A stretch of DNA of 64,000 nucleotides, taken from contig NZ_CP069247.1 of NCBI RefSeq assembly GCF_021065005.1, positions 1 through 64,000 on the forward strand, in the 5' to 3' direction. Shown here in pieces: positions 1 through 64,000 of the stretch. The stretch comes from Candidatus Gromoviella agglomerans (GTDB taxonomy: Bacteria > Pseudomonadota > Alphaproteobacteria > CAJXXZ01 > G021065005). Numbering within the stretch: the first letter of the stretch is position 1; the number at the start of each line of letters is the position of its first letter. The notes beneath the pieces were generated by a model, which was not told the DNA's origin, made no database searches, and worked only from the letters and a program-made list of their open reading frames with translations. Position numbers and translations under genes: made by a program.

Positions 1-1362
1 ATGAGTAGTGAAATTTCTAATGTGAATTATTCTGAAGAATTTGATGATATTGAGATAACAGATGTATGTAAAATGGGATGGGTTGCAGTGAATCGCTTGC
101 TGCACAAAGAGTTTGGTCCTGAAATTTCGCGATGTTGGTTTGATCAGCTCTTTGTAGGAGAGGTTGCTGGTAAGAAATTTCTTTTTGCTTCTACTCCGTT
201 CGTGAAAGACTGGGTTTCTTCGTATTATATTGATAAAATAACAGACATGCTAAGTAGTGTTGGACTGTGCATAGATGGATTTAAAATCAAAAGTCAACTT
301 TCTAAAGAGAATGATGTTAGTGGTCCCGTTGCACTTGATCTATCATTGGTTAAATCGAAAAATCTGAACTTAAAATATTCATTTGATTCCTTTATAGTTG
401 GAAAATCAAATGAACTTGCATACGCTGCAGCTAAGCGTGTTGCGGAAGAAGATGCAGTATACAATCCTTTGTTTTTTTGTGGCAATGTTGGAATGGGTAA
501 AACTCATCTTATGCATGCAATAGGCTTGCACGCATCAAATGAAAGAAATAAAAGAGTGTTGTATTGTACTGCTGAGACTTTTATGTATGAATTTGTTAAT
601 GCTATACGATATCAGAATGTGTTGGATTTTAAGAAAAAATTTAGAGAAGTTGATATTTTACTAATAGATGACATTCAGTTCATAGCTGATAAGGGATCAA
701 CACAAGAAGAGATGTTTCACACTTGGAATAGCTTGATGGAGCAAAATAAGCAGGTTATAGTTTCATCTGATAAATTACCATCGGAATTAAATGGAATTCC
801 AAATAGAATAAAGTCAAGACTTGGTTCTGGATTAGTTGCCGTTGTGCATGATGCTGATTATGAGCTAAGATTGAGTTTCTTGCAGTCTAAAGTTCAGCAA
901 AGTGATGCAAAATTTGAAGAAGGAGTGCTAGAGTTGATTGCTAACAGTTCTGTCCCTAGTGTTCGTGAATTGGAAGGTCTTTTCATTACCTTATGTGCTC
1001 AAAGTTTTGGTGCGTATGTTTCTAAGGATATGGTTTCTAATGTGCTTTTTCGTCTTGGCGGAGGAAATTTAAAGCAATTTGATATCGACGAGATTAAGAA
1101 AATTGTTGCTGATTATTATCACGTCAAGGTTACTGATATTAATGCAAAAATTAGAACTAAAGATATTGCTAAAGCCAGACAGATAGCGATGTTTTTAAGT
1201 AAAATTATGACAACGATGTCACTACCTAATATAGGTAAAAAATTTGGTGGTAGAGATCACACAACTGTTTTGCATGCGGTGAAAAGTATAACAGAATTGA
1301 TGAATAAAGATGGAGATATAAAAAATGATATTAGAATCCTTAAAGCAAAATTGATGAAATAA
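1..1362 (+). CDS. dnaA: chromosomal replication initiator protein DnaA
   Basis: Initiator ATPase that binds DnaA boxes and opens the replication origin. The 453-residue product has a short N-terminal domain, an AAA+ core with a Walker A loop GNVGMGKTH at about residues 161-169 and a Walker B segment LLIDDIQF at about 219-226, and a C-terminal helix-turn-helix with the DnaA signature GGRDHTTVLHAV from about 416. The length matches the family. The ATG is the first base of the window, so promoter and ribosome site are not visible; the assembly was evidently rotated to this gene. It is followed by dnaN, recF and gyrB, the classic order. Confidence 0.98.
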   Translation: MSSEISNVNYSEEFDDIEITDVCKMGWVAVNRLLHKEFGPEISRCWFDQLFVGEVAGKKFLFASTPFVKDWVSSYYIDKITDMLSSVGLCIDGFKIKSQLSKENDVSGPVALDLSLVKSKNLNLKYSFDSFIVGKSNELAYAAAKRVAEEDAVYNPLFFCGNVGMGKTHLMHAIGLHASNERNKRVLYCTAETFMYEFVNAIRYQNVLDFKKKFREVDILLIDDIQFIADKGSTQEEMFHTWNSLMEQNKQVIVSSDKLPSELNGIPNRIKSRLGSGLVAVVHDADYELRLSFLQSKVQQSDAKFEEGVLELIANSSVPSVRELEGLFITLCAQSFGAYVSKDMVSNVLFRLGGGNLKQFDIDEIKKIVADYYHVKVTDINAKIRTKDIAKARQIAMFLSKIMTTMSLPNIGKKFGGRDHTTVLHAVKSITELMNKDGDIKNDIRILKAKLMK

Positions 1363-1537
1363 TTCATATTTATGTGAGCAAAATTGCAGCAAAGTTATGA
1401 TGTTTTGGTAAATATTTAATCTATTTCTCATCAGTGAAAACCTTTTCAAAAATAGTGATTTTTTATACAATCTAAGTATTTTTTTATTTGATTTTATTAT
1501 AAATTTTCGTTGAATTTTAATTGACTGTTTATTTCTA

Positions 1538-1566
1538 TTCACAAATCAAGAAATTTCTTGCATAAT
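1538..1566 (+). promoter_or_regulatory. predicted sigma-70 promoter for dnaN
   Basis: A -35 TTCACA (1538-1543) and a -10 CATAAT (1561-1566) are separated by exactly 17 bases, 26 bases before the dnaN ATG. The dnaA-dnaN spacer is about 230 bases, so dnaN probably has its own transcription start. Prediction by consensus only. Confidence 0.45.
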
Positions 1567-1591
1567 CTATCGAGTTTTTCAATAAACGTAC

Positions 1592-2740
1592 ATGCATATA
1601 AAATTGAGGAAGTCCCAATTTTTAAAAGTGTTGAGTCACCAAAGTGCGGTCGTGAATAAAAGATCCACTGTTCCAATATTATCTCATGGAGTGCTCAATG
1701 TGATAAGTGATTCATGCGAGGTTATTGGCACGGATTTGGACATTTGCCTTTTGGAAACTATGGAATGTGAGGTTATATCAGGTGGAGTATGTACTTTCCC
1801 TGTTCATATGCTTTGTGAAACCGTTAAGAGGCTAGATGAGGATAATCCTATTGAAGTGAAATTTTCAAAAAAGAGTCTTGAAGTGACTTCTGGTGCATCA
1901 AATTTTGTTTTTGATGTTTTATCTGTAGATGGATTCCCATTAGATTATGCTAATTTTAGGAACTTATTTGCTATTTCTGATTCAGAATTGTCTTTTTCAA
2001 TTAATCGATTAGATTTGTTATCTCTGATAAATAGAACACATTTTTGTATGTCACTTGAAGAGACTAGATATGCTATAAATGGTATATATTTTCATTTTAA
2101 GGATGGTAAGTTTTTTGCAGTTGCAACTGATGGACATCGTTTGGCTGTGTCTAGTGTTTTGCTAGATGTTCAGGTACTTCCATCTGAAGGAGTTATTGTC
2201 CATCGAAAGACTATAATTGAAGTTAGAAGAATTTTGCTCGAATCAGTATGTGAAAATGTCAAAGTTAAGATTTTGAATGGTCAGATAGTGTTTATAGTTG
2301 ATGATCTGATTTTTGTATCCAAGGTAATAGATGCTAAATTTCCTGATTATGTGAGGATTATTCCTAATAGAATTGGAGAAAATATGCGTTCAGTTGAATT
2401 GAAGAGCAGAGATTTAGCTAATTCAATTATGAAGATATCAAGTGTGTCTGAGGAAAAAAATAAGATCATAAAGATGAAATTTCAGCCTGATGGTAATGTA
2501 AACATGTTGTATAATGATGCTCTTGTGTCTGCTGAAGATGTAGTGAAAATTGTATCAAGTGATATCTCATCTGTTGTGAGAATTGGTTTTAATGCACGAT
2601 ATGTACTTGATGTAGCGATGAATTCTGCAAATGAGACAATTAAGATTACTTTTAATGAATCTTCATCTGACGCTGCTGTGGTGTTTGATTGTTTTGAAAA
2701 TGCTTTTAGTGTACTCATGCCTGTAAGATTATCTTCATAG
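1592..2740 (+). CDS. dnaN: DNA polymerase III sliding clamp (beta subunit)
   Basis: Ring-shaped processivity clamp that tethers Pol III to DNA. The 382-residue product has the three repeated clamp folds, with family segments such as NRSTVPILSHGVL-like VNKRSTVPILSHG near the N-terminus, FAVATDGHRLAVSS in the middle, and the C-terminal end VLMPVRLSS that corresponds to the usual clamp terminus VMPMRL. The length is standard. recF starts 4 bases after the stop, so dnaN-recF is probably one transcript. There is no convincing Shine-Dalgarno sequence, as for most genes here. Confidence 0.97.
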   Translation: MHIKLRKSQFLKVLSHQSAVVNKRSTVPILSHGVLNVISDSCEVIGTDLDICLLETMECEVISGGVCTFPVHMLCETVKRLDEDNPIEVKFSKKSLEVTSGASNFVFDVLSVDGFPLDYANFRNLFAISDSELSFSINRLDLLSLINRTHFCMSLEETRYAINGIYFHFKDGKFFAVATDGHRLAVSSVLLDVQVLPSEGVIVHRKTIIEVRRILLESVCENVKVKILNGQIVFIVDDLIFVSKVIDAKFPDYVRIIPNRIGENMRSVELKSRDLANSIMKISSVSEEKNKIIKMKFQPDGNVNMLYNDALVSAEDVVKIVSSDISSVVRIGFNARYVLDVAMNSANETIKITFNESSSDAAVVFDCFENAFSVLMPVRLSS

Positions 2741-2744
2741 TTTT

Positions 2745-3905
2745 ATGTCTATTAAAAGGTTGTTATTAACTAAGTATCGTAATTATTGTAATCTCGATTT
2801 GAAATTTAACAGTTTGTGTGTGCTCTTGTATGGAAGAAATGGAGTAGGAAAGACAAACATTCTAGAAGCAATTTCTCTACTATCATCTGGTAATGGCATT
2901 AGAGGCGATGATTTTGGAAATATGCAAAATGTTGGGTTTGTTGATTTTTGGGCTATTTTCATTGACATGATGTGTGCGCAAGATGGGAGTATAAGAGTTG
3001 GAATAGAGAAGACAAATTCTGGTAGAAAAATTAAAATTAATAGCAAAATTGCAAAGACAACTGATTGTTTGAAAATTGCGAAGATAGTGACATTTGCTCC
3101 TGGAGTTGATAGAATATTCACAGATCAAATATCAGTTAGACGGAGATTCTTTAATCTGTTGATTGCTAATTTTGATGATGAGTATGCTTCTAATTTGATA
3201 GCTTATGATAAGTATTTGAAAGAACGATCTAAAATATTGAATTTATTAAAGGATGAAAGTGCTGAGAGTTTCAGAAAATATGATAATTGGCTTGATGTTA
3301 TTGAAGATAAAATGTCTGTTTTGTCCTGGAGTATAGAATTGTGCAGATTGACTTTTTGGAATAAGCTCAACAAAATGCAGTTTATGAATGATTTTCCAGC
3401 AGTGACTGTAAATCTTACTTCAAATGTCTTCGATATTGTAAGATTTGAAAGTAAATTACTTGATAATGTTGGTATATTTGATATTAGTGTTGATGATGCT
3501 GTAGCAATATTAAAGAAGACACTAAAATTTAATCGTAGGTTAGATGCAATAAAGAAAAAGACCGCATTTGGTGCGCATAGAAGCGATATTAATGCAAGTG
3601 CTTATGGAACTCAAGCAAATTTATGTTCTACTGGTCAGCAAAAAATGATTGTAGTTTCGATGCTTTTTTCTATATCAAGGCTGTACATATCTGAAGGTAA
3701 GAAGAATATTATTTTACTACTAGATGAAATTGCTGCGCATATTGATGCTTATCACCTTACGATTATTTTTGAAGAAATTGTCAAATTAATTCAATGTGGA
3801 GTGCAAGTTTTTGTTACTGCAACAGATGTTGCTTTATTTGGTGATCTTGCTGATTATCTTGCAGATGATTTTACGATGATTGATGTTGAAAAATACGTTG
3901 AGTGA
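2745..3905 (+). CDS. recF: DNA replication and repair protein RecF
   Basis: SMC-like ATPase that helps RecO/RecR load RecA on gapped DNA. The 386-residue product has a Walker A motif GRNGVGKTN at about residues 30-38, an ABC signature-like STGQQKM near residue 294, and a Walker B motif LLLDEIAAHID at about 325-335. It follows dnaN by 4 bases. recR is also in this window (25.7 kb), so at least part of the RecFOR route is kept; recO is not seen. Confidence 0.95.
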   Translation: MSIKRLLLTKYRNYCNLDLKFNSLCVLLYGRNGVGKTNILEAISLLSSGNGIRGDDFGNMQNVGFVDFWAIFIDMMCAQDGSIRVGIEKTNSGRKIKINSKIAKTTDCLKIAKIVTFAPGVDRIFTDQISVRRRFFNLLIANFDDEYASNLIAYDKYLKERSKILNLLKDESAESFRKYDNWLDVIEDKMSVLSWSIELCRLTFWNKLNKMQFMNDFPAVTVNLTSNVFDIVRFESKLLDNVGIFDISVDDAVAILKKTLKFNRRLDAIKKKTAFGAHRSDINASAYGTQANLCSTGQQKMIVVSMLFSISRLYISEGKKNIILLLDEIAAHIDAYHLTIIFEEIVKLIQCGVQVFVTATDVALFGDLADYLADDFTMIDVEKYVE

Positions 3906-3961
3906 TTTATGTGAAGTTTCAATTGACTCAAATGATGAGTTTTATATTTTGATAAGTTAAG

Positions 3962-3990
3962 TTACAAATTTTGTGATTGTGTAGTACAAT
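3962..3990 (+). promoter_or_regulatory. predicted sigma-70 promoter for gyrB
   Basis: A -35 TTACAA (3962-3967), a 17-base spacer and a -10 TACAAT (3985-3990) lie 26 bases before the gyrB ATG, in the 110-base recF-gyrB gap. Confidence 0.5.
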
Positions 3991-4015
3991 GTGTTCGTAT
4001 GTTTATTTTGATTAA

Positions 4016-6400
<2,385 letters not shown>

Positions 6401-6495
6401 GGAAATATAATTCTAATATTATTTCTCTATTAAAAATTCACGATTCATTAACTCCAAGCATACTACTATGTGCTAGTTGCGAATTATCATAAAAA

Positions 6496-8598
6496 ATGAA
6501 AGTGAATGATATATTGAAGCTTATTTGTTCTACTGCAATATTTTCTTGCTACACATTACAATGTGATGCTATGCCGAGTAGAGATGGGGTGCAGGATACA
6601 GACATGAAAAGGAGCGTAAAGCTGTATTTTACTCAACTTAAAGATAGTTTAAGGAAGGTAAATGGATTTGATGAGTTTTTTTCTCCAATATTTAGATATG
6701 GCGATTTACGTATACCTGATACGTTTATTCAAATGTTTAGTGATGCATCTAAAGGAGACCCAATTCGTATTATATTAAGGTCAAATAAAAATTCTGCTAT
6801 AGGTAATTCAATTCAAATTTTTGTACAAGTGCCTTTTAATGGTATGTATAAATATATTCCTATAAATCAATACAAGGATTTTGATGAAATGCACTCTGTA
6901 AGAGAGAATAAGAAGAATGCTCTCAGAGCAGAGTTATCAAAAAATCCTAGTATTTCTAAAGATGAAATAGAAAAAAGAGTTGCTCTGCTTGATTTTTGTG
7001 AAAGATCTGGAGTGAATTTTGACCAACTTAAATTCTCGCAAGAGAATTCTGATAAAGCATTTTCTTCTTTTCTTGGAAATACAACGATGTATGGTATATT
7101 GAAATCTATAATAGTTGACAACGATAAAGGTATTTCAACGTGTTTGAGCGAATTCGCTTCAGATGCCTATTATCTTCTTCTTAAAGAAGCTGTGATTGCA
7201 TTAATGTTATCTGGGTATGAGATGCGTCAAGCAGCAAATGTTGTTAATTCGATATATAAATCTCCAGAGATTGCATCGTACAAAGATGCAGGTGGATTTT
7301 ATAAAAAGTTTTCAGAAAAAATTTTAGAAAAATGTGTTTTGATGCAGCAATTTCCACGTCTACTTCCATTATATACTTTTTTGATGCAGTGTAAGGTAGC
7401 TAAGTTATCTTATACTTCTCCATTATATCCAATTCCTGTTCAATCTGTTCAACATGATGATAACCAAACACAGATAACTTCAACACAAAATACCATCAAG
7501 AGAGATTTTGATGATTATAATAATGAAATTGGAGTTCCATTTGGATTCAACGAAAATATGTTTCTTTGCAAGAAAATAGCAAATACTCCGATAGTTTTTG
7601 TATTTGATAAGTCTCTCGATATTAATCAGTTGAGTACAACCATTAAACAGTTTGTGGGTGGTGAAGCTCAAGAAGCTTTTTTGAAATCTGTGAATGAAAT
7701 ACACTTTGCAGATGTAAATACGCATATTAAAGGTGACGTTGGTATTGGATTAGCAGCAAAGCTTATGTTCGCGTATAAGGATAAGCCTCAGTCTCAGATA
7801 TTGTCATTAAAAGGGGATCATGTGCCAGATATGCCTGCTCTTATAACCCCTATAACTGGCAATTCATCTATCGACCCAATCGCTTCTGTATTTGTTATTA
7901 GTCAAGCAGATATAGCTTCCTACTATCCTGGATTGGCTATTTTGTGTGATGTGCTATCTGTTATGAATCCTGGCACTGGACAAAAGGTATTTCAAAATAA
8001 AAAGAGCTATAATGTATTTTTGGATGTTTTTTCTCTAACTAGTTCAAATCCTCAAGATCAAGAAATCAAAGATTTTTCAAAGGAATCTGTATTTGTATAT
8101 AATTTATTGACAAACATATCTGCTCTGTGGAGTAAGAATAGTGCAGTATTTGCTAAGCAAGTTCCATTTCATGCAGTTGTGTACGTCAGAGTTGATGATC
8201 CGCTAAAAGTCATGGGGGAATTGCAGAAAATACCAAACCACAAAGGTCTTCTCAAAATGCTTGATAAGGGGATTAAAGATACTCTCAGTTACGGAAATTC
8301 ACTCTTGAATAAGGTTGGGCTTGGTGTTTTTCATGATATAAAGGATGTGAATCTAATGCCTGTTAATATTATTGGTGAATTTAGTGTAGAATCATCTTTT
8401 AAAGTTGACAAAAATACTGTACATAATTATATGTATGTTGTTTTAGTTGATGGAAGTAAATTCAAAGAAATACAGCAAAGTGTGATTGGAGGTGGTGTAA
8501 TTAAATCAGCAATAGAATACAATGAAAAATGCTTTAGAGAGAGACTACTTAGTAAGTATAAAGATAAAGTACCTGTTGGTTCTCAGTTTTACTATTAA
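6496..8598 (+). CDS. large secreted protein of unknown function
   Basis: I do not recognise this 700-residue protein. The N-terminus (MKVNDILKL followed by a hydrophobic stretch and LQCDA, with plausible cleavage after residue 25) looks like a Sec signal peptide, so export is likely. The rest is mostly soluble, rich in Lys, Asn and Ser, with no further obvious membrane segment, repeat or catalytic motif. It stands alone between gyrB and an MFS gene with about 95-120 bases of spacer on each side. In base and codon use it resembles its neighbours. It could be a periplasmic protein or an exported symbiosis factor; nothing seen decides this. Confidence 0.8.
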   Translation: MKVNDILKLICSTAIFSCYTLQCDAMPSRDGVQDTDMKRSVKLYFTQLKDSLRKVNGFDEFFSPIFRYGDLRIPDTFIQMFSDASKGDPIRIILRSNKNSAIGNSIQIFVQVPFNGMYKYIPINQYKDFDEMHSVRENKKNALRAELSKNPSISKDEIEKRVALLDFCERSGVNFDQLKFSQENSDKAFSSFLGNTTMYGILKSIIVDNDKGISTCLSEFASDAYYLLLKEAVIALMLSGYEMRQAANVVNSIYKSPEIASYKDAGGFYKKFSEKILEKCVLMQQFPRLLPLYTFLMQCKVAKLSYTSPLYPIPVQSVQHDDNQTQITSTQNTIKRDFDDYNNEIGVPFGFNENMFLCKKIANTPIVFVFDKSLDINQLSTTIKQFVGGEAQEAFLKSVNEIHFADVNTHIKGDVGIGLAAKLMFAYKDKPQSQILSLKGDHVPDMPALITPITGNSSIDPIASVFVISQADIASYYPGLAILCDVLSVMNPGTGQKVFQNKKSYNVFLDVFSLTSSNPQDQEIKDFSKESVFVYNLLTNISALWSKNSAVFAKQVPFHAVVYVRVDDPLKVMGELQKIPNHKGLLKMLDKGIKDTLSYGNSLLNKVGLGVFHDIKDVNLMPVNIIGEFSVESSFKVDKNTVHNYMYVVLVDGSKFKEIQQSVIGGGVIKSAIEYNEKCFRERLLSKYKDKVPVGSQFYY

Positions 8599-8721
8599 TT
8601 AATTTAAGTTTTGATTGTTATTAATTTTCGATGAATTTTATTAAAATGTGTGTTATTTGAATTGATTTATTGAATCATTTTCTATTTATGTTAACATAAT
8701 GTCTATTTCTTAGTTGAGTTT

Positions 8722-9822
8722 ATGGCTCTTAGAATTTCGAAAAATACTTTATTATCCAGTACAGGTGCGATGCTTGAGTACTACGATTTCGTTGTGTATG
8801 GCATGATGCTTGATATCTTAAACAAATTATTTTTTGATGGCAGAATTATAAATAGTTACGTGTCTTTTGCGCTTGGTTATTTAGTCCGTCCTTTTGGTGG
8901 TCTAATATTTGGCTTAATTGCTGATACTTATGGAAGAAAGGTGTCTATGAATATTTCAGTGTTATTTGTAGCGATGTCAACATTGCTCATGGGATGCATT
9001 TATCCAGGAGAGTGGGCTTGTTGCTTGATATTGATTTTACGTGTATTGCAAGGTATTTCTTTTGCATCTGAGATGCCAAATGCTATTACTATGAGTATAG
9101 AAAGCGATGAAAATAAGGCAAATCATTCATTTGTTATTTCTGCTTCTGCTATAGGTAGTGTGAGTGCATCTTTGATGTGTTTTTATGTTTTTAGAATTTT
9201 TTCATTTGATGAGGTAATGGAATTTGGCTGGAGAATGCCTTTCATTTTTGGTGGTTGTATGTCGTTGATATTTTTCTTTGCTCGAAGATTTATTTCAGAA
9301 TCTCCTGAATTTAGGATGGATTGCAGTACTCACAATCGTAGTAAGCTTATTTTTATGAAGTTAAAAACGCTCATTCGTATGTATGATAAGGTTTTATTCT
9401 CCATATTTATCATGTTATTGCCAGCTGTTATGATCATAATAAATTTGCATATTCCAGCTTTTGCTCAGGAATTTTTAATGATGGATAGAGCTTCAGTACA
9501 TATGTATTCTCTGATTGGAATTGTAGTGATGATTGGATTAAATCCAGTTATCGGTGAGCTTTTTGAGTATTTTAAAAGTGCTCCATTTTTTGTGCTATTA
9601 GCATCTTTTGCTGTGTGTGTTTTTGCTTTTCAAAGCAAGAATTTACTTGTGTTTTTCATATTTTATCAGTTAATTATATCTACATCTATGATAAAATTCT
9701 CCAGTATCATTCACAGAATTTTTCCTACAGCGTTTAGAGTTACTGCTTTTTCGTTTGCTTACAATATTTCTTTTATAATAGCTGGATTTAGTCCTATTAT
9801 TTTGCGAAAGATAATTGTGTGA
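8722..9822 (+). CDS. MFS transporter, metabolite:H+ symporter (ProP-like) type
   Basis: Inner-membrane carrier of the major facilitator superfamily. The opening MLEYYDFVVYG and the following LGYLVRPFGGLIFGLIADTYGRK are typical of the MHS/ProP branch (first helix, then the loop 2-3 signature with R-P-x-G and D-x-x-G-R-K). RVLQGISFASEMP matches the fourth helix. Such carriers take up osmolytes, organic acids or amino acids and are common in intracellular alphaproteobacteria; the substrate cannot be read from sequence. At 366 residues it is shorter than the usual 420-450, mainly in the second half, so one or two helices may be lost. Function after shortening is uncertain. Confidence 0.85.
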   Translation: MALRISKNTLLSSTGAMLEYYDFVVYGMMLDILNKLFFDGRIINSYVSFALGYLVRPFGGLIFGLIADTYGRKVSMNISVLFVAMSTLLMGCIYPGEWACCLILILRVLQGISFASEMPNAITMSIESDENKANHSFVISASAIGSVSASLMCFYVFRIFSFDEVMEFGWRMPFIFGGCMSLIFFFARRFISESPEFRMDCSTHNRSKLIFMKLKTLIRMYDKVLFSIFIMLLPAVMIIINLHIPAFAQEFLMMDRASVHMYSLIGIVVMIGLNPVIGELFEYFKSAPFFVLLASFAVCVFAFQSKNLLVFFIFYQLIISTSMIKFSSIIHRIFPTAFRVTAFSFAYNISFIIAGFSPIILRKIIV

Positions 9823-9865
9823 TATGATTTTTTTACATATCATTTATTGATTATTGAGTCATGCA

Positions 9866-10744
9866 ATGAAATTGAGGAATGAGTTAAGGATTTTTGATTT
9901 GATGCTGAAAATGCCCCGAATGGCTTTGATTATTGAAAATACGATTGATTTGTCTCAAGTACAAAATGTTGTTACAGCTTATATTATTCAAAGTCGTGAG
10001 ATTGTAAATAACAGTCTTGGTCAGATCTCGTTATTTCCTTTGAATGAGTCATCTATTTCTCATGTGCCAATTGATGAAGTTGATGATGTTCAAAAGGTTT
10101 ATGAGAGATGCATTGGTCATAAGGATGCTGACAAAGTGTTAAGTATGATAAAAAATGGTACTTACACAGATTTTTTATTTATTGATGAAAAAGGAGAAAT
10201 TACAATTGATATTGCAGTAAAAATTGTGAGTTTTTGTCAGAAATCTCCTTTATTTTTGAAAAAAAAGATTGTGATAATAAATAATTTTCAAAATATTAAT
10301 ACAAATGCATCAAATGCCTTATTAAAAACTATTGAAGAGCTTCATGATACTTATATGATCGTGATTACTAGTAATATTAACAAGATCTCGCAAACGATAA
10401 AATCGAGGTGTATGTATTTTTTGAGCGAATATTCATTGGAGACATATGAGAACTCATTCATCTTGGATTTAATGAGAAGTTCAAGTTCGTTTTCGCTAAA
10501 ATTAGATGCGATCAAATTTTGGAATGATTATGAAAATTCGGATATGAGTGCGATTGAAGTTGGAGTTTTGAAAGTAATTCTCAAATGTTATCGTGATGGG
10601 GTCTCTGATGATGTTGGTGCGAATTTAGCTCACGTTGCTTACAATGTGATGCGAATGTGTATAAATTACAGGGATTATCGTTTAGAAAAAAGGAGTGTAA
10701 TTGTCAGTATTTTGAATGAAATTGAAGGTGTATTATGCGATTGA
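9866..10744 (+). CDS. holB: DNA polymerase III delta' subunit (HolB-like)
   Basis: Clamp-loader subunit that helps place the DnaN ring on primed DNA. The diagnostic block is NASNALLKTIEE followed by a threonine/serine sensor segment and TIKSRCMYF, the SRC motif of clamp-loader small subunits, in the middle of the 292-residue protein. The N-terminal P-loop region is poorly conserved, as usual for delta', which does not hydrolyse ATP. I chose the ATG at 9866; an in-frame TTG at 9854 would add four residues. The family is divergent, so the symbol is somewhat less certain than the fold. Confidence 0.75.
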   Translation: MKLRNELRIFDLMLKMPRMALIIENTIDLSQVQNVVTAYIIQSREIVNNSLGQISLFPLNESSISHVPIDEVDDVQKVYERCIGHKDADKVLSMIKNGTYTDFLFIDEKGEITIDIAVKIVSFCQKSPLFLKKKIVIINNFQNINTNASNALLKTIEELHDTYMIVITSNINKISQTIKSRCMYFLSEYSLETYENSFILDLMRSSSSFSLKLDAIKFWNDYENSDMSAIEVGVLKVILKCYRDGVSDDVGANLAHVAYNVMRMCINYRDYRLEKRSVIVSILNEIEGVLCD

Positions 10745-10845
10745 TGCTATAATTTTTGATTATGAATCTTCCAATTATGGTCACTGAGTTTTTTGAAGAT
10801 ATTTCCCTATGATGTGTTTGATATTTTGATTATTGCTAAATCTAA

Positions 10846-10874
10846 TTGATTTTGATTGTGAATAAGAGTATAAT
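10846..10874 (+). promoter_or_regulatory. predicted promoter of tRNA-Gln
   Basis: A -35 TTGATT (10846-10851), a 17-base spacer and a perfect -10 TATAAT (10869-10874) lie 8 bases before the tRNA 5' end. One of the best sigma-70 matches in the window. Confidence 0.65.
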
Positions 10875-10882
10875 CAAAACGT

Positions 10883-10953
10883 TGGGAGATAGTTTAGCGG
10901 TAGAACTCTCGGCTCTGGACCGAGCAACCTTGGTTCGAATCCAGGTCTCCCAG
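10883..10953 (+). tRNA. tRNA-Gln (anticodon CUG)
   Basis: A full cloverleaf can be drawn. The acceptor stem pairs TGGGAGA (10883-10889) with TCTCCCA (10946-10952), starting with the U1-A72 pair characteristic of tRNA-Gln. The anticodon stem is CTCGG/CCGAG around the loop CTCTGGA, giving anticodon CTG. The T loop is TTCGAAT and the discriminator is G. CCA is not encoded. This tRNA reads CAG; a UUG-anticodon Gln tRNA for CAA must lie elsewhere. Confidence 0.93.
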
Positions 10954-11053
10954 TATTTTTATAAGTACAATGTATTTTTTTTGAGCTTTGCGCAAGGTTC
11001 TATTGCGATTTTTTGTATTGGGGATACGGAATAAGAATTCGTTAATCATATAG

Positions 11054-12475
11054 TTATTTGTTTTGTTTCAAAATATTTGTGCATAAATTCCGAAATGTCT
11101 GCCCTCTGTGCTCGAAGTTTTGATATTGATCGTAGCTCTCACATCCAGGAGAGAATAATATGCAATACTTCAGATTTTTGCTTATTTTGCTCGATACTTT
11201 TCTCAAGATCTCTTCAAGGCTTGTTTCTATTTGCAATTCATATGCAAAATTGCCATTTGTTTGCAGTGTGTATGCAGAATTTAGATTGTTGGTCTGCAAT
11301 ACATCTGTAAATACATCTGTAATTTGATCTTGAGATGTAATTGATTGATACATGCGTTCTTTACACTCTCCAGTTACGTAGACGTAGCTAATGCCTTGCA
11401 AATGTATTTTTAATGATGAAAAATTCTGCTTTTTTTTGTCTCCTCCTCCAATAATGAGAATTATTGTCCTGTCATGATACTCATTTTTGCAGTATTTTAT
11501 TGCAAATATTGTGGCTGCAATTGTTGTGGACTTGCTATCATTTATGCAAAGTATGTTACTTGATATATATATGAGTTCTGTTCGGTGTGGAAGCCCTTTG
11601 AAAGATTTAATTCCATCAATGATATGTTTGCTTGAAAAATTGATAGAATGTGCAATTGCCGCTGATATGAGTAATGCTTCGCTAGGTACATTTTTCGCAT
11701 AGCATTCATTGACAATTGCATTGCCATTAATGTATAGAGTGCTATCTATCATGGAGTAGCCATTTGAAAGTATTTCATTTGCTGAAAATAATGTGATATT
11801 TGATGTATTGTTCATTTGTGCTAATAAATTTGTAATGTTTGCATCATTTGCACAAGTAAAAGCCTTATTAGCATACAATATCTTTGCTTTAACTTTACAG
11901 TATTCTTCCATATTATGATGAAAATCCAAGTGATTAGGTGTGATGTTTGTCAATATTCCTATATTAATTCTATGAATTGACTGAATTAGCATTAATTGAG
12001 CTGATGATATTTCTATAATGTATCCTTTTAATTTTGCATTGATTAATGCAAGAGGTGATTGGCCTATATTTCCGCAAAGTCCATAATTTTGTCCCAATAT
12101 ATTTTGCAGAAGTGAGGCTGTAGTAGATTTTCCGTTGCTGCCTGTGATAGCGATGATAAGGGCATTTTTATCTACTTGCTGTAAAAAAAACTCTACATCG
12201 TTGATTAATTTGCATGAGTATTTTTGTAATTTTTTTATTAATAAGTGATCAAAATTTAATCCAGGGCTAACAAACACCAAATCTGGAATGATTTTGCAAT
12301 TGAAATAATTTGAGTGAATTTCACCTTCGATGGGAGTTTTACACTTATTTATGTCATCATCGTGTATGTAAATTTTAATTTTTGAAAAATGTGTACGAAA
12401 GAACTTTATAACGGACTTTCCAGTGATGCCAAGTCCTATTACCAAAATTGAGTTTACATTTCTTAGGTCTATCAT
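11054..12475 (-). CDS. murD: UDP-N-acetylmuramoyl-L-alanine:D-glutamate ligase
   Basis: Cytoplasmic Mur ligase that adds D-Glu to UDP-MurNAc-L-Ala in peptidoglycan synthesis. The 473-residue product has the N-terminal Rossmann part (ILVIGLGITGKSV), the ATP loop ITGSNGKSTTASLLQ near residues 115-130, and the Mur ligase segment LPHRTELI with NDSKSTTIAAT in the C-terminal half. It begins 1 base after the mraY stop, so both genes are co-transcribed and probably translationally coupled. In most relatives mraY and murD sit in the large dcw cluster; here only this pair remains together. Confidence 0.96.
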   Translation of the reverse strand: MIDLRNVNSILVIGLGITGKSVIKFFRTHFSKIKIYIHDDDINKCKTPIEGEIHSNYFNCKIIPDLVFVSPGLNFDHLLIKKLQKYSCKLINDVEFFLQQVDKNALIIAITGSNGKSTTASLLQNILGQNYGLCGNIGQSPLALINAKLKGYIIEISSAQLMLIQSIHRINIGILTNITPNHLDFHHNMEEYCKVKAKILYANKAFTCANDANITNLLAQMNNTSNITLFSANEILSNGYSMIDSTLYINGNAIVNECYAKNVPSEALLISAAIAHSINFSSKHIIDGIKSFKGLPHRTELIYISSNILCINDSKSTTIAATIFAIKYCKNEYHDRTIILIIGGGDKKKQNFSSLKIHLQGISYVYVTGECKERMYQSITSQDQITDVFTDVLQTNNLNSAYTLQTNGNFAYELQIETSLEEILRKVSSKISKNLKYCILFSPGCESYDQYQNFEHRGQTFRNLCTNILKQNK

Positions 12476-12476
12476 T

Positions 12477-13436
12477 TCACGACTTTATCCACAAAAATAC
12501 TGCTATTGTGCTAAAGCATAGAGATAATATAGCAAAAGTCATCACTATTTTTTCTTCAGTCCAATTATTGCATTCTAGATGATGATGTAGCGGTGACATC
12601 TTGAATACTCTTCTCTTGAGAAGATGGTATGATCCAATTTGGATCAAACTTGAAGCTAACTCGATTACGAATATAAAGCTTGCCAGTATAACGAAGAATT
12701 CGATTTTTTCGATTATACATATTAACCCCATTAATCCTCCGATTGGAAGTGCACCGCAATCTCCCATAAATATTTTTGCAGGTTTTCGATTGTAGAACCA
12801 AAATCCTATTAATCCAGCTCCGATTGCAGATGATATCCAATTTCCGCTCATGATGTAAATTGCTAGAATTACTGGTAGTGCGCTTAATGTTGCGAGTTCG
12901 TCTAATCCGTCTGTTATATTAAATGCATTAGATGCTGAAACAATTATTATTGTTGACAAAATATAGTATATATATTGATTAACTAAAATTTTTCCAAAAA
13001 TTGGTAAAAAGAAAGATGGTTCTATTTTGAGAAATAATATTGATAATGCTGCTCCTACAAATTGGTGAAATATTTTGGTTAGTGCTTTTATTCCAGAATT
13101 TTTGTTACGAATCTTTGAGATATCGTCGATAAATCCTACAGCGAAATAGTAAATAGTCAGAATTCCAATAGGTATTATGTTATTGTTTATATCTTCAATT
13201 TCTTGTTGCAAAATTATTGATGCTAAAATATATGAAATGATTATTGTGCCAAGTATCATTACTCCTCCCATTGTAGGAGTTCCTTTTTTTGAGTGATGTG
13301 ATAATGGCATAAATTCTTTTATGTGTTGTCTTATACTATTGCAAGATACATATTTAATGAAAGATGGATATAGAGCAAGAGATATAATGATTGGAAGTGA
13401 AAATATTAATGATGAAAACAGTAAATTGCTCGGCAT
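12477..13436 (-). CDS. mraY: phospho-N-acetylmuramoyl-pentapeptide transferase MraY
   Basis: Integral membrane enzyme that transfers phospho-MurNAc-pentapeptide to undecaprenyl phosphate, forming lipid I. Key segments are HHSKKGTPTMGGVMI, DDISKIRNKNSG with the paired aspartates, NAFNITDGLDELA, MGDCGALPIGG and the histidine motif MSPLHHHLE. The protein is 319 residues, shorter than the usual 350-360, with the shortening at the N-terminus ahead of the first motif; all catalytic blocks remain. It leads the mraY-murD pair. Confidence 0.95.
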   Translation of the reverse strand: MPSNLLFSSLIFSLPIIISLALYPSFIKYVSCNSIRQHIKEFMPLSHHSKKGTPTMGGVMILGTIIISYILASIILQQEIEDINNNIIPIGILTIYYFAVGFIDDISKIRNKNSGIKALTKIFHQFVGAALSILFLKIEPSFFLPIFGKILVNQYIYYILSTIIIVSASNAFNITDGLDELATLSALPVILAIYIMSGNWISSAIGAGLIGFWFYNRKPAKIFMGDCGALPIGGLMGLICIIEKIEFFVILASFIFVIELASSLIQIGSYHLLKRRVFKMSPLHHHLECNNWTEEKIVMTFAILSLCFSTIAVFLWIKS

Positions 13437-13462
13437 TGTTACGCCATTAAACCATTACAGCA

Positions 13463-13490
13463 ATAGTATCAAAATATCATTTTTAAACAA
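13463..13490 (-). promoter_or_regulatory. predicted promoter of mraY-murD
   Basis: On the minus strand, -35 TTGTTT (13485-13490), a 16-base spacer and -10 TACTAT (13463-13468) lie 26 bases before the mraY ATG, in the divergent mraY/mnmA gap. Confidence 0.45.
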
Positions 13491-13513
13491 GTGAGTTGAA
13501 GTGAAATTTGCTT

Positions 13514-13542
13514 TTGAAATTGGAATTTTTGTGTACTATTAT
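13514..13542 (+). promoter_or_regulatory. predicted promoter of mnmA
   Basis: -35 TTGAAA (13514-13519), a 17-base spacer and -10 TATTAT (13537-13542). Transcription would begin near 13549, leaving a very short leader before the TTG (13556) or GTG (13565) start. Confidence 0.5.
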
Positions 13543-13555
13543 ATAGTATTTTTGT

Positions 13556-14725
13556 TTGATTGTTGTGGATTTTGATAGATTCGATATTCCTTACAAGATT
13601 GGTTCAAAAATTGTAGTTGCAATGTCTGGTGGTGTTGATAGTTCAGTTGTTGCTTGTATTCTTCATGCTATGAAATACGAAGTTATTGGTATAACTTTAA
13701 AATTGTATGATTCAGAGAATACTTGTTCTATTCAAAAACGTTGTTGCGCTAGTCGCGATATAGATGATGCAAGGTATGTTTGTGAAAAAATAGGTATTCC
13801 TCATTATGTTATGAATTATCAATCTAAATTTAACGAATCTGTGATTGATTATTTCGTGAATTCTTACATAAAAGGAGAAACCCCTTTGCCGTGTGTAAAA
13901 TGCAATCAATCTGTCAAGTTTGTAGATCTGTTAAATTGCTCGAAAAGGTTAAACGCAGATGCTCTAGCGACTGGTCATTATGTGAGAAAAGATTCAAAAA
14001 ATGGTAAAGCAGAAATGCATGTTGGAGTAGATAAATCAAAAGATCAAAGTTACTTCTTATTTGGAACCACTCAAGAACAGTTGAATTTTTTGTGTTTCCC
14101 TTTGGGTATGGTTGATAAGTCTGTTACAAGAGAATATGCTAAATATTTCAATATTTCAGTTGCAAATAAACCGGATAGTCAAGATATATGCTTCGTTCCA
14201 AATGGTAATTACTCAGAATTTATATCAAAGAAACGACCAGAAGTGTTGAAGAAAGGTAATATAAAGCATATTGATGGATCTAGTTTAGGTCACCACAATG
14301 GCACTATTGCTTACACTATAGGGCAACGAAGAGGCATTGGCCTTAGTTCGAATAAACCAATGTTTGTAGTGAAAATTGATTCTGATAAAAACGAAATCAC
14401 TGTCGGTGAGAGACAGCATTTGGCAAGAAATTTCGTGACAATTGGTGATATTAATTTGTTAGATTCTATTGAAAATATTTTGAAAATGAGATTGACCGTA
14501 AAAATTCGATCTAGTCATGTTCCTGTTTATGCCAAGATTTATGCTATAAAATTAGAAGATAGATCAATGATGATTGATAAGATTGATTTTTCTAGTTGTA
14601 TTGATATAAAAGGATTAGTTATGAAATTCGATTTACCTGAATATGGTGTAGCTTCTGGCCAAGCGTGTGTTTTATATTGCGAAACTAGAGTACTTGGAGG
14701 TGGTTGGATTTCAAATTCTTGGTGA
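13556..14725 (+). CDS. mnmA: tRNA-specific 2-thiouridylase MnmA
   Basis: Thiolates U34 of tRNA-Lys, -Glu and -Gln, using sulfur relayed from a cysteine desulfurase. The PP-loop ATPase motif AMSGGVDSSV lies near residue 22. The first catalytic cysteine is in the LPCVKCNQ block near residue 120 and the second is in QDICFVPNG near 210. The C-terminal beta-barrel follows. The product is 389 residues from the TTG at 13556; a GTG at 13565 is an equally good start, and the predicted promoter permits both. A 147-base segment covering the second catalytic cysteine (14144-14290) is repeated exactly just after the gene. Confidence 0.96.
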   Translation: MIVVDFDRFDIPYKIGSKIVVAMSGGVDSSVVACILHAMKYEVIGITLKLYDSENTCSIQKRCCASRDIDDARYVCEKIGIPHYVMNYQSKFNESVIDYFVNSYIKGETPLPCVKCNQSVKFVDLLNCSKRLNADALATGHYVRKDSKNGKAEMHVGVDKSKDQSYFLFGTTQEQLNFLCFPLGMVDKSVTREYAKYFNISVANKPDSQDICFVPNGNYSEFISKKRPEVLKKGNIKHIDGSSLGHHNGTIAYTIGQRRGIGLSSNKPMFVVKIDSDKNEITVGERQHLARNFVTIGDINLLDSIENILKMRLTVKIRSSHVPVYAKIYAIKLEDRSMMIDKIDFSSCIDIKGLVMKFDLPEYGVASGQACVLYCETRVLGGGWISNSW

Positions 14726-14759
14726 TTTTAGAAGTGTTGAAGAAATAATATAAAATATG

Positions 14760-14906
14760 TATTTCAATATTTCAGTTGCAAATAAACCGGATAGTCAAGA
14801 TATATGCTTCGTTCCAAATGGTAATTACTCAGAATTTATATCAAAGAAACGACCAGAAGTGTTGAAGAAAGGTAATATAAAGCATATTGATGGATCTAGT
14901 TTAGGT
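14760..14906 (+). repeat. 147-bp exact copy of an internal mnmA segment
   Basis: Bases 14760-14906 match 14144-14290 of mnmA with no difference that I can see, in the same orientation and at a constant offset of 616 bases. The copy begins 34 bases after the mnmA stop. It has no start codon in a useful place and no downstream continuation of the gene, so it is a non-functional fragment. Sequence on both sides of the copy is unrelated to mnmA. Confidence 0.95.
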
Positions 14907-14959
14907 GAGGAATAGCTTACACGGCAAGATCATCTATGAATACACCTTTGGTGAAATTA

Positions 14960-15041
14960 TACCCAGAAGAGGACTTGAACCTCCACAAGCAAAGCTCACT
15001 AGAACCTGAATCTAGCGCGTCTACCATTCCGCCACCTGGGC
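14960..15041 (-). tRNA. tRNA-Leu (anticodon CAG)
   Basis: Class II tRNA of 82 bases with a long variable arm. On the minus strand the acceptor stem GCCCAGG pairs with TCTGGGT (two G-U pairs), the anticodon stem CTAGA/TCTAG encloses TTCAGGT, giving anticodon CAG for CUG codons, and the T arm reads GAGGTTCAAGTCCTC. The D arm TGGCGGAATGGTAGACGCG is typical of Leu. The discriminator is A. CCA is not encoded. Confidence 0.93.
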
Positions 15042-15048
15042 ATATCGT

Positions 15049-15077
15049 ATTGTATAAAATTAAAAATTACATTGCAA
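15049..15077 (-). promoter_or_regulatory. predicted promoter of tRNA-Leu
   Basis: Minus-strand -35 TTGCAA (15072-15077), a 17-base spacer and -10 TACAAT (15049-15054), 7 bases before the mature tRNA 5' end. Confidence 0.55.
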
Positions 15078-15222
15078 TTAAATGTTAGTATTGCAGAATT
15101 TAAATTGATCGACAAAGAAAGTTGAGGTCCAATAGATTAATGCAATATGAGATTGATGTGCAATATGCAAAGTACCATTGCTCTTAAAACACGTCTATCG
15201 TATATTAAAAACAGTTCCGTGA

Positions 15223-16374
15223 ATGTTGTTTGAAATGGAGAATATTCACTATCGTAAGTATAAAAACGAGATTATTCGATGGTGGAAGGCAATTGATAGA
15301 GTTATTTTTTCTTTGTGCATAATTTTAATATTTTCTGGTGCATTTTTCATATTTTTAAACAGTAAATATGTTGCACTGCAACACAATTGGTCTGGTATGA
15401 TTTTTCTTAAGAAACATATTTTCTTTAGTTTATTGTCTATTGCAATTATTATTTTTCTTGCTTCATTGAATCAAAAAAATTTGGTGAAATTTTTATTATT
15501 TTTGTTTGTATTTACACTAGTTATGTTAGTTGCCGTTCCTTTTGTAGGAGGCAGTGTGAAGGGTGCAAAGAGATGGATATCTATAATGGGATTTTCTCTT
15601 CAGCCATCAGAATTTCTAAAGCCTACTCTACCTGTACTTACATCATACATTATTGATTTTGATAAAAAGCGCTTCTTTATTCCTTTATATCTTATCGTTT
15701 TTGGTTTTATTATTCTTCAGCCCGATTTTGGAATGACATTTATATTGCTTGCTAGCTTATTATGTCAATTATTTATCTACGGAATAAGAATGAAGTGGAT
15801 TGCTATATTTTTTGCGTGCATTATAGGAATTTCGGTTGTTTCTTACTTAAGCATTTCGCATGTTAACAAAAGAGTTAATATGTTTATAAAATCATTTTCT
15901 TCGACAAAGAAGGATAAGTTTGGATCTGAATTTCAAATGTTTAAGTCATTTCAGACTATGTCGAGTGGAAAAATTACAGGGAAGGGGTTGGGCGGAGGCA
16001 TAACGAAAAAGAATTTGCCTGATCTACATGCAGATTTTATATTTGCTGGCATTGCAGAAGATGGAGGATTATTACTGTGTTTGATACTGATATTAGCTTA
16101 TGTTTTGATAATATTTAGAATATTTTTACTAGTTCTGAATGAAAATTCTGCAAAGAATGCTATCACTGTAGTTGGAATGTCCTCTTCTTTTATATTGCAG
16201 ATTTTGATCAATTTATCATCAAACATAGGTATTATTCCACCGAAAGGAGTTACTCTACCTTTTATAAGTTATGGAGGATCATCAATGATATCATGCGCTA
16301 TAATAATAGGGTCTATACTTTGTTTAACAAAAAAATCACCCTATCTGTTTAGTTTTGATATTCAATCGAGGTAA
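15223..16374 (+). CDS. ftsW: septal lipid II polymerase FtsW (SEDS family)
   Basis: Polytopic SEDS-family glycosyltransferase that polymerises lipid II at the septum with a class B PBP. The 383-residue product is hydrophobic with about ten membrane helices and carries the family blocks LQPSEFLKPTLPVL, QPDFGMTF, GKGLGGGITK and KGVTLPFISYGGSSM. RodA is the near alternative, but the position two bases before murG-murC, as in dcw clusters, favours FtsW. The ATG at 15223 is used; ATG 15235 is also possible. Confidence 0.9.
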   Translation: MLFEMENIHYRKYKNEIIRWWKAIDRVIFSLCIILIFSGAFFIFLNSKYVALQHNWSGMIFLKKHIFFSLLSIAIIIFLASLNQKNLVKFLLFLFVFTLVMLVAVPFVGGSVKGAKRWISIMGFSLQPSEFLKPTLPVLTSYIIDFDKKRFFIPLYLIVFGFIILQPDFGMTFILLASLLCQLFIYGIRMKWIAIFFACIIGISVVSYLSISHVNKRVNMFIKSFSSTKKDKFGSEFQMFKSFQTMSSGKITGKGLGGGITKKNLPDLHADFIFAGIAEDGGLLLCLILILAYVLIIFRIFLLVLNENSAKNAITVVGMSSSFILQILINLSSNIGIIPPKGVTLPFISYGGSSMISCAIIIGSILCLTKKSPYLFSFDIQSR

Positions 16375-16375
16375 A

Positions 16376-19300
16376 ATGAATGAAAATAAGTTAATTGTGC
16401 TTATTACTGGTGGAACTGGAGGTCATGTTTTTCCAGCGCAAGGTATAGCTGAGAGTTTGGTAAAAGATGGATATGATGTTGTGATTTTAACAGATTTTCG
16501 AGGATATAAGTTGCTTCGAAATTTTGTTAATTCATATGATATTCATAAATTTATCGATGAAAATAGCTACATAGGTGAAGGCAATTCAAATCAATGTGAA
16601 AATAGGAATGAATTTTATATTAAATTGATTAATTGTTTTGAAAATAATTTGTCTGGTCAAATTCCTAAAAATAATTCTGGAACATTACACATTAAAGTTT
16701 TTTCAGACTTATCTGGAGTGAAAGGAATAAAGCGCTATTTCCATCTCTTAAGCGGAGTATTAAAATCTAAGAAATTTTTAAAAATTCATAGGCCTTGTTG
16801 TGTCGTTAGTTTTGGAGGGTATGCTTCATTTGCTCCATCTATTGCTGCAAAAATGCTAAAAATTCCATTATTGATTCATCAATCCGATGTTGTTTTTGGA
16901 AAGGCGAATATGTTTCTATCTATTTTGGCTGATGTTGTTATGACTGGTTTTGACCCAGAAATAACTAACTTAAATTTGAATTTTTTGAAATTCTTTGGTA
17001 TGAGTAGAAAAATAAAGAATATTCGAGAAAAGATAATTTGGACAGGAGTTCCTATACGAAATATATTTGACCAGTATATCAATGGTATTCCTTTCTTTGG
17101 TATGAATGAAAGTGCTAGAAAATTCAATATTTTGGTTTTAGGTGGGAGTCAAGCTGCAAAAGTGTGGAGTAAGTATCTTCCTGGTGCGATTATGCTCTTA
17201 AGTGATGAGATTAAAAATAAAATACATATAAAGCAGCATTGTCATGTGAGTGATATCGATTACTTGAAAAATCAATACTCTAAAATGAAAATTAATCATC
17301 ATGTTGATATATTTATTGATGATATTGCAAAAGATATTGCTATTTCAAATGTGGTTTTTTCTAGAGCAGGTGCATCTTCTATAGCTGAATGCTCTTATTT
17401 AAATAAGCCTATGCTATTAGTACCCTACCCATTTGCATCTCAAAACCATCAGTGTGTTAATGCCTATCATTTAGTGAATCATATGTCTAGCTGGTGTATA
17501 GAAGAGTCTCAATTAAGTTCAGAATTACTAAGTGAATATATAAGAAGTTTTTTTGAAAATGCAGAAATATTGAGCACTACAGGAATGAATCTTGGCAAAA
17601 TTATGCCAAATGATGCTAATGATAGAATTTTGAAAGAAATTAAAAAATATAATGGTAATGATACAAAATGTCATTCAAAAAGCATTGCTGTCAATAATAA
17701 AAAAGAATCAATAAAGGTGAATTTATTAGAGGATCCTTTTTCTCTTGGCGAAAGAGATGTGTATATTTTGGCTATTGGTGGCATTGGAATGAGTGCTGTG
17801 GCACGTGCTCTGTTTTTTGCTGGTTATAGAGTTTATGGGAGTGATATTAATGATTCTAAACTAATTAATGAGCTTTTAAGTGAAGGAGTTATAGTTTCTG
17901 TTGGCCATAATGCTGACAATATTGCGCAATCAGAAGCAAAGGTTTGCATTTTTTCTTCTGCTATAAAAAGTGATAACGTTGAATTGTGTTTTGCTCGACA
18001 ACATAACATGAAATTGTTGCATAGAGCTGAAGTTTTGGCTAATATTTCTTGCAAATTTCGTGATGTGATTACGATTTCTGGTACTCATGGTAAGACTACA
18101 ACGACTTCGCTATGTACGATGTTGTTTTATTACTCTGGGTTGAGTTTCATGTCTATGAACGGTGGAATTATTCAAAATTTAAAAAGCAATTTTTATCAAA
18201 ATTTGTCTCTTTCGATGAGTCAGAGTTACTTTATTAATGAAGGTGATGAATCTGATGATTCTTTTATAAAATTAGATAGTGATGTTGCTGTTGTGACCAA
18301 TATAGAATTAGAGCATATGGATTTTCACAAAAATGAAAATAAATTGAAGCAATCTTTTTTGAAATTCATGCTAAATGCAAGAAAAGCAGTCGTAGTTTGT
18401 GGAAATGATTCCAATGTGATGGATTTGATTCATGTTATGTCTAATTCGAGATCTGATGAAATACCATTATTTGCTGAGAATGACATTTCAAATAATGAGG
18501 ATTTTATATCTCAAAATATCACTGAAATTAGGCGGAAAAAGGTGTATATCTGTTTGTCAAATTTACACTATGTGAGTAAATTCTTCGATATAGACTCTGA
18601 TTTTTTTGCAGTATATGATGTCACTTTAGTCATTGCGTCTAATGTGAAGACCAAGAATTACTCTACTCAATTTGATATTATTTTATATGAAAATTTGAAA
18701 AAAAGTATAATTGAAAAACATAAGTTTGCTTTTTATGATATAAGTGATATGAAATCGTTTGTGGAATCTGCATATGATTTCAATACTCCATATGAATATC
18801 ATTCTGTGAATTTGAATATGGTTGGAGAGCACAATGTAATGAATGCTTTAATGGTTGTGAGTGTTGCTCATATATATAATATTTCGTTTGATGCTATTCA
18901 GAATTCTTTGTATCTATTTGATGGAACGAAGAGGAGATTTTCTATATTAAGCAGTCTTAACAAAAAAGGCGTAACTATAATTGATGATTATGCTCACCAT
19001 CCTACTGAAATAACGGCAACTATACTTGCGGCTCGACAGATTAATCAAAATAGAATCATTTCTATAATTCAGCCGCATAGATTTACCAGACTTTCAGACA
19101 ATTTTGATGCTTTTGTTGCATCATGCGGATATAGTGATGTTGTTGTGATATTGCCTGTTTATTCAGCTGGTGAAATTTCTGGAGATGTGAATTCATTTGA
19201 TCTATATAAAGCTCTGAAGAATCGAGATGTTGATGCTTTTTACTGCGAAAATCTTGATGCATTGAAGAAAACTCTCAACGATTTGTGCAAAAATGGTGAT

Positions 19301-19384
19301 ATCGTACTTTTTATGGGAGCTGGAAGTGTGAGTAATTATGCTGCTTCCATTTGTGATATGTGGTCGATTACTGAGTCTATATGA
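16376..19384 (+). CDS. murG/murC: MurG-MurC fusion: lipid II synthase joined to UDP-MurNAc:L-Ala ligase
   Basis: One open frame encodes two peptidoglycan enzymes in 1002 residues. Residues 1 to about 420 are MurG, which adds GlcNAc to lipid I: TGGTGGHVFPAQ at 9-20, VVSFGGYASFAP, LLIHQSDVVFGKAN, VLGGSQAAKVW and the UDP-GlcNAc site SRAGASSIAE with PYPFASQNHQ. A Lys/Asn-rich linker follows. From about 455 it is MurC, which adds the first L-Ala: AIGGIGMSAVARAL near 465, the ATP loop ISGTHGKTTTTS near 567, DDYAHHPTEI and QPHRFTR. All main motifs of both enzymes are kept. I chose ATG 16376, two bases after ftsW and behind GAGG; a TTG 21 bases upstream lies inside ftsW. Confidence 0.95.
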   Translation: MNENKLIVLITGGTGGHVFPAQGIAESLVKDGYDVVILTDFRGYKLLRNFVNSYDIHKFIDENSYIGEGNSNQCENRNEFYIKLINCFENNLSGQIPKNNSGTLHIKVFSDLSGVKGIKRYFHLLSGVLKSKKFLKIHRPCCVVSFGGYASFAPSIAAKMLKIPLLIHQSDVVFGKANMFLSILADVVMTGFDPEITNLNLNFLKFFGMSRKIKNIREKIIWTGVPIRNIFDQYINGIPFFGMNESARKFNILVLGGSQAAKVWSKYLPGAIMLLSDEIKNKIHIKQHCHVSDIDYLKNQYSKMKINHHVDIFIDDIAKDIAISNVVFSRAGASSIAECSYLNKPMLLVPYPFASQNHQCVNAYHLVNHMSSWCIEESQLSSELLSEYIRSFFENAEILSTTGMNLGKIMPNDANDRILKEIKKYNGNDTKCHSKSIAVNNKKESIKVNLLEDPFSLGERDVYILAIGGIGMSAVARALFFAGYRVYGSDINDSKLINELLSEGVIVSVGHNADNIAQSEAKVCIFSSAIKSDNVELCFARQHNMKLLHRAEVLANISCKFRDVITISGTHGKTTTTSLCTMLFYYSGLSFMSMNGGIIQNLKSNFYQNLSLSMSQSYFINEGDESDDSFIKLDSDVAVVTNIELEHMDFHKNENKLKQSFLKFMLNARKAVVVCGNDSNVMDLIHVMSNSRSDEIPLFAENDISNNEDFISQNITEIRRKKVYICLSNLHYVSKFFDIDSDFFAVYDVTLVIASNVKTKNYSTQFDIILYENLKKSIIEKHKFAFYDISDMKSFVESAYDFNTPYEYHSVNLNMVGEHNVMNALMVVSVAHIYNISFDAIQNSLYLFDGTKRRFSILSSLNKKGVTIIDDYAHHPTEITATILAARQINQNRIISIIQPHRFTRLSDNFDAFVASCGYSDVVVILPVYSAGEISGDVNSFDLYKALKNRDVDAFYCENLDALKKTLNDLCKNGDIVLFMGAGSVSNYAASICDMWSITESI

Positions 19385-19509
19385 TGTTTCTGTAGTTTAT
19401 GAATACTTTGCAAGTAGTTTATCAATAACATTTATTCCATTTTTTTTGTAGTAAAACTGTTTATGTTCAGTATATGTAAAGTCCAGCAGATCTTTAAAAA
19501 TTGAGAATT

Positions 19510-19537
19510 TTGATATTTATTGAATATGTTGTACAAT
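19510..19537 (+). promoter_or_regulatory. predicted promoter of the rlpA-like gene
   Basis: -35 TTGATA (19510-19515), a 16-base spacer and -10 TACAAT (19532-19537). Transcription would begin near 19544, so the in-frame TTG at 19501 cannot be the start; the ATG at 19555 or 19570 fits. Confidence 0.45.
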
Positions 19538-19554
19538 GGCATTTACTAAGATAT

Positions 19555-20199
19555 ATGTGTCTATTTATGCTTAGAATGTTAGTCATTGTGATGGTTATAT
19601 TTATGCTTGATTCAAGTGCAAGGACTAACAGTGTTTCAAATCAGAAATATGCTAAAGTGAAAAAATCACGAGATAATGAGAAAAATCAAGATAATAAAAA
19701 TGATTTTCATTATTTGCTGTATCGTAGTATACCTAAATTTAAATATGCGCCTTATATTATTAATCAAATGCGTTTTATTCCTCAGAATCACTTTAAATAT
19801 GCAAAAATTGGTTCTGCTTCATACTATTCTAATGAATGTAGAGGTTTGCCGACAGCAATAGGAGACATTTTTGATCCAATGGAAATTACGGCTGCTCACA
19901 GAACTTTGCCTATTCCTTGTTTTGTTAGAGTTACTAATCTGCAAAATGGTCGTAGCCTCATAGTTCTAGTTAATGATCGTGGCCCGTACATAAAAGGTCG
20001 AATAATTGATTTATCAAAAAGATGTGCGGAAATATTGGGATACGTAAGAAAAGGGCATGTGATGGTAAAAGTTGAGTGTCTTCCTGCTATGAGTGTTGCA
20101 CTTGGGAAGATATTTGCTCTTGTGCGATCAAATGATAAGTATGCAATTGCTCTGTACAAAAAAATAAGAAAATTGGGAGTAAAAGATCTTGGTGATTAA
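19555..20199 (+). CDS. rlpA: RlpA-like septal/cell-wall protein (double-psi beta-barrel)
   Basis: RlpA proteins bind or cleave denuded glycans of peptidoglycan at the septum. The 214-residue product has a hydrophobic signal segment (MLRMLVIVMVIFMLDSSA) and a basic linker, then the barrel with SASYYSNECRGLPTA, EITAAHRTLPIPC, FVRVTNLQNGRS and the catalytic-face block LVNDRGPYIKGRIIDLS. There is no lipobox cysteine after the hydrophobic segment and no C-terminal SPOR domain, so this is a minimal, probably periplasmic form. It follows murG-murC by about 170 bases with its own predicted promoter. Confidence 0.88.
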   Translation: MCLFMLRMLVIVMVIFMLDSSARTNSVSNQKYAKVKKSRDNEKNQDNKNDFHYLLYRSIPKFKYAPYIINQMRFIPQNHFKYAKIGSASYYSNECRGLPTAIGDIFDPMEITAAHRTLPIPCFVRVTNLQNGRSLIVLVNDRGPYIKGRIIDLSKRCAEILGYVRKGHVMVKVECLPAMSVALGKIFALVRSNDKYAIALYKKIRKLGVKDLGD

Positions 20200-20235
20200 T
20201 ACAGACTGAAAATTCTCAATAACTACATGAAACAA

Positions 20236-20282
20236 CTATTGGAGAAGTGAGTTGGATTTCTTATTCATTTTGGCTCCAATAG
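20236..20282. terminator. inverted repeat between convergent genes
   Basis: CTATTGGAG (20236-20244) and CTCCAATAG (20274-20282) form a perfect 9-bp stem with a 29-base loop in the gap between the convergent rlpA-like and uracil-DNA glycosylase genes. It could end transcription from either side, but there is no clear T-run and the loop is long. Confidence 0.25.
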
Positions 20283-20412
20283 CTAACTTTATTAATCTCT
20301 GCCCAGTTTTGAGGAAATTTTTTAAATCGCTAAATTGTATCTTTTTTCTTATCTATATTTCTTACTTTTCAAATCTTTACACGATTCATTATTTTCTTAT
20401 TATCAAGCCTAT

Positions 20413-21477
20413 CTAATTGATTTTTGAGTGAAATAATGATTTCAAAAGGAACATATCTCTCCACATATCTTGTTTTTTTGTTGGACTTCTTAGCAAATAT
20501 GATGGATGAAATACGCACATTGTTATAATATCCAAATCCATAAATTGATTTTTGTAAAAAAAACACTCTCCTCTTATTTCAGTGATGGTATTATTTTGAA
20601 ATTTTTTGTTCCATTTTTGAATGTGTATTTTTTTACTAATAATTTCCGAGCAGTTACTAATATTTCCGCTCATAACAGATTTTGCAGAGATGCTTCCTAC
20701 TAAAATCAAAAATTTTGGAGATATAATTGATATATGCTTTTCTAAATATGGCATGCACATCTTGATCTCATCCTCTTTTGGTTGTCTGTTGTATGGAGGT
20801 CTCCAAGGAAGAATGTTTGTAATATATACATCCTGTCTTGATAATCCAATTGCTTCGATTGCTTTTTGTAGTAGCTGACCACTTTTCCCGACAAATGGCA
20901 TACCTGTATTGTCCTCTTCTTCTCCTGGAGCTTCTCCTATTAGCATTACATCTGCGTTCACATTCCCATCTCCAAAAACAGTTGATTTTGCTATATATTT
21001 CAGGTCGCAATCTATATTGTGTACTATATGTTTTAGATATATAAGCTGAGAAACTTTGTCATTATCATCGAAATTTTGAACGAATATGGATTCATTTGAT
21101 TTGCATTTTTGTTGATTTTCATCTAATTTAATGTTCAATTCAGAATAGCATATTGGTTCTTGAGAATTTTCTCTATTTGTGTTTTTTCTTTCAGAACTGT
21201 TGTTAAAGTTTTTGTTCATATTATTGTTTTCGCTCATATAATTTCTTGAATTCTCATTTTTATTATCATTTGCTCTTATATTATTACAATTTTTATGTTT
21301 ATATTGATTTGTCAGTGTTAAATCGATATTTTCAATATCGTTATTTGTGTTATTTGTATTTTGGCTTACAATACTGCAATTTTTGTATTTGTCTTCATCA
21401 CTTAAAAACCCTATTTGTATAAGCCATTCAAATTTGTGAGCAGTGCATAGTTCAGTTCTAGAGGGGAATTTTGACAT
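20413..21477 (-). CDS. uracil-DNA glycosylase, family 4-like
   Basis: Removes uracil from DNA at the start of base-excision repair. The glycosylase core has [44 protein letters not shown] and the late histidine motif HPSYLLR. Between the first about 40 residues and the core lies an unusual stretch of about 110 residues rich in Asn, Lys and Ser. Only one cysteine (NIDCDLK) stands where classical family 4 enzymes have a CxxC pair, a pattern I recall from alphaproteobacterial members, so an intact 4Fe-4S cluster should not be assumed. The length of 354 residues exceeds the usual 210-290 because of the linker. Confidence 0.85.
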
Positions 21478-21516
21478 ATTTGCAATATAATCATCGATTG
21501 ATTTTACACGTGATTA

Positions 21517-23739
21517 TTACTTTTGAGAAATTTTTTTATTACTCTTTTGTTCTTTATATATTTCCAATCCAATATCGAGAATATACTTATTCAATTCGTT
21601 AAGTCCGAAAGGTTTTGCTAAGAATTTATATTCATATTTTTTGTTCAAATTAACGGCGTTTTCATCGTATCCTGATAAAAATAATACTCTGATATTTGGT
21701 TGTATTTTTTTCACTTTTATAACTAATTCTGGTCCATTAATTTCATGCATTTCAACATCTGTTGCGATTATATCGAAATGTTGGGTTTTTACCATATCAA
21801 TAGCGCTAACTCCATTATTTACCTCAATAACATGAGGAGTAATCATTTTAATGGCTCTTGATGTAAAAGTTCTTACTGCATCATCATCATCAACTAATAA
21901 TATTTTTAAATTTCTGAGTAAATTTTGATAAAAGTCACTATTTTCTTCATCTTGCTTATGATTTGTTTGTATATTTGCTTCATTACCTTGTGCATATTTC
22001 TTAATATTATTTACTTTATTGTGTTCAATATGTCTCTTCACTTCAATTTGAGGTTTTTCTTCATGTAAATATATATGTTTTTGTTCATTCCCAAAAATTA
22101 TCGTAAATTTTGATCCTTTTTTAAGTTCGCTATCGACAATTACGTATGAATTATTATCGTTTAGTATTTCCAAGACATTTGATAGTCCCAATCCTGTTCC
22201 ATTTTCATTTTTAGTTGAAAAAAATGGCTGAAATATTTTATTAACTATTGTTTGAGACATTCCGCATCCATTATCCTGAACGTACAAAGCTTTGTATTTC
22301 CCTTTTGGAATAGAGCAATTTTTGCTTTTCATTTGTTCATTAAAAGTTATTTCTTTTGTTCCTATTGATATTTTTCCTCCATTTGGCATTGCATCTCTAG
22401 CATTTGATACAAGATTAATTATGATCCTTTCTAGTCCATTTTTATCAAATTTTATTATTGGATTTGTTTGCTCGTGCTTTACATCTATTGATATTTTAGA
22501 CCCAACTAATCGTTGCAATAATGGTGATAGATCCTCGATTTGTTTTTCCAAGTTGATTTCTCCAAAACTCGTAGAATTCTCTTTTGAGAATGATAATATT
22601 GATCTGACCAATTTACTTGCTCTTGCTATGCTTTCACTCATATTTAATAAATCTTCTTCATTGCTTTGCACTTGTTCTTTATTATTGATCATTATATCGC
22701 ATATTCCTCTGAGGGCAGTAAGGATATTATTAAAATCATGAGTGATGTTGCTAGCAATTTTTCCTACTGTTTGAAATTTTTGCGCTTCCATAATTTTCTT
22801 TTCTCTTTGCTCGAGTAAAGTGATGTCTATCACCATAAGAGTATAGTATATCTTTTTTTCATCTTTGTTAACTCTATGAAAATGGACTTCAAACGTTTTA
22901 TCTTTAGTATATAGTCTAAAAGATTCTTCTTTTTCAAGCAATTCTGTCAATTTATCTTTATCTGAACACTTCAACCAAGAGCCAATCATTCTTTGAAAGA
23001 TTTTTTCTCCTTTTGGAGCAACATCTTCGGCAAATTTATTATTAAACCACTCGATTCTACCAAATTCATCAACGATTATGTAGGGTACAGGAATTAATTT
23101 CAATGCATCTGTGTTTTTTATAATACTAGATATATGAGGCACATCCGGCATTTTGATCATTACGATAATTTTTAGTGAATGTGATTCATCTATGAGAAGT
23201 TTCATTTGAAGAGTTTGGTTATTTTTTTTTTTAATCTCTACAACATGTTCATTATGAATTTTATCTGCATTTATTATCAGAGACACATTTCGACCAATAA
23301 TGGTTTGTTGAGGTGAATCGATATCATGTAGCAATTGCTTTGAAATATACTGTATGTTATTTGATTTATCCAACGCCATGAATGGAATATTGTTAAATTT
23401 TGTCATCCAGTTTTTTGATTGAAATATGTATACAAATACTCCATTTCTAGAATCTAAAGATGAAAAAAAAGCCTCTTGTAAGCCAAATTTCTTCACATGT
23501 ATTTCTATATGGATATTATGACCATACATTGCTTTTTCATAAGTTTCGATAAATTTTGACTGATCTTCGTTTGAGATGAATTTTCGTGAAAAAGACTCTA
23601 AATCGTAATCTTCTTGAGAATTCCAAATGCTGTTTTTAGGGAAAAATGCCTGTTTATCTGCATCAAAAAATGCAATTTCAACAGGGCATTTTGCTAGAGT
23701 TAGCTCTAAAAACCTTTCATTTGGACTTTTTAGTTGCAT
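21517..23739 (-). CDS. cckA: hybrid histidine kinase CckA-like
   Basis: Hybrid sensor kinase. In alphaproteobacteria CckA feeds phosphate through ChpT to CtrA and controls the cell cycle. PAS-like sensory regions occupy about residues 1-310; then come the dimerisation/phosphoacceptor segment ITHDFNNILTALRG (His near 332), an ATPase domain with NLVSNARDAMPNGG, DNGCGMS, QPFFSTK and GTGLGLSNV, and a receiver domain LKILLVDDDDAVR with its phosphoacceptor Asp in TDVEMHE near 657. The 740 residues show no clear membrane helices, unlike typical CckA, so it may be cytosolic here. ChpT and CtrA are not in the window. Confidence 0.85.
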   Translation of the reverse strand: MQLKSPNERFLELTLAKCPVEIAFFDADKQAFFPKNSIWNSQEDYDLESFSRKFISNEDQSKFIETYEKAMYGHNIHIEIHVKKFGLQEAFFSSLDSRNGVFVYIFQSKNWMTKFNNIPFMALDKSNNIQYISKQLLHDIDSPQQTIIGRNVSLIINADKIHNEHVVEIKKKNNQTLQMKLLIDESHSLKIIVMIKMPDVPHISSIIKNTDALKLIPVPYIIVDEFGRIEWFNNKFAEDVAPKGEKIFQRMIGSWLKCSDKDKLTELLEKEESFRLYTKDKTFEVHFHRVNKDEKKIYYTLMVIDITLLEQREKKIMEAQKFQTVGKIASNITHDFNNILTALRGICDIMINNKEQVQSNEEDLLNMSESIARASKLVRSILSFSKENSTSFGEINLEKQIEDLSPLLQRLVGSKISIDVKHEQTNPIIKFDKNGLERIIINLVSNARDAMPNGGKISIGTKEITFNEQMKSKNCSIPKGKYKALYVQDNGCGMSQTIVNKIFQPFFSTKNENGTGLGLSNVLEILNDNNSYVIVDSELKKGSKFTIIFGNEQKHIYLHEEKPQIEVKRHIEHNKVNNIKKYAQGNEANIQTNHKQDEENSDFYQNLLRNLKILLVDDDDAVRTFTSRAIKMITPHVIEVNNGVSAIDMVKTQHFDIIATDVEMHEINGPELVIKVKKIQPNIRVLFLSGYDENAVNLNKKYEYKFLAKPFGLNELNKYILDIGLEIYKEQKSNKKISQK

Positions 23740-23951
23740 TATGAATAAATGAGTTGAAAGATAGAGGAAATTATACCATATTTATGTCCAAGTATATAAT
23801 TGTTGTATGTGTATTTTTGAAATTTTTTTTGTTATGTAGTTTCTATAATTACTATTATAAATTAAGTTATAAAATAATACTTGTATACTTGTAATTACTG
23901 TTAATTTTTCCCAAAGTGATCATTTAATGATAGTGAATTGTGATTTTATTT

Positions 23952-25520
23952 TTATGAAGTTCTTGTAAATCTACACCAGCCGTTTCCTGTAATCCAGTTT
24001 TTATAACAATTTTGCATTAACATACACATTTTTGCGATTTTGTTGGCTTTTATATCATTGCCGTATCGTTGAATTAATATATTCAAGGAATCTGCTACTA
24101 TTTTCATTACTGCCATTTGTCTTTCTAGAGTAGATCCTTTGGATCTTTCATCGATCAGTGCTTTATTTATATTTACTCCTAGCAAATGATTTATATATTT
24201 TTGTTTTCGAATACAATCTTCTATTGCGTCTTGTTTGCTATTTTTATCTATATTCTCCACATAAAGCATCTCTCTTGAAATTTCTAGAGCGTATATATTC
24301 ATTAACTCTTTCCATATGAAGATGAAGAATAGTAGTCCTCTTATTTCTTGGTTCATTCTTTTACTTTTTTCTTTCATTATTATGCTATTTAATACTTTTG
24401 CTGATTTTGCATATAAAGGCATATGTATGTATATTTTTTTCTCCAAAAATTTTTTAAACTCTTTGGTGTTTGAGTCTTGATCATATGGAATTTCTTTTTC
24501 AAAAATCCTTTGTGATGTTTGAATAAATGATTTTACTGGTTCATTTATCTGTATTTTTGCGTATATACTTTTTCTGTATCCAGGTACTGTATTGAGCATG
24601 TCAATCCATTGATTGAGTGTGATTGCCTGAATTTCCTCATCACTCATTATTGCTCTCAGATTGTTTTCATCTAATATTAGCAATAATGTCTCACATGGAA
24701 TAAAAAAGAATTGTTCGATTATCCTTGGATCTATATCATATAATTGTTGTGTATTTACTTTTAATGGATCTGAAAATTGATCTTCAATATTTCCATGATG
24801 AATAAACTGAGATCTATCTCCTCCTTCTGTGTTGAATCTTTGACTTTGGTCAGAATATTGCATCTGTCTTTTAGGGGTATTGTTCCTTCCATATTTTTTA
24901 TTTGTTTTTTGTATTTGATATGGTGCATCAGCGTCATTATTTTGGTAATCCATATCTTCATCATAGTCGCTCATGGATTGTTCTATCGATAATCTTTCTC
25001 TTTGTCTATCATTCCATCCTTCAACTTCTCCAATATCTGATTCACTTCTTGATGGAAAAAATATACTGAGTAAATTTGATATGCGTCTATTCCATTCCCT
25101 TTTGAATGCATCCATTTTTTCTGTTGGAGTGGAGTTTCGTGCAAGATCATTGTAAATAAAAATCGCTCGTCCATGTATATCGCATTTTTTTTGCGTACAT
25201 TGTCTTAATGATGTACAGAAGTGGATATATTCAGAACTGTCACTAGTCTTTTGCTGTATTTGTTGTTTTACAATTTGATTGTGTATTTGTATTTTTTGTA
25301 TAAATTGTCTGTTTACTCTAATTCCTGTGGATATATAATCTCTTGCCAATTGTATACTTGAAGTGGATACATCATACACATCTTCTAATTCCAATCTTTT
25401 TGATCCATATGAGTTTTCGTAAATGGATAACGATAGCATATAGCACAAAAATTTTAGCAAAATACATGCTTTGGATTTAAAATTTTCAATAAATTCATAC
25501 TTATTTGCTTTTTTTATCAT
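23952..25520 (-). CDS. putative secreted protein of unknown function
   Basis: I cannot assign this 522-residue protein. The N-terminus is basic and then hydrophobic (CILLKFLCYMLSLSIYENSYG), compatible with a signal peptide or anchor. A cysteine-containing patch FCTSLRQCTQKKCDIHG lies near residue 100; a low-complexity acidic/Gln/Asn region with DYDEDMDYQNND follows; the C-terminal 300 residues look helical and soluble with one hydrophobic stretch (GLLFFIFIWKELMNI). It stands alone with about 200 bases upstream and a divergent recR. Along with the orphans at 6.5 and 41.5 kb it may be an exported factor of intracellular life, which is inference only. Confidence 0.72.
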   Translation of the reverse strand: MIKKANKYEFIENFKSKACILLKFLCYMLSLSIYENSYGSKRLELEDVYDVSTSSIQLARDYISTGIRVNRQFIQKIQIHNQIVKQQIQQKTSDSSEYIHFCTSLRQCTQKKCDIHGRAIFIYNDLARNSTPTEKMDAFKREWNRRISNLLSIFFPSRSESDIGEVEGWNDRQRERLSIEQSMSDYDEDMDYQNNDADAPYQIQKTNKKYGRNNTPKRQMQYSDQSQRFNTEGGDRSQFIHHGNIEDQFSDPLKVNTQQLYDIDPRIIEQFFFIPCETLLLILDENNLRAIMSDEEIQAITLNQWIDMLNTVPGYRKSIYAKIQINEPVKSFIQTSQRIFEKEIPYDQDSNTKEFKKFLEKKIYIHMPLYAKSAKVLNSIIMKEKSKRMNQEIRGLLFFIFIWKELMNIYALEISREMLYVENIDKNSKQDAIEDCIRKQKYINHLLGVNINKALIDERSKGSTLERQMAVMKIVADSLNILIQRYGNDIKANKIAKMCMLMQNCYKNWITGNGWCRFTRTS

Positions 25521-25655
25521 CTTATTTTATTTTCGAGATACCAGATTATGGTGCAATGCTTATTTAAGCAAGGTTAATTTTTATATAAATATATAATTGT
25601 CATTGATACTATCTGCTCGAAGTGATCTAATATCATCACAATCAAGTTGTGAATT

Positions 25656-26261
25656 ATGTCAAAAATCTTGGATAGGTTATCAAATTCACTTTTAAAGATT
25701 CCTTCTCTTACGAACAGATCGTCATATAAAATTGCTCTACAATTGTTATTTAGTAGAGATAATATTATTGATGATTTTATCAAAAATCTAATTGATGCAA
25801 AAAATAGCATTGCTACATGTTCAGAATGTTATTACATATGTGAAAATGGAATATGCGATATATGCAGTGGAATGAAAAGAGATAGCAGTAAAATATGCGT
25901 GGTAAGTAATATAATTGATGTAATATCGATAGAACGCTCTTTATGTTATAACGGACATTATCACGTTTTACATGGTACTCTGTCGGCGGTCAATGGAATA
26001 ACTCCATCTGATCTATATATAGATGCACTACTTCGACGAGTTAGGTCGTATAGAGATAATCAACTTGAGATTATAATGTCATTTTCACCAACGATGGACG
26101 GTCACTCTACTATGCATTATCTAGTTAATGAGATAAAATCTCTTGGAAATGCTAATACTATTATATCTACTCCAGCGAAAGGTATTCCTCTAGGTGGAGA
26201 ATTGGAGCATCTAGATAGTGCTACTATTCATACAGCTTTTTTTGGTAGAACTTCCCTTTGA
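25656..26261 (+). CDS. recR: recombination protein RecR
   Basis: Works with RecF/RecO to load RecA at gaps. The 201-residue product shows the N-terminal helix-hairpin-helix, the four-cysteine zinc finger CSECYYICENGICDIC near residues 58-73, the TOPRIM part beginning ICVVSNIIDVISIE, and the C-terminal segment IISTPAKGIPLGGELEHLD. The length is standard. It reads away from the upstream orphan gene. Confidence 0.95.
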   Translation: MSKILDRLSNSLLKIPSLTNRSSYKIALQLLFSRDNIIDDFIKNLIDAKNSIATCSECYYICENGICDICSGMKRDSSKICVVSNIIDVISIERSLCYNGHYHVLHGTLSAVNGITPSDLYIDALLRRVRSYRDNQLEIIMSFSPTMDGHSTMHYLVNEIKSLGNANTIISTPAKGIPLGGELEHLDSATIHTAFFGRTSL

Positions 26262-26321
26262 TCCTTTGATTTTTATGATATTACATCATTACATTTGCAT
26301 GTTGTTCATTCACTCTTTCGA

Positions 26322-26720
26322 TTATATTGCATCATCTATTTGCAGAGATATGCTTTCAACCTTCTCGTAGGTTTTGTCAAGTAGTCCATATATCAATCCT
26401 AGAATGACAGCAGTAGCAATATGACTAATACATGTGAAACTAAGGCAAAATATGACAATACTCTGAAAGCAATCGTCCCGTCTTTTTGCTTTTGATGTAA
26501 GTTCATTATGTTGTTTTATCATCTTCTGAATATCGTCCGTGCGCTCGTTCAGTGTTTCAACTGCCTGTTTTGTTGTTGTTGTTTGTCTCTTAAATGACTC
26601 ATCTTCATCATGCACCTCTGAGCCCATTTGTGAGTTCATCATTGCATTCGAGCTTGAATATGTTAAGAATACTGAGCATATAGCTGAGAAAAAAAATATA
26701 CTTGCATTTTTTACTTTCAT
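26322..26720 (-). CDS. small secreted/membrane protein of unknown function
   Basis: A 132-residue protein with a signal peptide (SIFFFSAICSVFLTYSSSNA), an acidic patch GSEVHDEDES, a short coiled-coil-like segment with TLNERTDDIQKMIKQHNEL, then a strongly hydrophobic segment IVIFCLSFTCISHIATAVIL and a final amphipathic 20 residues. Its architecture parallels that of the neighbouring 173-residue gene (signal, acidic HDED patch, helical part, membrane segment, short tail), so the two may be diverged paralogues. No family recognised. Confidence 0.62.
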   Translation of the reverse strand: MKVKNASIFFFSAICSVFLTYSSSNAMMNSQMGSEVHDEDESFKRQTTTTKQAVETLNERTDDIQKMIKQHNELTSKAKRRDDCFQSIVIFCLSFTCISHIATAVILGLIYGLLDKTYEKVESISLQIDDAI

Positions 26721-26803
26721 TATTTCTAATTTATTAGACGAAGATCACTGTCATTATGAAATAATAAATATCTATTTTATATTAAAATATGAGCAACTTG
26801 ATG

Positions 26804-27325
26804 CTATATTCTTTTTGTTGAATTTCTTATTCCATCTATAGCTTGGCTTATGATATCTTGAGTAGAATTATTTGTTGCCATATATAGAACAATGGCAAAT
26901 GTAGTCATTATTATCATGACAAGTAATGGTCTACAAAAATAATCTCTACAGCAATCCAATGAGCAACAAGGGCAGCATGAGCAGCAATTTTTACAGCAAT
27001 CTTCATTACTTTCAGTAATAGCCTTTACTAGGTTCATATCTAATTTTTTTGCTTGATTTATTAATTCTCGTTTTTTGTGTTCTTTAATCTTATGTTGATC
27101 TAAGAATTTTTTTACAGATTGACTACAAAAATATATTTTTTTAGGATCTTTTTTTTGAGTAACAGATACCCTTGATTCTGAATTATGATCTTCATCGTGC
27201 TCTGAGTTCATGGAATATACTATGCTGCAAGTTGTGGTAAGTGAGATGACAATGATTAAAATTGTCTTTTGTAGAACATTTCTTGTATTGTAGACATAAT
27301 CATGAAGTACATTCAATATGTTCAT
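26804..27325 (-). CDS. small membrane protein with dense cysteine cluster, unknown function
   Basis: A 173-residue protein. The N-terminal hydrophobic segment TILIIVISLTTTCSIVYS looks like a signal or anchor; it is followed by an acidic NSEHDEDH patch and a charged helical region. Eleven cysteines then fall within about 22 residues, with the pattern CCxxCCxCCxCCxxxCC, directly before a membrane segment PLLVMIIMTTFAIVLYMA. A tail of about 23 residues ends the protein. Juxtamembrane cysteine clusters of this kind can bind metal, form disulfides or, in eukaryotic hosts, be acylated; sequence alone does not choose. It is adjacent to a similarly built 132-residue gene. Confidence 0.65.
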   Translation of the reverse strand: MNILNVLHDYVYNTRNVLQKTILIIVISLTTTCSIVYSMNSEHDEDHNSESRVSVTQKKDPKKIYFCSQSVKKFLDQHKIKEHKKRELINQAKKLDMNLVKAITESNEDCCKNCCSCCPCCSLDCCRDYFCRPLLVMIIMTTFAIVLYMATNNSTQDIISQAIDGIRNSTKRI

Positions 27326-27693
27326 ATTTTTAATAAAACTAATTATGTCAATATAATAATAAGTTAATATAAATTTTTGATAAAAATTTATTTTAGATCG
27401 AAATAGAAATTATATTTGATTGTATATATTTGCATTTCATATTTTATCTAATATTCCTATAATTAGAACTTTAGTAATTGTTGTGCTTTTGATAGACTTT
27501 ATGTGAAATATAAGTTTATTGATTTTGTATAAAAGTGCGAGTTTATTTTTGCATTATAGATTTCTTAAAATTGCGTGATTGATTGTCTTATAGTTCCATG
27601 ATATGCAATTAATATAAATTTTTGATAAATGAACTTATTGCATTCTTCAGTAAAAAGTTGTTCAATAGTAGTTGATTATTTACTTATTATGAA
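27326..27693. other. 368-base AT-rich gap before recA
   Basis: Divergent spacer between the cysteine-cluster gene and recA. It contains a 21-base direct repeat (TTAATATAAATTTTTGATAAA at 27364-27384 and 27609-27629) and a candidate SOS box at 27660-27674. I see no RNA gene or coding frame. Confidence 0.5.
27660..27674 (+). promoter_or_regulatory. candidate alphaproteobacterial SOS (LexA) box upstream of recA
   Basis: GTTC-N7-GTTG at 27660-27674 differs by one base from the alphaproteobacterial LexA consensus GTTC-N7-GTTC and lies 19 bases before the recA start, where an SOS operator is expected. A single near-match in AT-rich DNA can arise by chance, and no lexA is visible here. Confidence 0.35.
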
Positions 27694-28764
27694 GTGTTGA
27701 ATAAGAATCAAAATGATGATTTTAGAAAATCTCAGCTTAAAGCTCTTGATGCGGCGATTGGTCAGATAGAAAAGGCTCATGGAAAGGGGTCTATTATGCG
27801 TTTAGGACAGTGGGAGGTTTCAGCTGTAGAGGCAATTTCGACTGGATCGATATCCTTAAATAAAGCACTTGGAATTGGTGGATTGCCTGTTGGTAGGATA
27901 ATTGAGATTTATGGACCTGAAAGTTCTGGAAAGACAACAGTTGCGATGCATGTTGTTGCTGAAGCTCAGAAAAAGGGGGATATATGTGCATTTATAGATG
28001 CGGAACATGCTTTTGATCCAGTGTATGCGAAAAAGCTTGGAATTAATGTTGATGAATTGCTCATTTCACAGCCCGATACAGGAGAGCAGGCGCTTGAAAT
28101 TGCAGATACACTTGTTAGATCTGGTGCTGTGAAAGTGATAATAGTTGATAGTGTTGCTGCATTAGTTCCAAAGGCTGAAATAGAAGGAGAAATGGGCGAT
28201 ACGCACGTTGGATTGCAAGCTCGATTAATGAGTCAGGCTCTGAGAAAGTTAGCTGGAATAATTGCAAAATCTGGAACTGTTGTAATATTCATCAATCAAA
28301 TTCGTCAAAAAATTGGAGTAATGTTCGGTAATCCAGAAACTACAACTGGAGGAAATGCACTTAAGTTCTATGCTTCTGTTAGACTTGATATAAGGAAAGG
28401 GACTTCTTTGAAACAAGGTGATGAAAATACTGGAAATGAAACGAAAGTCAAGGTGGTGAAGAATAAGGTCGCTCCTCCTTTTAGGACTGCTTGTTTTGAT
28501 ATAATGTACGGAGAGGGAATATCTAGGACTGGAGAGATAATAGATCTTGGAGTGAATGCTGGTGTGGTCGAAAAATCGGGCTCTTGGTATTCTTTTGAGG
28601 GGCAAAAACTTGGCCAAGGAAAAGAAGTAGCTAAGCAGTTTTTGAAAGAAAATCCTATAATTGGAGATAAAATCACGAAATTGATTATGAGCATGGATAC
28701 TAATATGGTTGAATCTCAAGTTGATGTTGATGATACGACAGAAGATGTACTTGAAGATGTATAA
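27694..28764 (+). CDS. recA: recombinase RecA
   Basis: Strand-exchange protein and SOS co-protease. The 356-residue product has the Walker A loop GPESSGKTT at about residues 74-82, [21 protein letters not shown], the L2 region [17 protein letters not shown] and an acidic C-terminal tail ([13 protein letters not shown]). The start is a GTG, because the ATG just upstream is out of frame and runs into a stop. Length and motifs are standard. Confidence 0.97.
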
Positions 28765-28796
28765 TGTTAGCAGTTTTTGAAATACTATCTACCAAA

Positions 28797-30077
28797 TTAC
28801 CTTGTGGATTTATCAAAAAACTTTCCAGGTAGAACAAAAACTAACAATACTCCAACTATCATAGATACCAATACAATCAGAAGTCCTATTTGCAAACTCA
28901 ATACATTCATATCTCCCTTGACACAAGGATTATATCCCCATGCTTTAATCAAAAAACCACATAAGCTTTGTAAAAACACTCCGCCTATCATCATATTGAG
29001 AGTGTTTAAAAATCCAGCTGCAGAAGATGCAATTTTAGGGAATAATTCATATCCATAAAGGAACATCATTGTATGAGATCCGTACATAAAGCCTATACAA
29101 AAAAGGCAATACATCGCTGTGTAAAAATCAATATTTGCGTAAATTAAAATTGAAATACACAAACTCGATATAAGATTTGTCGTGAAAAATATTATCTTTC
29201 TAGAAAAATATCTTGCAAAAAAAGGAATGAAAGGTGCTCCAGTTATACTTCCCAGGAACATCATTGAACTAGAATAAGAGATCAAATTGTGAGAGTCATT
29301 TATCAAAAAGTCATGAAATTTGTTTTCTATGAATAAAGTTACCCAAGTGTCTGCAAGAATAATTATAGGTACATATGTCAATCCTCCATACACCGATATA
29401 ATCCACATTTTTTTGCTTTTCATCATGATTTTTATCTCTCCGTATATATTTTTCACACCACTTACTTTACTTTTTACTGAAGAATTTTCTCTAAAATCTT
29501 TCATAAAAATAATCATTATGATTAGCAAACCAATTCCTGTGAGAGAAATGTAAATGTATATTTCATGCCAAGATATAGAATAATATTCAGTTAGAGCATG
29601 TACAGGACCTCCTGCTAATATTCCACCGAATTTTCCAAGTGAAGCTGTCAATCCAACAAAAAATGGTCTATTCTTTTGAGAAAATAAATTTCCACATAAA
29701 GTTACGCAGCCTATAAATGCAGATGCACCTCCCAGTCCAATCAAAAATCTACCAATCCAGAGAAAAGCAATACTGTTACTAGTTCCAAAAACTATACCCC
29801 CGATTATGCAGAGAAATAATGACAAGTTAAAAATTAATTTATGGCCAAATCTATCAAGCAAGAAACCAATCAAAATCTGCGCCATGGTGTACGATGTGTA
29901 GTATGCAGATGAAATAATAGAGAAAATATCAGCTGATATTGATAAATCTTGCATTATGGAGTCAGAAAACGATACGAGAGATGATCTCATAATGAATTGA
30001 AAAAAGTAAAATAACGCACCAGTAATCCAAACTACTAATATAGAAAATTTTCCAATACTTCCTTGCATATTTGACAT
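28797..30077 (-). CDS. MFS transporter
   Basis: Major facilitator carrier of 426 residues with about twelve membrane helices. Helices 1-4 are represented by FYFFQFIMRSSLVSF, the loop motif GFLLDRFGHK (the G-x-L-x-D-R-x-G-x-K/R signature between helices 2 and 3) and IGRFLIGLGGASAFIG. Its type resembles the anion/sugar-phosphate side of the family rather than the ProP type at 8.7 kb. Substrate not predictable. It converges on recA with 32 bases between the stops. It probably imports a host metabolite, which is inference. Confidence 0.85.
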   Translation of the reverse strand: MSNMQGSIGKFSILVVWITGALFYFFQFIMRSSLVSFSDSIMQDLSISADIFSIISSAYYTSYTMAQILIGFLLDRFGHKLIFNLSLFLCIIGGIVFGTSNSIAFLWIGRFLIGLGGASAFIGCVTLCGNLFSQKNRPFFVGLTASLGKFGGILAGGPVHALTEYYSISWHEIYIYISLTGIGLLIIMIIFMKDFRENSSVKSKVSGVKNIYGEIKIMMKSKKMWIISVYGGLTYVPIIILADTWVTLFIENKFHDFLINDSHNLISYSSSMMFLGSITGAPFIPFFARYFSRKIIFFTTNLISSLCISILIYANIDFYTAMYCLFCIGFMYGSHTMMFLYGYELFPKIASSAAGFLNTLNMMIGGVFLQSLCGFLIKAWGYNPCVKGDMNVLSLQIGLLIVLVSMIVGVLLVFVLPGKFFDKSTR

Positions 30078-30201
30078 AAAACATACTGTAAAAACCTTGG
30101 ATACATATGTAAATGAAAATCAACTCTAAGTCAATGCTGTACTTGCTGTAACTAATACAACTAGTACCAATTTATATTAATCAATATCTTCATCACTCAT
30201 T

Positions 30202-31464
30202 TTAATTAAACATTCCTCTAATAGAGTTTATGATTTTTTTCTTCAAACTAGAGAACATAATCATGACTTCTGATTTCTTTTGAACCTCATCAGCAGAGTA
30301 AAGATAAATATTCTTACCAAATAAATCTATAGATACAACTCCAACGTTCGATCCCATCTTAATGGGAGCATTTATTGGTTTAATAATAGAAATTATTTTT
30401 TCTTTTACGTATTCATCTAAATTGCACTTCAATTTCTGTTTAAGCTGAACGAGATGTAATTTATCAATTATAATATCCAGGTCCTCATTTATATAAACCG
30501 CAACATTATCTTTTTTTCCATTCAAAACATTTACATTGCATATTTTTGTTCCTTTTTTCAGAACAGAAATTGTTGTCAATCTAGATTTACAGTAAGATAT
30601 TATTCTTCTTATGCACTCTTTTCTGTCTTTTTCAGTTTCACATCCATTTATAACTATGAAAATACGTCGATTTTGATTTGGGAATTGAATATCTATCGAG
30701 CAAGAAACACCATAACCTCCAACTTTTGTGCATCCTGTTTTTATTCCGTCTGCTCCGTATGCTAATCCTGGATTTATATTTGGCTGTCGTATGTTATTAT
30801 ATGTAAAAGTCGTCATTCCGCAAAATTCAGTGTAATATTCTTTGAAATCTCTAAAAAGAGCAATAGATAGTTTGCATATATCCTCTGCAGTTGAATAATG
30901 CACAGAGGGATCTGGTAATCCGGATGTATTTGAGAAAGAAGTATTGTTCATATCTAATGACTTAGCTTGATCATTCATGACAGAAGCCATAATTTCTTCT
31001 CCTCCGTACAATCCTTCAGCTATAGTAACAGTTGCATCATTTCCAGATGATACTGATATACCACAAATCAAATCTCTTACAGATACAGTTTTGCCGACTT
31101 CGAGGAACATTCTTGATCCTTCTTGCGACCAAGCATTCTTACTTACCATCAACATATCATCAAGAACTATTTTATTATTCTTTAAAGCTGAGAATATTAT
31201 GTACAAAACCATTATTTTGGTCATAGAAGAGGGCGACATTTTTTGATCATGATTTTTTGATAGAAGCACCGCATCAGACTCATAATCCACAACAAACACT
31301 TGCTTTGCCATAGAATATATTCCTTGAATTGTAGGATCTGTGCTCTTTATTTCTTCCAATATTAATTCAACAGATAATGGATTTTCATCTACAACATTAT
31401 TTGGATGAGTGAAACAAAAAACTGAAAAAAAACAAATGCACAAAATGCGATATACAAATTTCAT
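30202..31464 (-). CDS. dacA: D-alanyl-D-alanine carboxypeptidase (PBP5/6 type)
   Basis: Periplasmic serine peptidase that trims the terminal D-Ala from peptidoglycan stem peptides. From ATG 31464 the product is 420 residues with a signal peptide (YRILCICFFSVFCF). The three active-site motifs are present: SSMTK with Ser80 and Lys83, SGN at 140-142, and KTG at 242-244. A C-terminal beta-rich domain and an amphipathic tail (MFSSLKKKIINSIRG) suit PBP5-like membrane anchoring. An in-frame TTG 42 bases upstream would put charged residues before the signal peptide and is less likely. Confidence 0.93.
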   Translation of the reverse strand: MKFVYRILCICFFSVFCFTHPNNVVDENPLSVELILEEIKSTDPTIQGIYSMAKQVFVVDYESDAVLLSKNHDQKMSPSSMTKIMVLYIIFSALKNNKIVLDDMLMVSKNAWSQEGSRMFLEVGKTVSVRDLICGISVSSGNDATVTIAEGLYGGEEIMASVMNDQAKSLDMNNTSFSNTSGLPDPSVHYSTAEDICKLSIALFRDFKEYYTEFCGMTTFTYNNIRQPNINPGLAYGADGIKTGCTKVGGYGVSCSIDIQFPNQNRRIFIVINGCETEKDRKECIRRIISYCKSRLTTISVLKKGTKICNVNVLNGKKDNVAVYINEDLDIIIDKLHLVQLKQKLKCNLDEYVKEKIISIIKPINAPIKMGSNVGVVSIDLFGKNIYLYSADEVQKKSEVMIMFSSLKKKIINSIRGMFN

Positions 31465-31540
31465 TATTCTTAAATGATCAAGTATTTTCAATTCTAACAA
31501 TCTCAACTACAAAACTCCATCTAGTTTTGTTAATTGTTAT

Positions 31541-31572
31541 ACTCTATTCTCAGTTAAAATGAGACATAGAGT
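31541..31572. promoter_or_regulatory. imperfect hairpin between sua5-type gene and dacA
   Basis: ACTCTA/TAGAGT (6 bp) and TCTCA/TGAGA (5 bp) form one stem with a small internal loop and a 7-base apical loop in the gap between the two minus-strand genes. No T-run follows on the minus strand, so it may be a weak terminator or a processing structure. Confidence 0.25.
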
Positions 31573-31654
31573 GTTTATGTATTTTATGTAGTTGATTTAA
31601 TGCTTGTGATTTTCATGTATGAGAAATGTAAATATCAGCTGTTTAGATTTTTTT

Positions 31655-32608
31655 TCAAAAATGCTTTCGCTCTGAGAAGCATGCACGTTTTAATCGATCA
31701 TTTATGGTTATTCCTATTCCTTCATTTGGAATTGGCATAACAGCAATCGATTCACAATTACTTCTATCAAGTCTTTGTAAAGAATAAAATAATTTACGAG
31801 CAGCTTCTTTTAAATTACCCATTTTGCTCAAATTCAAAGAAATTTCTGCATTTATGTTATGCTCTCCAAATGCAAGTAATGCCTCGTTTGGTTCAACATG
31901 AGATGCATTCATTCTTATTGGCTTATTGGTGCAGTAATGTTTGTTATGAGATCCTGGCATTCGCTTACCGTCAGTGTAAGTATACAACTTCAAGTCTAAT
32001 TTTTGCTCTATAACAGAACAAGGTATTGCGCCATACCTCAAAATCGATGGAGTTTCCCTAGAGCAATCTATTATTGTTGATTCTACTCCATAATATGAAT
32101 AACCACCATTAACACCAAGAACTTTTTGCAAACTGCATATTGCATCGCATATGTTTGTAGTGCTAGTCATTTGGTATAAATTTGCGCTAGGCATAACGAT
32201 TGGATTGCCAAATTTCCTTATGATTTCAAGAGTAATAGGATGTAATGGAATTCTCACAGCAACTTTACTCATATTTGAGCTTGCTAGAGATGATAATTCT
32301 GAAGATCTCTTTCTGTGAGTGATTAATGTCAGTGGACCTGGCCAAAATTCTCTGGCTAATTTTAATGCGATATCGTTAAAAAATAAATCTCTTTGAGCTT
32401 GTTCCATCGAATAGTAGTGCACAATAAGTGGATTGCGATAAGGACGTTTCTTTATATCAAAAACTTTCTTCGTTGCAATATGAGAATAAGCATTTGCTGC
32501 TAATCCATAAACAGTTTCTGTAGGTAAAATCACAACTTCATCAGTGCTGAGCAAAGATATTGCTGTTTCTGGAGTAATAACCTTTTCTGTATAATCTTCT
32601 ATTTTCAC
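31655..32608 (-). CDS. tsaC: L-threonylcarbamoyladenylate synthase (Sua5/YwlC type)
   Basis: Makes threonylcarbamoyl-AMP for t6A37 formation in ANN-decoding tRNAs. The N-terminal YrdC domain contains VILPTETVYGLAANA, IKKRPYRNPLIVHYY, WPGPLTL and PIVMPSANLYQMTSTT; the C-terminal Sua5 domain begins near MPGSHNKHY. The two-domain length of 317 residues fits Sua5 rather than the short TsaC. The start is a GTG. The partner genes tsaB, tsaD and tsaE are not in this window. Confidence 0.93.
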   Translation of the reverse strand: MKIEDYTEKVITPETAISLLSTDEVVILPTETVYGLAANAYSHIATKKVFDIKKRPYRNPLIVHYYSMEQAQRDLFFNDIALKLAREFWPGPLTLITHRKRSSELSSLASSNMSKVAVRIPLHPITLEIIRKFGNPIVMPSANLYQMTSTTNICDAICSLQKVLGVNGGYSYYGVESTIIDCSRETPSILRYGAIPCSVIEQKLDLKLYTYTDGKRMPGSHNKHYCTNKPIRMNASHVEPNEALLAFGEHNINAEISLNLSKMGNLKEAARKLFYSLQRLDRSNCESIAVMPIPNEGIGITINDRLKRACFSERKHF

Positions 32609-32674
32609 AGTATTAATTTATTGAAATTATTATGCTAAATTTATAACACAGTATTGATTTTGATAATATAATTT

Positions 32675-33040
32675 ATGGAGAAAATAAGATCTATAGAAGT
32701 AAAATTTGTAAAAGTATGGCCTAATGGAAGAACAGAAGAAATATTAACTCGGGGATATAAAGGACAAAATTTAGTCGATCTTGCTCATGAGAATGGTCTA
32801 GAAAATGATATTATTGCAAGTTGTGGTTGTTCTTGTGCGTGTGCTACTTGCCATGTTGTAGTTGATTCCGATTGGTCAACTAAAACGTCTCAAAACAATC
32901 CTATGACAGATCAGGAAAATGCAATGTTGGATCTTGCTTTTGGAGTCGAATCTACATCAAGATTGGGGTGCCAAGTCAAACTGACAGAAGAATTAAGCGG
33001 AATGGTAGTGAAAATTCCACTTGTCGATGGAATGTTCTGA
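32675..33040 (+). CDS. fdx: [2Fe-2S] ferredoxin, adrenodoxin/Fdx type
   Basis: Electron carrier used in Fe-S cluster assembly in alphaproteobacteria. The 121-residue product has the cluster motif SCGCSCACATCHV (Cys-x5-Cys-x2-Cys spacing, with two further cysteines inside) and the fourth ligand in RLGCQV, followed by the conserved end MVVKIPLVDG. It stands alone and not within an isc operon. It diverges from the Sua5-type gene. Confidence 0.95.
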   Translation: MEKIRSIEVKFVKVWPNGRTEEILTRGYKGQNLVDLAHENGLENDIIASCGCSCACATCHVVVDSDWSTKTSQNNPMTDQENAMLDLAFGVESTSRLGCQVKLTEELSGMVVKIPLVDGMF

Positions 33041-33215
33041 TCTTTTATGATTTTTCAGAAAATTGAAATATAGCATTGCAATCAAATTTCAGCTAGCAAG
33101 TGAAGAAAAAAATAGATGATTGCAATAGTTAAAGTCCACAGTAATGATTTAATCTCAACAGTTGTTTTTAATCAGTTTCTAGTGATAATTTTTTTCAAAC
33201 GATCTCTTAATACAA

Positions 33216-33677
33216 CTATTTAACAATAACAATTCCAAGCAACATAGCTAACAATACAATCGATATATATAATCTAGTGAGCATAAGCCACGTTGGAAAA
33301 AGAGAAGACATTTCATACAATTTCTCCAAAATACAAATAAAGATTAATAGCATTGGGAATATCATCAATCTATATTGATGAGGTTGCTGCAATGATGATA
33401 TGACTAAAAACAACGGAATTAAACTCAAAAATATCATAATTGCACCTTTCTTGTTGTTATTTAGCAAAGGAACTCCCATATGAGTGGATGATAAAAATAC
33501 AATATAGAAGCCCATTAGGTTTACAAATGATTCACCATGAGATACATCAAAACTCTGAACACGAACGAAAATTTTATCAAAAAAACTCAACTTAATTATA
33601 TTGAAATGAGAAAAAAATGATAAAAACAATGGCAGAGTTGAGATGATAGATATGATAATAGAAATATATTTTATCAT
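33216..33677 (-). CDS. small integral membrane protein, possibly DUF3429-like
   Basis: 153 residues from ATG 33677 with four to five hydrophobic segments (YISIIISIISTLPLFLSFF, LMGFYIVFLSS, GAIMIFLSLIPLFLVIS, LMIFPMLLIFICIL, LYISIVLLAMLLGIVIV). The block YIVFLSSTHMG resembles the FLxxxHWG region of the DUF3429 membrane family common in alphaproteobacteria, but this is a weak match from memory. No function known. Confidence 0.6.
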   Translation of the reverse strand: MIKYISIIISIISTLPLFLSFFSHFNIIKLSFFDKIFVRVQSFDVSHGESFVNLMGFYIVFLSSTHMGVPLLNNNKKGAIMIFLSLIPLFLVISSLQQPHQYRLMIFPMLLIFICILEKLYEMSSLFPTWLMLTRLYISIVLLAMLLGIVIVK

Positions 33678-33886
33678 CAACTAATGTGAAAAATACAGTT
33701 GCATTTTATTCTACAAAATTGAACAGATCAAGGCATTTTTCTAAATCAACAAATTCATTCTTTCATATATAAAGACAATTATATTACCATAAAATCTCGA
33801 GTAAATGCATAAAACTTTGGCATGTTGGTCGTTCTCATACAATATCGATAAAGTGGACAAAATGAAAAAGTTCGGACAATGAAAAG

Positions 33887-33960
<74 letters not shown>

Positions 33961-33968
33961 GCAAAGTA

Positions 33969-33996
33969 ATAGTACCATAGAATGTAATAATTTGAA
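33969..33996 (-). promoter_or_regulatory. predicted promoter of tRNA-Ile
   Basis: Minus-strand -35 TTCAAA (33991-33996), a 16-base spacer and -10 TACTAT (33969-33974), 8 bases before the tRNA 5' end. Confidence 0.5.
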
Positions 33997-34083
33997 CATG
34001 CAATTCAAAAAATTTTCTAAATCTCCAATAAATAGCTTGTAAAAGTTTATTAGTCTCAATTTTGTCTTTTCAGAAAATTGTAC

Positions 34084-36666
34084 TCACTGCAGAATATTTA
34101 CCACTTTTGATGGAACAATAATGAATCTTTTTATCGTATTCTCTTCAATACCAGATATTTCTATAGCTTTGTTTTTTAAATAACTTTCATTATCTGCCTC
34201 AGAGTGTGAGCATTCTAATATTCCTTTTAACTTTCCATTAACCTGTATTAATATCTTAGTATTATCTCGTGAAATACTATAAGAAGGCCATTTTTGCTCA
34301 CACACAAATCCATTTTCATCAATCATTGACCACATTTCCTCTGCAATATGAGGCATTACAGGAGAAATAACAATTATGAATGTTTTCCATACATTCATCA
34401 ATACGCTTGAGTTTTGCGTACTAAATTCAAACTTAAAGAGTATATTTGAGAATATGCGAATCTGCGCAATATACTTATTTAACTGATAACTTTCTATGTA
34501 TTCAGTACTTTTATGTACAAATTCGTTGAGTGCTTTGACTAAATAAACATCATCAGTAGCAATACTGGACTGACTCTTTTGCTTATAAAACCTAAGAAAT
34601 GCTGTAAATGCTGATTTAACGTATTTCTTGCACGATTCCAATCCAGCATTACTCCACTGCAAGTCTTTTTCAGGAGGGCTATCAGATAGAATGAACATTC
34701 TGAGCGCATCTGCTCCATCATTTTTGAGAACATCAATTGCAGAAATTATATTATTCTTGGATTTACTCATTTTTTCAGAAGGTCCAACTATAACTTCTTC
34801 TCCATTTTTTGTAAAAAGTGTACTTTCCATATTGTCTGTACGCAAATCTTTAGGATTTACCCATTCTCCTGACTTAGTCTTATAAGTTTTATGGCATATC
34901 ATTCCTTGAGTAAAAAGATTACTAAACGGTTCTTCGAAATCAACAAATTTACATCTTTTTAAAGCTCTTGTAAAAAATCTAGCATACAATAAGTGCAAAA
35001 CTGCATGTTCTACTCCTCCAATATATTGGTTTACAGGCATCCATTGGTGAATTTTTTCTCTACAAAAAACATTACTCGACTTTGGTGAGCAATACCTCAG
35101 AAAATAGTAAGAAGAATCGAAAAAAGTGTCCAGAGTATCTGTATCTCTCACGCTTGGCTCATCGCATTTAGGACAATTTACATATTTCCATGTTGAGTGG
35201 CGAGACAGTGGATTTCCAGGTTCATCAAAATTGACGTCATCAGGTAAAGAAACCGGTAGTTTTGCTTCTACCATTCCACATTTTTTACAATATATTATTG
35301 GAATTGGACATCCCCAATAGCGTTGCCTTGAAACACACCAATCTCTCAATCTAAAGGAAATTTTTTTGATTCCTATTTGATTATCTTCAAGATAATTTAT
35401 AATTTTTTCTCTAGCAGCAGCAATCGTCAATCCATTTAAGAAATCTGAATTTATTAGTGTTGAATTTACTGTTGATGTAAAAAATTGCTCTTCTTTATTC
35501 TCATTAATATCAGAAGTTATGCGAAATTCGTAAGAAAACCTATCTGAAATGTAATCTTCGGTCAGAATTTGTTTAATTTTTATACCATATTTGATAGCGA
35601 ATTCGTAATCTCGCTTATCACATGCAGGGCATCCGAAAATAACACCAGTGCCATGATTATTTAAAACATAGTTTGCGATATATAAATCGATTTTTTCATT
35701 AGTTATTGGATGAATCAAATGTACTCCCGTATTTATTCCAATTTTTTCTTCTGTACTTAAATCCCGTTCCGATATAGATCCAGATTCGCATTGTTTTATA
35801 GTGCTTAGCATATCGTTTTTGAGCTTAGAGTCATTTGTCATATTCAAAATTTCACTAACGAAAGGGTGATTATACGCAATCGCACAAAAAGTACAGCCAA
35901 ATATCGCTTCTGGCGTTGTTGTGAAAACATTTAATGAATTTCCACTACTTGAGTCTATTTTAAATGATATTTCTATCCCTTCAGATCTGCCAATCCAATT
36001 TTTTTGCATCACTTTTACCTGCTCCGGCCATTCTTTTAGCTCATTTAAACCAAGTAACAATTCATCTGCAAAATCAGAAATATTCAAAAACCACTGATTT
36101 AGCATTTTCTTTTCTATTTGTGCGCCAGATCTCCATCCTTTACCATCTATTACTTGTTCATTAGCTAGCACTGTGCATTCAACTGGATCCCAGTTTACAA
36201 TTGCTTCTTTTTTATATGCAATTCCATTCCGTAGAAATAGGAGGAAAATCTCTTGCATATGCTTATAGTATTCCACATTACACGTTGTAATTTCTCTTTC
36301 CCAATCATAAGAGAATCCAGCAGAAATCATCTGTTCCTTCATTTCTGCTATATTATTCATAGTCCAATACATCGGGTGAATCTTATTTTTCATTGCCGCA
36401 TTTTCAGCAGGCAAGCCAAATGCATCCCAACCCATTGGATTTAGAACATCAAACCCACAACTTTTCTTGTATCTTGCAAAAACATCACCTATTGTGTAGT
36501 TCCGTATATGTCCCATATGCAAAGTTCCAGATGGATATGGAAGCATAACAAGTGTATAGAAAGGTTTTTGCGGATTATCTGAAGTTTTGAATATATTGCT
36601 CGTTTTCCACTTTTTCTGCCATTTCTTTTCGATCTCAATCAAATTGAATGAATTTTCAGCGTCCAT
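34084..36666 (-). CDS. leuS: leucyl-tRNA synthetase
   Basis: Class I aminoacyl-tRNA synthetase of 860 residues. The HIGH-type motif is in [15 protein letters not shown] near residue 50 and the KMSKS loop in [10 protein letters not shown] near 630. The CP1 editing domain is present (the threonine-rich [13 protein letters not shown] block), as is a zinc-binding segment with YCKKCG and NCPKCDEP. The length is standard. It lies downstream of tRNA-Ile by orientation and ends about 120 bases from it; greA lies 290 bases upstream on the same strand. Confidence 0.97.
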
Positions 36667-36956
36667 AATTTTCTATGAATAATGTAGTGAATTATTATTT
36701 ATATGAATGAATATGTCTATGAGTTGAAAATAAATCGATGATAAAATATAATGATAGAATGAATAAAAATCGATAAAAAACTCCAAGTCTTTATAAGAGT
36801 GAAAAGTATTTAGTCCATAAAGGAAAAGAAACTCAATTTTGAAAATTTATTAACAACATTTTATACAAATCAGACAATAAGTCATTTTGTCTAATCTTAC
36901 GGTTAATTTTACAGAGCAAAAATTCAAATCAAATAGATCATCCGCTAAAGTCATTA

Positions 36957-37418
36957 TCATTCGTACAAAACTCTTATAATTTCATAAGTAGTACCATCAT
37001 TTATCGAACAAAAATCTCCTTCTTTTTTTCCAATCAATTGTTTCGCCATCATGGATGAAATTGATATCTTTCCACAATCAACGTCAGATTCATCTTCGCC
37101 AACGATTTGGTACCGAATTTCATCTCCATTAGATCTTAGAGTTATAGTTGCTCCAAACATGATGTTTTTTTTCCCAACAAACTTAGATGTATCGATTATA
37201 TCTGCCATCAACAATCTCTGCTTGAGATAATCTATTCTTTTCTCCAGCATTCTCTGCTTTTCTCTTGCAGCTTTATATTCAGCATTTTCTGAAAAATCCC
37301 CAAACTCTCTTGCAGTAGATATTGCTCGAATTACTTCTGGTCTTTCCACTTGTTCCAAGTTGTACAATTCATCTTTAATGATTTTAATACCATTTTTTGT
37401 AATCGGAACTCTATTCAT
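36957..37418 (-). CDS. greA: transcription elongation factor GreA
   Basis: Rescues backtracked RNA polymerase by stimulating transcript cleavage. The 153-residue product has the coiled-coil arm with the acidic tip AREFGDFSENAEY near residues 36-48 and the C-terminal globular domain with ATITLRSNGDE and SPMAK-like SISSMMAKQLIGK. The length is standard. It has ATG 37418 and reads away from mraZ. Confidence 0.95.
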   Translation of the reverse strand: MNRVPITKNGIKIIKDELYNLEQVERPEVIRAISTAREFGDFSENAEYKAAREKQRMLEKRIDYLKQRLLMADIIDTSKFVGKKNIMFGATITLRSNGDEIRYQIVGEDESDVDCGKISISSMMAKQLIGKKEGDFCSINDGTTYEIIRVLYE

Positions 37419-37517
37419 ACTGGGAAAACATAATCGAATTTTTAATTCTATTAGATAATTCAGCTAATTTCAAACTAAAAAGTAAAAGACAAAAAGATTT
37501 TTTATACAGAATTTTTC

Positions 37518-37679
37518 TGTGGATAACTTCATTCTCAAGGTAATTACATTAATAAATTCATAAAGTTTGCACAATAAAAAAAGATTGATCAGCAGGGTAT
37601 TTTTTCATTTTTTTCAATATATTTGACTTTTATATATCATTTATGATAGCGCACACCTTGTGGATAACTTTGTGGATTA
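37518..37679. promoter_or_regulatory. cluster of DnaA-box-like 9-mers in the greA/mraZ gap
   Basis: Two exact TTATCCACA boxes on the minus strand (37518-37526 and 37659-37667) and one box with a single mismatch (37671-37679) lie in AT-rich intergenic DNA, the last two 12 bases apart. The flanking greA/leuS and mraZ/comM/ftsQ genes diverge from here. This could be a DnaA-controlled region or an origin candidate. Against an origin: single exact boxes also occur inside mraY, comM and atpD, and the dif-like site is only 3.7 kb away. Confidence 0.35.
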
Positions 37680-37681
37680 CT

Positions 37682-37715
37682 CCCATCAGATCCCATTGAC
37701 TACCATTGTCCCCCA
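37682..37715 (-). promoter_or_regulatory. MraZ operator: four 10-bp-spaced TGGG-type repeats
   Basis: CCCA occurs at 37682, 37692 and 37712 and the variant ACCA at 37702, an exact 10-base period over four turns (read on the minus strand as TGGG, TGGG, TGGT, TGGG). In E. coli MraZ represses its own operon through TGGGN repeats with 5-base spacers, which is the same period. The repeats overlap a TTGACT (37696-37701) that could be the -35 of the mraZ promoter. Confidence 0.65.
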
Positions 37716-37750
37716 TGATACCCTCATTCATTCTTTTTATCTTGTTGATT

Positions 37751-38173
37751 GTGTCAATTTTCCTATCTACACATATTAATAAGATAGATGTAAAAAAAAG
37801 AGTTTCTATTCCAGTTCAATTCCGTCTTTCGTTAATAAATGAATCATTTCAAGGGATAATATTATTTAAGTCCCAATTCTTCAACACTGTAGATGGATGT
37901 GGAATGAGTAGAATGGAGAGATTAAGTAAAGAAATAGAGGGTGATAGAATTTTAGATTCATTTTTGAAAAAACAAGATGATATAACTGCTGATATTTTCT
38001 CAAATGCTATTATGTTGCCATTTGACCAAGATGGAAGAGTGACTTTACCCGAAGGAGTGATAAAACATGCTAATTTATCAAATCAAGCTTGTTTTGTTGG
38101 CAGGGGACCAATGTTTCAAATATGGAATCCAGACAACTTTGAGGAGTATAAACAGCAAAAAATTCAAAATTAA
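37751..38173 (+). CDS. mraZ: transcriptional regulator MraZ
   Basis: AbrB-like DNA-binding protein that represses dcw genes. From GTG 37751 it is 140 residues and begins SIFLSTHINKIDVKKRVSIP, the first of two MraZ repeats; the second is MLPFDQDGRVTLPE, and the protein ends with FVGRGPMFQIWNP, a hallmark of the family. An open frame continues upstream to ATG 37706, but that start lies inside the TGGG-type operator and adds a hydrophobic run unlike MraZ. The usual next genes (rsmH, ftsL, ftsI) are missing; comM follows. Confidence 0.9.
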   Translation: MSIFLSTHINKIDVKKRVSIPVQFRLSLINESFQGIILFKSQFFNTVDGCGMSRMERLSKEIEGDRILDSFLKKQDDITADIFSNAIMLPFDQDGRVTLPEGVIKHANLSNQACFVGRGPMFQIWNPDNFEEYKQQKIQN

Positions 38174-38206
38174 TGTCATATTGATATCCCATTTTGAATA
38201 TATATT

Positions 38207-38254
38207 TAGATTATCAGTCAATATATTTTTTAGATTATCAGTCAATATATTTTT
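38207..38254 (+). repeat. two perfect 24-bp tandem repeats
   Basis: The unit that begins TAGATTATCAGTCAATATAT occurs at 38207-38230 and 38231-38254 without mismatch, 33 bases after the mraZ stop. Confidence 0.9.
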
Positions 38255-38410
38255 TGATTTTTCACACAATTTTTTGAAATTATATTTTTAGCTGTATTAT
38301 GCAGAAAATGTAGATTTTTATCACATTTTTAAAAATTCATTAACATGACTATTACTTGTTTGCAATTTATTACTTATAATTTAATACCTATTTAGGAGAA
38401 TTTTATTTTT

Positions 38411-40219
38411 ATGACTAATGAAGTTTTTAACGATGCAGTATTTACTTCAACGAGCAAAGTTTGTAGTGAAATATATACGGTAAATTTCAGAGGAATAGAT
38501 ATCGACATAATAACAGTAGAAATATCGATCTCAAATGGATTACCTGCATTCATAATAGTTGGCTTGCCAGATAAAGCAGTAGCTGAATCAAGAGAAAGAG
38601 TCCGTTCAGTTTTAAGTTTTATAGGATTAGCAATGCCTCCAAAAAAAATAGTCATAAACATGTCTCCAGCAAATCTTCAAAAAGAGGGAACACAATACGA
38701 TTTACCAATTGCATTAAGTATACTTTCAGTAATGGACATAATCGATAAAAATTCACTTAAAGACTTTGTATGCATGGGAGAATTATCTCTAAATGGAGAT
38801 ATTATGACAGTCCCAGGAGTATTATGTGCATCTATGAAAGCAAATTCATTAAATAAAGGCATAATATGCCCATCAACTTGCATTGATCATGCATTTTGGA
38901 GTGGCAATAAGAGCATACTTGCATCTAAAGATATAATCTCATTAGTAAATCATTTTAAAGGCACAGAATCATTGCAAATATTTTCAGGAGAATTTATAAA
39001 TGATGACTTAAATTATGAAGAATTAGCTAGAGCCAAAAAATATTTTGGAATAAATGAAAATCCTTATGAAAAAACAATAAAAACATCTGAAGATATGACG
39101 GATGTAGTTGGTCAGAAAATGGGGAAATATGCACTAGAATTAGCAGCAGCTGGAGGACATAACCTTTTATTTATGGGACCTCCTGGTGTTGGAAAATCTA
39201 TGTTGGCTAACAGAATTATGACTATTATTCCAAAAATGAACACTAGAGAAATAATAGAAACAGCAATGGTATATAACATCAGTAATCACTACGATCAATA
39301 TCATTTAATGACATCTATTAGGCCATTTCGCGCGCCACATCACTCTGCTTCAACTGTATCTGTAATAGGTGGAGGATCAAAACCAAAGCCTGGCGAAATA
39401 TCACTCGCACATAACGGTGTTTTGTTTTTAGATGAATTTCCAGAATTTTCCAGAAATACTCTAGAGTCATTGAGGCAACCGATAGAAAATGGTCATATTA
39501 CAATAACAAGATCTGATTCTTCAAGGACATATTTTGCAAAATTTCAACTCATTGCAGCTATGAACCTTTGCATGTGCGGAAATTATGGAAAAAAGCCATG
39601 TATTAATGGACCTAGATGTGCTGAAATGTACCAAAAAAAGGTCTCAAAACCAATATTAGATAGAATTGATTTGCAATGTTATTTACCAGAATTATCTCAA
39701 GAAGATATACAAAAAAATGATAGAGGAGATAGCAGTGCGACGATCTTAAACAGAGTTATAATATGTCGAAGTATTCAATATTATAGATATGGGGTGTTAA
39801 ATGCTTTTCTGTCTCCAGAACAAATGAAAGGAATAGAAATTCAGCAAGAAGCTCTGCCTTTATTAGATAAATGTGTGGATAAATTTAAGATATCTATGCG
39901 TGAACGAGATAAAATTATTAAAGTTGCCAGAACAGCAGCGGATATCGATATTGCTAAACAATATGAAAATGTAAATAATGCAGTAAGTTACTTTGAGTGT
40001 CTTGAAAGATTTAGCAAGATCTCAAGAGAAACACAACACGATCAGGTATATGATAAAAATGACTACGAAGCAATAGTTGCATTAATTGCTCAAGTTTTGA
40101 AAATAAGCATTAATAAAATTCAAGCGAAAATTTTTGCTGATATTTTATCTATCGTAGAAAATAGCTCGATTTCAAAAAAACACATCAATGAGGCGTTATC
40201 TTATAGGTTGCGGTTGTGA
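38411..40219 (+). CDS. comM: ComM/YifB-family Mg-chelatase-like AAA+ ATPase
   Basis: ComM is a hexameric helicase that extends branch migration during integration of DNA in natural transformation. The N-terminal Lon-protease-like fold has VGLPDKAVAESRERVRSVL and MSPANLQKEGTQYDLPIAL; the AAA+ core has Walker A GPPGVGKSM near residues 256-264 and Walker B VLFLDEFPEF near 337; a cysteine block with MCMCGNYGKKPC follows. It is 602 residues, about 90 longer than usual, because of a longer C-terminus and a short N-terminal extension. A 97-base piece of this gene is copied at 51289-51385. Confidence 0.93.
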   Translation: MTNEVFNDAVFTSTSKVCSEIYTVNFRGIDIDIITVEISISNGLPAFIIVGLPDKAVAESRERVRSVLSFIGLAMPPKKIVINMSPANLQKEGTQYDLPIALSILSVMDIIDKNSLKDFVCMGELSLNGDIMTVPGVLCASMKANSLNKGIICPSTCIDHAFWSGNKSILASKDIISLVNHFKGTESLQIFSGEFINDDLNYEELARAKKYFGINENPYEKTIKTSEDMTDVVGQKMGKYALELAAAGGHNLLFMGPPGVGKSMLANRIMTIIPKMNTREIIETAMVYNISNHYDQYHLMTSIRPFRAPHHSASTVSVIGGGSKPKPGEISLAHNGVLFLDEFPEFSRNTLESLRQPIENGHITITRSDSSRTYFAKFQLIAAMNLCMCGNYGKKPCINGPRCAEMYQKKVSKPILDRIDLQCYLPELSQEDIQKNDRGDSSATILNRVIICRSIQYYRYGVLNAFLSPEQMKGIEIQQEALPLLDKCVDKFKISMRERDKIIKVARTAADIDIAKQYENVNNAVSYFECLERFSKISRETQHDQVYDKNDYEAIVALIAQVLKISINKIQAKIFADILSIVENSSISKKHINEALSYRLRL

Positions 40220-40319
40220 TAACTGTTGTGATGAAAATAAATAACAATAAACAAATATCATTTACTTATATAATATTTTTTCCATAGTATATAAATCATA
40301 TTGAATTTTATATCGCTTA

Positions 40320-41201
40320 ATGAAGTTAGCAAAATTAAGAGAATTATTTATCAGAAAATTCATGCAATCTTTACGAAAAATTGCGCGTTTATTGAAGATA
40401 TTTAGAATAATTGCTCTATTTTTAATAATTGGATTAATAATTTACTGCCCATTTAATAGTTATTTAAGAAGTTCTTTAGACTTGTTCCTAACATCAAAAG
40501 GCATCATAATTCACGATGTTGAAATATCTGATGATATCTTCATAAAGAAGGATTATATTCTAAATATTGTTAAACAACACGCAACTATTGGAAATGAAGA
40601 AAGAAATGGCATTCCAAAATCCACTGTGTTCGCTGATATATATGCTATTCACAGAAATTTGTGGCATCTTGGCGTATTTGAGTATTTAATTGTTAAAAAA
40701 GTTTTTCCTCACAAATTATTAATACATGTCAAGCAAAAAAAAATAATTGCTATCATTACTTCTATTAACAAGCAAGAACAATCGCAAATTACAATTTTGT
40801 TTGACGATGGAATAATACAAAAATTTCCAATTTCAATGATTAATGAAAGTGTGCTGAAAAATGTACTGATGATATTCTCTCCATCCTTGAATGATGAATT
40901 TTTGAATGCAATCGCAAAAGATATTAAAAATATAAATATTATCAGAGCAAATATGAAAGAATATCATTTCGATCTTGAATTTTTGCCTAGTTACAGATGG
41001 AATGTGAATATTACAGGTAATTTAGACAATAATAGACTAAGTCAATCAAAAATTACTCTAAAAATGCCAAGAGAAAACATAAAAAATGCGTTTGAAATAT
41101 TTGAAAAATATCGAGATAAAATAATATCATCTTCTGTTGTAGACTTCAGATTTATAAAATCAGAATATATTCTGATGAAGGCTGCAAAGATTGAAAGGTA
41201 G
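40320..41201 (+). CDS. ftsQ: cell division protein FtsQ
   Basis: Bitopic division protein linking FtsB/FtsL to the divisome. The 293-residue product has a basic cytoplasmic N-terminus, one membrane helix (IIALFLIIGLIIYCPF near residues 36-52), then a POTRA domain (IIIHDVEISDDIFIKKDYIL) and the beta-domain with NLWHLGVFEYLIVKKVFPHK, matching the family's LPWVxxAxVxRxWP region. Sequence divergence is high but layout and order of blocks fit. ddlB and ftsA, its usual neighbours, are absent here. Confidence 0.78.
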   Translation: MKLAKLRELFIRKFMQSLRKIARLLKIFRIIALFLIIGLIIYCPFNSYLRSSLDLFLTSKGIIIHDVEISDDIFIKKDYILNIVKQHATIGNEERNGIPKSTVFADIYAIHRNLWHLGVFEYLIVKKVFPHKLLIHVKQKKIIAIITSINKQEQSQITILFDDGIIQKFPISMINESVLKNVLMIFSPSLNDEFLNAIAKDIKNINIIRANMKEYHFDLEFLPSYRWNVNITGNLDNNRLSQSKITLKMPRENIKNAFEIFEKYRDKIISSSVVDFRFIKSEYILMKAAKIER

Positions 41202-41486
41202 CCATCGATTTGTTAGTGATTTTTTATCAGAGATTTGTTAGCGTTTTTCATTGAACGAATTTGATTATTGGATTATTGATAACTTCGTATAATTGATATT
41301 ATGGAAAATGCAAATAACGTAATCACGCTGGAAAGCAAATAATCAATCAACAAACAATCAAAAAATATCTTAGAAATTCTCAAGAATACTTGCGCATCTT
41401 CATCACTTTATCAATCTGCAAAACTATGAAACTCTTCGATCCATAGATACTCTGTGATTGATTGGATCTAGCAAAAACTTTGACAT
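41202..41486. other. 285-base intergenic region around the dif-like site
   Basis: Apart from the dif-like element at 41282-41309 I see a short repeated word (ATTTGTTAG near 41209 and 41234) and no coding frame or RNA gene. Confidence 0.4.
41282..41309 (+). other. dif: dif-like XerC/XerD recombination site
   Basis: The 28 bases fall into the dif pattern: an 11-base left arm ACTTCGTATAA, a 6-base centre TTGATA and an 11-base right arm TTATGGAAAAT. Compared from memory with E. coli dif (arms GGTGCGCATAA and TTATGTTAAAT) about 20 of 28 positions agree, and with B. subtilis dif (arms ACTTCCTAGAA and TTATGTAAACT) about 22 of 28. The site is intergenic, as expected. XerC/XerD resolve chromosome dimers here, normally at the replication terminus. 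Confidence 0.65.
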
Positions 41487-43472
41487 TTAACTAATTTCAA
41501 AAAGTTCCTCTATCTTATCAATTGATATGTCGTTTGATATAAGAATAAGATTCTGTTTCTGTTCTTTTTTTTCATTTATTTTCATTTTTTCTATCTGTTG
41601 TCTTAATTTCTCAGTTTTTCTCTTTCTCATTGCAGCTTCTTCTAAATCAAATATTGACCCTATACGATCAATAATTGCATTATTTTCGTGCATTCTTTTC
41701 GGGTCTATCTTCTCATCAATTAAACCTCTATACGCTGCTTTTGCGTGATCTTCCATCTTAAGATATTTGGACTGTATATATAGATTCACTTTTTTTTCCA
41801 TTTTCTTAAAAAAATCTACAAATGAAGACTCTCTATCACTCATTCGAACCCAAACTACAATGTATTTGCATACTAGTTGATAAATTTCTGATGGATGTAC
41901 AATTTGTTCTTTAGTATAAAACGTACCAACTCCAGATATATGATAAGTTGTATTAGATTCTCTGTATTGACCTTTTCCATCAATAACTGGAATGAGCTTA
42001 TTTTCATCATCTTCTTCAAAATCATCTTTTTTCTTTTTTGATACAGTTTTTTCTGTTTTTTGTTGATTTTTGCTAATTTGAGCAGAAGCATTAGGTTTTA
42101 CACTTTGAACAAACTGTTGAGTGATAGACTGACTAGTACTCATGAGGTCATCTCTATCTCTATTCTTAGACAATTCTTGTGATATTTTATTTAATTGTTC
42201 TGGCAAGTGCTTAAGTATAAATCTGAAGTACATCTTAAATGAGTAGAAATCTCCATATATATCAACGAAACTACGAGGAGTTTCTGATTCTCCTTGATAT
42301 GATAAAACATTAGGTGCTTTCAGAGCTCCTTGAATAGCTACAATGAATAGCGATTTGTCTGAAATATCGTGTCGAGTATTTGTAACACAATTTGGCATGT
42401 TTTCTAACATAAGGTGTATAGAATTGCTGAAATACAGTTCATGTGCAATAGAATTTGAGTGTGACTCAGAAAAATATCGAAGTCTTATGGCTTCCTTATT
42501 CATTTCCGCAGATTTTATTGCAAATTGCACAGGATCAATTTCTTGAATGAAACTTTCTTCTTCTAATTCATTTTGTAAAATAGGTTTTTGATCTAAAATG
42601 CTATTTTCTTCAGAAACAGGTATACGTTTTAAAGTAATTTTCTTTCTGAGAATTAACTGAAATAGATCTTGAAAAAAATATTTAGATATTCGATTGATTA
42701 ATATTTTGCAAAAATCTTCTTCTTTGTTTCTAGAAAAGATTTCCAATATTTTTTGAGAATCGTTATTTAGAGAAAACTTTATTCCTTCATCACTTTCAAC
42801 AGATTGAATACAATTTGTTATTATTCCTGAAATAAGCCAATGCCTACCATCCAAAAAGTCATATTGTGGGTTAACATTGTATTTTGTCAACATATCGGAC
42901 TGATGATTGTATATCTTACGACAAGTATCGAAATAAAAGTCAATTTCTGAATCTATAACATGTCTTTTATCACGAATCAAATCGTCAATTTTTCTCTCAT
43001 AATCATCAACAAAAATTTTGGAAAATTCTACATCACAACAATCCTTATCAGAATGATCAGTATAGTCTATGTGACATACAGGAGACTCTTTACATGTATC
43101 GCATTTGCATTTCTTACATATGTAATAATGAGGGTATTTGAATTTTATATTTCCAATCAAATTTCTACAAAATCTACAAAAATATTCTGAGAAATATTCA
43201 GTAATTAATGACTTATTTTGTTGTCCTATACTCATTACTGCACCATGTACGTAACGATCTATTTCGTACTCTTCTTTCCAAAGTTTTTCACAAAATTCTT
43301 TTTTGTATTTCTCATCCTTATTTTGAAGGAATAATGAACTGAATTCAATATTAATAATGTTGTTATGATTAAAATCACAACGATCATTTTTATAACAAGC
43401 AGGATTAATTTGTGAAGAAGCTATGGTTAAGTAAAATACGAATTTCGATATTCTTTTCGTGAATTCAGTCAT
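41487..43472 (-). CDS. large putative secreted protein with cysteine-rich, zinc-ribbon-like patch
   Basis: Not recognised. The 661-residue product begins with a signal-like segment (FVFYLTIASSQINPACY). Around residues 90-135 cysteines cluster as FCRFCRNLIG, YYICKKCKCDTCKESPVC and a later DKDCCD, which could bind zinc. The middle is helical and charged; a low-complexity segment with SKKKKDDFEEDDENK lies near residue 475, and the C-terminal 80 residues (RKRKTEKLRQQIEKMKINEK) look like a coiled coil. It is a monocistronic gene divergent from glmM. With the orphans at 6.5 and 24 kb it forms a class of long exported proteins without known relatives. Confidence 0.72.
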   Translation of the reverse strand: MTEFTKRISKFVFYLTIASSQINPACYKNDRCDFNHNNIINIEFSSLFLQNKDEKYKKEFCEKLWKEEYEIDRYVHGAVMSIGQQNKSLITEYFSEYFCRFCRNLIGNIKFKYPHYYICKKCKCDTCKESPVCHIDYTDHSDKDCCDVEFSKIFVDDYERKIDDLIRDKRHVIDSEIDFYFDTCRKIYNHQSDMLTKYNVNPQYDFLDGRHWLISGIITNCIQSVESDEGIKFSLNNDSQKILEIFSRNKEEDFCKILINRISKYFFQDLFQLILRKKITLKRIPVSEENSILDQKPILQNELEEESFIQEIDPVQFAIKSAEMNKEAIRLRYFSESHSNSIAHELYFSNSIHLMLENMPNCVTNTRHDISDKSLFIVAIQGALKAPNVLSYQGESETPRSFVDIYGDFYSFKMYFRFILKHLPEQLNKISQELSKNRDRDDLMSTSQSITQQFVQSVKPNASAQISKNQQKTEKTVSKKKKDDFEEDDENKLIPVIDGKGQYRESNTTYHISGVGTFYTKEQIVHPSEIYQLVCKYIVVWVRMSDRESSFVDFFKKMEKKVNLYIQSKYLKMEDHAKAAYRGLIDEKIDPKRMHENNAIIDRIGSIFDLEEAAMRKRKTEKLRQQIEKMKINEKKEQKQNLILISNDISIDKIEELFEIS

Positions 43473-43591
43473 ACTTTCATAAAAAAAAACATTATGAATT
43501 TTAATAAAAATTTTCCAATATGTACACTTCTTTACAGTATAAGTATTATCTGATAACGTTAGTATTTTAGTGCGTGTAATTACTTGTAAAT

Positions 43592-44992
43592 ATGTTCGGA
43601 ACCGATGGTATTCGCGAAAAATTCGGAGTATATCCCATTAATCCTGTCGGAATCAGAAAAATTGCATATGGAATATGTGCACTAATCGAATCTCGAAAGA
43701 ATCATTCTGAAAATGATACTATATTAATTGGCAGAGATTCAAGACCATCTGGAATTTTGATTTCAAATATACTTATTAACGTTTTTAACCACTTCAGATA
43801 TCAAGTATTTTTTGCAGATATAGTAACAACTCCGATCTTAGCTCACGGAGCATTGCATGGTATTAAATCAACTAAATTCTGTTGTAGCATAATGATTACG
43901 GCATCTCATAATACTCATGAATACAATGGACTGAAGATTTTTGACCAGAATGGTATGAAATTATCAAAAATTGATGAGGATTTTATTTCAAATAATGCAA
44001 ATAATGCTCATGATAATTCAATTGAAATGATGGCAGATCCTCCTAGAATTAACATTCACAATGATTTGTTTCAATCATACGTTTCTTACTTAAAATCAAA
44101 TGTCATAAAAGAGCATAATTTTAATGCTGAACAACCAAAAAGGGTATTATTTGATTGCGCGAATGGCGCGCCATCAATGTTTATATATGATATATTTCAC
44201 AAACTTCTTGAAATTGAATGTATTTTAATCAATACATCATCTGATTTTGAGCTAATAAACTTAAATGCAGGAATTATGAATAATAATCTCTTAAGAGAAG
44301 CAACTATTGCTCATAGAGCCGATTTGGCTTTCGCTTTTGATGGAGATGGTGATCGAGTAATAGCTTGCGATAAACATGGTAACATATTAGATGGAGATCA
44401 AATTCTCGCCATATTTTCTTTATACAGTAGTGATAATGATGTTGTAGTAACCACGACCGATAGCAATTCTGCATTGTTTGATTTCTTTGATTTACATAAG
44501 ATCAAGTATATTGTGTGTGATGTAGGAGATAAAAACGTATCAAATGCTATGATTGCTTATAAAAGCACTCTCGGAGGAGAAGCTTCTGGTCATATATTAA
44601 CTAAATTTAATCCATTTTGCGGAGATGGAATGCTTGTGAGTATTTTACTATTGTGTATTTTGAGAAATTGCCAAGAGAGTATGCCAATTTTTACTCCAAA
44701 TATGAGATTAAAATTCAACATAAGAAATGAAAATTTGGAGAAAATTATTTCTAATGCAAAGAACTATCTTCAAAATAATTGCGAGAATTGTGATAAGTCT
44801 GAAATTGAATTTGAGGAATGTTTGCGTTATATATCAATGAATTCTATCAGTCATTTCAATATGAGACCATCTGGTACAGAGCCTGTTACAAGAATAAGCT
44901 TTGAAATTATGCAAAGTGCCAATCAAGATAGTATAAAAACAATTTTTCACTCCATATTTAATGATTTTATTGACAGTGATAGTTCTACATAG
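43592..44992 (+). CDS. glmM: phosphoglucosamine mutase
   Basis: Converts glucosamine-6-phosphate to glucosamine-1-phosphate for UDP-GlcNAc, the precursor of peptidoglycan. The 466-residue product opens with MFGTDGIREKFG, has the phosphoserine loop TASHNTHEYNGLK near residue 106, the metal site FDGDGDRVIA near 249-258 and the phosphate-binding MRPSGTEPVTR near the end. These features distinguish GlmM from other phosphohexomutases. The length is slightly above the usual 445. Confidence 0.96.
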   Translation: MFGTDGIREKFGVYPINPVGIRKIAYGICALIESRKNHSENDTILIGRDSRPSGILISNILINVFNHFRYQVFFADIVTTPILAHGALHGIKSTKFCCSIMITASHNTHEYNGLKIFDQNGMKLSKIDEDFISNNANNAHDNSIEMMADPPRINIHNDLFQSYVSYLKSNVIKEHNFNAEQPKRVLFDCANGAPSMFIYDIFHKLLEIECILINTSSDFELINLNAGIMNNNLLREATIAHRADLAFAFDGDGDRVIACDKHGNILDGDQILAIFSLYSSDNDVVVTTTDSNSALFDFFDLHKIKYIVCDVGDKNVSNAMIAYKSTLGGEASGHILTKFNPFCGDGMLVSILLLCILRNCQESMPIFTPNMRLKFNIRNENLEKIISNAKNYLQNNCENCDKSEIEFEECLRYISMNSISHFNMRPSGTEPVTRISFEIMQSANQDSIKTIFHSIFNDFIDSDSST

Positions 44993-45155
44993 TATCAAGC
45001 TCAGAGAATATGATAAGCTGAAAGATATCAGAAAATAAGGCTATTGCGCGCTTAGTGAATTCATTTCTTATTGCGCTTTGTTGTAAGTTGACTCATTTGA
45101 CCATTCTGCATTTGGCCACATTTATTGACTCATTTTCTACAGTTGCTACGATTAA

Positions 45156-45797
45156 TTATAGTACAATCATAAACGAGATTCTAAATACCCAATCAAATGG
45201 CTTATCTTTTTTGATTTCAGGTTGTTCATCTTCCTTTATGGAAGCATTGAAAGGGATTTTTGTTAATATTCCTAATGACGTTTGTACTATCCAAAATGAG
45301 AACAACATTTCCGCCCCGAGTTCAAATGAATTAACATTTGACATAACTTTTTCAAAACTAATTCGATCAAAACACATCCCAACCAATCCATTTACAGCAA
45401 AATAATCTGTTATGCAAAATCCAACATGTGCTTCGATTGATATCTGAAAATTCGATAATGTGCGCATCATTTCCGACATGTCTGATACAGTGCTATGAGT
45501 GAGTCCTGCTAAGCAAGATATGTACATATTTCGTTTGTAAAAAAATCCAAATAAGAATTGAAATGATTTTTCTGTTAATTGCTCTCCAGAGTGAGGAGAA
45601 AGAATATATGATCCACCTAACAAACCTCCCCAATCTCTGTCGATTTTTTTATATCTATCAGATCTATCATGATTGTAATCTAATGGATCATGAGCTTCTC
45701 TCACCTCAAAATCAAGTTTTTCTGTCTTACAATTTGTTATCGAGTTGGTAAAAAAAACTAATGTACATGCTGTGAGTATGATTTTTAAAGATTTCAT
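45156..45797 (-). CDS. putative outer-membrane/exported protein
   Basis: 213 residues with a signal peptide (SLKIILTACTLVFFTNS) and then alternating short segments such as FQFLFGFFYKRNMYIS, FAVNGLVGMCF and FDWVFRISFMIVL that could be strands of a small beta-barrel. The last residues are hydrophobic, but the canonical terminal aromatic is missing. No specific family recognised. It reads in the same direction as pntAA, 124 bases downstream of it. Confidence 0.6.
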   Translation of the reverse strand: MKSLKIILTACTLVFFTNSITNCKTEKLDFEVREAHDPLDYNHDRSDRYKKIDRDWGGLLGGSYILSPHSGEQLTEKSFQFLFGFFYKRNMYISCLAGLTHSTVSDMSEMMRTLSNFQISIEAHVGFCITDYFAVNGLVGMCFDRISFEKVMSNVNSFELGAEMLFSFWIVQTSLGILTKIPFNASIKEDEQPEIKKDKPFDWVFRISFMIVL

Positions 45798-45921
45798 GAA
45801 AAAATAAAATAAGTCGTATTATTTATATGGTATATATCACCATATTGCATGGTCAATATTAAATTTTTTTGAATGTGAAATTTTGTTTGCTATATTACTG
45901 TTTGGTTGGTTATTTATTTCT

Positions 45922-47022
45922 TCAATCTGCAGTTTTGCACAACTTATACATACATTTCAAGATCTCATCTTCGTTAAGCTTTTGCTCAAATTCATGTGTT
46001 TCCAAAGAATCAAAATACCCAGTATTAAACAAGTATTGGAGAAAATTCATATTATTTTTTGAAAGCATTTTTGATGCTTCGTTTGCAATATTATCTATTA
46101 AATCATTTGATCCAAGTATAGTAATTTTGCCAAATTTTGTGATTCCGTTTTGAGATAATTCGCAATTTCCTCCATGCTCTATGGCCAAATCAATAATGAG
46201 TGCGCCATTTTTCATACTCTTCACCATATCTTTCGTAATAATAATTGGAGCTACCTTCCCTCTTATCAATGCTGAACAGATAACTATGTCAGCATCAGAA
46301 ATATGATCTCGAAGTAAGTTTCGCTGATTTTCGATATCAGACTGAGATATTTCTGTTACATAACCACCACTCAGTTCGATTTTCGATGGAATAGCAAAGA
46401 ATTTTGCCCCTAAACTTTCGACCTCATCTTTGCAATTTTCTCTCACATCACATCCATATACTATTGCTCCCATTCTCTTAAATGTTGCAATACATTGTAA
46501 TCCAGCAACACCAGCCCCTATTACAATTACCTTTGCTGGATGAATTCTTCCTGCTGATGTATTCATCATTGGCATAACTTTCTGAGATAATTCGCAAGCT
46601 TTAATAGCCGCAACATAACCAAGTAGATTGTTTTGTGAAGACAATACATCCATGTCTTGTGCTCTAGTAATTCTTGGGAGCATATCGAGAGAAAATGCAA
46701 CAAAAGAGCTTTTCACATCTATCTCAATTTCTTCAAAATCATCAATTTTTGCAAATATAAATGTACAAGGCTCTCGCAAAGAATTTGCAATTCGAATCAA
46801 GTCTGATTTGGAGATTTTCACTCCAATTACAACATTTGGCCCAATATCATTGATAGTATTTAAATCAAAAATAGAGCACTTTTTGTAATCTTCATCATAA
46901 AATAGGGATTCATCTCCTGCTGATGATTCTACAAAAACCTCATGACCATTATTGATCATATCTCTTGCATCATTTGGAATGATTGCGACTCTTTTTGATG
47001 TATTTAGTATAACTATTTTCAT
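45922..47022 (-). CDS. pntAA: NAD(P) transhydrogenase alpha subunit, part 1 (PntAA)
   Basis: NAD(H)-binding domain I of the proton-translocating transhydrogenase that makes NADPH. The 366-residue product shows AFSLDMLPRITRAQDMDVL followed by SSQNNLLGYVAA, IVIGAGVAGLQCIATFKRMGA and the helix with YGCDVR, closely matching PntAA rather than alanine dehydrogenase. ATG 47022 gives the usual start MKIVILNTSKRVAIIPND; a TTG 51 bases upstream is less likely. The partner genes pntAB and pntB, normally next to it, are not here. Confidence 0.88.
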   Translation of the reverse strand: MKIVILNTSKRVAIIPNDARDMINNGHEVFVESSAGDESLFYDEDYKKCSIFDLNTINDIGPNVVIGVKISKSDLIRIANSLREPCTFIFAKIDDFEEIEIDVKSSFVAFSLDMLPRITRAQDMDVLSSQNNLLGYVAAIKACELSQKVMPMMNTSAGRIHPAKVIVIGAGVAGLQCIATFKRMGAIVYGCDVRENCKDEVESLGAKFFAIPSKIELSGGYVTEISQSDIENQRNLLRDHISDADIVICSALIRGKVAPIIITKDMVKSMKNGALIIDLAIEHGGNCELSQNGITKFGKITILGSNDLIDNIANEASKMLSKNNMNFLQYLFNTGYFDSLETHEFEQKLNEDEILKCMYKLCKTAD

Positions 47023-47037
47023 ATCATTAAGGACTGC

Positions 47038-47052
47038 ATACAGAAACTGTAT
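47038..47052. promoter_or_regulatory. 15-base palindrome upstream of pntAA
   Basis: ATACAG-AAA-CTGTAT lies 16 bases before the pntAA start in the divergent pntAA/rimP gap. It may be an operator or a small hairpin; no family is implied. Confidence 0.25.
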
Positions 47053-47152
47053 CATTAATGAGTCTATAATCAATTGATAAAATGAAAATTTTTATCTTGC
47101 ATATTTCTCATAAAAATATTAGCCTTAAGCATTCCAATTACTACTATCATTA

Positions 47153-47386
47153 ATGGACCTATCACGGGTAAGGAGTTCGATTGTAAAAATTCTTGATTCT
47201 TATGAAGCTGATATTGAGAATATTGAATTAAATTCAAGAGACACATTGATTTTGACGATAAAAAGCACAAATAGAGAAATTAGTCTACATACTTGTGGTG
47301 AAATTTACAGATCGATTTTATCATTGCTGGTAAATGAATTTTCTCAAAGAATTAGATTTGAAATTTGCATAAAGAAAAACTGCTAA
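47153..47386 (+). CDS. rimP: RimP-like ribosome maturation factor, N-terminal domain only
   Basis: 77 residues directly before nusA, where alphaproteobacteria carry rimP (about 150-200 residues, 30S maturation). The segment IENIELNSRDTLILTIKST and the later ISLHTCGEIYRSIL can be aligned with the RimP N-terminal ExxxVxxxxxLRVxID and LxDCxxxSRxIS pattern, but the C-terminal SH3-like domain is missing and the gene ends 24 bases before nusA. It is either a shortened, still translated RimP or a decaying remnant. The identity rests mainly on position plus weak similarity. Confidence 0.5.
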   Translation: MDLSRVRSSIVKILDSYEADIENIELNSRDTLILTIKSTNREISLHTCGEIYRSILSLLVNEFSQRIRFEICIKKNC

Positions 47387-47410
47387 CGTGAATATAAAAG
47401 GAGAAAAAAT

Positions 47411-48886
47411 ATGTTAAATATGAAAATTGCTGTGAGTTTTTTCAAAGATCTTGAAATTTATGCTCATGAAAAGGGTTTAGATCCAAAAGATACTCTGAAA
47501 ATCATGGAAGATGCTATAAAAGATGCTATAATTTTGACTTATAAAATACCTAACATAATTGTTCATATAAACAAGAACGATAACTCTATTGTAATTTTCA
47601 AAAAAATGAAAGTAGTGAATAATGTGAGGAATCATTTAACTGAAATTAATGTAGATATGGCGAGAAACACTCACTCAAAAGTAAATATAGGAGATTTTAT
47701 CGATTTTCCCTGTGATTTTCCTAGCATGGAGAGGCTTCTTGTAAGAAAAATTAGAGATATTTTTCTGAAGAAAATCAGTTCTCTTGAAAGAGAGATTCAG
47801 TATCAATTTTTCAAAAACAAAGTTGGAGAAATCATTACCTGCCAAGTAAAAAGTATGGAATTTGGAAATATTATTGTTGATATAAATCAAGGAACTGGCT
47901 TGTTAAGAAAAGAGGAATTAATAAATGGAGAAGAGCTTCGCATGTATGAAAGAGTCAAAGTTGCAATATCTAGAGTGATGAGAAGAGATAGCGGATTTCA
48001 AGTCTTACTTTCTAGAACAAATAACGAATTTTTGTTGGGATTATTTAAAATAAACGTACCGGAAATTCATGATGGATCTATAGAAATAAAATCTGTCGCA
48101 AGAATTCCAGGGAAGAGAGCAAAAGTTGCCGTCTCATCAAGAGAATTGAGATTAGAACCAATAGGTCCATGCGTTGGACCTGAGGGTCAGAGAATAAAAG
48201 CTATAAGTGCAGAGCTTAAAGGAGAAAGAATAGATGTGGTTTTGTGGTCAAGTGATAAAGTGACTTTTGTAGTGAACGCATTATCTCCAGCTGAGGTATC
48301 AAAATTAGTAGTTCATGATCAAAATATAACTGCAGTTGTTCCAAACGATCAGGTTAATATTGCTATAGGAGTAGGAGGTGCCAACATAAGGCTAGCATGT
48401 AAATTAACCAATAATAACATCAAAATTGTTTCAGAAAGCGACTATAATCAGCAAAATGCTGAAAAAATAAACAAAATTATTGATGATTTTATTAGAGCTC
48501 TTTCGATAGATGAATTTATGGCACGATTTTTAGTAACAGAAGGATTTATGTCTTTTAGTGATATTATAAATGCTAGTATAGATGAAATTGCCTCTCTAGA
48601 TGGTTTTGATTCTGATATTGCACAAGAACTTCATTCTAGAGCTAAAAATTTCTTGATCGAAGAATGTTATAAGCTCAATGTTAATGAAGATTTGATAAAA
48701 TATGAAAAGCTCGACTTGGGATTAGTGTTGATATTAGCCCAAAAAGGAGTGAAATCTCTTGAAGAACTTGCTGGATTAGATATTTACGAACTTAGTGAAT
48801 TTATAGATTCTCCTATGTTTACCGCAGAAACAGCTGGTGATATTATAATTGATGTGCGCAAGAGACTTGGATGGTTCGATGAGTAG
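47411..48886 (+). CDS. nusA: transcription termination/antitermination factor NusA
   Basis: RNA polymerase-associated factor. The 491 residues comprise the N-terminal RNAP-binding domain (1-130), an S1 domain (GEIITCQVKSMEFGNIIVDI), two KH domains (GPCVGPEGQRIKAI near 258 and AIGVGGANIRLACKLT near 320), and C-terminal helix-hairpin-helix acidic repeats. A strong Shine-Dalgarno AAGGAG (47398-47403) stands 7 bases before the ATG, unusual for this window. infB overlaps its last 8 bases; ylxR, often between the two, is absent. Confidence 0.96.
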   Translation: MLNMKIAVSFFKDLEIYAHEKGLDPKDTLKIMEDAIKDAIILTYKIPNIIVHINKNDNSIVIFKKMKVVNNVRNHLTEINVDMARNTHSKVNIGDFIDFPCDFPSMERLLVRKIRDIFLKKISSLEREIQYQFFKNKVGEIITCQVKSMEFGNIIVDINQGTGLLRKEELINGEELRMYERVKVAISRVMRRDSGFQVLLSRTNNEFLLGLFKINVPEIHDGSIEIKSVARIPGKRAKVAVSSRELRLEPIGPCVGPEGQRIKAISAELKGERIDVVLWSSDKVTFVVNALSPAEVSKLVVHDQNITAVVPNDQVNIAIGVGGANIRLACKLTNNNIKIVSESDYNQQNAEKINKIIDDFIRALSIDEFMARFLVTEGFMSFSDIINASIDEIASLDGFDSDIAQELHSRAKNFLIEECYKLNVNEDLIKYEKLDLGLVLILAQKGVKSLEELAGLDIYELSEFIDSPMFTAETAGDIIIDVRKRLGWFDE

Positions 48887-51236
48887 TGATGATAAAGATA
48901 GAAAAATTTTGAGTTTAAAAATTACTCCGTCTTCTGGAAAATCTTTACCACCTCAGAAAGTCAAGCAGAGCTTTTCTTATGGAAGATCAAAAAATGTGGA
49001 AGTGGAAATCGTTTCTCCTCGTAACAAGAGTTTGCCGAAGAATGATTCAGAAAAAGAGGAAGGTGTAGCTTCTTTTGGAAATTTGACTAAAGATGAAATT
49101 AAAGCAAGGTTAGATGCTTTGAAAAATATGAAAGTCAATCAGAAAGAGCATTCTGATATAGTAAACTTAAACGAAGAGGATGTTGTGGAAAGTTCTGTAC
49201 AAAATAGTACCCTAATTTTCGATAGCAACATTCCTGATATTGTTGAAAAGCATGTGATAACTCATAAATCGAAGATTCAGATCAAAGAATACGAACATAA
49301 ACCAACAGCAAAAGATACAGATATAGATTCTGAAAGAAATTATAAGAAGAAAAAGAAAGAAAAGTTGTTTGCAAAAGAAGATGTATACATTCCGGATGTA
49401 GATGATGATATAGAAGAAGGTGTTAGCATAATCGATGAATTATATGAAGAAGATATTCAAAAAGAAGATGTTCATTCATCTGTTCGACACAAAACAAAGA
49501 TAAAAAAGACAAATAAAAATAATGAAATTTTAGTTTCTTCAGGAGGAATAGTGATTGCTGATCTAGCACATAGACTTTCCGTTAGTGTAGGAGAAATTGA
49601 AAGAATAATTCAATCTCTTGGAGGCAATATTAATGATAAGAAAATACCTCGAGAAATGGCTGATATAATCATAGAAGAATTTGGAAAAATTTCAATTTCA
49701 AGTGATCCAGCTCAGAGATTAATCGAAAATGCAGAAAAGTCTTTCCGCCGCCCTCCTATAGTTGTTGTTATGGGGCATGTTGATCACGGCAAGACCTCTC
49801 TTTTGGATAAAATGAGAAACGCCAGTATTGCAAGTCAAGAGAAAGGAGGAATTACTCAGCACATAGGTGCTTATACTGTAAAAACTGATAAAGGTAATAT
49901 AACTTTCATAGATACTCCTGGACACGCTATGTTTAGAGATATGCGCGCTAGAGGTGCTCAATTTACTGATATAATTGTTCTTGTGGTTGCGGCAGATGAT
50001 GGAGTTAAAGCTCAGACATTAGAAGCAATTCAGCATGCTCAATCTGCAAAAGTGCCAATAATTGTTGCTATCAACAAAATTGATAAAGATGATATAAATA
50101 CTGAAAGAGTGAGACAAGAACTTGCAGAACATAATGTTATTGTTGAAAAATATGGCGGAGATGTAATGGAAGTGCAAATTTCAGCTAAAACCGGTCAAGG
50201 AATAAAAGAATTGCAAGAAGCAATTTTACTTCAAATGGAGATGATAGACGCAAAGACTTATGAAAAAGGCAGAGCTGTGGGAGTGATTTTAGAATCAAAA
50301 ACAGATAAAGGAAATGGTCATATTGCAACTGTTATCATTCTAAATGGAACTCTAAATAACAAAGATGTTTTTGTTTGTGGTAATGATGTTGGTCGAGTGA
50401 GATTTATGATCTCCGAAAATGGACAAAAAATCAAATCTGCTGGCCCTTCTTGTCCTGTTGTTGTTGCTGGATTTGAGTCGATACCTCAAGTTGGAGAAAA
50501 AATTCTAGTTTCAAGAAATGAGAAAGAAGCAAAAGCAGTGGCTAAACAACGAAAGGAAAATGAGTTGTCAAAAATCAAAGAGAAAGATCTATTGTATGAA
50601 GTTAGAGATCGTGTCAAAAAAGGCAAAGAATTAAATTTTATTGTAAAAGCTGATACAGCGGGTTCTATGAATGCTATTGTTTACGCCATAGAAAGCATGT
50701 CAGAGGATAATGTTAAAATTTCAGTCATGCATTCAGATGTAGGAGACATATCTGAAAATGATATATCCATTGCTTATCTTGGAGATGCAACTATAATCGC
50801 TTTCAATGTAAAGTCTCTTGTCGGGAAACCTAAACCCCAATATGCGAATGTGAAGATTCAGCATTATGGAGTTGTTTACTCGATTATCGATGATATACAA
50901 TCCTTGATTGCAGATAATACTGAGCAAAAATTCAATGAGATATTTTTGGGATCTGCAGAAGTGATTCAGATCTTTGATATGAAAAATGATAATAATGATA
51001 AATATAGAGTCGCAGGATGCGTTGTCAGAAAAGGATCAGTATGCAAATCTCAGAAATTTAGAATAATCAGAAATGGGAATGTAATTGCTTCGCATGTAGA
51101 TGTAATTTCTCTTCAGGTAAGAAGAATAGATGAAGATGAAGTTTCTGCAAAAGAAGAGTGTGGAATTGTTTTCAAAAAATACAACAATGTGCAGATAAGA
51201 GATGTCGTTGAGTGCTTTAAATTGGAGAAGATATAA
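48879..51236 (+). CDS. infB: translation initiation factor IF-2
   Basis: GTPase that brings fMet-tRNA to the 30S subunit and promotes subunit joining. The 785 residues contain a charged, low-complexity N-terminus, the IF2-N domain (VIADLAHRLSVSVGEIERI), and the G domain with GHVDHGKTS near 300, DTPGHAMF and NKID, followed by the C-terminal beta-barrels. I start at ATG 48879, which overlaps nusA by 8 bases and gives MSSDDKDRKILSLK; TTG 48849 lies deeper in nusA. RQSFSxGRSK-like KQSFSYGRSK near residue 30 is typical of alphaproteobacterial IF-2. Confidence 0.97.
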   Translation: MSSDDKDRKILSLKITPSSGKSLPPQKVKQSFSYGRSKNVEVEIVSPRNKSLPKNDSEKEEGVASFGNLTKDEIKARLDALKNMKVNQKEHSDIVNLNEEDVVESSVQNSTLIFDSNIPDIVEKHVITHKSKIQIKEYEHKPTAKDTDIDSERNYKKKKKEKLFAKEDVYIPDVDDDIEEGVSIIDELYEEDIQKEDVHSSVRHKTKIKKTNKNNEILVSSGGIVIADLAHRLSVSVGEIERIIQSLGGNINDKKIPREMADIIIEEFGKISISSDPAQRLIENAEKSFRRPPIVVVMGHVDHGKTSLLDKMRNASIASQEKGGITQHIGAYTVKTDKGNITFIDTPGHAMFRDMRARGAQFTDIIVLVVAADDGVKAQTLEAIQHAQSAKVPIIVAINKIDKDDINTERVRQELAEHNVIVEKYGGDVMEVQISAKTGQGIKELQEAILLQMEMIDAKTYEKGRAVGVILESKTDKGNGHIATVIILNGTLNNKDVFVCGNDVGRVRFMISENGQKIKSAGPSCPVVVAGFESIPQVGEKILVSRNEKEAKAVAKQRKENELSKIKEKDLLYEVRDRVKKGKELNFIVKADTAGSMNAIVYAIESMSEDNVKISVMHSDVGDISENDISIAYLGDATIIAFNVKSLVGKPKPQYANVKIQHYGVVYSIIDDIQSLIADNTEQKFNEIFLGSAEVIQIFDMKNDNNDKYRVAGCVVRKGSVCKSQKFRIIRNGNVIASHVDVISLQVRRIDEDEVSAKEECGIVFKKYNNVQIRDVVECFKLEKI

Positions 51237-51288
51237 AATAAAAATATTTGAACGGTATGATTTATCTGGTAATATCAGTGCTTAATAG

Positions 51289-51385
51289 TCCAGCAAATCT
51301 TCAAAAAGATGGAACACAATACGATTTACCAATTGCATTAAGTATACTTTCAGTAATGGACATAATCGATAAAAATTCACTTAAA
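51289..51385 (+). repeat. 97-bp copy of an internal comM segment
   Basis: Matches 38665-38761 of comM at a constant offset of 12,624 bases with a single mismatch (G38686 versus T51310), same strand. It lies in the 273-base gap between infB and the kefB-like gene. A small open frame over it reads NSPANLQKDGTQYDLPIA and continues into unrelated sequence, so it is a fragment, not a gene. Confidence 0.95.
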
Positions 51386-51509
51386 ATACAGATGCTGAAA
51401 ATTCATTCAGATACAAATTACAATAATTGCACTGGGAATTGCTTTAAAGGATTGTAACTTTACATAGACTTAATGAGTTAATAATACAATTTATTATAAG
51501 AAAACTAAA

Positions 51510-53159
51510 TTAAAAAATCTTTTTAAATGCATCTTCAGCTTCATCAGTAGAAAAGCCAAACTCTTTGAGAGATAATTTCCCAACCCACTCAGCAAAATAG
51601 TGAGATTCTGGAGTGCTATGATAAACATCTAAATCTTCCAGATCATTCTTATGGTTATCGTTTATAACTCTGACAAAAATCTTCCCGGAGCATTCTTTTT
51701 GAATTCCATAAACCATATTTATTGATTCTTTGACATTTTTGAGGTTTACAATAAAAACTCGAGCATCACATAATTTCAATATTCCTGAAATCATGTCTTT
51801 TGTTGGAATTCCGTATACAACATTCAAACCTTTTGATTGTAATTCTTCAACTCGATCGACTTTGCTATCTATAAGAATGTAGTCAATATTATTGAAATTA
51901 AACAATTTAACTAGTATTTCTGATACATTATCATAACCAATAATCACAACTTTATCGGATATACTTTTTGATATTGAAGGCTTAATGTGTTTTACAAATT
52001 TGTGAGAAAAATAACGAATGAGCACATCAAGAATCGGTGCAATGATCATAGAGCAAGATACTGACATAAATATTATATCTTTAATGTATTGACCTAGCAC
52101 AAGCTTTGGATTTCCTAGCAATACAAAAGCAAATTCTCCACAGCCTGATATCAAAATTGATATTCTCATGCTAACAATCATAGAAAGACCAAATAATACT
52201 GATATTAAAAACATGATAAAAAACTTTACAATAACTAATCCAATCGTTACGTACATTATTTCATATGGATGATGCATGATTGTTTGTGGATTTATTTGTG
52301 CACCAATTATTATGAAAAATATTCCTAGTAATATTCCGCGAAATGGTTGTATATCAGCTTCAACTCTATGTCTATAATTTGTTTCTGATAACATCAAACC
52401 CGCTAAAAATGCACCAAATTCAACAGAAAGACCAGCACGCATAGTTATCATGCTGATTCCAATAATTGTTGCAAGAGTCATCATCATAAATATATCGTGA
52501 ATTTTCTCTTCAGCTGCAATTTTAAATAACGGTTTCAATATAAACTTACCTAAAACTATACATAAAAAAAGTGCAACACAAATATTATTAGAGACACCAG
52601 CAATTGCATCTACGAATTTCACATCGCTGTAGAGCAATTTTGATAAAATTACTATAGGAACGACTATCAAATCCTGAAATAACAAAACGCAAAAGCTTAC
52701 TCTTCCTAATTTTGATGATAATTCAGATTGCTGAGATAAAATCTGCATTGTTAATGCCGTAGAAGAAAGAGATAAAGATGAACCTATCAATATAGAATCA
52801 AATATCTGAAATTTCAGCAAGAAATGACAAATTGCTATTAATGTTGCAGCCGTAAAAAAAAACTGACTCCCACCTAATCCAAATACGAATGAACTTAGAG
52901 TTTTTAATCGCTTAAATGACAATTCAACTCCTATATTGAATAGAAGCAAGATTATTCCCAGTTCTCCAAAAAATGCAATTTCTTTTGTATCTTGTAACAT
53001 TCCAAAGCCATATGGGCCTAAAACAAACCCAGTAATCAAATATCCTAATGTAGGCTCCATACCGATTTTCTTTAATGATAAAGTAAACAATATTGAAACA
53101 GATAGTAGAGCAAAAAAGATGTTGAGATATTCCACTATGAAAAATTTACATACAAACAT
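51510..53159 (-). CDS. kefB: monovalent cation:proton antiporter, CPA2 (KefB/KefC) type with TrkA-N domain
   Basis: Inner-membrane exchanger, in the Kef subgroup a K+ efflux system. About twelve membrane helices span residues 1-385, with LGYLITGFVLGPYGFG, LGIILLLFNIGVELS, SLSLSSTALTMQILS and the acidic LLFQDLIVVPI motif. A cytoplasmic RCK/TrkA-N Rossmann domain begins near residue 400 (KVVIIGYDNVSEILVKLF). The product of 549 residues is a little shorter than KefB/C. Whether it is glutathione-gated cannot be told. Confidence 0.87.
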   Translation of the reverse strand: MFVCKFFIVEYLNIFFALLSVSILFTLSLKKIGMEPTLGYLITGFVLGPYGFGMLQDTKEIAFFGELGIILLLFNIGVELSFKRLKTLSSFVFGLGGSQFFFTAATLIAICHFLLKFQIFDSILIGSSLSLSSTALTMQILSQQSELSSKLGRVSFCVLLFQDLIVVPIVILSKLLYSDVKFVDAIAGVSNNICVALFLCIVLGKFILKPLFKIAAEEKIHDIFMMMTLATIIGISMITMRAGLSVEFGAFLAGLMLSETNYRHRVEADIQPFRGILLGIFFIIIGAQINPQTIMHHPYEIMYVTIGLVIVKFFIMFLISVLFGLSMIVSMRISILISGCGEFAFVLLGNPKLVLGQYIKDIIFMSVSCSMIIAPILDVLIRYFSHKFVKHIKPSISKSISDKVVIIGYDNVSEILVKLFNFNNIDYILIDSKVDRVEELQSKGLNVVYGIPTKDMISGILKLCDARVFIVNLKNVKESINMVYGIQKECSGKIFVRVINDNHKNDLEDLDVYHSTPESHYFAEWVGKLSLKEFGFSTDEAEDAFKKIF

Positions 53160-53286
53160 ATTATGTGATTATACTTAATATATTCAAAACACTCCAGAAT
53201 TTTTATTCCATTCATAGTAATTTATTCAATTTGTTCATTTTTTTTAATCTCTGTTGTACTATCTGAAATATTATTTATTTTTTGCT

Positions 53287-54618
53287 GTGAATTTCTTTGT
53301 TAGAAATTATGGATGCCAGATGAATACATATGATGGAGATAAAATGTCCGATGTATTGCTATCAATTGGTTTTAATAAGAGTCAATCTCTTGACGACGCT
53401 GATTTTGTCATTTTAAATACATGCCATATAAGAGAAAAAGCAAGTGCTAAAGTATATTCCGATTTGGGAAGATTGAGCAAAATTAAAATGCAAAAAAAAG
53501 ACGAAGGAAAAGATTTTATTATTGCTGTCGCTGGGTGTACAGCTCAGGCTGAAGGGAAAGAAATTTTAAAAAATGCTCCATTTGTTGATTTAATTTTTGG
53601 TCCACAAACTTATCATAGACTACCAGAAATGTTGGAGAAGTTAAAACGAAAAACAGGAATAAAAGTAATAGATCTTGATTTTCCAATTGAATCAAAATTT
53701 GATTTTTTGGTTACTGTAAATAATTCGTCAAGAGTTTCAGAATTTCTATCAATTCAAGAAGGATGTGATAAATTCTGTACTTTTTGCTGCGTTCCATACA
53801 CGCGTGGACCAGAGTATTCTCGTCCTGTGAATGATATAATTAAAGAAGCTGAGAAGCTTGTTGAGAATGGATGTAGAGAAATTACTCTTCTCGGGCAAAA
53901 TGTAACAGCATATCACGGGTTGTACGAAAATCATGAAGTGAATATTGCATTTTTGATCGACAAATTGAGCAAAATTGATCAATTGCAAAGAATAAGGTAC
54001 ACGACATCGCATCCTCGTGATATAAATGATGATTTAATAAGAGCTCACGGAAAAGTAGACAAATTACAACCATTTTTGCATTTACCTGTACAATCTGGCT
54101 CAAATACGGTCCTAAAACACATGAATAGAAAGCATACAATTGACTTGTACATAGATATAATAGACAAATTAAGAAATGTATGTCCAAACATAGCATTTTC
54201 ATCAGATTTTATAGTTGGATATCCTACTGAAACAGAAGAAGATTTTGATATGACTTTAAAATTAGTGGAAAGAGTATATTTCGCTCAAGCTTATTCATTT
54301 GCTTATAGTCCTCGTCCTGGAACTCCAGCATCTATTCTGCCTCAACTTAGTCATGATGTGAAATTTAATAGGTTGTACAGACTGCAAAATCTCCTTAACG
54401 CACAGCAGTTAGAATTTAATAATTCATTTTTAAATAAAGAGCTTTCCGTATTAATAGAACAAATTGGAAAGGATAATACTAGCATTAGCGGAAAAAGTCA
54501 GTATATGCAAACTGTTCATATAGATATGCCAAATAATTGGAAGGAAATGATAGGAAAAACATTGTATGTTAGAATTACGGATGTTTACAAAAACAGTATG
54601 CGTGGAGAAATAACTTGA
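53287..54618 (+). CDS. miaB: tRNA-2-methylthio-N6-dimethylallyladenosine synthase MiaB
   Basis: Radical-SAM methylthiotransferase that converts i6A37 to ms2i6A37. The N-terminal UPF0004 domain carries three cluster cysteines (RNYGCQMNTYD, LNTCHIREKA, VAGCTAQAEG). The radical-SAM motif GCDKFCTFC with Cys near residues 160, 164 and 167 follows, and a TRAM domain ends the protein. I prefer GTG 53287, which starts just before the first cysteine motif as in other MiaB proteins; an upstream TTG 53254 would add eleven hydrophobic residues. Confidence 0.95.
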   Translation: MNFFVRNYGCQMNTYDGDKMSDVLLSIGFNKSQSLDDADFVILNTCHIREKASAKVYSDLGRLSKIKMQKKDEGKDFIIAVAGCTAQAEGKEILKNAPFVDLIFGPQTYHRLPEMLEKLKRKTGIKVIDLDFPIESKFDFLVTVNNSSRVSEFLSIQEGCDKFCTFCCVPYTRGPEYSRPVNDIIKEAEKLVENGCREITLLGQNVTAYHGLYENHEVNIAFLIDKLSKIDQLQRIRYTTSHPRDINDDLIRAHGKVDKLQPFLHLPVQSGSNTVLKHMNRKHTIDLYIDIIDKLRNVCPNIAFSSDFIVGYPTETEEDFDMTLKLVERVYFAQAYSFAYSPRPGTPASILPQLSHDVKFNRLYRLQNLLNAQQLEFNNSFLNKELSVLIEQIGKDNTSISGKSQYMQTVHIDMPNNWKEMIGKTLYVRITDVYKNSMRGEIT

Positions 54619-54685
54619 ACTTCTTTGAAGTTTTTTTTGAATCATTATTATCAATTTGGTTGTTTAATATCAAATAGTAAAATCG

Positions 54686-54757
54686 TACTCATAAACTTGT
54701 TCATAACAAAAACATTGTGAGATGTAACTGCAGATAGAGCTAATATCTCTTTTGCTT
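54686..54757 (-). repeat. 72-bp exact copy of the tgt 3' region
   Basis: Identical to 54839-54910 of tgt at an offset of 153 bases, same orientation. It lies just beyond the tgt stop codon in the gap between the convergent miaB and tgt genes. The duplicated piece encodes residues close to the C-terminus of Tgt but has no reading context of its own. Confidence 0.95.
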
Positions 54758-54809
54758 CTTTATATTTGAAGATTTCACTCTATCCATGCATTGACTATTG
54801 ATTTGCTAA

Positions 54810-56030
54810 TCACATCTCATTGATGCACTGCCTAATCATACTCATAAACTTGTTCATAACAAAAACATTGTGAGATGTAACTGCAGATAGAGCTAATATC
54901 TCTTTTGCTTTAAATAAGTGATGTATATATGATTTTGAGTAACGAATACAACATGTGCAATTACACTCATTTTGAATCGGAGTCTTATCATTTGCATAAA
55001 TTGAATTATTTAAATTTATGAACTCGCGATCTTTATAATGAAGAGAAATTTCCCTATTCGATGAGAAGGTTAATTGTAAGAGATTGGATTTTACCGTATC
55101 GTACGATGGCAATATTAGAGCACATCCATGCCTAGCAATTCTAGTTGGATGTACGCAATCAAAAGTATCGATGCCTCTTGATACACCAAAAACTATATCT
55201 TTCATTCTTCCAATACCGAGCAAGTGAATTGGTTTGTGAATGCTATATTTTTTTAACATATTTGCTGTCATCTCTACTATCTCATACATTTGCTCTTGAT
55301 TTCCGCCAAGAGATCCACCAATTGCATTTCCGAAAAAATTTTTGTCTGATATAAATTTCGCACTTTCTTCTCGAAGATCTAAATATACACCTCCTTGCAC
55401 AATGCCGTATAAAGCTTGTTGATAAGAGTACTGCTTTTGAAGATCAGAGAATGCACTTAGACTTCGATATTCCCATTCATGACTACGTCTCATTGAGTTT
55501 GCTGTGTATTCTTTAGGAACATTAAAAGCAGTACATTCATCAAATGCAAAGCATAAATCTGCACCCAATTTCACTTGAATCTCCATGGATTTTTCAGGAG
55601 TAAGCATATATGTATCGCCATTAATATAAGATTTAAATATTGCACCATCATTAGTAATTTTCACCAAAGATGATGTATTTTGTATATGCGCTCTCTTTAT
55701 TTCAGAAGAAACAGATCCGTGTCCGAGGCTAAATATCTGAAACCCTCCTGAATCTGTCATCATAGGACCATTCCAGCCAGTAAAATTATGCAATCCACCG
55801 TGTTCAAATATTATATTTTCACCTGGTTGAAGCATAAGATGGTAGGTATTACCTAGTATTATTTGAGTCCCATTTTGCATTACATTGTCTATACTCAAGC
55901 CTTTTATAGATGCTTTAGTTCCGCAAAACACAAAAGCTGGAGTTTGTATCTCTCCATGAGGAGTCTCTATACAGCCAGTTCTACAGAGCGCAACATAATT
56001 ATGCAAAAAAAACCTAAATTTGTTGTACAT
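54810..56030 (-). CDS. tgt: queuine/preQ1 tRNA-ribosyltransferase
   Basis: Exchanges G34 for a 7-deazaguanine in tRNAs with GUN anticodons. The 406-residue product has TPAFVFCGTKASIKG, ILGNTYHLML, the catalytic aspartates in MMTDSGGFQIFSLG and the GIDTFDCVHPTR region, and the zinc ligands in ECNCTCC with a later histidine. From ATG 56030; TTG 56039 is the alternative. Two pieces of this gene are copied elsewhere in the window: its 3' end at 54686 and an internal piece at 63110. Confidence 0.95.
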   Translation of the reverse strand: MYNKFRFFLHNYVALCRTGCIETPHGEIQTPAFVFCGTKASIKGLSIDNVMQNGTQIILGNTYHLMLQPGENIIFEHGGLHNFTGWNGPMMTDSGGFQIFSLGHGSVSSEIKRAHIQNTSSLVKITNDGAIFKSYINGDTYMLTPEKSMEIQVKLGADLCFAFDECTAFNVPKEYTANSMRRSHEWEYRSLSAFSDLQKQYSYQQALYGIVQGGVYLDLREESAKFISDKNFFGNAIGGSLGGNQEQMYEIVEMTANMLKKYSIHKPIHLLGIGRMKDIVFGVSRGIDTFDCVHPTRIARHGCALILPSYDTVKSNLLQLTFSSNREISLHYKDREFINLNNSIYANDKTPIQNECNCTCCIRYSKSYIHHLFKAKEILALSAVTSHNVFVMNKFMSMIRQCINEM

Positions 56031-56183
56031 TGTTGACAAAAATTAACGTTCAATGAGAAGTTTGCACGAAATTTACAACTAACTCAATCGAAAGTAAAAA
56101 AATGAAAAATACTGTGTAATGTGTGTAATATTATGTTTTTGCACTTGTCGATGTTAAAATATTCATTTCTTTTATGTGAAAAT

Positions 56184-56906
56184 TCACACCAAACCTCCAC
56201 TGATAGATATAACTTGTCCTGTGATATATGATGATTCTTTGCTTGCCAAATATACTACTGATGAAGCAATTTCATCTACTGAACCAAATCTTTTCATAGG
56301 AATATTTGCTAATATTTTTTGTTGCATTTCATCAGATATTATTTTTGTCATGTTTGTTTCTACAAATCCAGGTGCAAGACAATTAACAGTAACTCCTTTT
56401 GCTGCAAGTTCTTGTGCTAAGCATTTACTAAATCCAACCAATGCCGCTTTACTAGCACCATAATGAGTTTGTCCAGCATTTCCCATCAATGTTCCAATTA
56501 CGGACGATATATTGATAATTCGTCCAAATCTTCGACTACACATTCCCATAGAGAAATGCTTGCATAATTCATATGCAGAGAGTAGATTTACGTTCAGAAT
56601 TTCTTCAAAATCCTCTCTTTTACTTCTCCATAATATTTGATCTTTTGTCATACCAGCATTATTAACTAATATATCAAACTTAATTTCCGACAATTGATTA
56701 ATGAGACTTTCCACAGACGATTTATCTCTGAAATCGCATACAATATATTTTGCAGAAATACGTTCACTCACATCTTTCAGAGCATTTTCATTTCTTCCGG
56801 TTATCGTGATATTTGCTCCTTGATTAGCTAGAGCAATTGAAATTGCTCTTCCTATTCCATTTGAACCACCACTAACAAGTGCATTCATTCCACTTAAATT
56901 AAACAT
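56184..56906 (-). CDS. fabG: 3-oxoacyl-ACP reductase FabG (SDR family)
   Basis: NADPH-dependent reductase of type II fatty acid synthesis. From ATG 56906 it is 240 residues and shows the cofactor loop VSGGSNGIGRAIS, ILVNNAG, the catalytic serine in INISSVIG, and YGASKAA with Tyr near 149 and Lys near 153, ending with TGQVISISGGL. The length and C-terminal end are those of FabG. A TTG 18 bases upstream is the alternative start. No other fab genes are adjacent. Confidence 0.93.
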   Translation of the reverse strand: MFNLSGMNALVSGGSNGIGRAISIALANQGANITITGRNENALKDVSERISAKYIVCDFRDKSSVESLINQLSEIKFDILVNNAGMTKDQILWRSKREDFEEILNVNLLSAYELCKHFSMGMCSRRFGRIINISSVIGTLMGNAGQTHYGASKAALVGFSKCLAQELAAKGVTVNCLAPGFVETNMTKIISDEMQQKILANIPMKRFGSVDEIASSVVYLASKESSYITGQVISISGGLV

Positions 56907-57241
56907 GAAATTCAAAAAAAACAATAACTTAAGATACCAAAAAATATTAATTTGTAGAACATTTAGTCAAAAACAATTACTGCAGGAATTTTGTATTCGT
57001 TCGATAATTTTAAAGTTGTACACACATGATGATGTTGAAAATAAATATATGTATATAGTGACTGTCAAAATTATATTGCTTCAAAAAACTCAAGAATAGA
57101 TGGATTTCGATAATAAACTTGAATTTTTAAAAAGTGCACACTAAAGCATTCTGCTAATAAAAATGTAAAATAACTAGTAAAAACATCATTCTCATTTTGC
57201 TATATTCTTGCTACAATGCTCACGTCTTTGCAAATTAAATT
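56907..57241. other. 335-base divergent gap fabG/dedA
   Basis: AT-rich DNA without a convincing reading frame or RNA gene; it contains the predicted dedA promoter at its right end. Confidence 0.4.
57189..57217 (+). promoter_or_regulatory. predicted promoter of dedA with extended -10
   Basis: -35 TTCTCA (57189-57194), a 17-base spacer and -10 TACAAT (57212-57217) preceded by TGC, an extended -10 element; 24 bases before the ATG. Confidence 0.5.
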
Positions 57242-57817
57242 ATGAGCGACGTAAGTACCGGCATGATTGAATTCTTTAAGAATTACGGATATTTTGCTGT
57301 GTTCATAGGATCAATGATTGAAGGAGAAACAATAATAATTGCAGCTTCTGTTTTGTCAAGTGCAGGTCATATGTCAATATACAAAGTCATTTTTCTAGCA
57401 TTTTTAGGTTCTGTCATATCAGATCAATCATGTTTTTTGATAGGACATAAGTATGGTAATCGTTTCTTAAAAAAATTCCCTAAATTCAAAAAACATTACG
57501 ATAAAGTTATAAGTCTATTAACAAATTTCGAAACTTTATTCATATTTGGATTTAGATTCATATATGGAGTAAGAAATATCAGTCCTTTTATCATAGGATC
57601 AGCCGGAGTATCAAAGAAAAAGTTTTTTGTTCTGAACATACTTGCTGCAGCAATATGGGCAATAGCTAGTTGTTTAATAGGATATTATTTAGGTGAATTC
57701 ATACTAAATCTTGGATCCTTTCAGCAATTTATTTCACTTGGTGTAATTGGATTCGTTTTTGCAGGAGTGTTTTTGTGGAAAATTATTAAATTTATCAGAA
57801 ATAATAAATCCAAGTAA
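57242..57817 (+). CDS. DedA-family membrane protein
   Basis: DedA proteins are SNARE-associated/VTT-type membrane proteins implicated in recycling of undecaprenyl phosphate and membrane homeostasis. The 191 residues contain the start FFKNYGYFAVFIGSMIEGE with the conserved glutamate, SDQSCFLIGHKYGNRFL, the arginine motif FIFGFRFIYGVRNISPF followed by GSAGVSKKKF, and two C-terminal helices. The length is typical. It stands alone. Confidence 0.9.
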   Translation: MSDVSTGMIEFFKNYGYFAVFIGSMIEGETIIIAASVLSSAGHMSIYKVIFLAFLGSVISDQSCFLIGHKYGNRFLKKFPKFKKHYDKVISLLTNFETLFIFGFRFIYGVRNISPFIIGSAGVSKKKFFVLNILAAAIWAIASCLIGYYLGEFILNLGSFQQFISLGVIGFVFAGVFLWKIIKFIRNNKSK

Positions 57818-57892
57818 TTTGACTTCTGGCATTTTTGATTGCTTTTTGATTGTAAATATCGTAAAAATGGATGTGATTTTTTTAGTTGTTAA

Positions 57893-58675
57893 ATGATAGG
57901 CAGTTTAAATAAAGTAATACTTGTTGGTGAGGTTGATGGGAATGTTGAGGTAAAAGTAAGCTCACCTTCTGGAAGGAGAATGGCAAAATTTTCCTTAAAA
58001 ACCACATCTTCTTGGGTTGATAGAGACGGAACTCATAAAGATAGTATAGAAAAACATATGGTTGTCGTTTTTAATGAAAAACTTGTTAATGTTGTTGAGT
58101 CTCTGCGAAGTGGAGCAAAATGTTATGTCGAAGGATCTTTGCAATATTCTAAGTGGCAGGATAACAATACTGGTAATTACAGGTTTAGCGTTGAAGTCGT
58201 TTTACCGCAATATAGAGGAACATTGGAAGTGCTTGCGCAAGATAATTTCTCAAGCATGGGTTGTGTTAACAAAGTAATGCTCATAGGGAATTTAGGGAAG
58301 GATCCTGTAGTAAGAGTTTCAAGTACAAATGGTAAGAAAATTGCATCGATGGTTGTGGCTACTTCTGAAAGTTATAAAAATTCTGAAGGTAACAAGATGC
58401 AAAAAGTAGAGTGGCATGATGTTGTAGTATTTAACAATCACTTATCGCAAGTGATTGAACAATACGTGCGCAAAGGTACCAAATTATACTTAGAAGGTAA
58501 TATAAGATCTAGAATTAGACAAGATGAAGATGGGGAGCGTCAGAGTACTGAAATCATCATCCCTATGATAAATGGAGATATGACTATATTATCTCCGAGT
58601 TCAAAATCACAGACGAATGACTCTCACAGCGGGAGTGATGATGATAATGATTACGATGATGACATGCCTTTTTGA
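57893..58675 (+). CDS. ssb: single-stranded DNA-binding protein with two OB folds
   Basis: Binds and protects ssDNA and recruits repair proteins through its tail. The 260 residues contain two SSB-type OB domains in tandem. OB1 is at about 4-117 (LNKVILVGEVDGNVEVK through GTLEVL), OB2 at about 123-235 (VNKVMLIGNLGKDPVVR, VEWHDVVVFN, TKLYLEGNIRSR, GDMTIL), followed by an acidic tail ending DDDMPF, the classic SSB interaction peptide. OB2 keeps the aromatic WHDVVVF motif, whereas OB1 has HMVVVF, so OB1 is the more altered one. Proteobacterial SSBs normally have one OB domain in 150-180 residues. Two per chain are known in Deinococcus-Thermus, where the protein acts as a dimer. Confidence 0.95.
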   Translation: MIGSLNKVILVGEVDGNVEVKVSSPSGRRMAKFSLKTTSSWVDRDGTHKDSIEKHMVVVFNEKLVNVVESLRSGAKCYVEGSLQYSKWQDNNTGNYRFSVEVVLPQYRGTLEVLAQDNFSSMGCVNKVMLIGNLGKDPVVRVSSTNGKKIASMVVATSESYKNSEGNKMQKVEWHDVVVFNNHLSQVIEQYVRKGTKLYLEGNIRSRIRQDEDGERQSTEIIIPMINGDMTILSPSSKSQTNDSHSGSDDDNDYDDDMPF

Positions 58676-58721
58676 TTGAAATTTTTGTAACAAACATTGT
58701 ATGAAACGGTGTTAGAATATA

Positions 58722-58764
58722 AAAATCACAGACGAATGACTCTCACAGCGGGAGTGATGATGAT
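58722..58764 (+). repeat. 43-bp exact copy of the ssb 3' end
   Basis: Identical to 58603-58645 at an offset of 119 bases, same orientation, starting 46 bases after the ssb stop. The original encodes part of the Ser/Asp-rich tail. Confidence 0.9.
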
Positions 58765-58887
58765 GGTTGCGGTCAGAATTCATTCTACAGCCGGAGTGAA
58801 TGAGATCTGCAATTTGCAATGAAAAAGCTATTTTGCTTCTTCAATTCCAGACATTTCCTTCTTTGACTGACAACTCTGGTTGAGATG

Positions 58888-59060
58888 TATTCGAGCAAAT
58901 TCAGCCTCAGATAAAACTTTGCCCCATATTCGAGCAAATTCAGCCTCAGATAAAACTTTGCCCCATATTCGAGCAAATTCAGCCTCAGATAAAACTTTGC
59001 CCCATATTCGAGCAAATTGAGCCTCAGATAAAACTTTGCCCACATTCGAGCAAATTCCAG
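58888..59060. repeat. 39-bp tandem repeat, four copies plus a partial fifth
   Basis: The unit beginning TATTCGAGCAAATTCAGCCT starts at 58888, 58927, 58966 and 59005, with a partial copy from about 59044; the fourth copy has one change (C to G in AAATTCAGCC). Because 39 is divisible by three, both minus-strand frames through it stay open: 58828-59136 (repeat peptide GKVLSEAEFARIW, ATG three bases past the xseA stop) and 58785-59117 (repeat peptide AKFYLRLNLLEYG). Neither resembles a known protein. I treat them as repeat-borne frames, though the first could be a short xseA-linked gene. Confidence 0.92.
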
Positions 59061-59138
59061 AGCCATCTCTTGATCGAAAATACTTTCGTGCACTGAACCC
59101 AATACTTCGTAAATCAATGTTGTATGTTTTAAACAATT

Positions 59139-60452
59139 TTATGTAAATTTATCAACAATTACACTGACATTATCAATTTCATTAAAAATTATGTTAAATT
59201 TATTGAAAGAAATAGCTTCATTTTTTGATTTAATTCTTTGAAAATGATTTGATTCAAGTAAAAAAAAACCACGCTCCATAACTTTATCGTATGACATACT
59301 ATCAAGTAGCTTAGATGCACTTAATAGAGAATTAACCTTCTTTTCAACAATTTTATTGTAGTTAATTTGATTAAATTTTGTCGATAATAAAGATAGTAAC
59401 TTGAATTTTTCAGAAACATTTTTTTGTGGTATTAATATACGTTCAACTTTTGTTGATTTATTGTAAACATAAAACTTCATTGATGAGTACAATTTTGCCA
59501 CAAATTCGTCATATCTTCGAATATATTGATTAAGCATAGTTTCTATCGATCGCAATGAGTTTGCTTTTATAATCAATTTGCTTTCTGCATTGCTTATTAT
59601 CATTTTGCTTTTTCTATACATAAGTTCTATTTTATTATCGATCCATTGAGTTAAATCAGATCTCAGAGGAGCTACCATTTCTGCTGCCGCTGTAGGTGTA
59701 GGAGCTCTTAAATCTGCTGCATAATCTATTAATGTAGTATCAGTCTCATGTCCTATTGCCGATATAATTGGGATTTTACTGTTAAAAACAGCTCTAACTA
59801 TTTCTTCTTCCTGAAATGTCCACAAATCTTCAGGACTTCCACCTCCTCTAGCAATTATAATCACTGCAGTTTTGTTGTTATTACACAATTCTTGATTTGC
59901 CAAGCTTATTGCATTAATAATGCTTTTTATTGCCCCATCACCTTGCATATTTGATCCAAATATTCGTAAATCGCACACCATTCTATCGCGCAATCTGTGA
60001 ATAATATCTCGAATTACAGCTCCAGTAAGTGAAGTTATTACTGCAATTGCTGACGGAATGTAAGGTAATTTTCTGTTATTTGAGAATAGTCCCTCTGCGA
60101 GTAAACGCTTTTTTCTATCTTCCAGCAATTTCATCATATCTCCACTACCTGATAAAGTTATGCTGGCTACAATTAGTTGGTATTTCGATCTCATAATGTA
60201 TGTAGTTAAGCGAGCAGAGCAAATTACGAGAAGGCCATTTTCAAGCTTAAAATCAATTTTAGTACTTCGCCAGCTTATACAGTCTACAACTGCGTTTTCA
60301 TCTTTTAGAGAGAAATATACGTGCCCAGAACTGTGCATAGTTAAACCGGAAATTTCTCCTTTTATGGAGATAGTTGAAAAAGTATTTTCCAATGAAGATT
60401 TTACCAATTTCGAAAATTCGGTTACAGATAAAGGTAGTGAAGTTTCGCTCAT
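59139..60452 (-). CDS. xseA: exodeoxyribonuclease VII large subunit
   Basis: Catalytic subunit of ExoVII, which degrades single-stranded DNA. From ATG 60452 it is 437 residues: the N-terminal OB-fold (LSVTEFSKLVKSSLE, GHVYFSLKDE), the catalytic domain with VITSLTGAVIRDI, IIIARGGGSPEDLW, AIGHETDTTLIDYAADLRAPTPTAA split over adjacent positions, and a long coiled-coil C-terminus. The chosen start gives MSETSLPLSVTE, the usual XseA beginning; a TTG 51 bases upstream is less likely. The small subunit xseB is not seen. Confidence 0.94.
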   Translation of the reverse strand: MSETSLPLSVTEFSKLVKSSLENTFSTISIKGEISGLTMHSSGHVYFSLKDENAVVDCISWRSTKIDFKLENGLLVICSARLTTYIMRSKYQLIVASITLSGSGDMMKLLEDRKKRLLAEGLFSNNRKLPYIPSAIAVITSLTGAVIRDIIHRLRDRMVCDLRIFGSNMQGDGAIKSIINAISLANQELCNNNKTAVIIIARGGGSPEDLWTFQEEEIVRAVFNSKIPIISAIGHETDTTLIDYAADLRAPTPTAAAEMVAPLRSDLTQWIDNKIELMYRKSKMIISNAESKLIIKANSLRSIETMLNQYIRRYDEFVAKLYSSMKFYVYNKSTKVERILIPQKNVSEKFKLLSLLSTKFNQINYNKIVEKKVNSLLSASKLLDSMSYDKVMERGFFLLESNHFQRIKSKNEAISFNKFNIIFNEIDNVSVIVDKFT

Positions 60453-60815
60453 AGAAAAAGTTGTGATAATATCAATCATATTGTGATTTATTATGAAGAT
60501 CAATAATAAGTAGTGTAAGTTTAATCAATACATTCTCTTTAATAATGAGAAATTATGGTAAGTTTTTTATAAAAATTCTCACTTTACACATAAAAACACA
60601 CTTTATATTAAATACAAACATCATTATTATACAATTTCTTGCATTTGTAGATGTTAAATAATATTTGTGACATGATATATCATGGTCAGATGCATAAATT
60701 AGCTTCAGGAGGTAAAGGTGGTCAAGGCAATGTGCGTTTTAAAAGTTTAACTAAAATTAAGCAGTGTATTGAAAATTCTTACTTTACACTTTGATCGTTC
60801 TGAATTTTATAACGA
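60453..60815. other. 363-base gap xseA/thrS with a gene fragment
   Basis: Holds the obgE-like fragment (60678-60794) and an approximate 18-base direct repeat (AAATTCTCACTTTACAC near 60573 and AAATTCTTACTTTACAC near 60773) that roughly brackets it. Otherwise AT-rich and empty. Confidence 0.5.
60678..60794 (+). pseudogene. fragment of an obgE-like GTPase gene
   Basis: One frame reads MHKLASGGKGGQGNVRFKSL before changing to unrelated residues and a stop. This matches the glycine-rich N-terminal Obg domain of ObgE (GGKGGxGNxRFKS). Only about 25 codons are present, with neither the start nor the GTPase domain, so it is a remnant or copy. The intact parent gene is presumably elsewhere in the chromosome. 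Confidence 0.75.
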
Positions 60816-62831
60816 TTAGATCGAAGAGTAAAAATCACTTCTGGGATTGTTATATGACATTATCCAACTCTGAATTTCACTCAGCTGAAATATTCGAGTA
60901 TTAGATTTAATTCTAACTGATACAGATTTACTGATTAACTCTTTTTTTCCAATAATCATTACGCAAGGAATTTTTTTGATTCTTATATTATCTGATAGTC
61001 TGTAATCCAGTGTTTCAGATCTATTGTCTAAAGTTGCTCTTATATTGATATTTTTGAGTAAATTTACTACATTTCTCGAATATTCGACAATATCATTTGC
61101 ATCAGAAATCGGAATTACCTTGACCTGAATTGGAGCAAGCCATAAAGGGAACCATCCCTCATAATGTTCGATCAAAATGCCAATAAACCTGTGCATAGAT
61201 CCTAAAATTGCTCGATGAATCATCATAGGACGTACATGTTCGTTTGAAGAATTAACATAATTAATATCTAATCTCGATGGCATTACAAAATCTAACTGTA
61301 CTGTTCCGCATTGCCAATCTCTTCCTAATGCATCTCTAATCACAAATTCCAGTTTAGGACCATAAAATGCACCATCTCCAGTACTTATTATCGGGTTTAT
61401 TCCACTACATTTTGTTCCTTCAAGAAGCAATGACTCCATCTTATTCCACAAATCATCATCTCCAGCGCGATTTTCTGGACGAGTGGCAAATTTTACTACA
61501 AAATTAACAAATCCAAAGTCTTCATACACATCTTTTAGCATGCTGCAAAACATTTTGGTTTCTTCGATAACCTGTTCTTCAGTGCAAAATATATGTGCGT
61601 CATCTTGAACGAATTGTTTCACCCTCATAAGACCATGTAATGACCCCGATGGCTCATTTCTATGACAGCAACCGAATTCAAATAACCTTAAAGGTAAATC
61701 TTTGTAGCTCCTGACTTCGGATTTAAAAATCTGTACGTGAGCTGGACAATTCATTGGCTTTATTGCAAAAGAGCCATTTTCTGATTCAAAACAGAACATG
61801 TTTTGTTTAAAATGATCCCAATGTCCTGATAACTCCCATAGCTTTCTATCTATCATCTGCGGAGTATGTACCTCATCATAAAAGTCATTGATTTTATTTC
61901 TCATATAATTTTCGATTGTTTTATACAAAATCCATCCATTTTTATGCCAAAATATAGATCCAGCAGCCTCTTGTTGAATATGAAATAAATCAAGTTTTCG
62001 ACCAAGAGTACGGTGATCAACTTCTTTTATTTTTTCCAACATTTGTAAATGCTCATTTAGCTTGTGCTCGCTATTCCAACAAGTTCCATAAATTCTCTGT
62101 AACTGAATATTCTCTGCATCATTTCTCCAGTAGACTCCAGATGTATGCGTGAGTTTAAAATACTTCTCTGTCCCAGTTTGGTGCCCTCTAAAATTGGAAG
62201 ATATATCAACAAATTCCTGATCATTCATATGCAAAGTACTAGTTAATTCCTGATCATTCATATGCAAAGTACTAGTTAATTCCTGATCATTCATATGCAA
62301 AGATACACCAATTAATTCATTTGAATCTAGTTCGGAAATTAACTCCAATCTTAGTAACTCACGATTGCTATTCAACATAGACAATGCATTCTTCAATGTA
62401 ATCAGTCTTTGATTGATTTTGTAATTTTTATTTACAATTTTGTGCATTTCTTCCTCTAATCTTTCAAGATTGTTTGAGATATCTGCATTAGAAAGAGTTG
62501 AATCTTCAACATAAATATCGTAGTAAAATCCATTCTCATTTGTCGAACCAGACACTAATTGAATTGATTTACCATAAGTATTTTTTAAAGCATGTGCTAA
62601 AATACATGCTGTGTCGTAGCGTAAAATTTCTAAACCTTGAGGAGAATCAGGAGATATATTCTCAATTATCGAATCATTTTTCAATTCACTTAATTTTGTT
62701 GATAAATTTTTAAAAATTCCATTAACTTTTGCACCTACAGAGTTGACTTTCATGTTTAGGAAAAATTCATACAAAGAGATATCTTCTCTTTGAACCGTCA
62801 CAGCTTTATTTTCGTATATAAAATTCAACAT
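60816..62831 (-). CDS. thrS: threonyl-tRNA synthetase
   Basis: Class II synthetase with, in order, a TGS domain (about 1-60), an N2 editing domain (about 65-230; DTACILAHALKNTYG), and a catalytic core with RNEPSGSLHGLMRVKQFVQDD, the zinc-binding MNCPAHVQIF, GRDWQCGTVQLDF and RAILGSMHRF, plus an anticodon-binding domain. From ATG 62831 it has 671 residues, within the family range. Two and three-quarter copies of an 11-residue unit (HMNDQELTSTL) lie in the editing domain as an in-frame 33-bp DNA repeat. Further upstream starts (ATG 62864, TTG 62867) add a hydrophobic stretch. Confidence 0.96.
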   Translation of the reverse strand: MLNFIYENKAVTVQREDISLYEFFLNMKVNSVGAKVNGIFKNLSTKLSELKNDSIIENISPDSPQGLEILRYDTACILAHALKNTYGKSIQLVSGSTNENGFYYDIYVEDSTLSNADISNNLERLEEEMHKIVNKNYKINQRLITLKNALSMLNSNRELLRLELISELDSNELIGVSLHMNDQELTSTLHMNDQELTSTLHMNDQEFVDISSNFRGHQTGTEKYFKLTHTSGVYWRNDAENIQLQRIYGTCWNSEHKLNEHLQMLEKIKEVDHRTLGRKLDLFHIQQEAAGSIFWHKNGWILYKTIENYMRNKINDFYDEVHTPQMIDRKLWELSGHWDHFKQNMFCFESENGSFAIKPMNCPAHVQIFKSEVRSYKDLPLRLFEFGCCHRNEPSGSLHGLMRVKQFVQDDAHIFCTEEQVIEETKMFCSMLKDVYEDFGFVNFVVKFATRPENRAGDDDLWNKMESLLLEGTKCSGINPIISTGDGAFYGPKLEFVIRDALGRDWQCGTVQLDFVMPSRLDINYVNSSNEHVRPMMIHRAILGSMHRFIGILIEHYEGWFPLWLAPIQVKVIPISDANDIVEYSRNVVNLLKNINIRATLDNRSETLDYRLSDNIRIKKIPCVMIIGKKELISKSVSVRIKSNTRIFQLSEIQSWIMSYNNPRSDFYSSI
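62212..62302 (-). repeat. 33-bp in-frame tandem repeat inside thrS
   Basis: The unit AATTCCTGATCATTCATATG followed by 13 more bases starts at 62212, 62245 and 62278; the third copy covers 25 bases before diverging. No mismatch between copies. It encodes the repeated HMNDQELTSTL unit in the editing domain region of ThrRS. Confidence 0.93.
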
Positions 62832-63329
62832 GATAATAATTTGCAATAATTGCAATGATATCATCAAAAATACAATAAAAATATATCTTTAGAAATAACT
62901 CTGCCAAGAGTTTTGTCAAATTAAACAATATTTCAATTGAATTGATACTAAAATCATTTCATTAATCGTTCTCTTTCTTTTGTGTTGCATTTTGATGCAA
63001 GACTTAACATATGATCGATTAGTATTGTGAGAATTTTATATTATGGACTGCAAATTAGATGATAATATACAGTAACAAGTAAATTTTAACATAAAATCAA
63101 CAAATCTTACACCATCATTAGTAATTTTCACCAAAGATGATGTATTTTGTATATGTGCTCTCTTTATCTCAGAAGAAATAGATCCGTGTCCGAGACTAAA
63201 TATCTTCCATCTCCTGAATCAAATTTCCATTATGAGAGCAAACATAATAAAAATATATAACCAAGCATTCCTTTACAGAACAAAGACAACATTTAAGAGT
63301 AAAATTTCTATGTAAAACAACAGTTATAG
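62832..63329. other. about 500-base gap thrS/atpD with a decayed tgt fragment
   Basis: Downstream of atpD, where atpC (F1 epsilon) is usually found, there is no coding frame; instead there is the tgt-derived segment at 63110-63220 and AT-rich filler. Confidence 0.5.
63110..63220 (-). repeat. diverged copy of an internal tgt segment
   Basis: 63110-63205 aligns with 55643-55738 of tgt at an offset of 7,467 bases with four mismatches in 96 bases, all transitions. After a one-base deletion a further weak match (CTCCTGAATC) continues to about 63220. Same orientation as tgt. It is intergenic and has no intact frame. Confidence 0.92.

Positions 63330-64000
<671 letters not shown>

Follow-up and report, generated by a model that had tools for sequence, protein, structure and literature searches.

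A predicted dif site close to dnaA and a replication origin far from it in a 590-kb bacterial chromosome

The closest described counterparts of the locus reported here are the proteobacterial dif/XerCD/FtsK systems surveyed by Carnoy and Roten (2009; PMC2731167), in which dif is a single-copy, intergenic and palindromic sequence of 28 bp with low GC content and an 11-6-11 layout, found near the cumulative GC skew maximum of genomes that encode XerC, XerD and an FtsK carrying the gamma domain; in all of these respects the present locus is alike. As a rule, dif is found where the skew peaks (PMC2731167; PMC3025954). The system was found to be present in Rickettsiales of 0.85-1.5 Mb and absent from the small insect-endosymbiont genomes examined, including Buchnera, Blochmannia, Baumannia, Wigglesworthia and others (PMC2731167), whereas the 590-kb genome described here has it. 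The dif sites of Rickettsia prowazekii and Ehrlichia ruminantium share the XerD arm TTATGGAAAAT with the present site and likewise belong to AT-rich reduced alphaproteobacterial genomes, but their XerC arm and centre differ and the genome here is smaller.

With regard to origins, those of Wolbachia and Rickettsia are flanked by hemE/COG1806 or COG1253 and are not located by dnaA (PMC1914354). The origin described below was similarly found through flanking genes and binding sites, not dnaA; it differs in the absence of hemE, in its setting between rho and rpmG-rpsB with parAB/parS alongside, and in that dnaA is near dif. An oriC away from dnaA is already known (PMC10225481), also in other reduced alphaproteobacteria (PMC1914354), and the large distance between the two in this chromosome is a well-supported further case of a known phenomenon. 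It is less usual for a genome of 590 kb to have the complete dif/XerCD/FtsK set and for dnaA to be so close to dif.

The window under study is the whole stretch of 64,000 nucleotides from the start of the 589,967-bp contig; about 75% of the genome was sampled base by base and the rest was covered by pattern and profile searches. The reading favoured here, with a probability of roughly 0.93, is that the site is the chromosomal dif, that it lies in the terminus zone, and that replication runs in both directions from an oriC at ~393.1 kb, 197 kb from dnaA. The features at the site are as follows.

41202..41486, no strand: intergenic stretch holding dif, 285 bp, flanking genes convergent
41282..41309, + strand: dif site, ACTTCGTATAA-TTGATA-TTATGGAAAAT
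41282..41292, + strand: predicted XerC-binding arm, ACTTCGTATAA, by comparison with PMC2731167 Table 1
41293..41298, + strand: dif central region, TTGATA, on the basis of PMC2731167 Table 1
41299..41309, + strand: predicted XerD-binding arm, TTATGGAAAAT, by comparison with PMC2731167 Table 1

The 28-mer is made up of two 11-bp arms and a 6-bp centre, with the conserved inner ATAA/TTATG present, and both arms are identical to, or one base off, published arms (PMC2731167 Table 1). XerC arms resembling ACTTCGTATAA are found in Thiobacillus (ACTTCGCATAA) and Acinetobacter (GATTCGTATAA), the XerD arm is identical to that of R. prowazekii and E. ruminantium, and Burkholderia mallei chromosome 1 has a dif with the same central TTGATA (PMC2731167 Table 1). 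The low GC content (21%), self-complementarity (16 of 28 positions) and intergenic position fit published dif traits. The ORFs on either side, at 40320-41201 (+) and 41487-43472 (-), have no Pfam or NCBIfam match. Sequence comparison confirms 41282-41309 as a canonical XerC-6-XerD dif site, at which XerCD recombination is predicted.

The original prediction had put the agreement with known dif sites at about 20-22 of 28 positions, and the counts obtained range from 19 to 22 (E. coli 20, B. subtilis 22, H. influenzae 21, P. aeruginosa 21, V. cholerae I 19). Such a count is weak by itself at 31% GC: unrelated 28-mers reach 20-21 matches to a single reference dif several times by chance, so that a raw identity of 20-21/28 is not decisive alone. 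Scored with a weight matrix built from 48 published dif sites (PMC2731167 Table 1), the site reaches 25.9 bits, against 15.5 bits for the runner-up in the ~410 kb scanned (~70% of the genome) and a leave-one-out median of 26.9 bits for the 48 published sites themselves. The best scores in 100 random third-order-Markov genomes had a mean of 15.4 and a maximum of 24.7, none reaching 25.9 bits. A pattern search of the whole contig gave no second copy at up to three mismatches. The predicted 11-6-11 site was thereby borne out as a single-copy element, and the better match elsewhere that would speak against it was found neither by pattern in the whole genome nor by matrix in ~70% of it. When this genome and 40 relatives were searched with a looser dif pattern, 22 of the 41 had matches, 24 sites in all, among them TTCGCATAATTTATATTATGGAAAAT in a same-class 4.6-Mb genome; the reversed-pattern control gave two sites.

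The skew maximum that was proposed as a check on the terminus lies within the window.

28779..28779, no strand: maximum of cumulative GC skew and of cumulative keto skew, computed within the window

Both curves peak at this position, 12.5 kb from dif, where the published distance between dif and the GC skew maximum has a median of 7.3 kb and a third quartile of 21.4 kb (PMC2731167). A maximum far from 41 kb would have spoken against the proposal, and this one is not far from it; the cumulative GC curve also has a near-equal second peak at ~52-55 kb, dif falling between both peaks, and its peak region spans 20-56 kb. Over the sampled genome the skew descends from ~115 kb to 393 kb and then climbs through base 1 to 20 kb. 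In a gene-based model, with third-codon-position skew fitted per gene and coding strand as covariate, two terminus switch points are about equally good, at ~30-35 kb and ~95 kb, and GC3 and TA3 strand skew are flat and near zero from ~30 to 95 kb, neither strand being favoured. This zone of near-zero replication strand skew is ~65-75 kb wide (window positions 30000-64000 and on to ~95-115 kb) and represents either a broad termination zone or a recent rearrangement. Since strand skew is near zero over ~30-95 kb and two switch points fit, dif cannot be shown to be the meeting point of the forks.

The alternative that survives best, and to which we give a little under an even chance, is that dif is real but that the forks usually meet elsewhere in the ~30-100 kb zone, nearer the origin antipode at 98 kb, with dif at the edge of termination. 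It agrees with the flat course of GC3 and TA3 skew between the two switch points, with the position of the antipode (dif divides the chromosome into unequal replichores of 238 and 352 kb) and with the published description of dif as near, not necessarily at, the end of replication (PMC3025954). However, a recent rearrangement inside the zone could yield the same flat skew picture, and the cumulative GC peak falls in the 20-56 kb interval that surrounds dif. The simplest reading is that the terminus is a zone (~30-100 kb) that contains dif at 41 kb, near one edge. Of the earlier claim that the terminus lies ~41 kb from dnaA, the dif site at that place and the nearby skew maximum have stood, while the change in strand skew proved to be spread over ~30-100 kb.

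The greA-mraZ gap, 3.6 kb from dif, holds a pair of perfect DnaA boxes (TGTGGATAA) separated by 141 bp (window positions 37518-37667), and a third box is at 39874; these are possibly a DnaA-regulated promoter or a titration site near the terminus. The mraZ gene itself (window positions 37706-38173) is followed by a comM/yifB-like gene and stands apart from the division/cell wall cluster, which it usually heads.

The location of oriC at ~393.1 kb is supported by four independent features that coincide there, namely skew minima, DnaA boxes, parS and parAB. The GC and keto skew minima fall at 393,012 and 392,856 in a contiguous stretch of 364-428 kb, and the coarse genome-wide skew profile bottoms at the same place. 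Perfect DnaA boxes at 393066, 393164 and 393190, accompanied by two one-mismatch boxes, form a cluster (393,066-393,198) that is the only place with three perfect boxes within 350 bp in the ~446 kb sampled; the densest of the sampled genome, it sits between rho and rpmG-rpsB-tsf, where the intergenic sequence is 80% AT, rpmG having been identified by eye from sequence. Perfect parS sites (TGTTCCACGTGGAACA) occur in the whole genome only at 395639, 406744 and 408699, 2.5-15.6 kb from the origin, and ParA and ParB are encoded at 390754-391554 and 404007-404888. The gene-based strand-skew model places the origin at 390-392.5 kb, and a model with dnaA as the origin fits much worse (normalised residual 2.54 against 1.82). 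The alphaproteobacterial origin marker hemE was rejected as a guide, the gene being absent from this genome. A gene for a VgrG-type type VI secretion tip protein was observed near the origin of this 590-kb genome, at ~410.3-412.3 kb (G000; L015:8281-10314).

An oriC adjoining dnaA is common but not obligatory. The dnaA cluster of this chromosome is intact and has the following members.

1..1362, + strand: dnaA, sole copy found, heading the dnaA-dnaN-recF-gyrB cluster
1592..2740, + strand: dnaN
2745..3905, + strand: recF, from its RecF/RecN/SMC domain and location between dnaN and gyrB
4016..6400, + strand: gyrB

Base 1 of the contig is the exact dnaA start codon, so the contig has evidently been rotated to dnaA by convention. 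No skew switch was seen at dnaA, the skew being positive on both sides of base 1 (+0.23 at 584-590 kb and +0.28 at 1-7 kb), and no dense DnaA-box cluster, parS or parAB was found there. With oriC at ~393.1 kb, dnaA lies near the end of replication and not its start, 197 kb from the origin and ~40-41 kb from dif. This upholds the proposal that dnaA is near the terminus and that the rotation does not mark the origin: dnaA does not mark the origin in this chromosome. It is very improbable that oriC is at dnaA as usual and that the skew pattern was produced by a large inversion of recent date or by a misjoin in the assembly. In other proteobacteria the origin commonly lies beside an intact dnaA-dnaN-recF-gyrB cluster, and the three DnaA boxes present at 10.66-11.08 kb could be read in the same sense, but the skew does not switch at base 1, the box cluster, parS, parA and parB are all near 393 kb and the origin-at-dnaA model fits poorly. 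The three boxes in question surround a tRNA gene at a distance of 10 kb from dnaA, in a span of 431 bp (window positions 10656-11086), and are more loosely arranged than the 393 kb cluster.

Under the favoured reading, replication would proceed bidirectionally from oriC between rho and rpmG-rpsB-tsf, beside parAB/parS, and a rearrangement would have separated oriC from the dnaA cluster. An unlikely further reading is that the ancestral cluster was carried as a unit from the origin into the terminus zone, making dnaA one of the last genes copied in each round; initiation might then be timed by the completion of replication, with dnaA dosage rising only at the end, and not by an origin-proximal dnaA. 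The case also calls clearly for caution with contigs that are rotated to dnaA, as base 1 may then lie near the terminus. Taking dnaA as the origin would nearly invert coverage-based (peak-to-trough) growth-rate estimates, skew plots and gene-dosage arguments for this genome.

In three single-contig genomes of the same order the skew minimum coincides with the contig ends, and dnaA is located 13-48 kb from the origin of its own genome; of the lineages compared, only the present one has a displaced dnaA. In one of the relatives, G002, the skew maximum, half-way round the chromosome, coincides with a dif-like site (307.4 kb), and rho is near the terminus in G002 and G007. A dif-like match at 32.3 kb in G004 was set aside as probably due to chance, being away from the skew maximum of that genome. 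Gene order is scrambled in comparison with the three order relatives (Spearman correlation of origin distance ~0, against 0.69-0.83 among the relatives themselves). A simple swap of origin and terminus regions was rejected on this ground, and as the scrambling extends throughout, no specific rearrangement event is readable. In the DnaA tree the protein groups on a long branch with alphaproteobacterial rows, Holosporales being among the nearest named rows by identity, and the host is probably a reduced, intracellular-type alphaproteobacterium with a 590-kb chromosome. A first impression of a gammaproteobacterium, given by a GyrB model, was dropped in view of this tree.

The presence of xerC and xerD, another proposed check, was established together with an FtsK gamma domain. 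An XerC-like recombinase is encoded at 242.9-243.8 kb and an XerD-like one at 414.8-415.8 kb; for each, its own NCBIfam model scores best, yet below the equivalog cut-off. The XerD-like protein aligns to E. coli XerD (1a0p) across the catalytic domain, with the R, HxxR, GH and Y motifs visible. The catalytic residues of both XerC and XerD are encoded, the assignment being one of family as the sequences are divergent. FtsK, of 684 aa, has its alpha, motor and gamma domains (gamma: PF09397, 81 bits). The KOPS-type octamer GGGNAGGG was found just five times in the part sampled, four of them in the expected direction, and is too rare to test FtsK polarity; other G-rich words were dropped for this purpose because general strand skew confounds them. 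Immediately downstream of xerC, its 3' end is duplicated in a 65-aa ORF repeating VQELMGHKSIRSTQIYTKIDTRKFIANHQ (243.96-244.16 kb; L056:1960-2157, + strand).

Computation shows the dif site and its uniqueness, the enzymes, the skew and the origin elements; the recombination steps are taken from what is known of the Xer/FtsK family. By this analogy the FtsK motor, loaded at the septum at cell division, would bring together the dif copies of a chromosome dimer, its gamma domain would activate XerD, and XerD and XerC would exchange strands at the two arms, resolving the dimer to monomers. That the site is instead a Xer target left by an integrated plasmid or phage, a mobile dif-like sequence and not chromosomal dif, has very little probability. 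About a quarter of published dif sites do have mobile-element genes nearby (PMC2731167), but here the site is single copy in the contig, its family-matched neighbours are housekeeping genes (greA, mraZ, comM/yifB, glmM) with just two unmatched ORFs directly flanking it, and no integrase besides XerC and XerD exceeds the Pfam cut-off in the genome. Weaker still, and already largely refuted, is the suggestion that an AT-rich genome has produced the 28-mer by chance and has its terminus elsewhere, for which the chance occurrence of 20/28 matches to a single reference dif can be cited but against which stand a matrix score 10 bits over the runner-up and above all 100 random genomes, arms identical to or one base off published ones, and a position in the skew peak region.

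The favoured reading, a chromosomal dif in the terminus zone with oriC at ~393.1 kb, provides a complete and internally consistent origin-terminus map for a reduced 590-kb genome that keeps the full dif/XerCD/FtsK system. Its size is in the range where the early proteobacterial survey found the system missing from insect endosymbionts.

Elsewhere in the genome, at 142001-156000 (G000:C1), an array of very long ORFs was observed that would encode glutamine-rich coiled-coil proteins of 2171, 1498 and at least 481 aa.

L005:1159-7674, - strand: glutamine-rich coiled-coil ORF
L005:7929-12425, - strand: glutamine-rich coiled-coil ORF
L005:12551-13996, - strand: glutamine-rich coiled-coil ORF

The first two of these have a near-identical signal-peptide-like start and GAAPGY repeats, and the array (142-156 kb) has a GC content of 0.41-0.49, compared with 0.31 for the genome, and a strong strand skew. 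They are likely to be secreted or surface repeat proteins, which are unusual in so small a genome.
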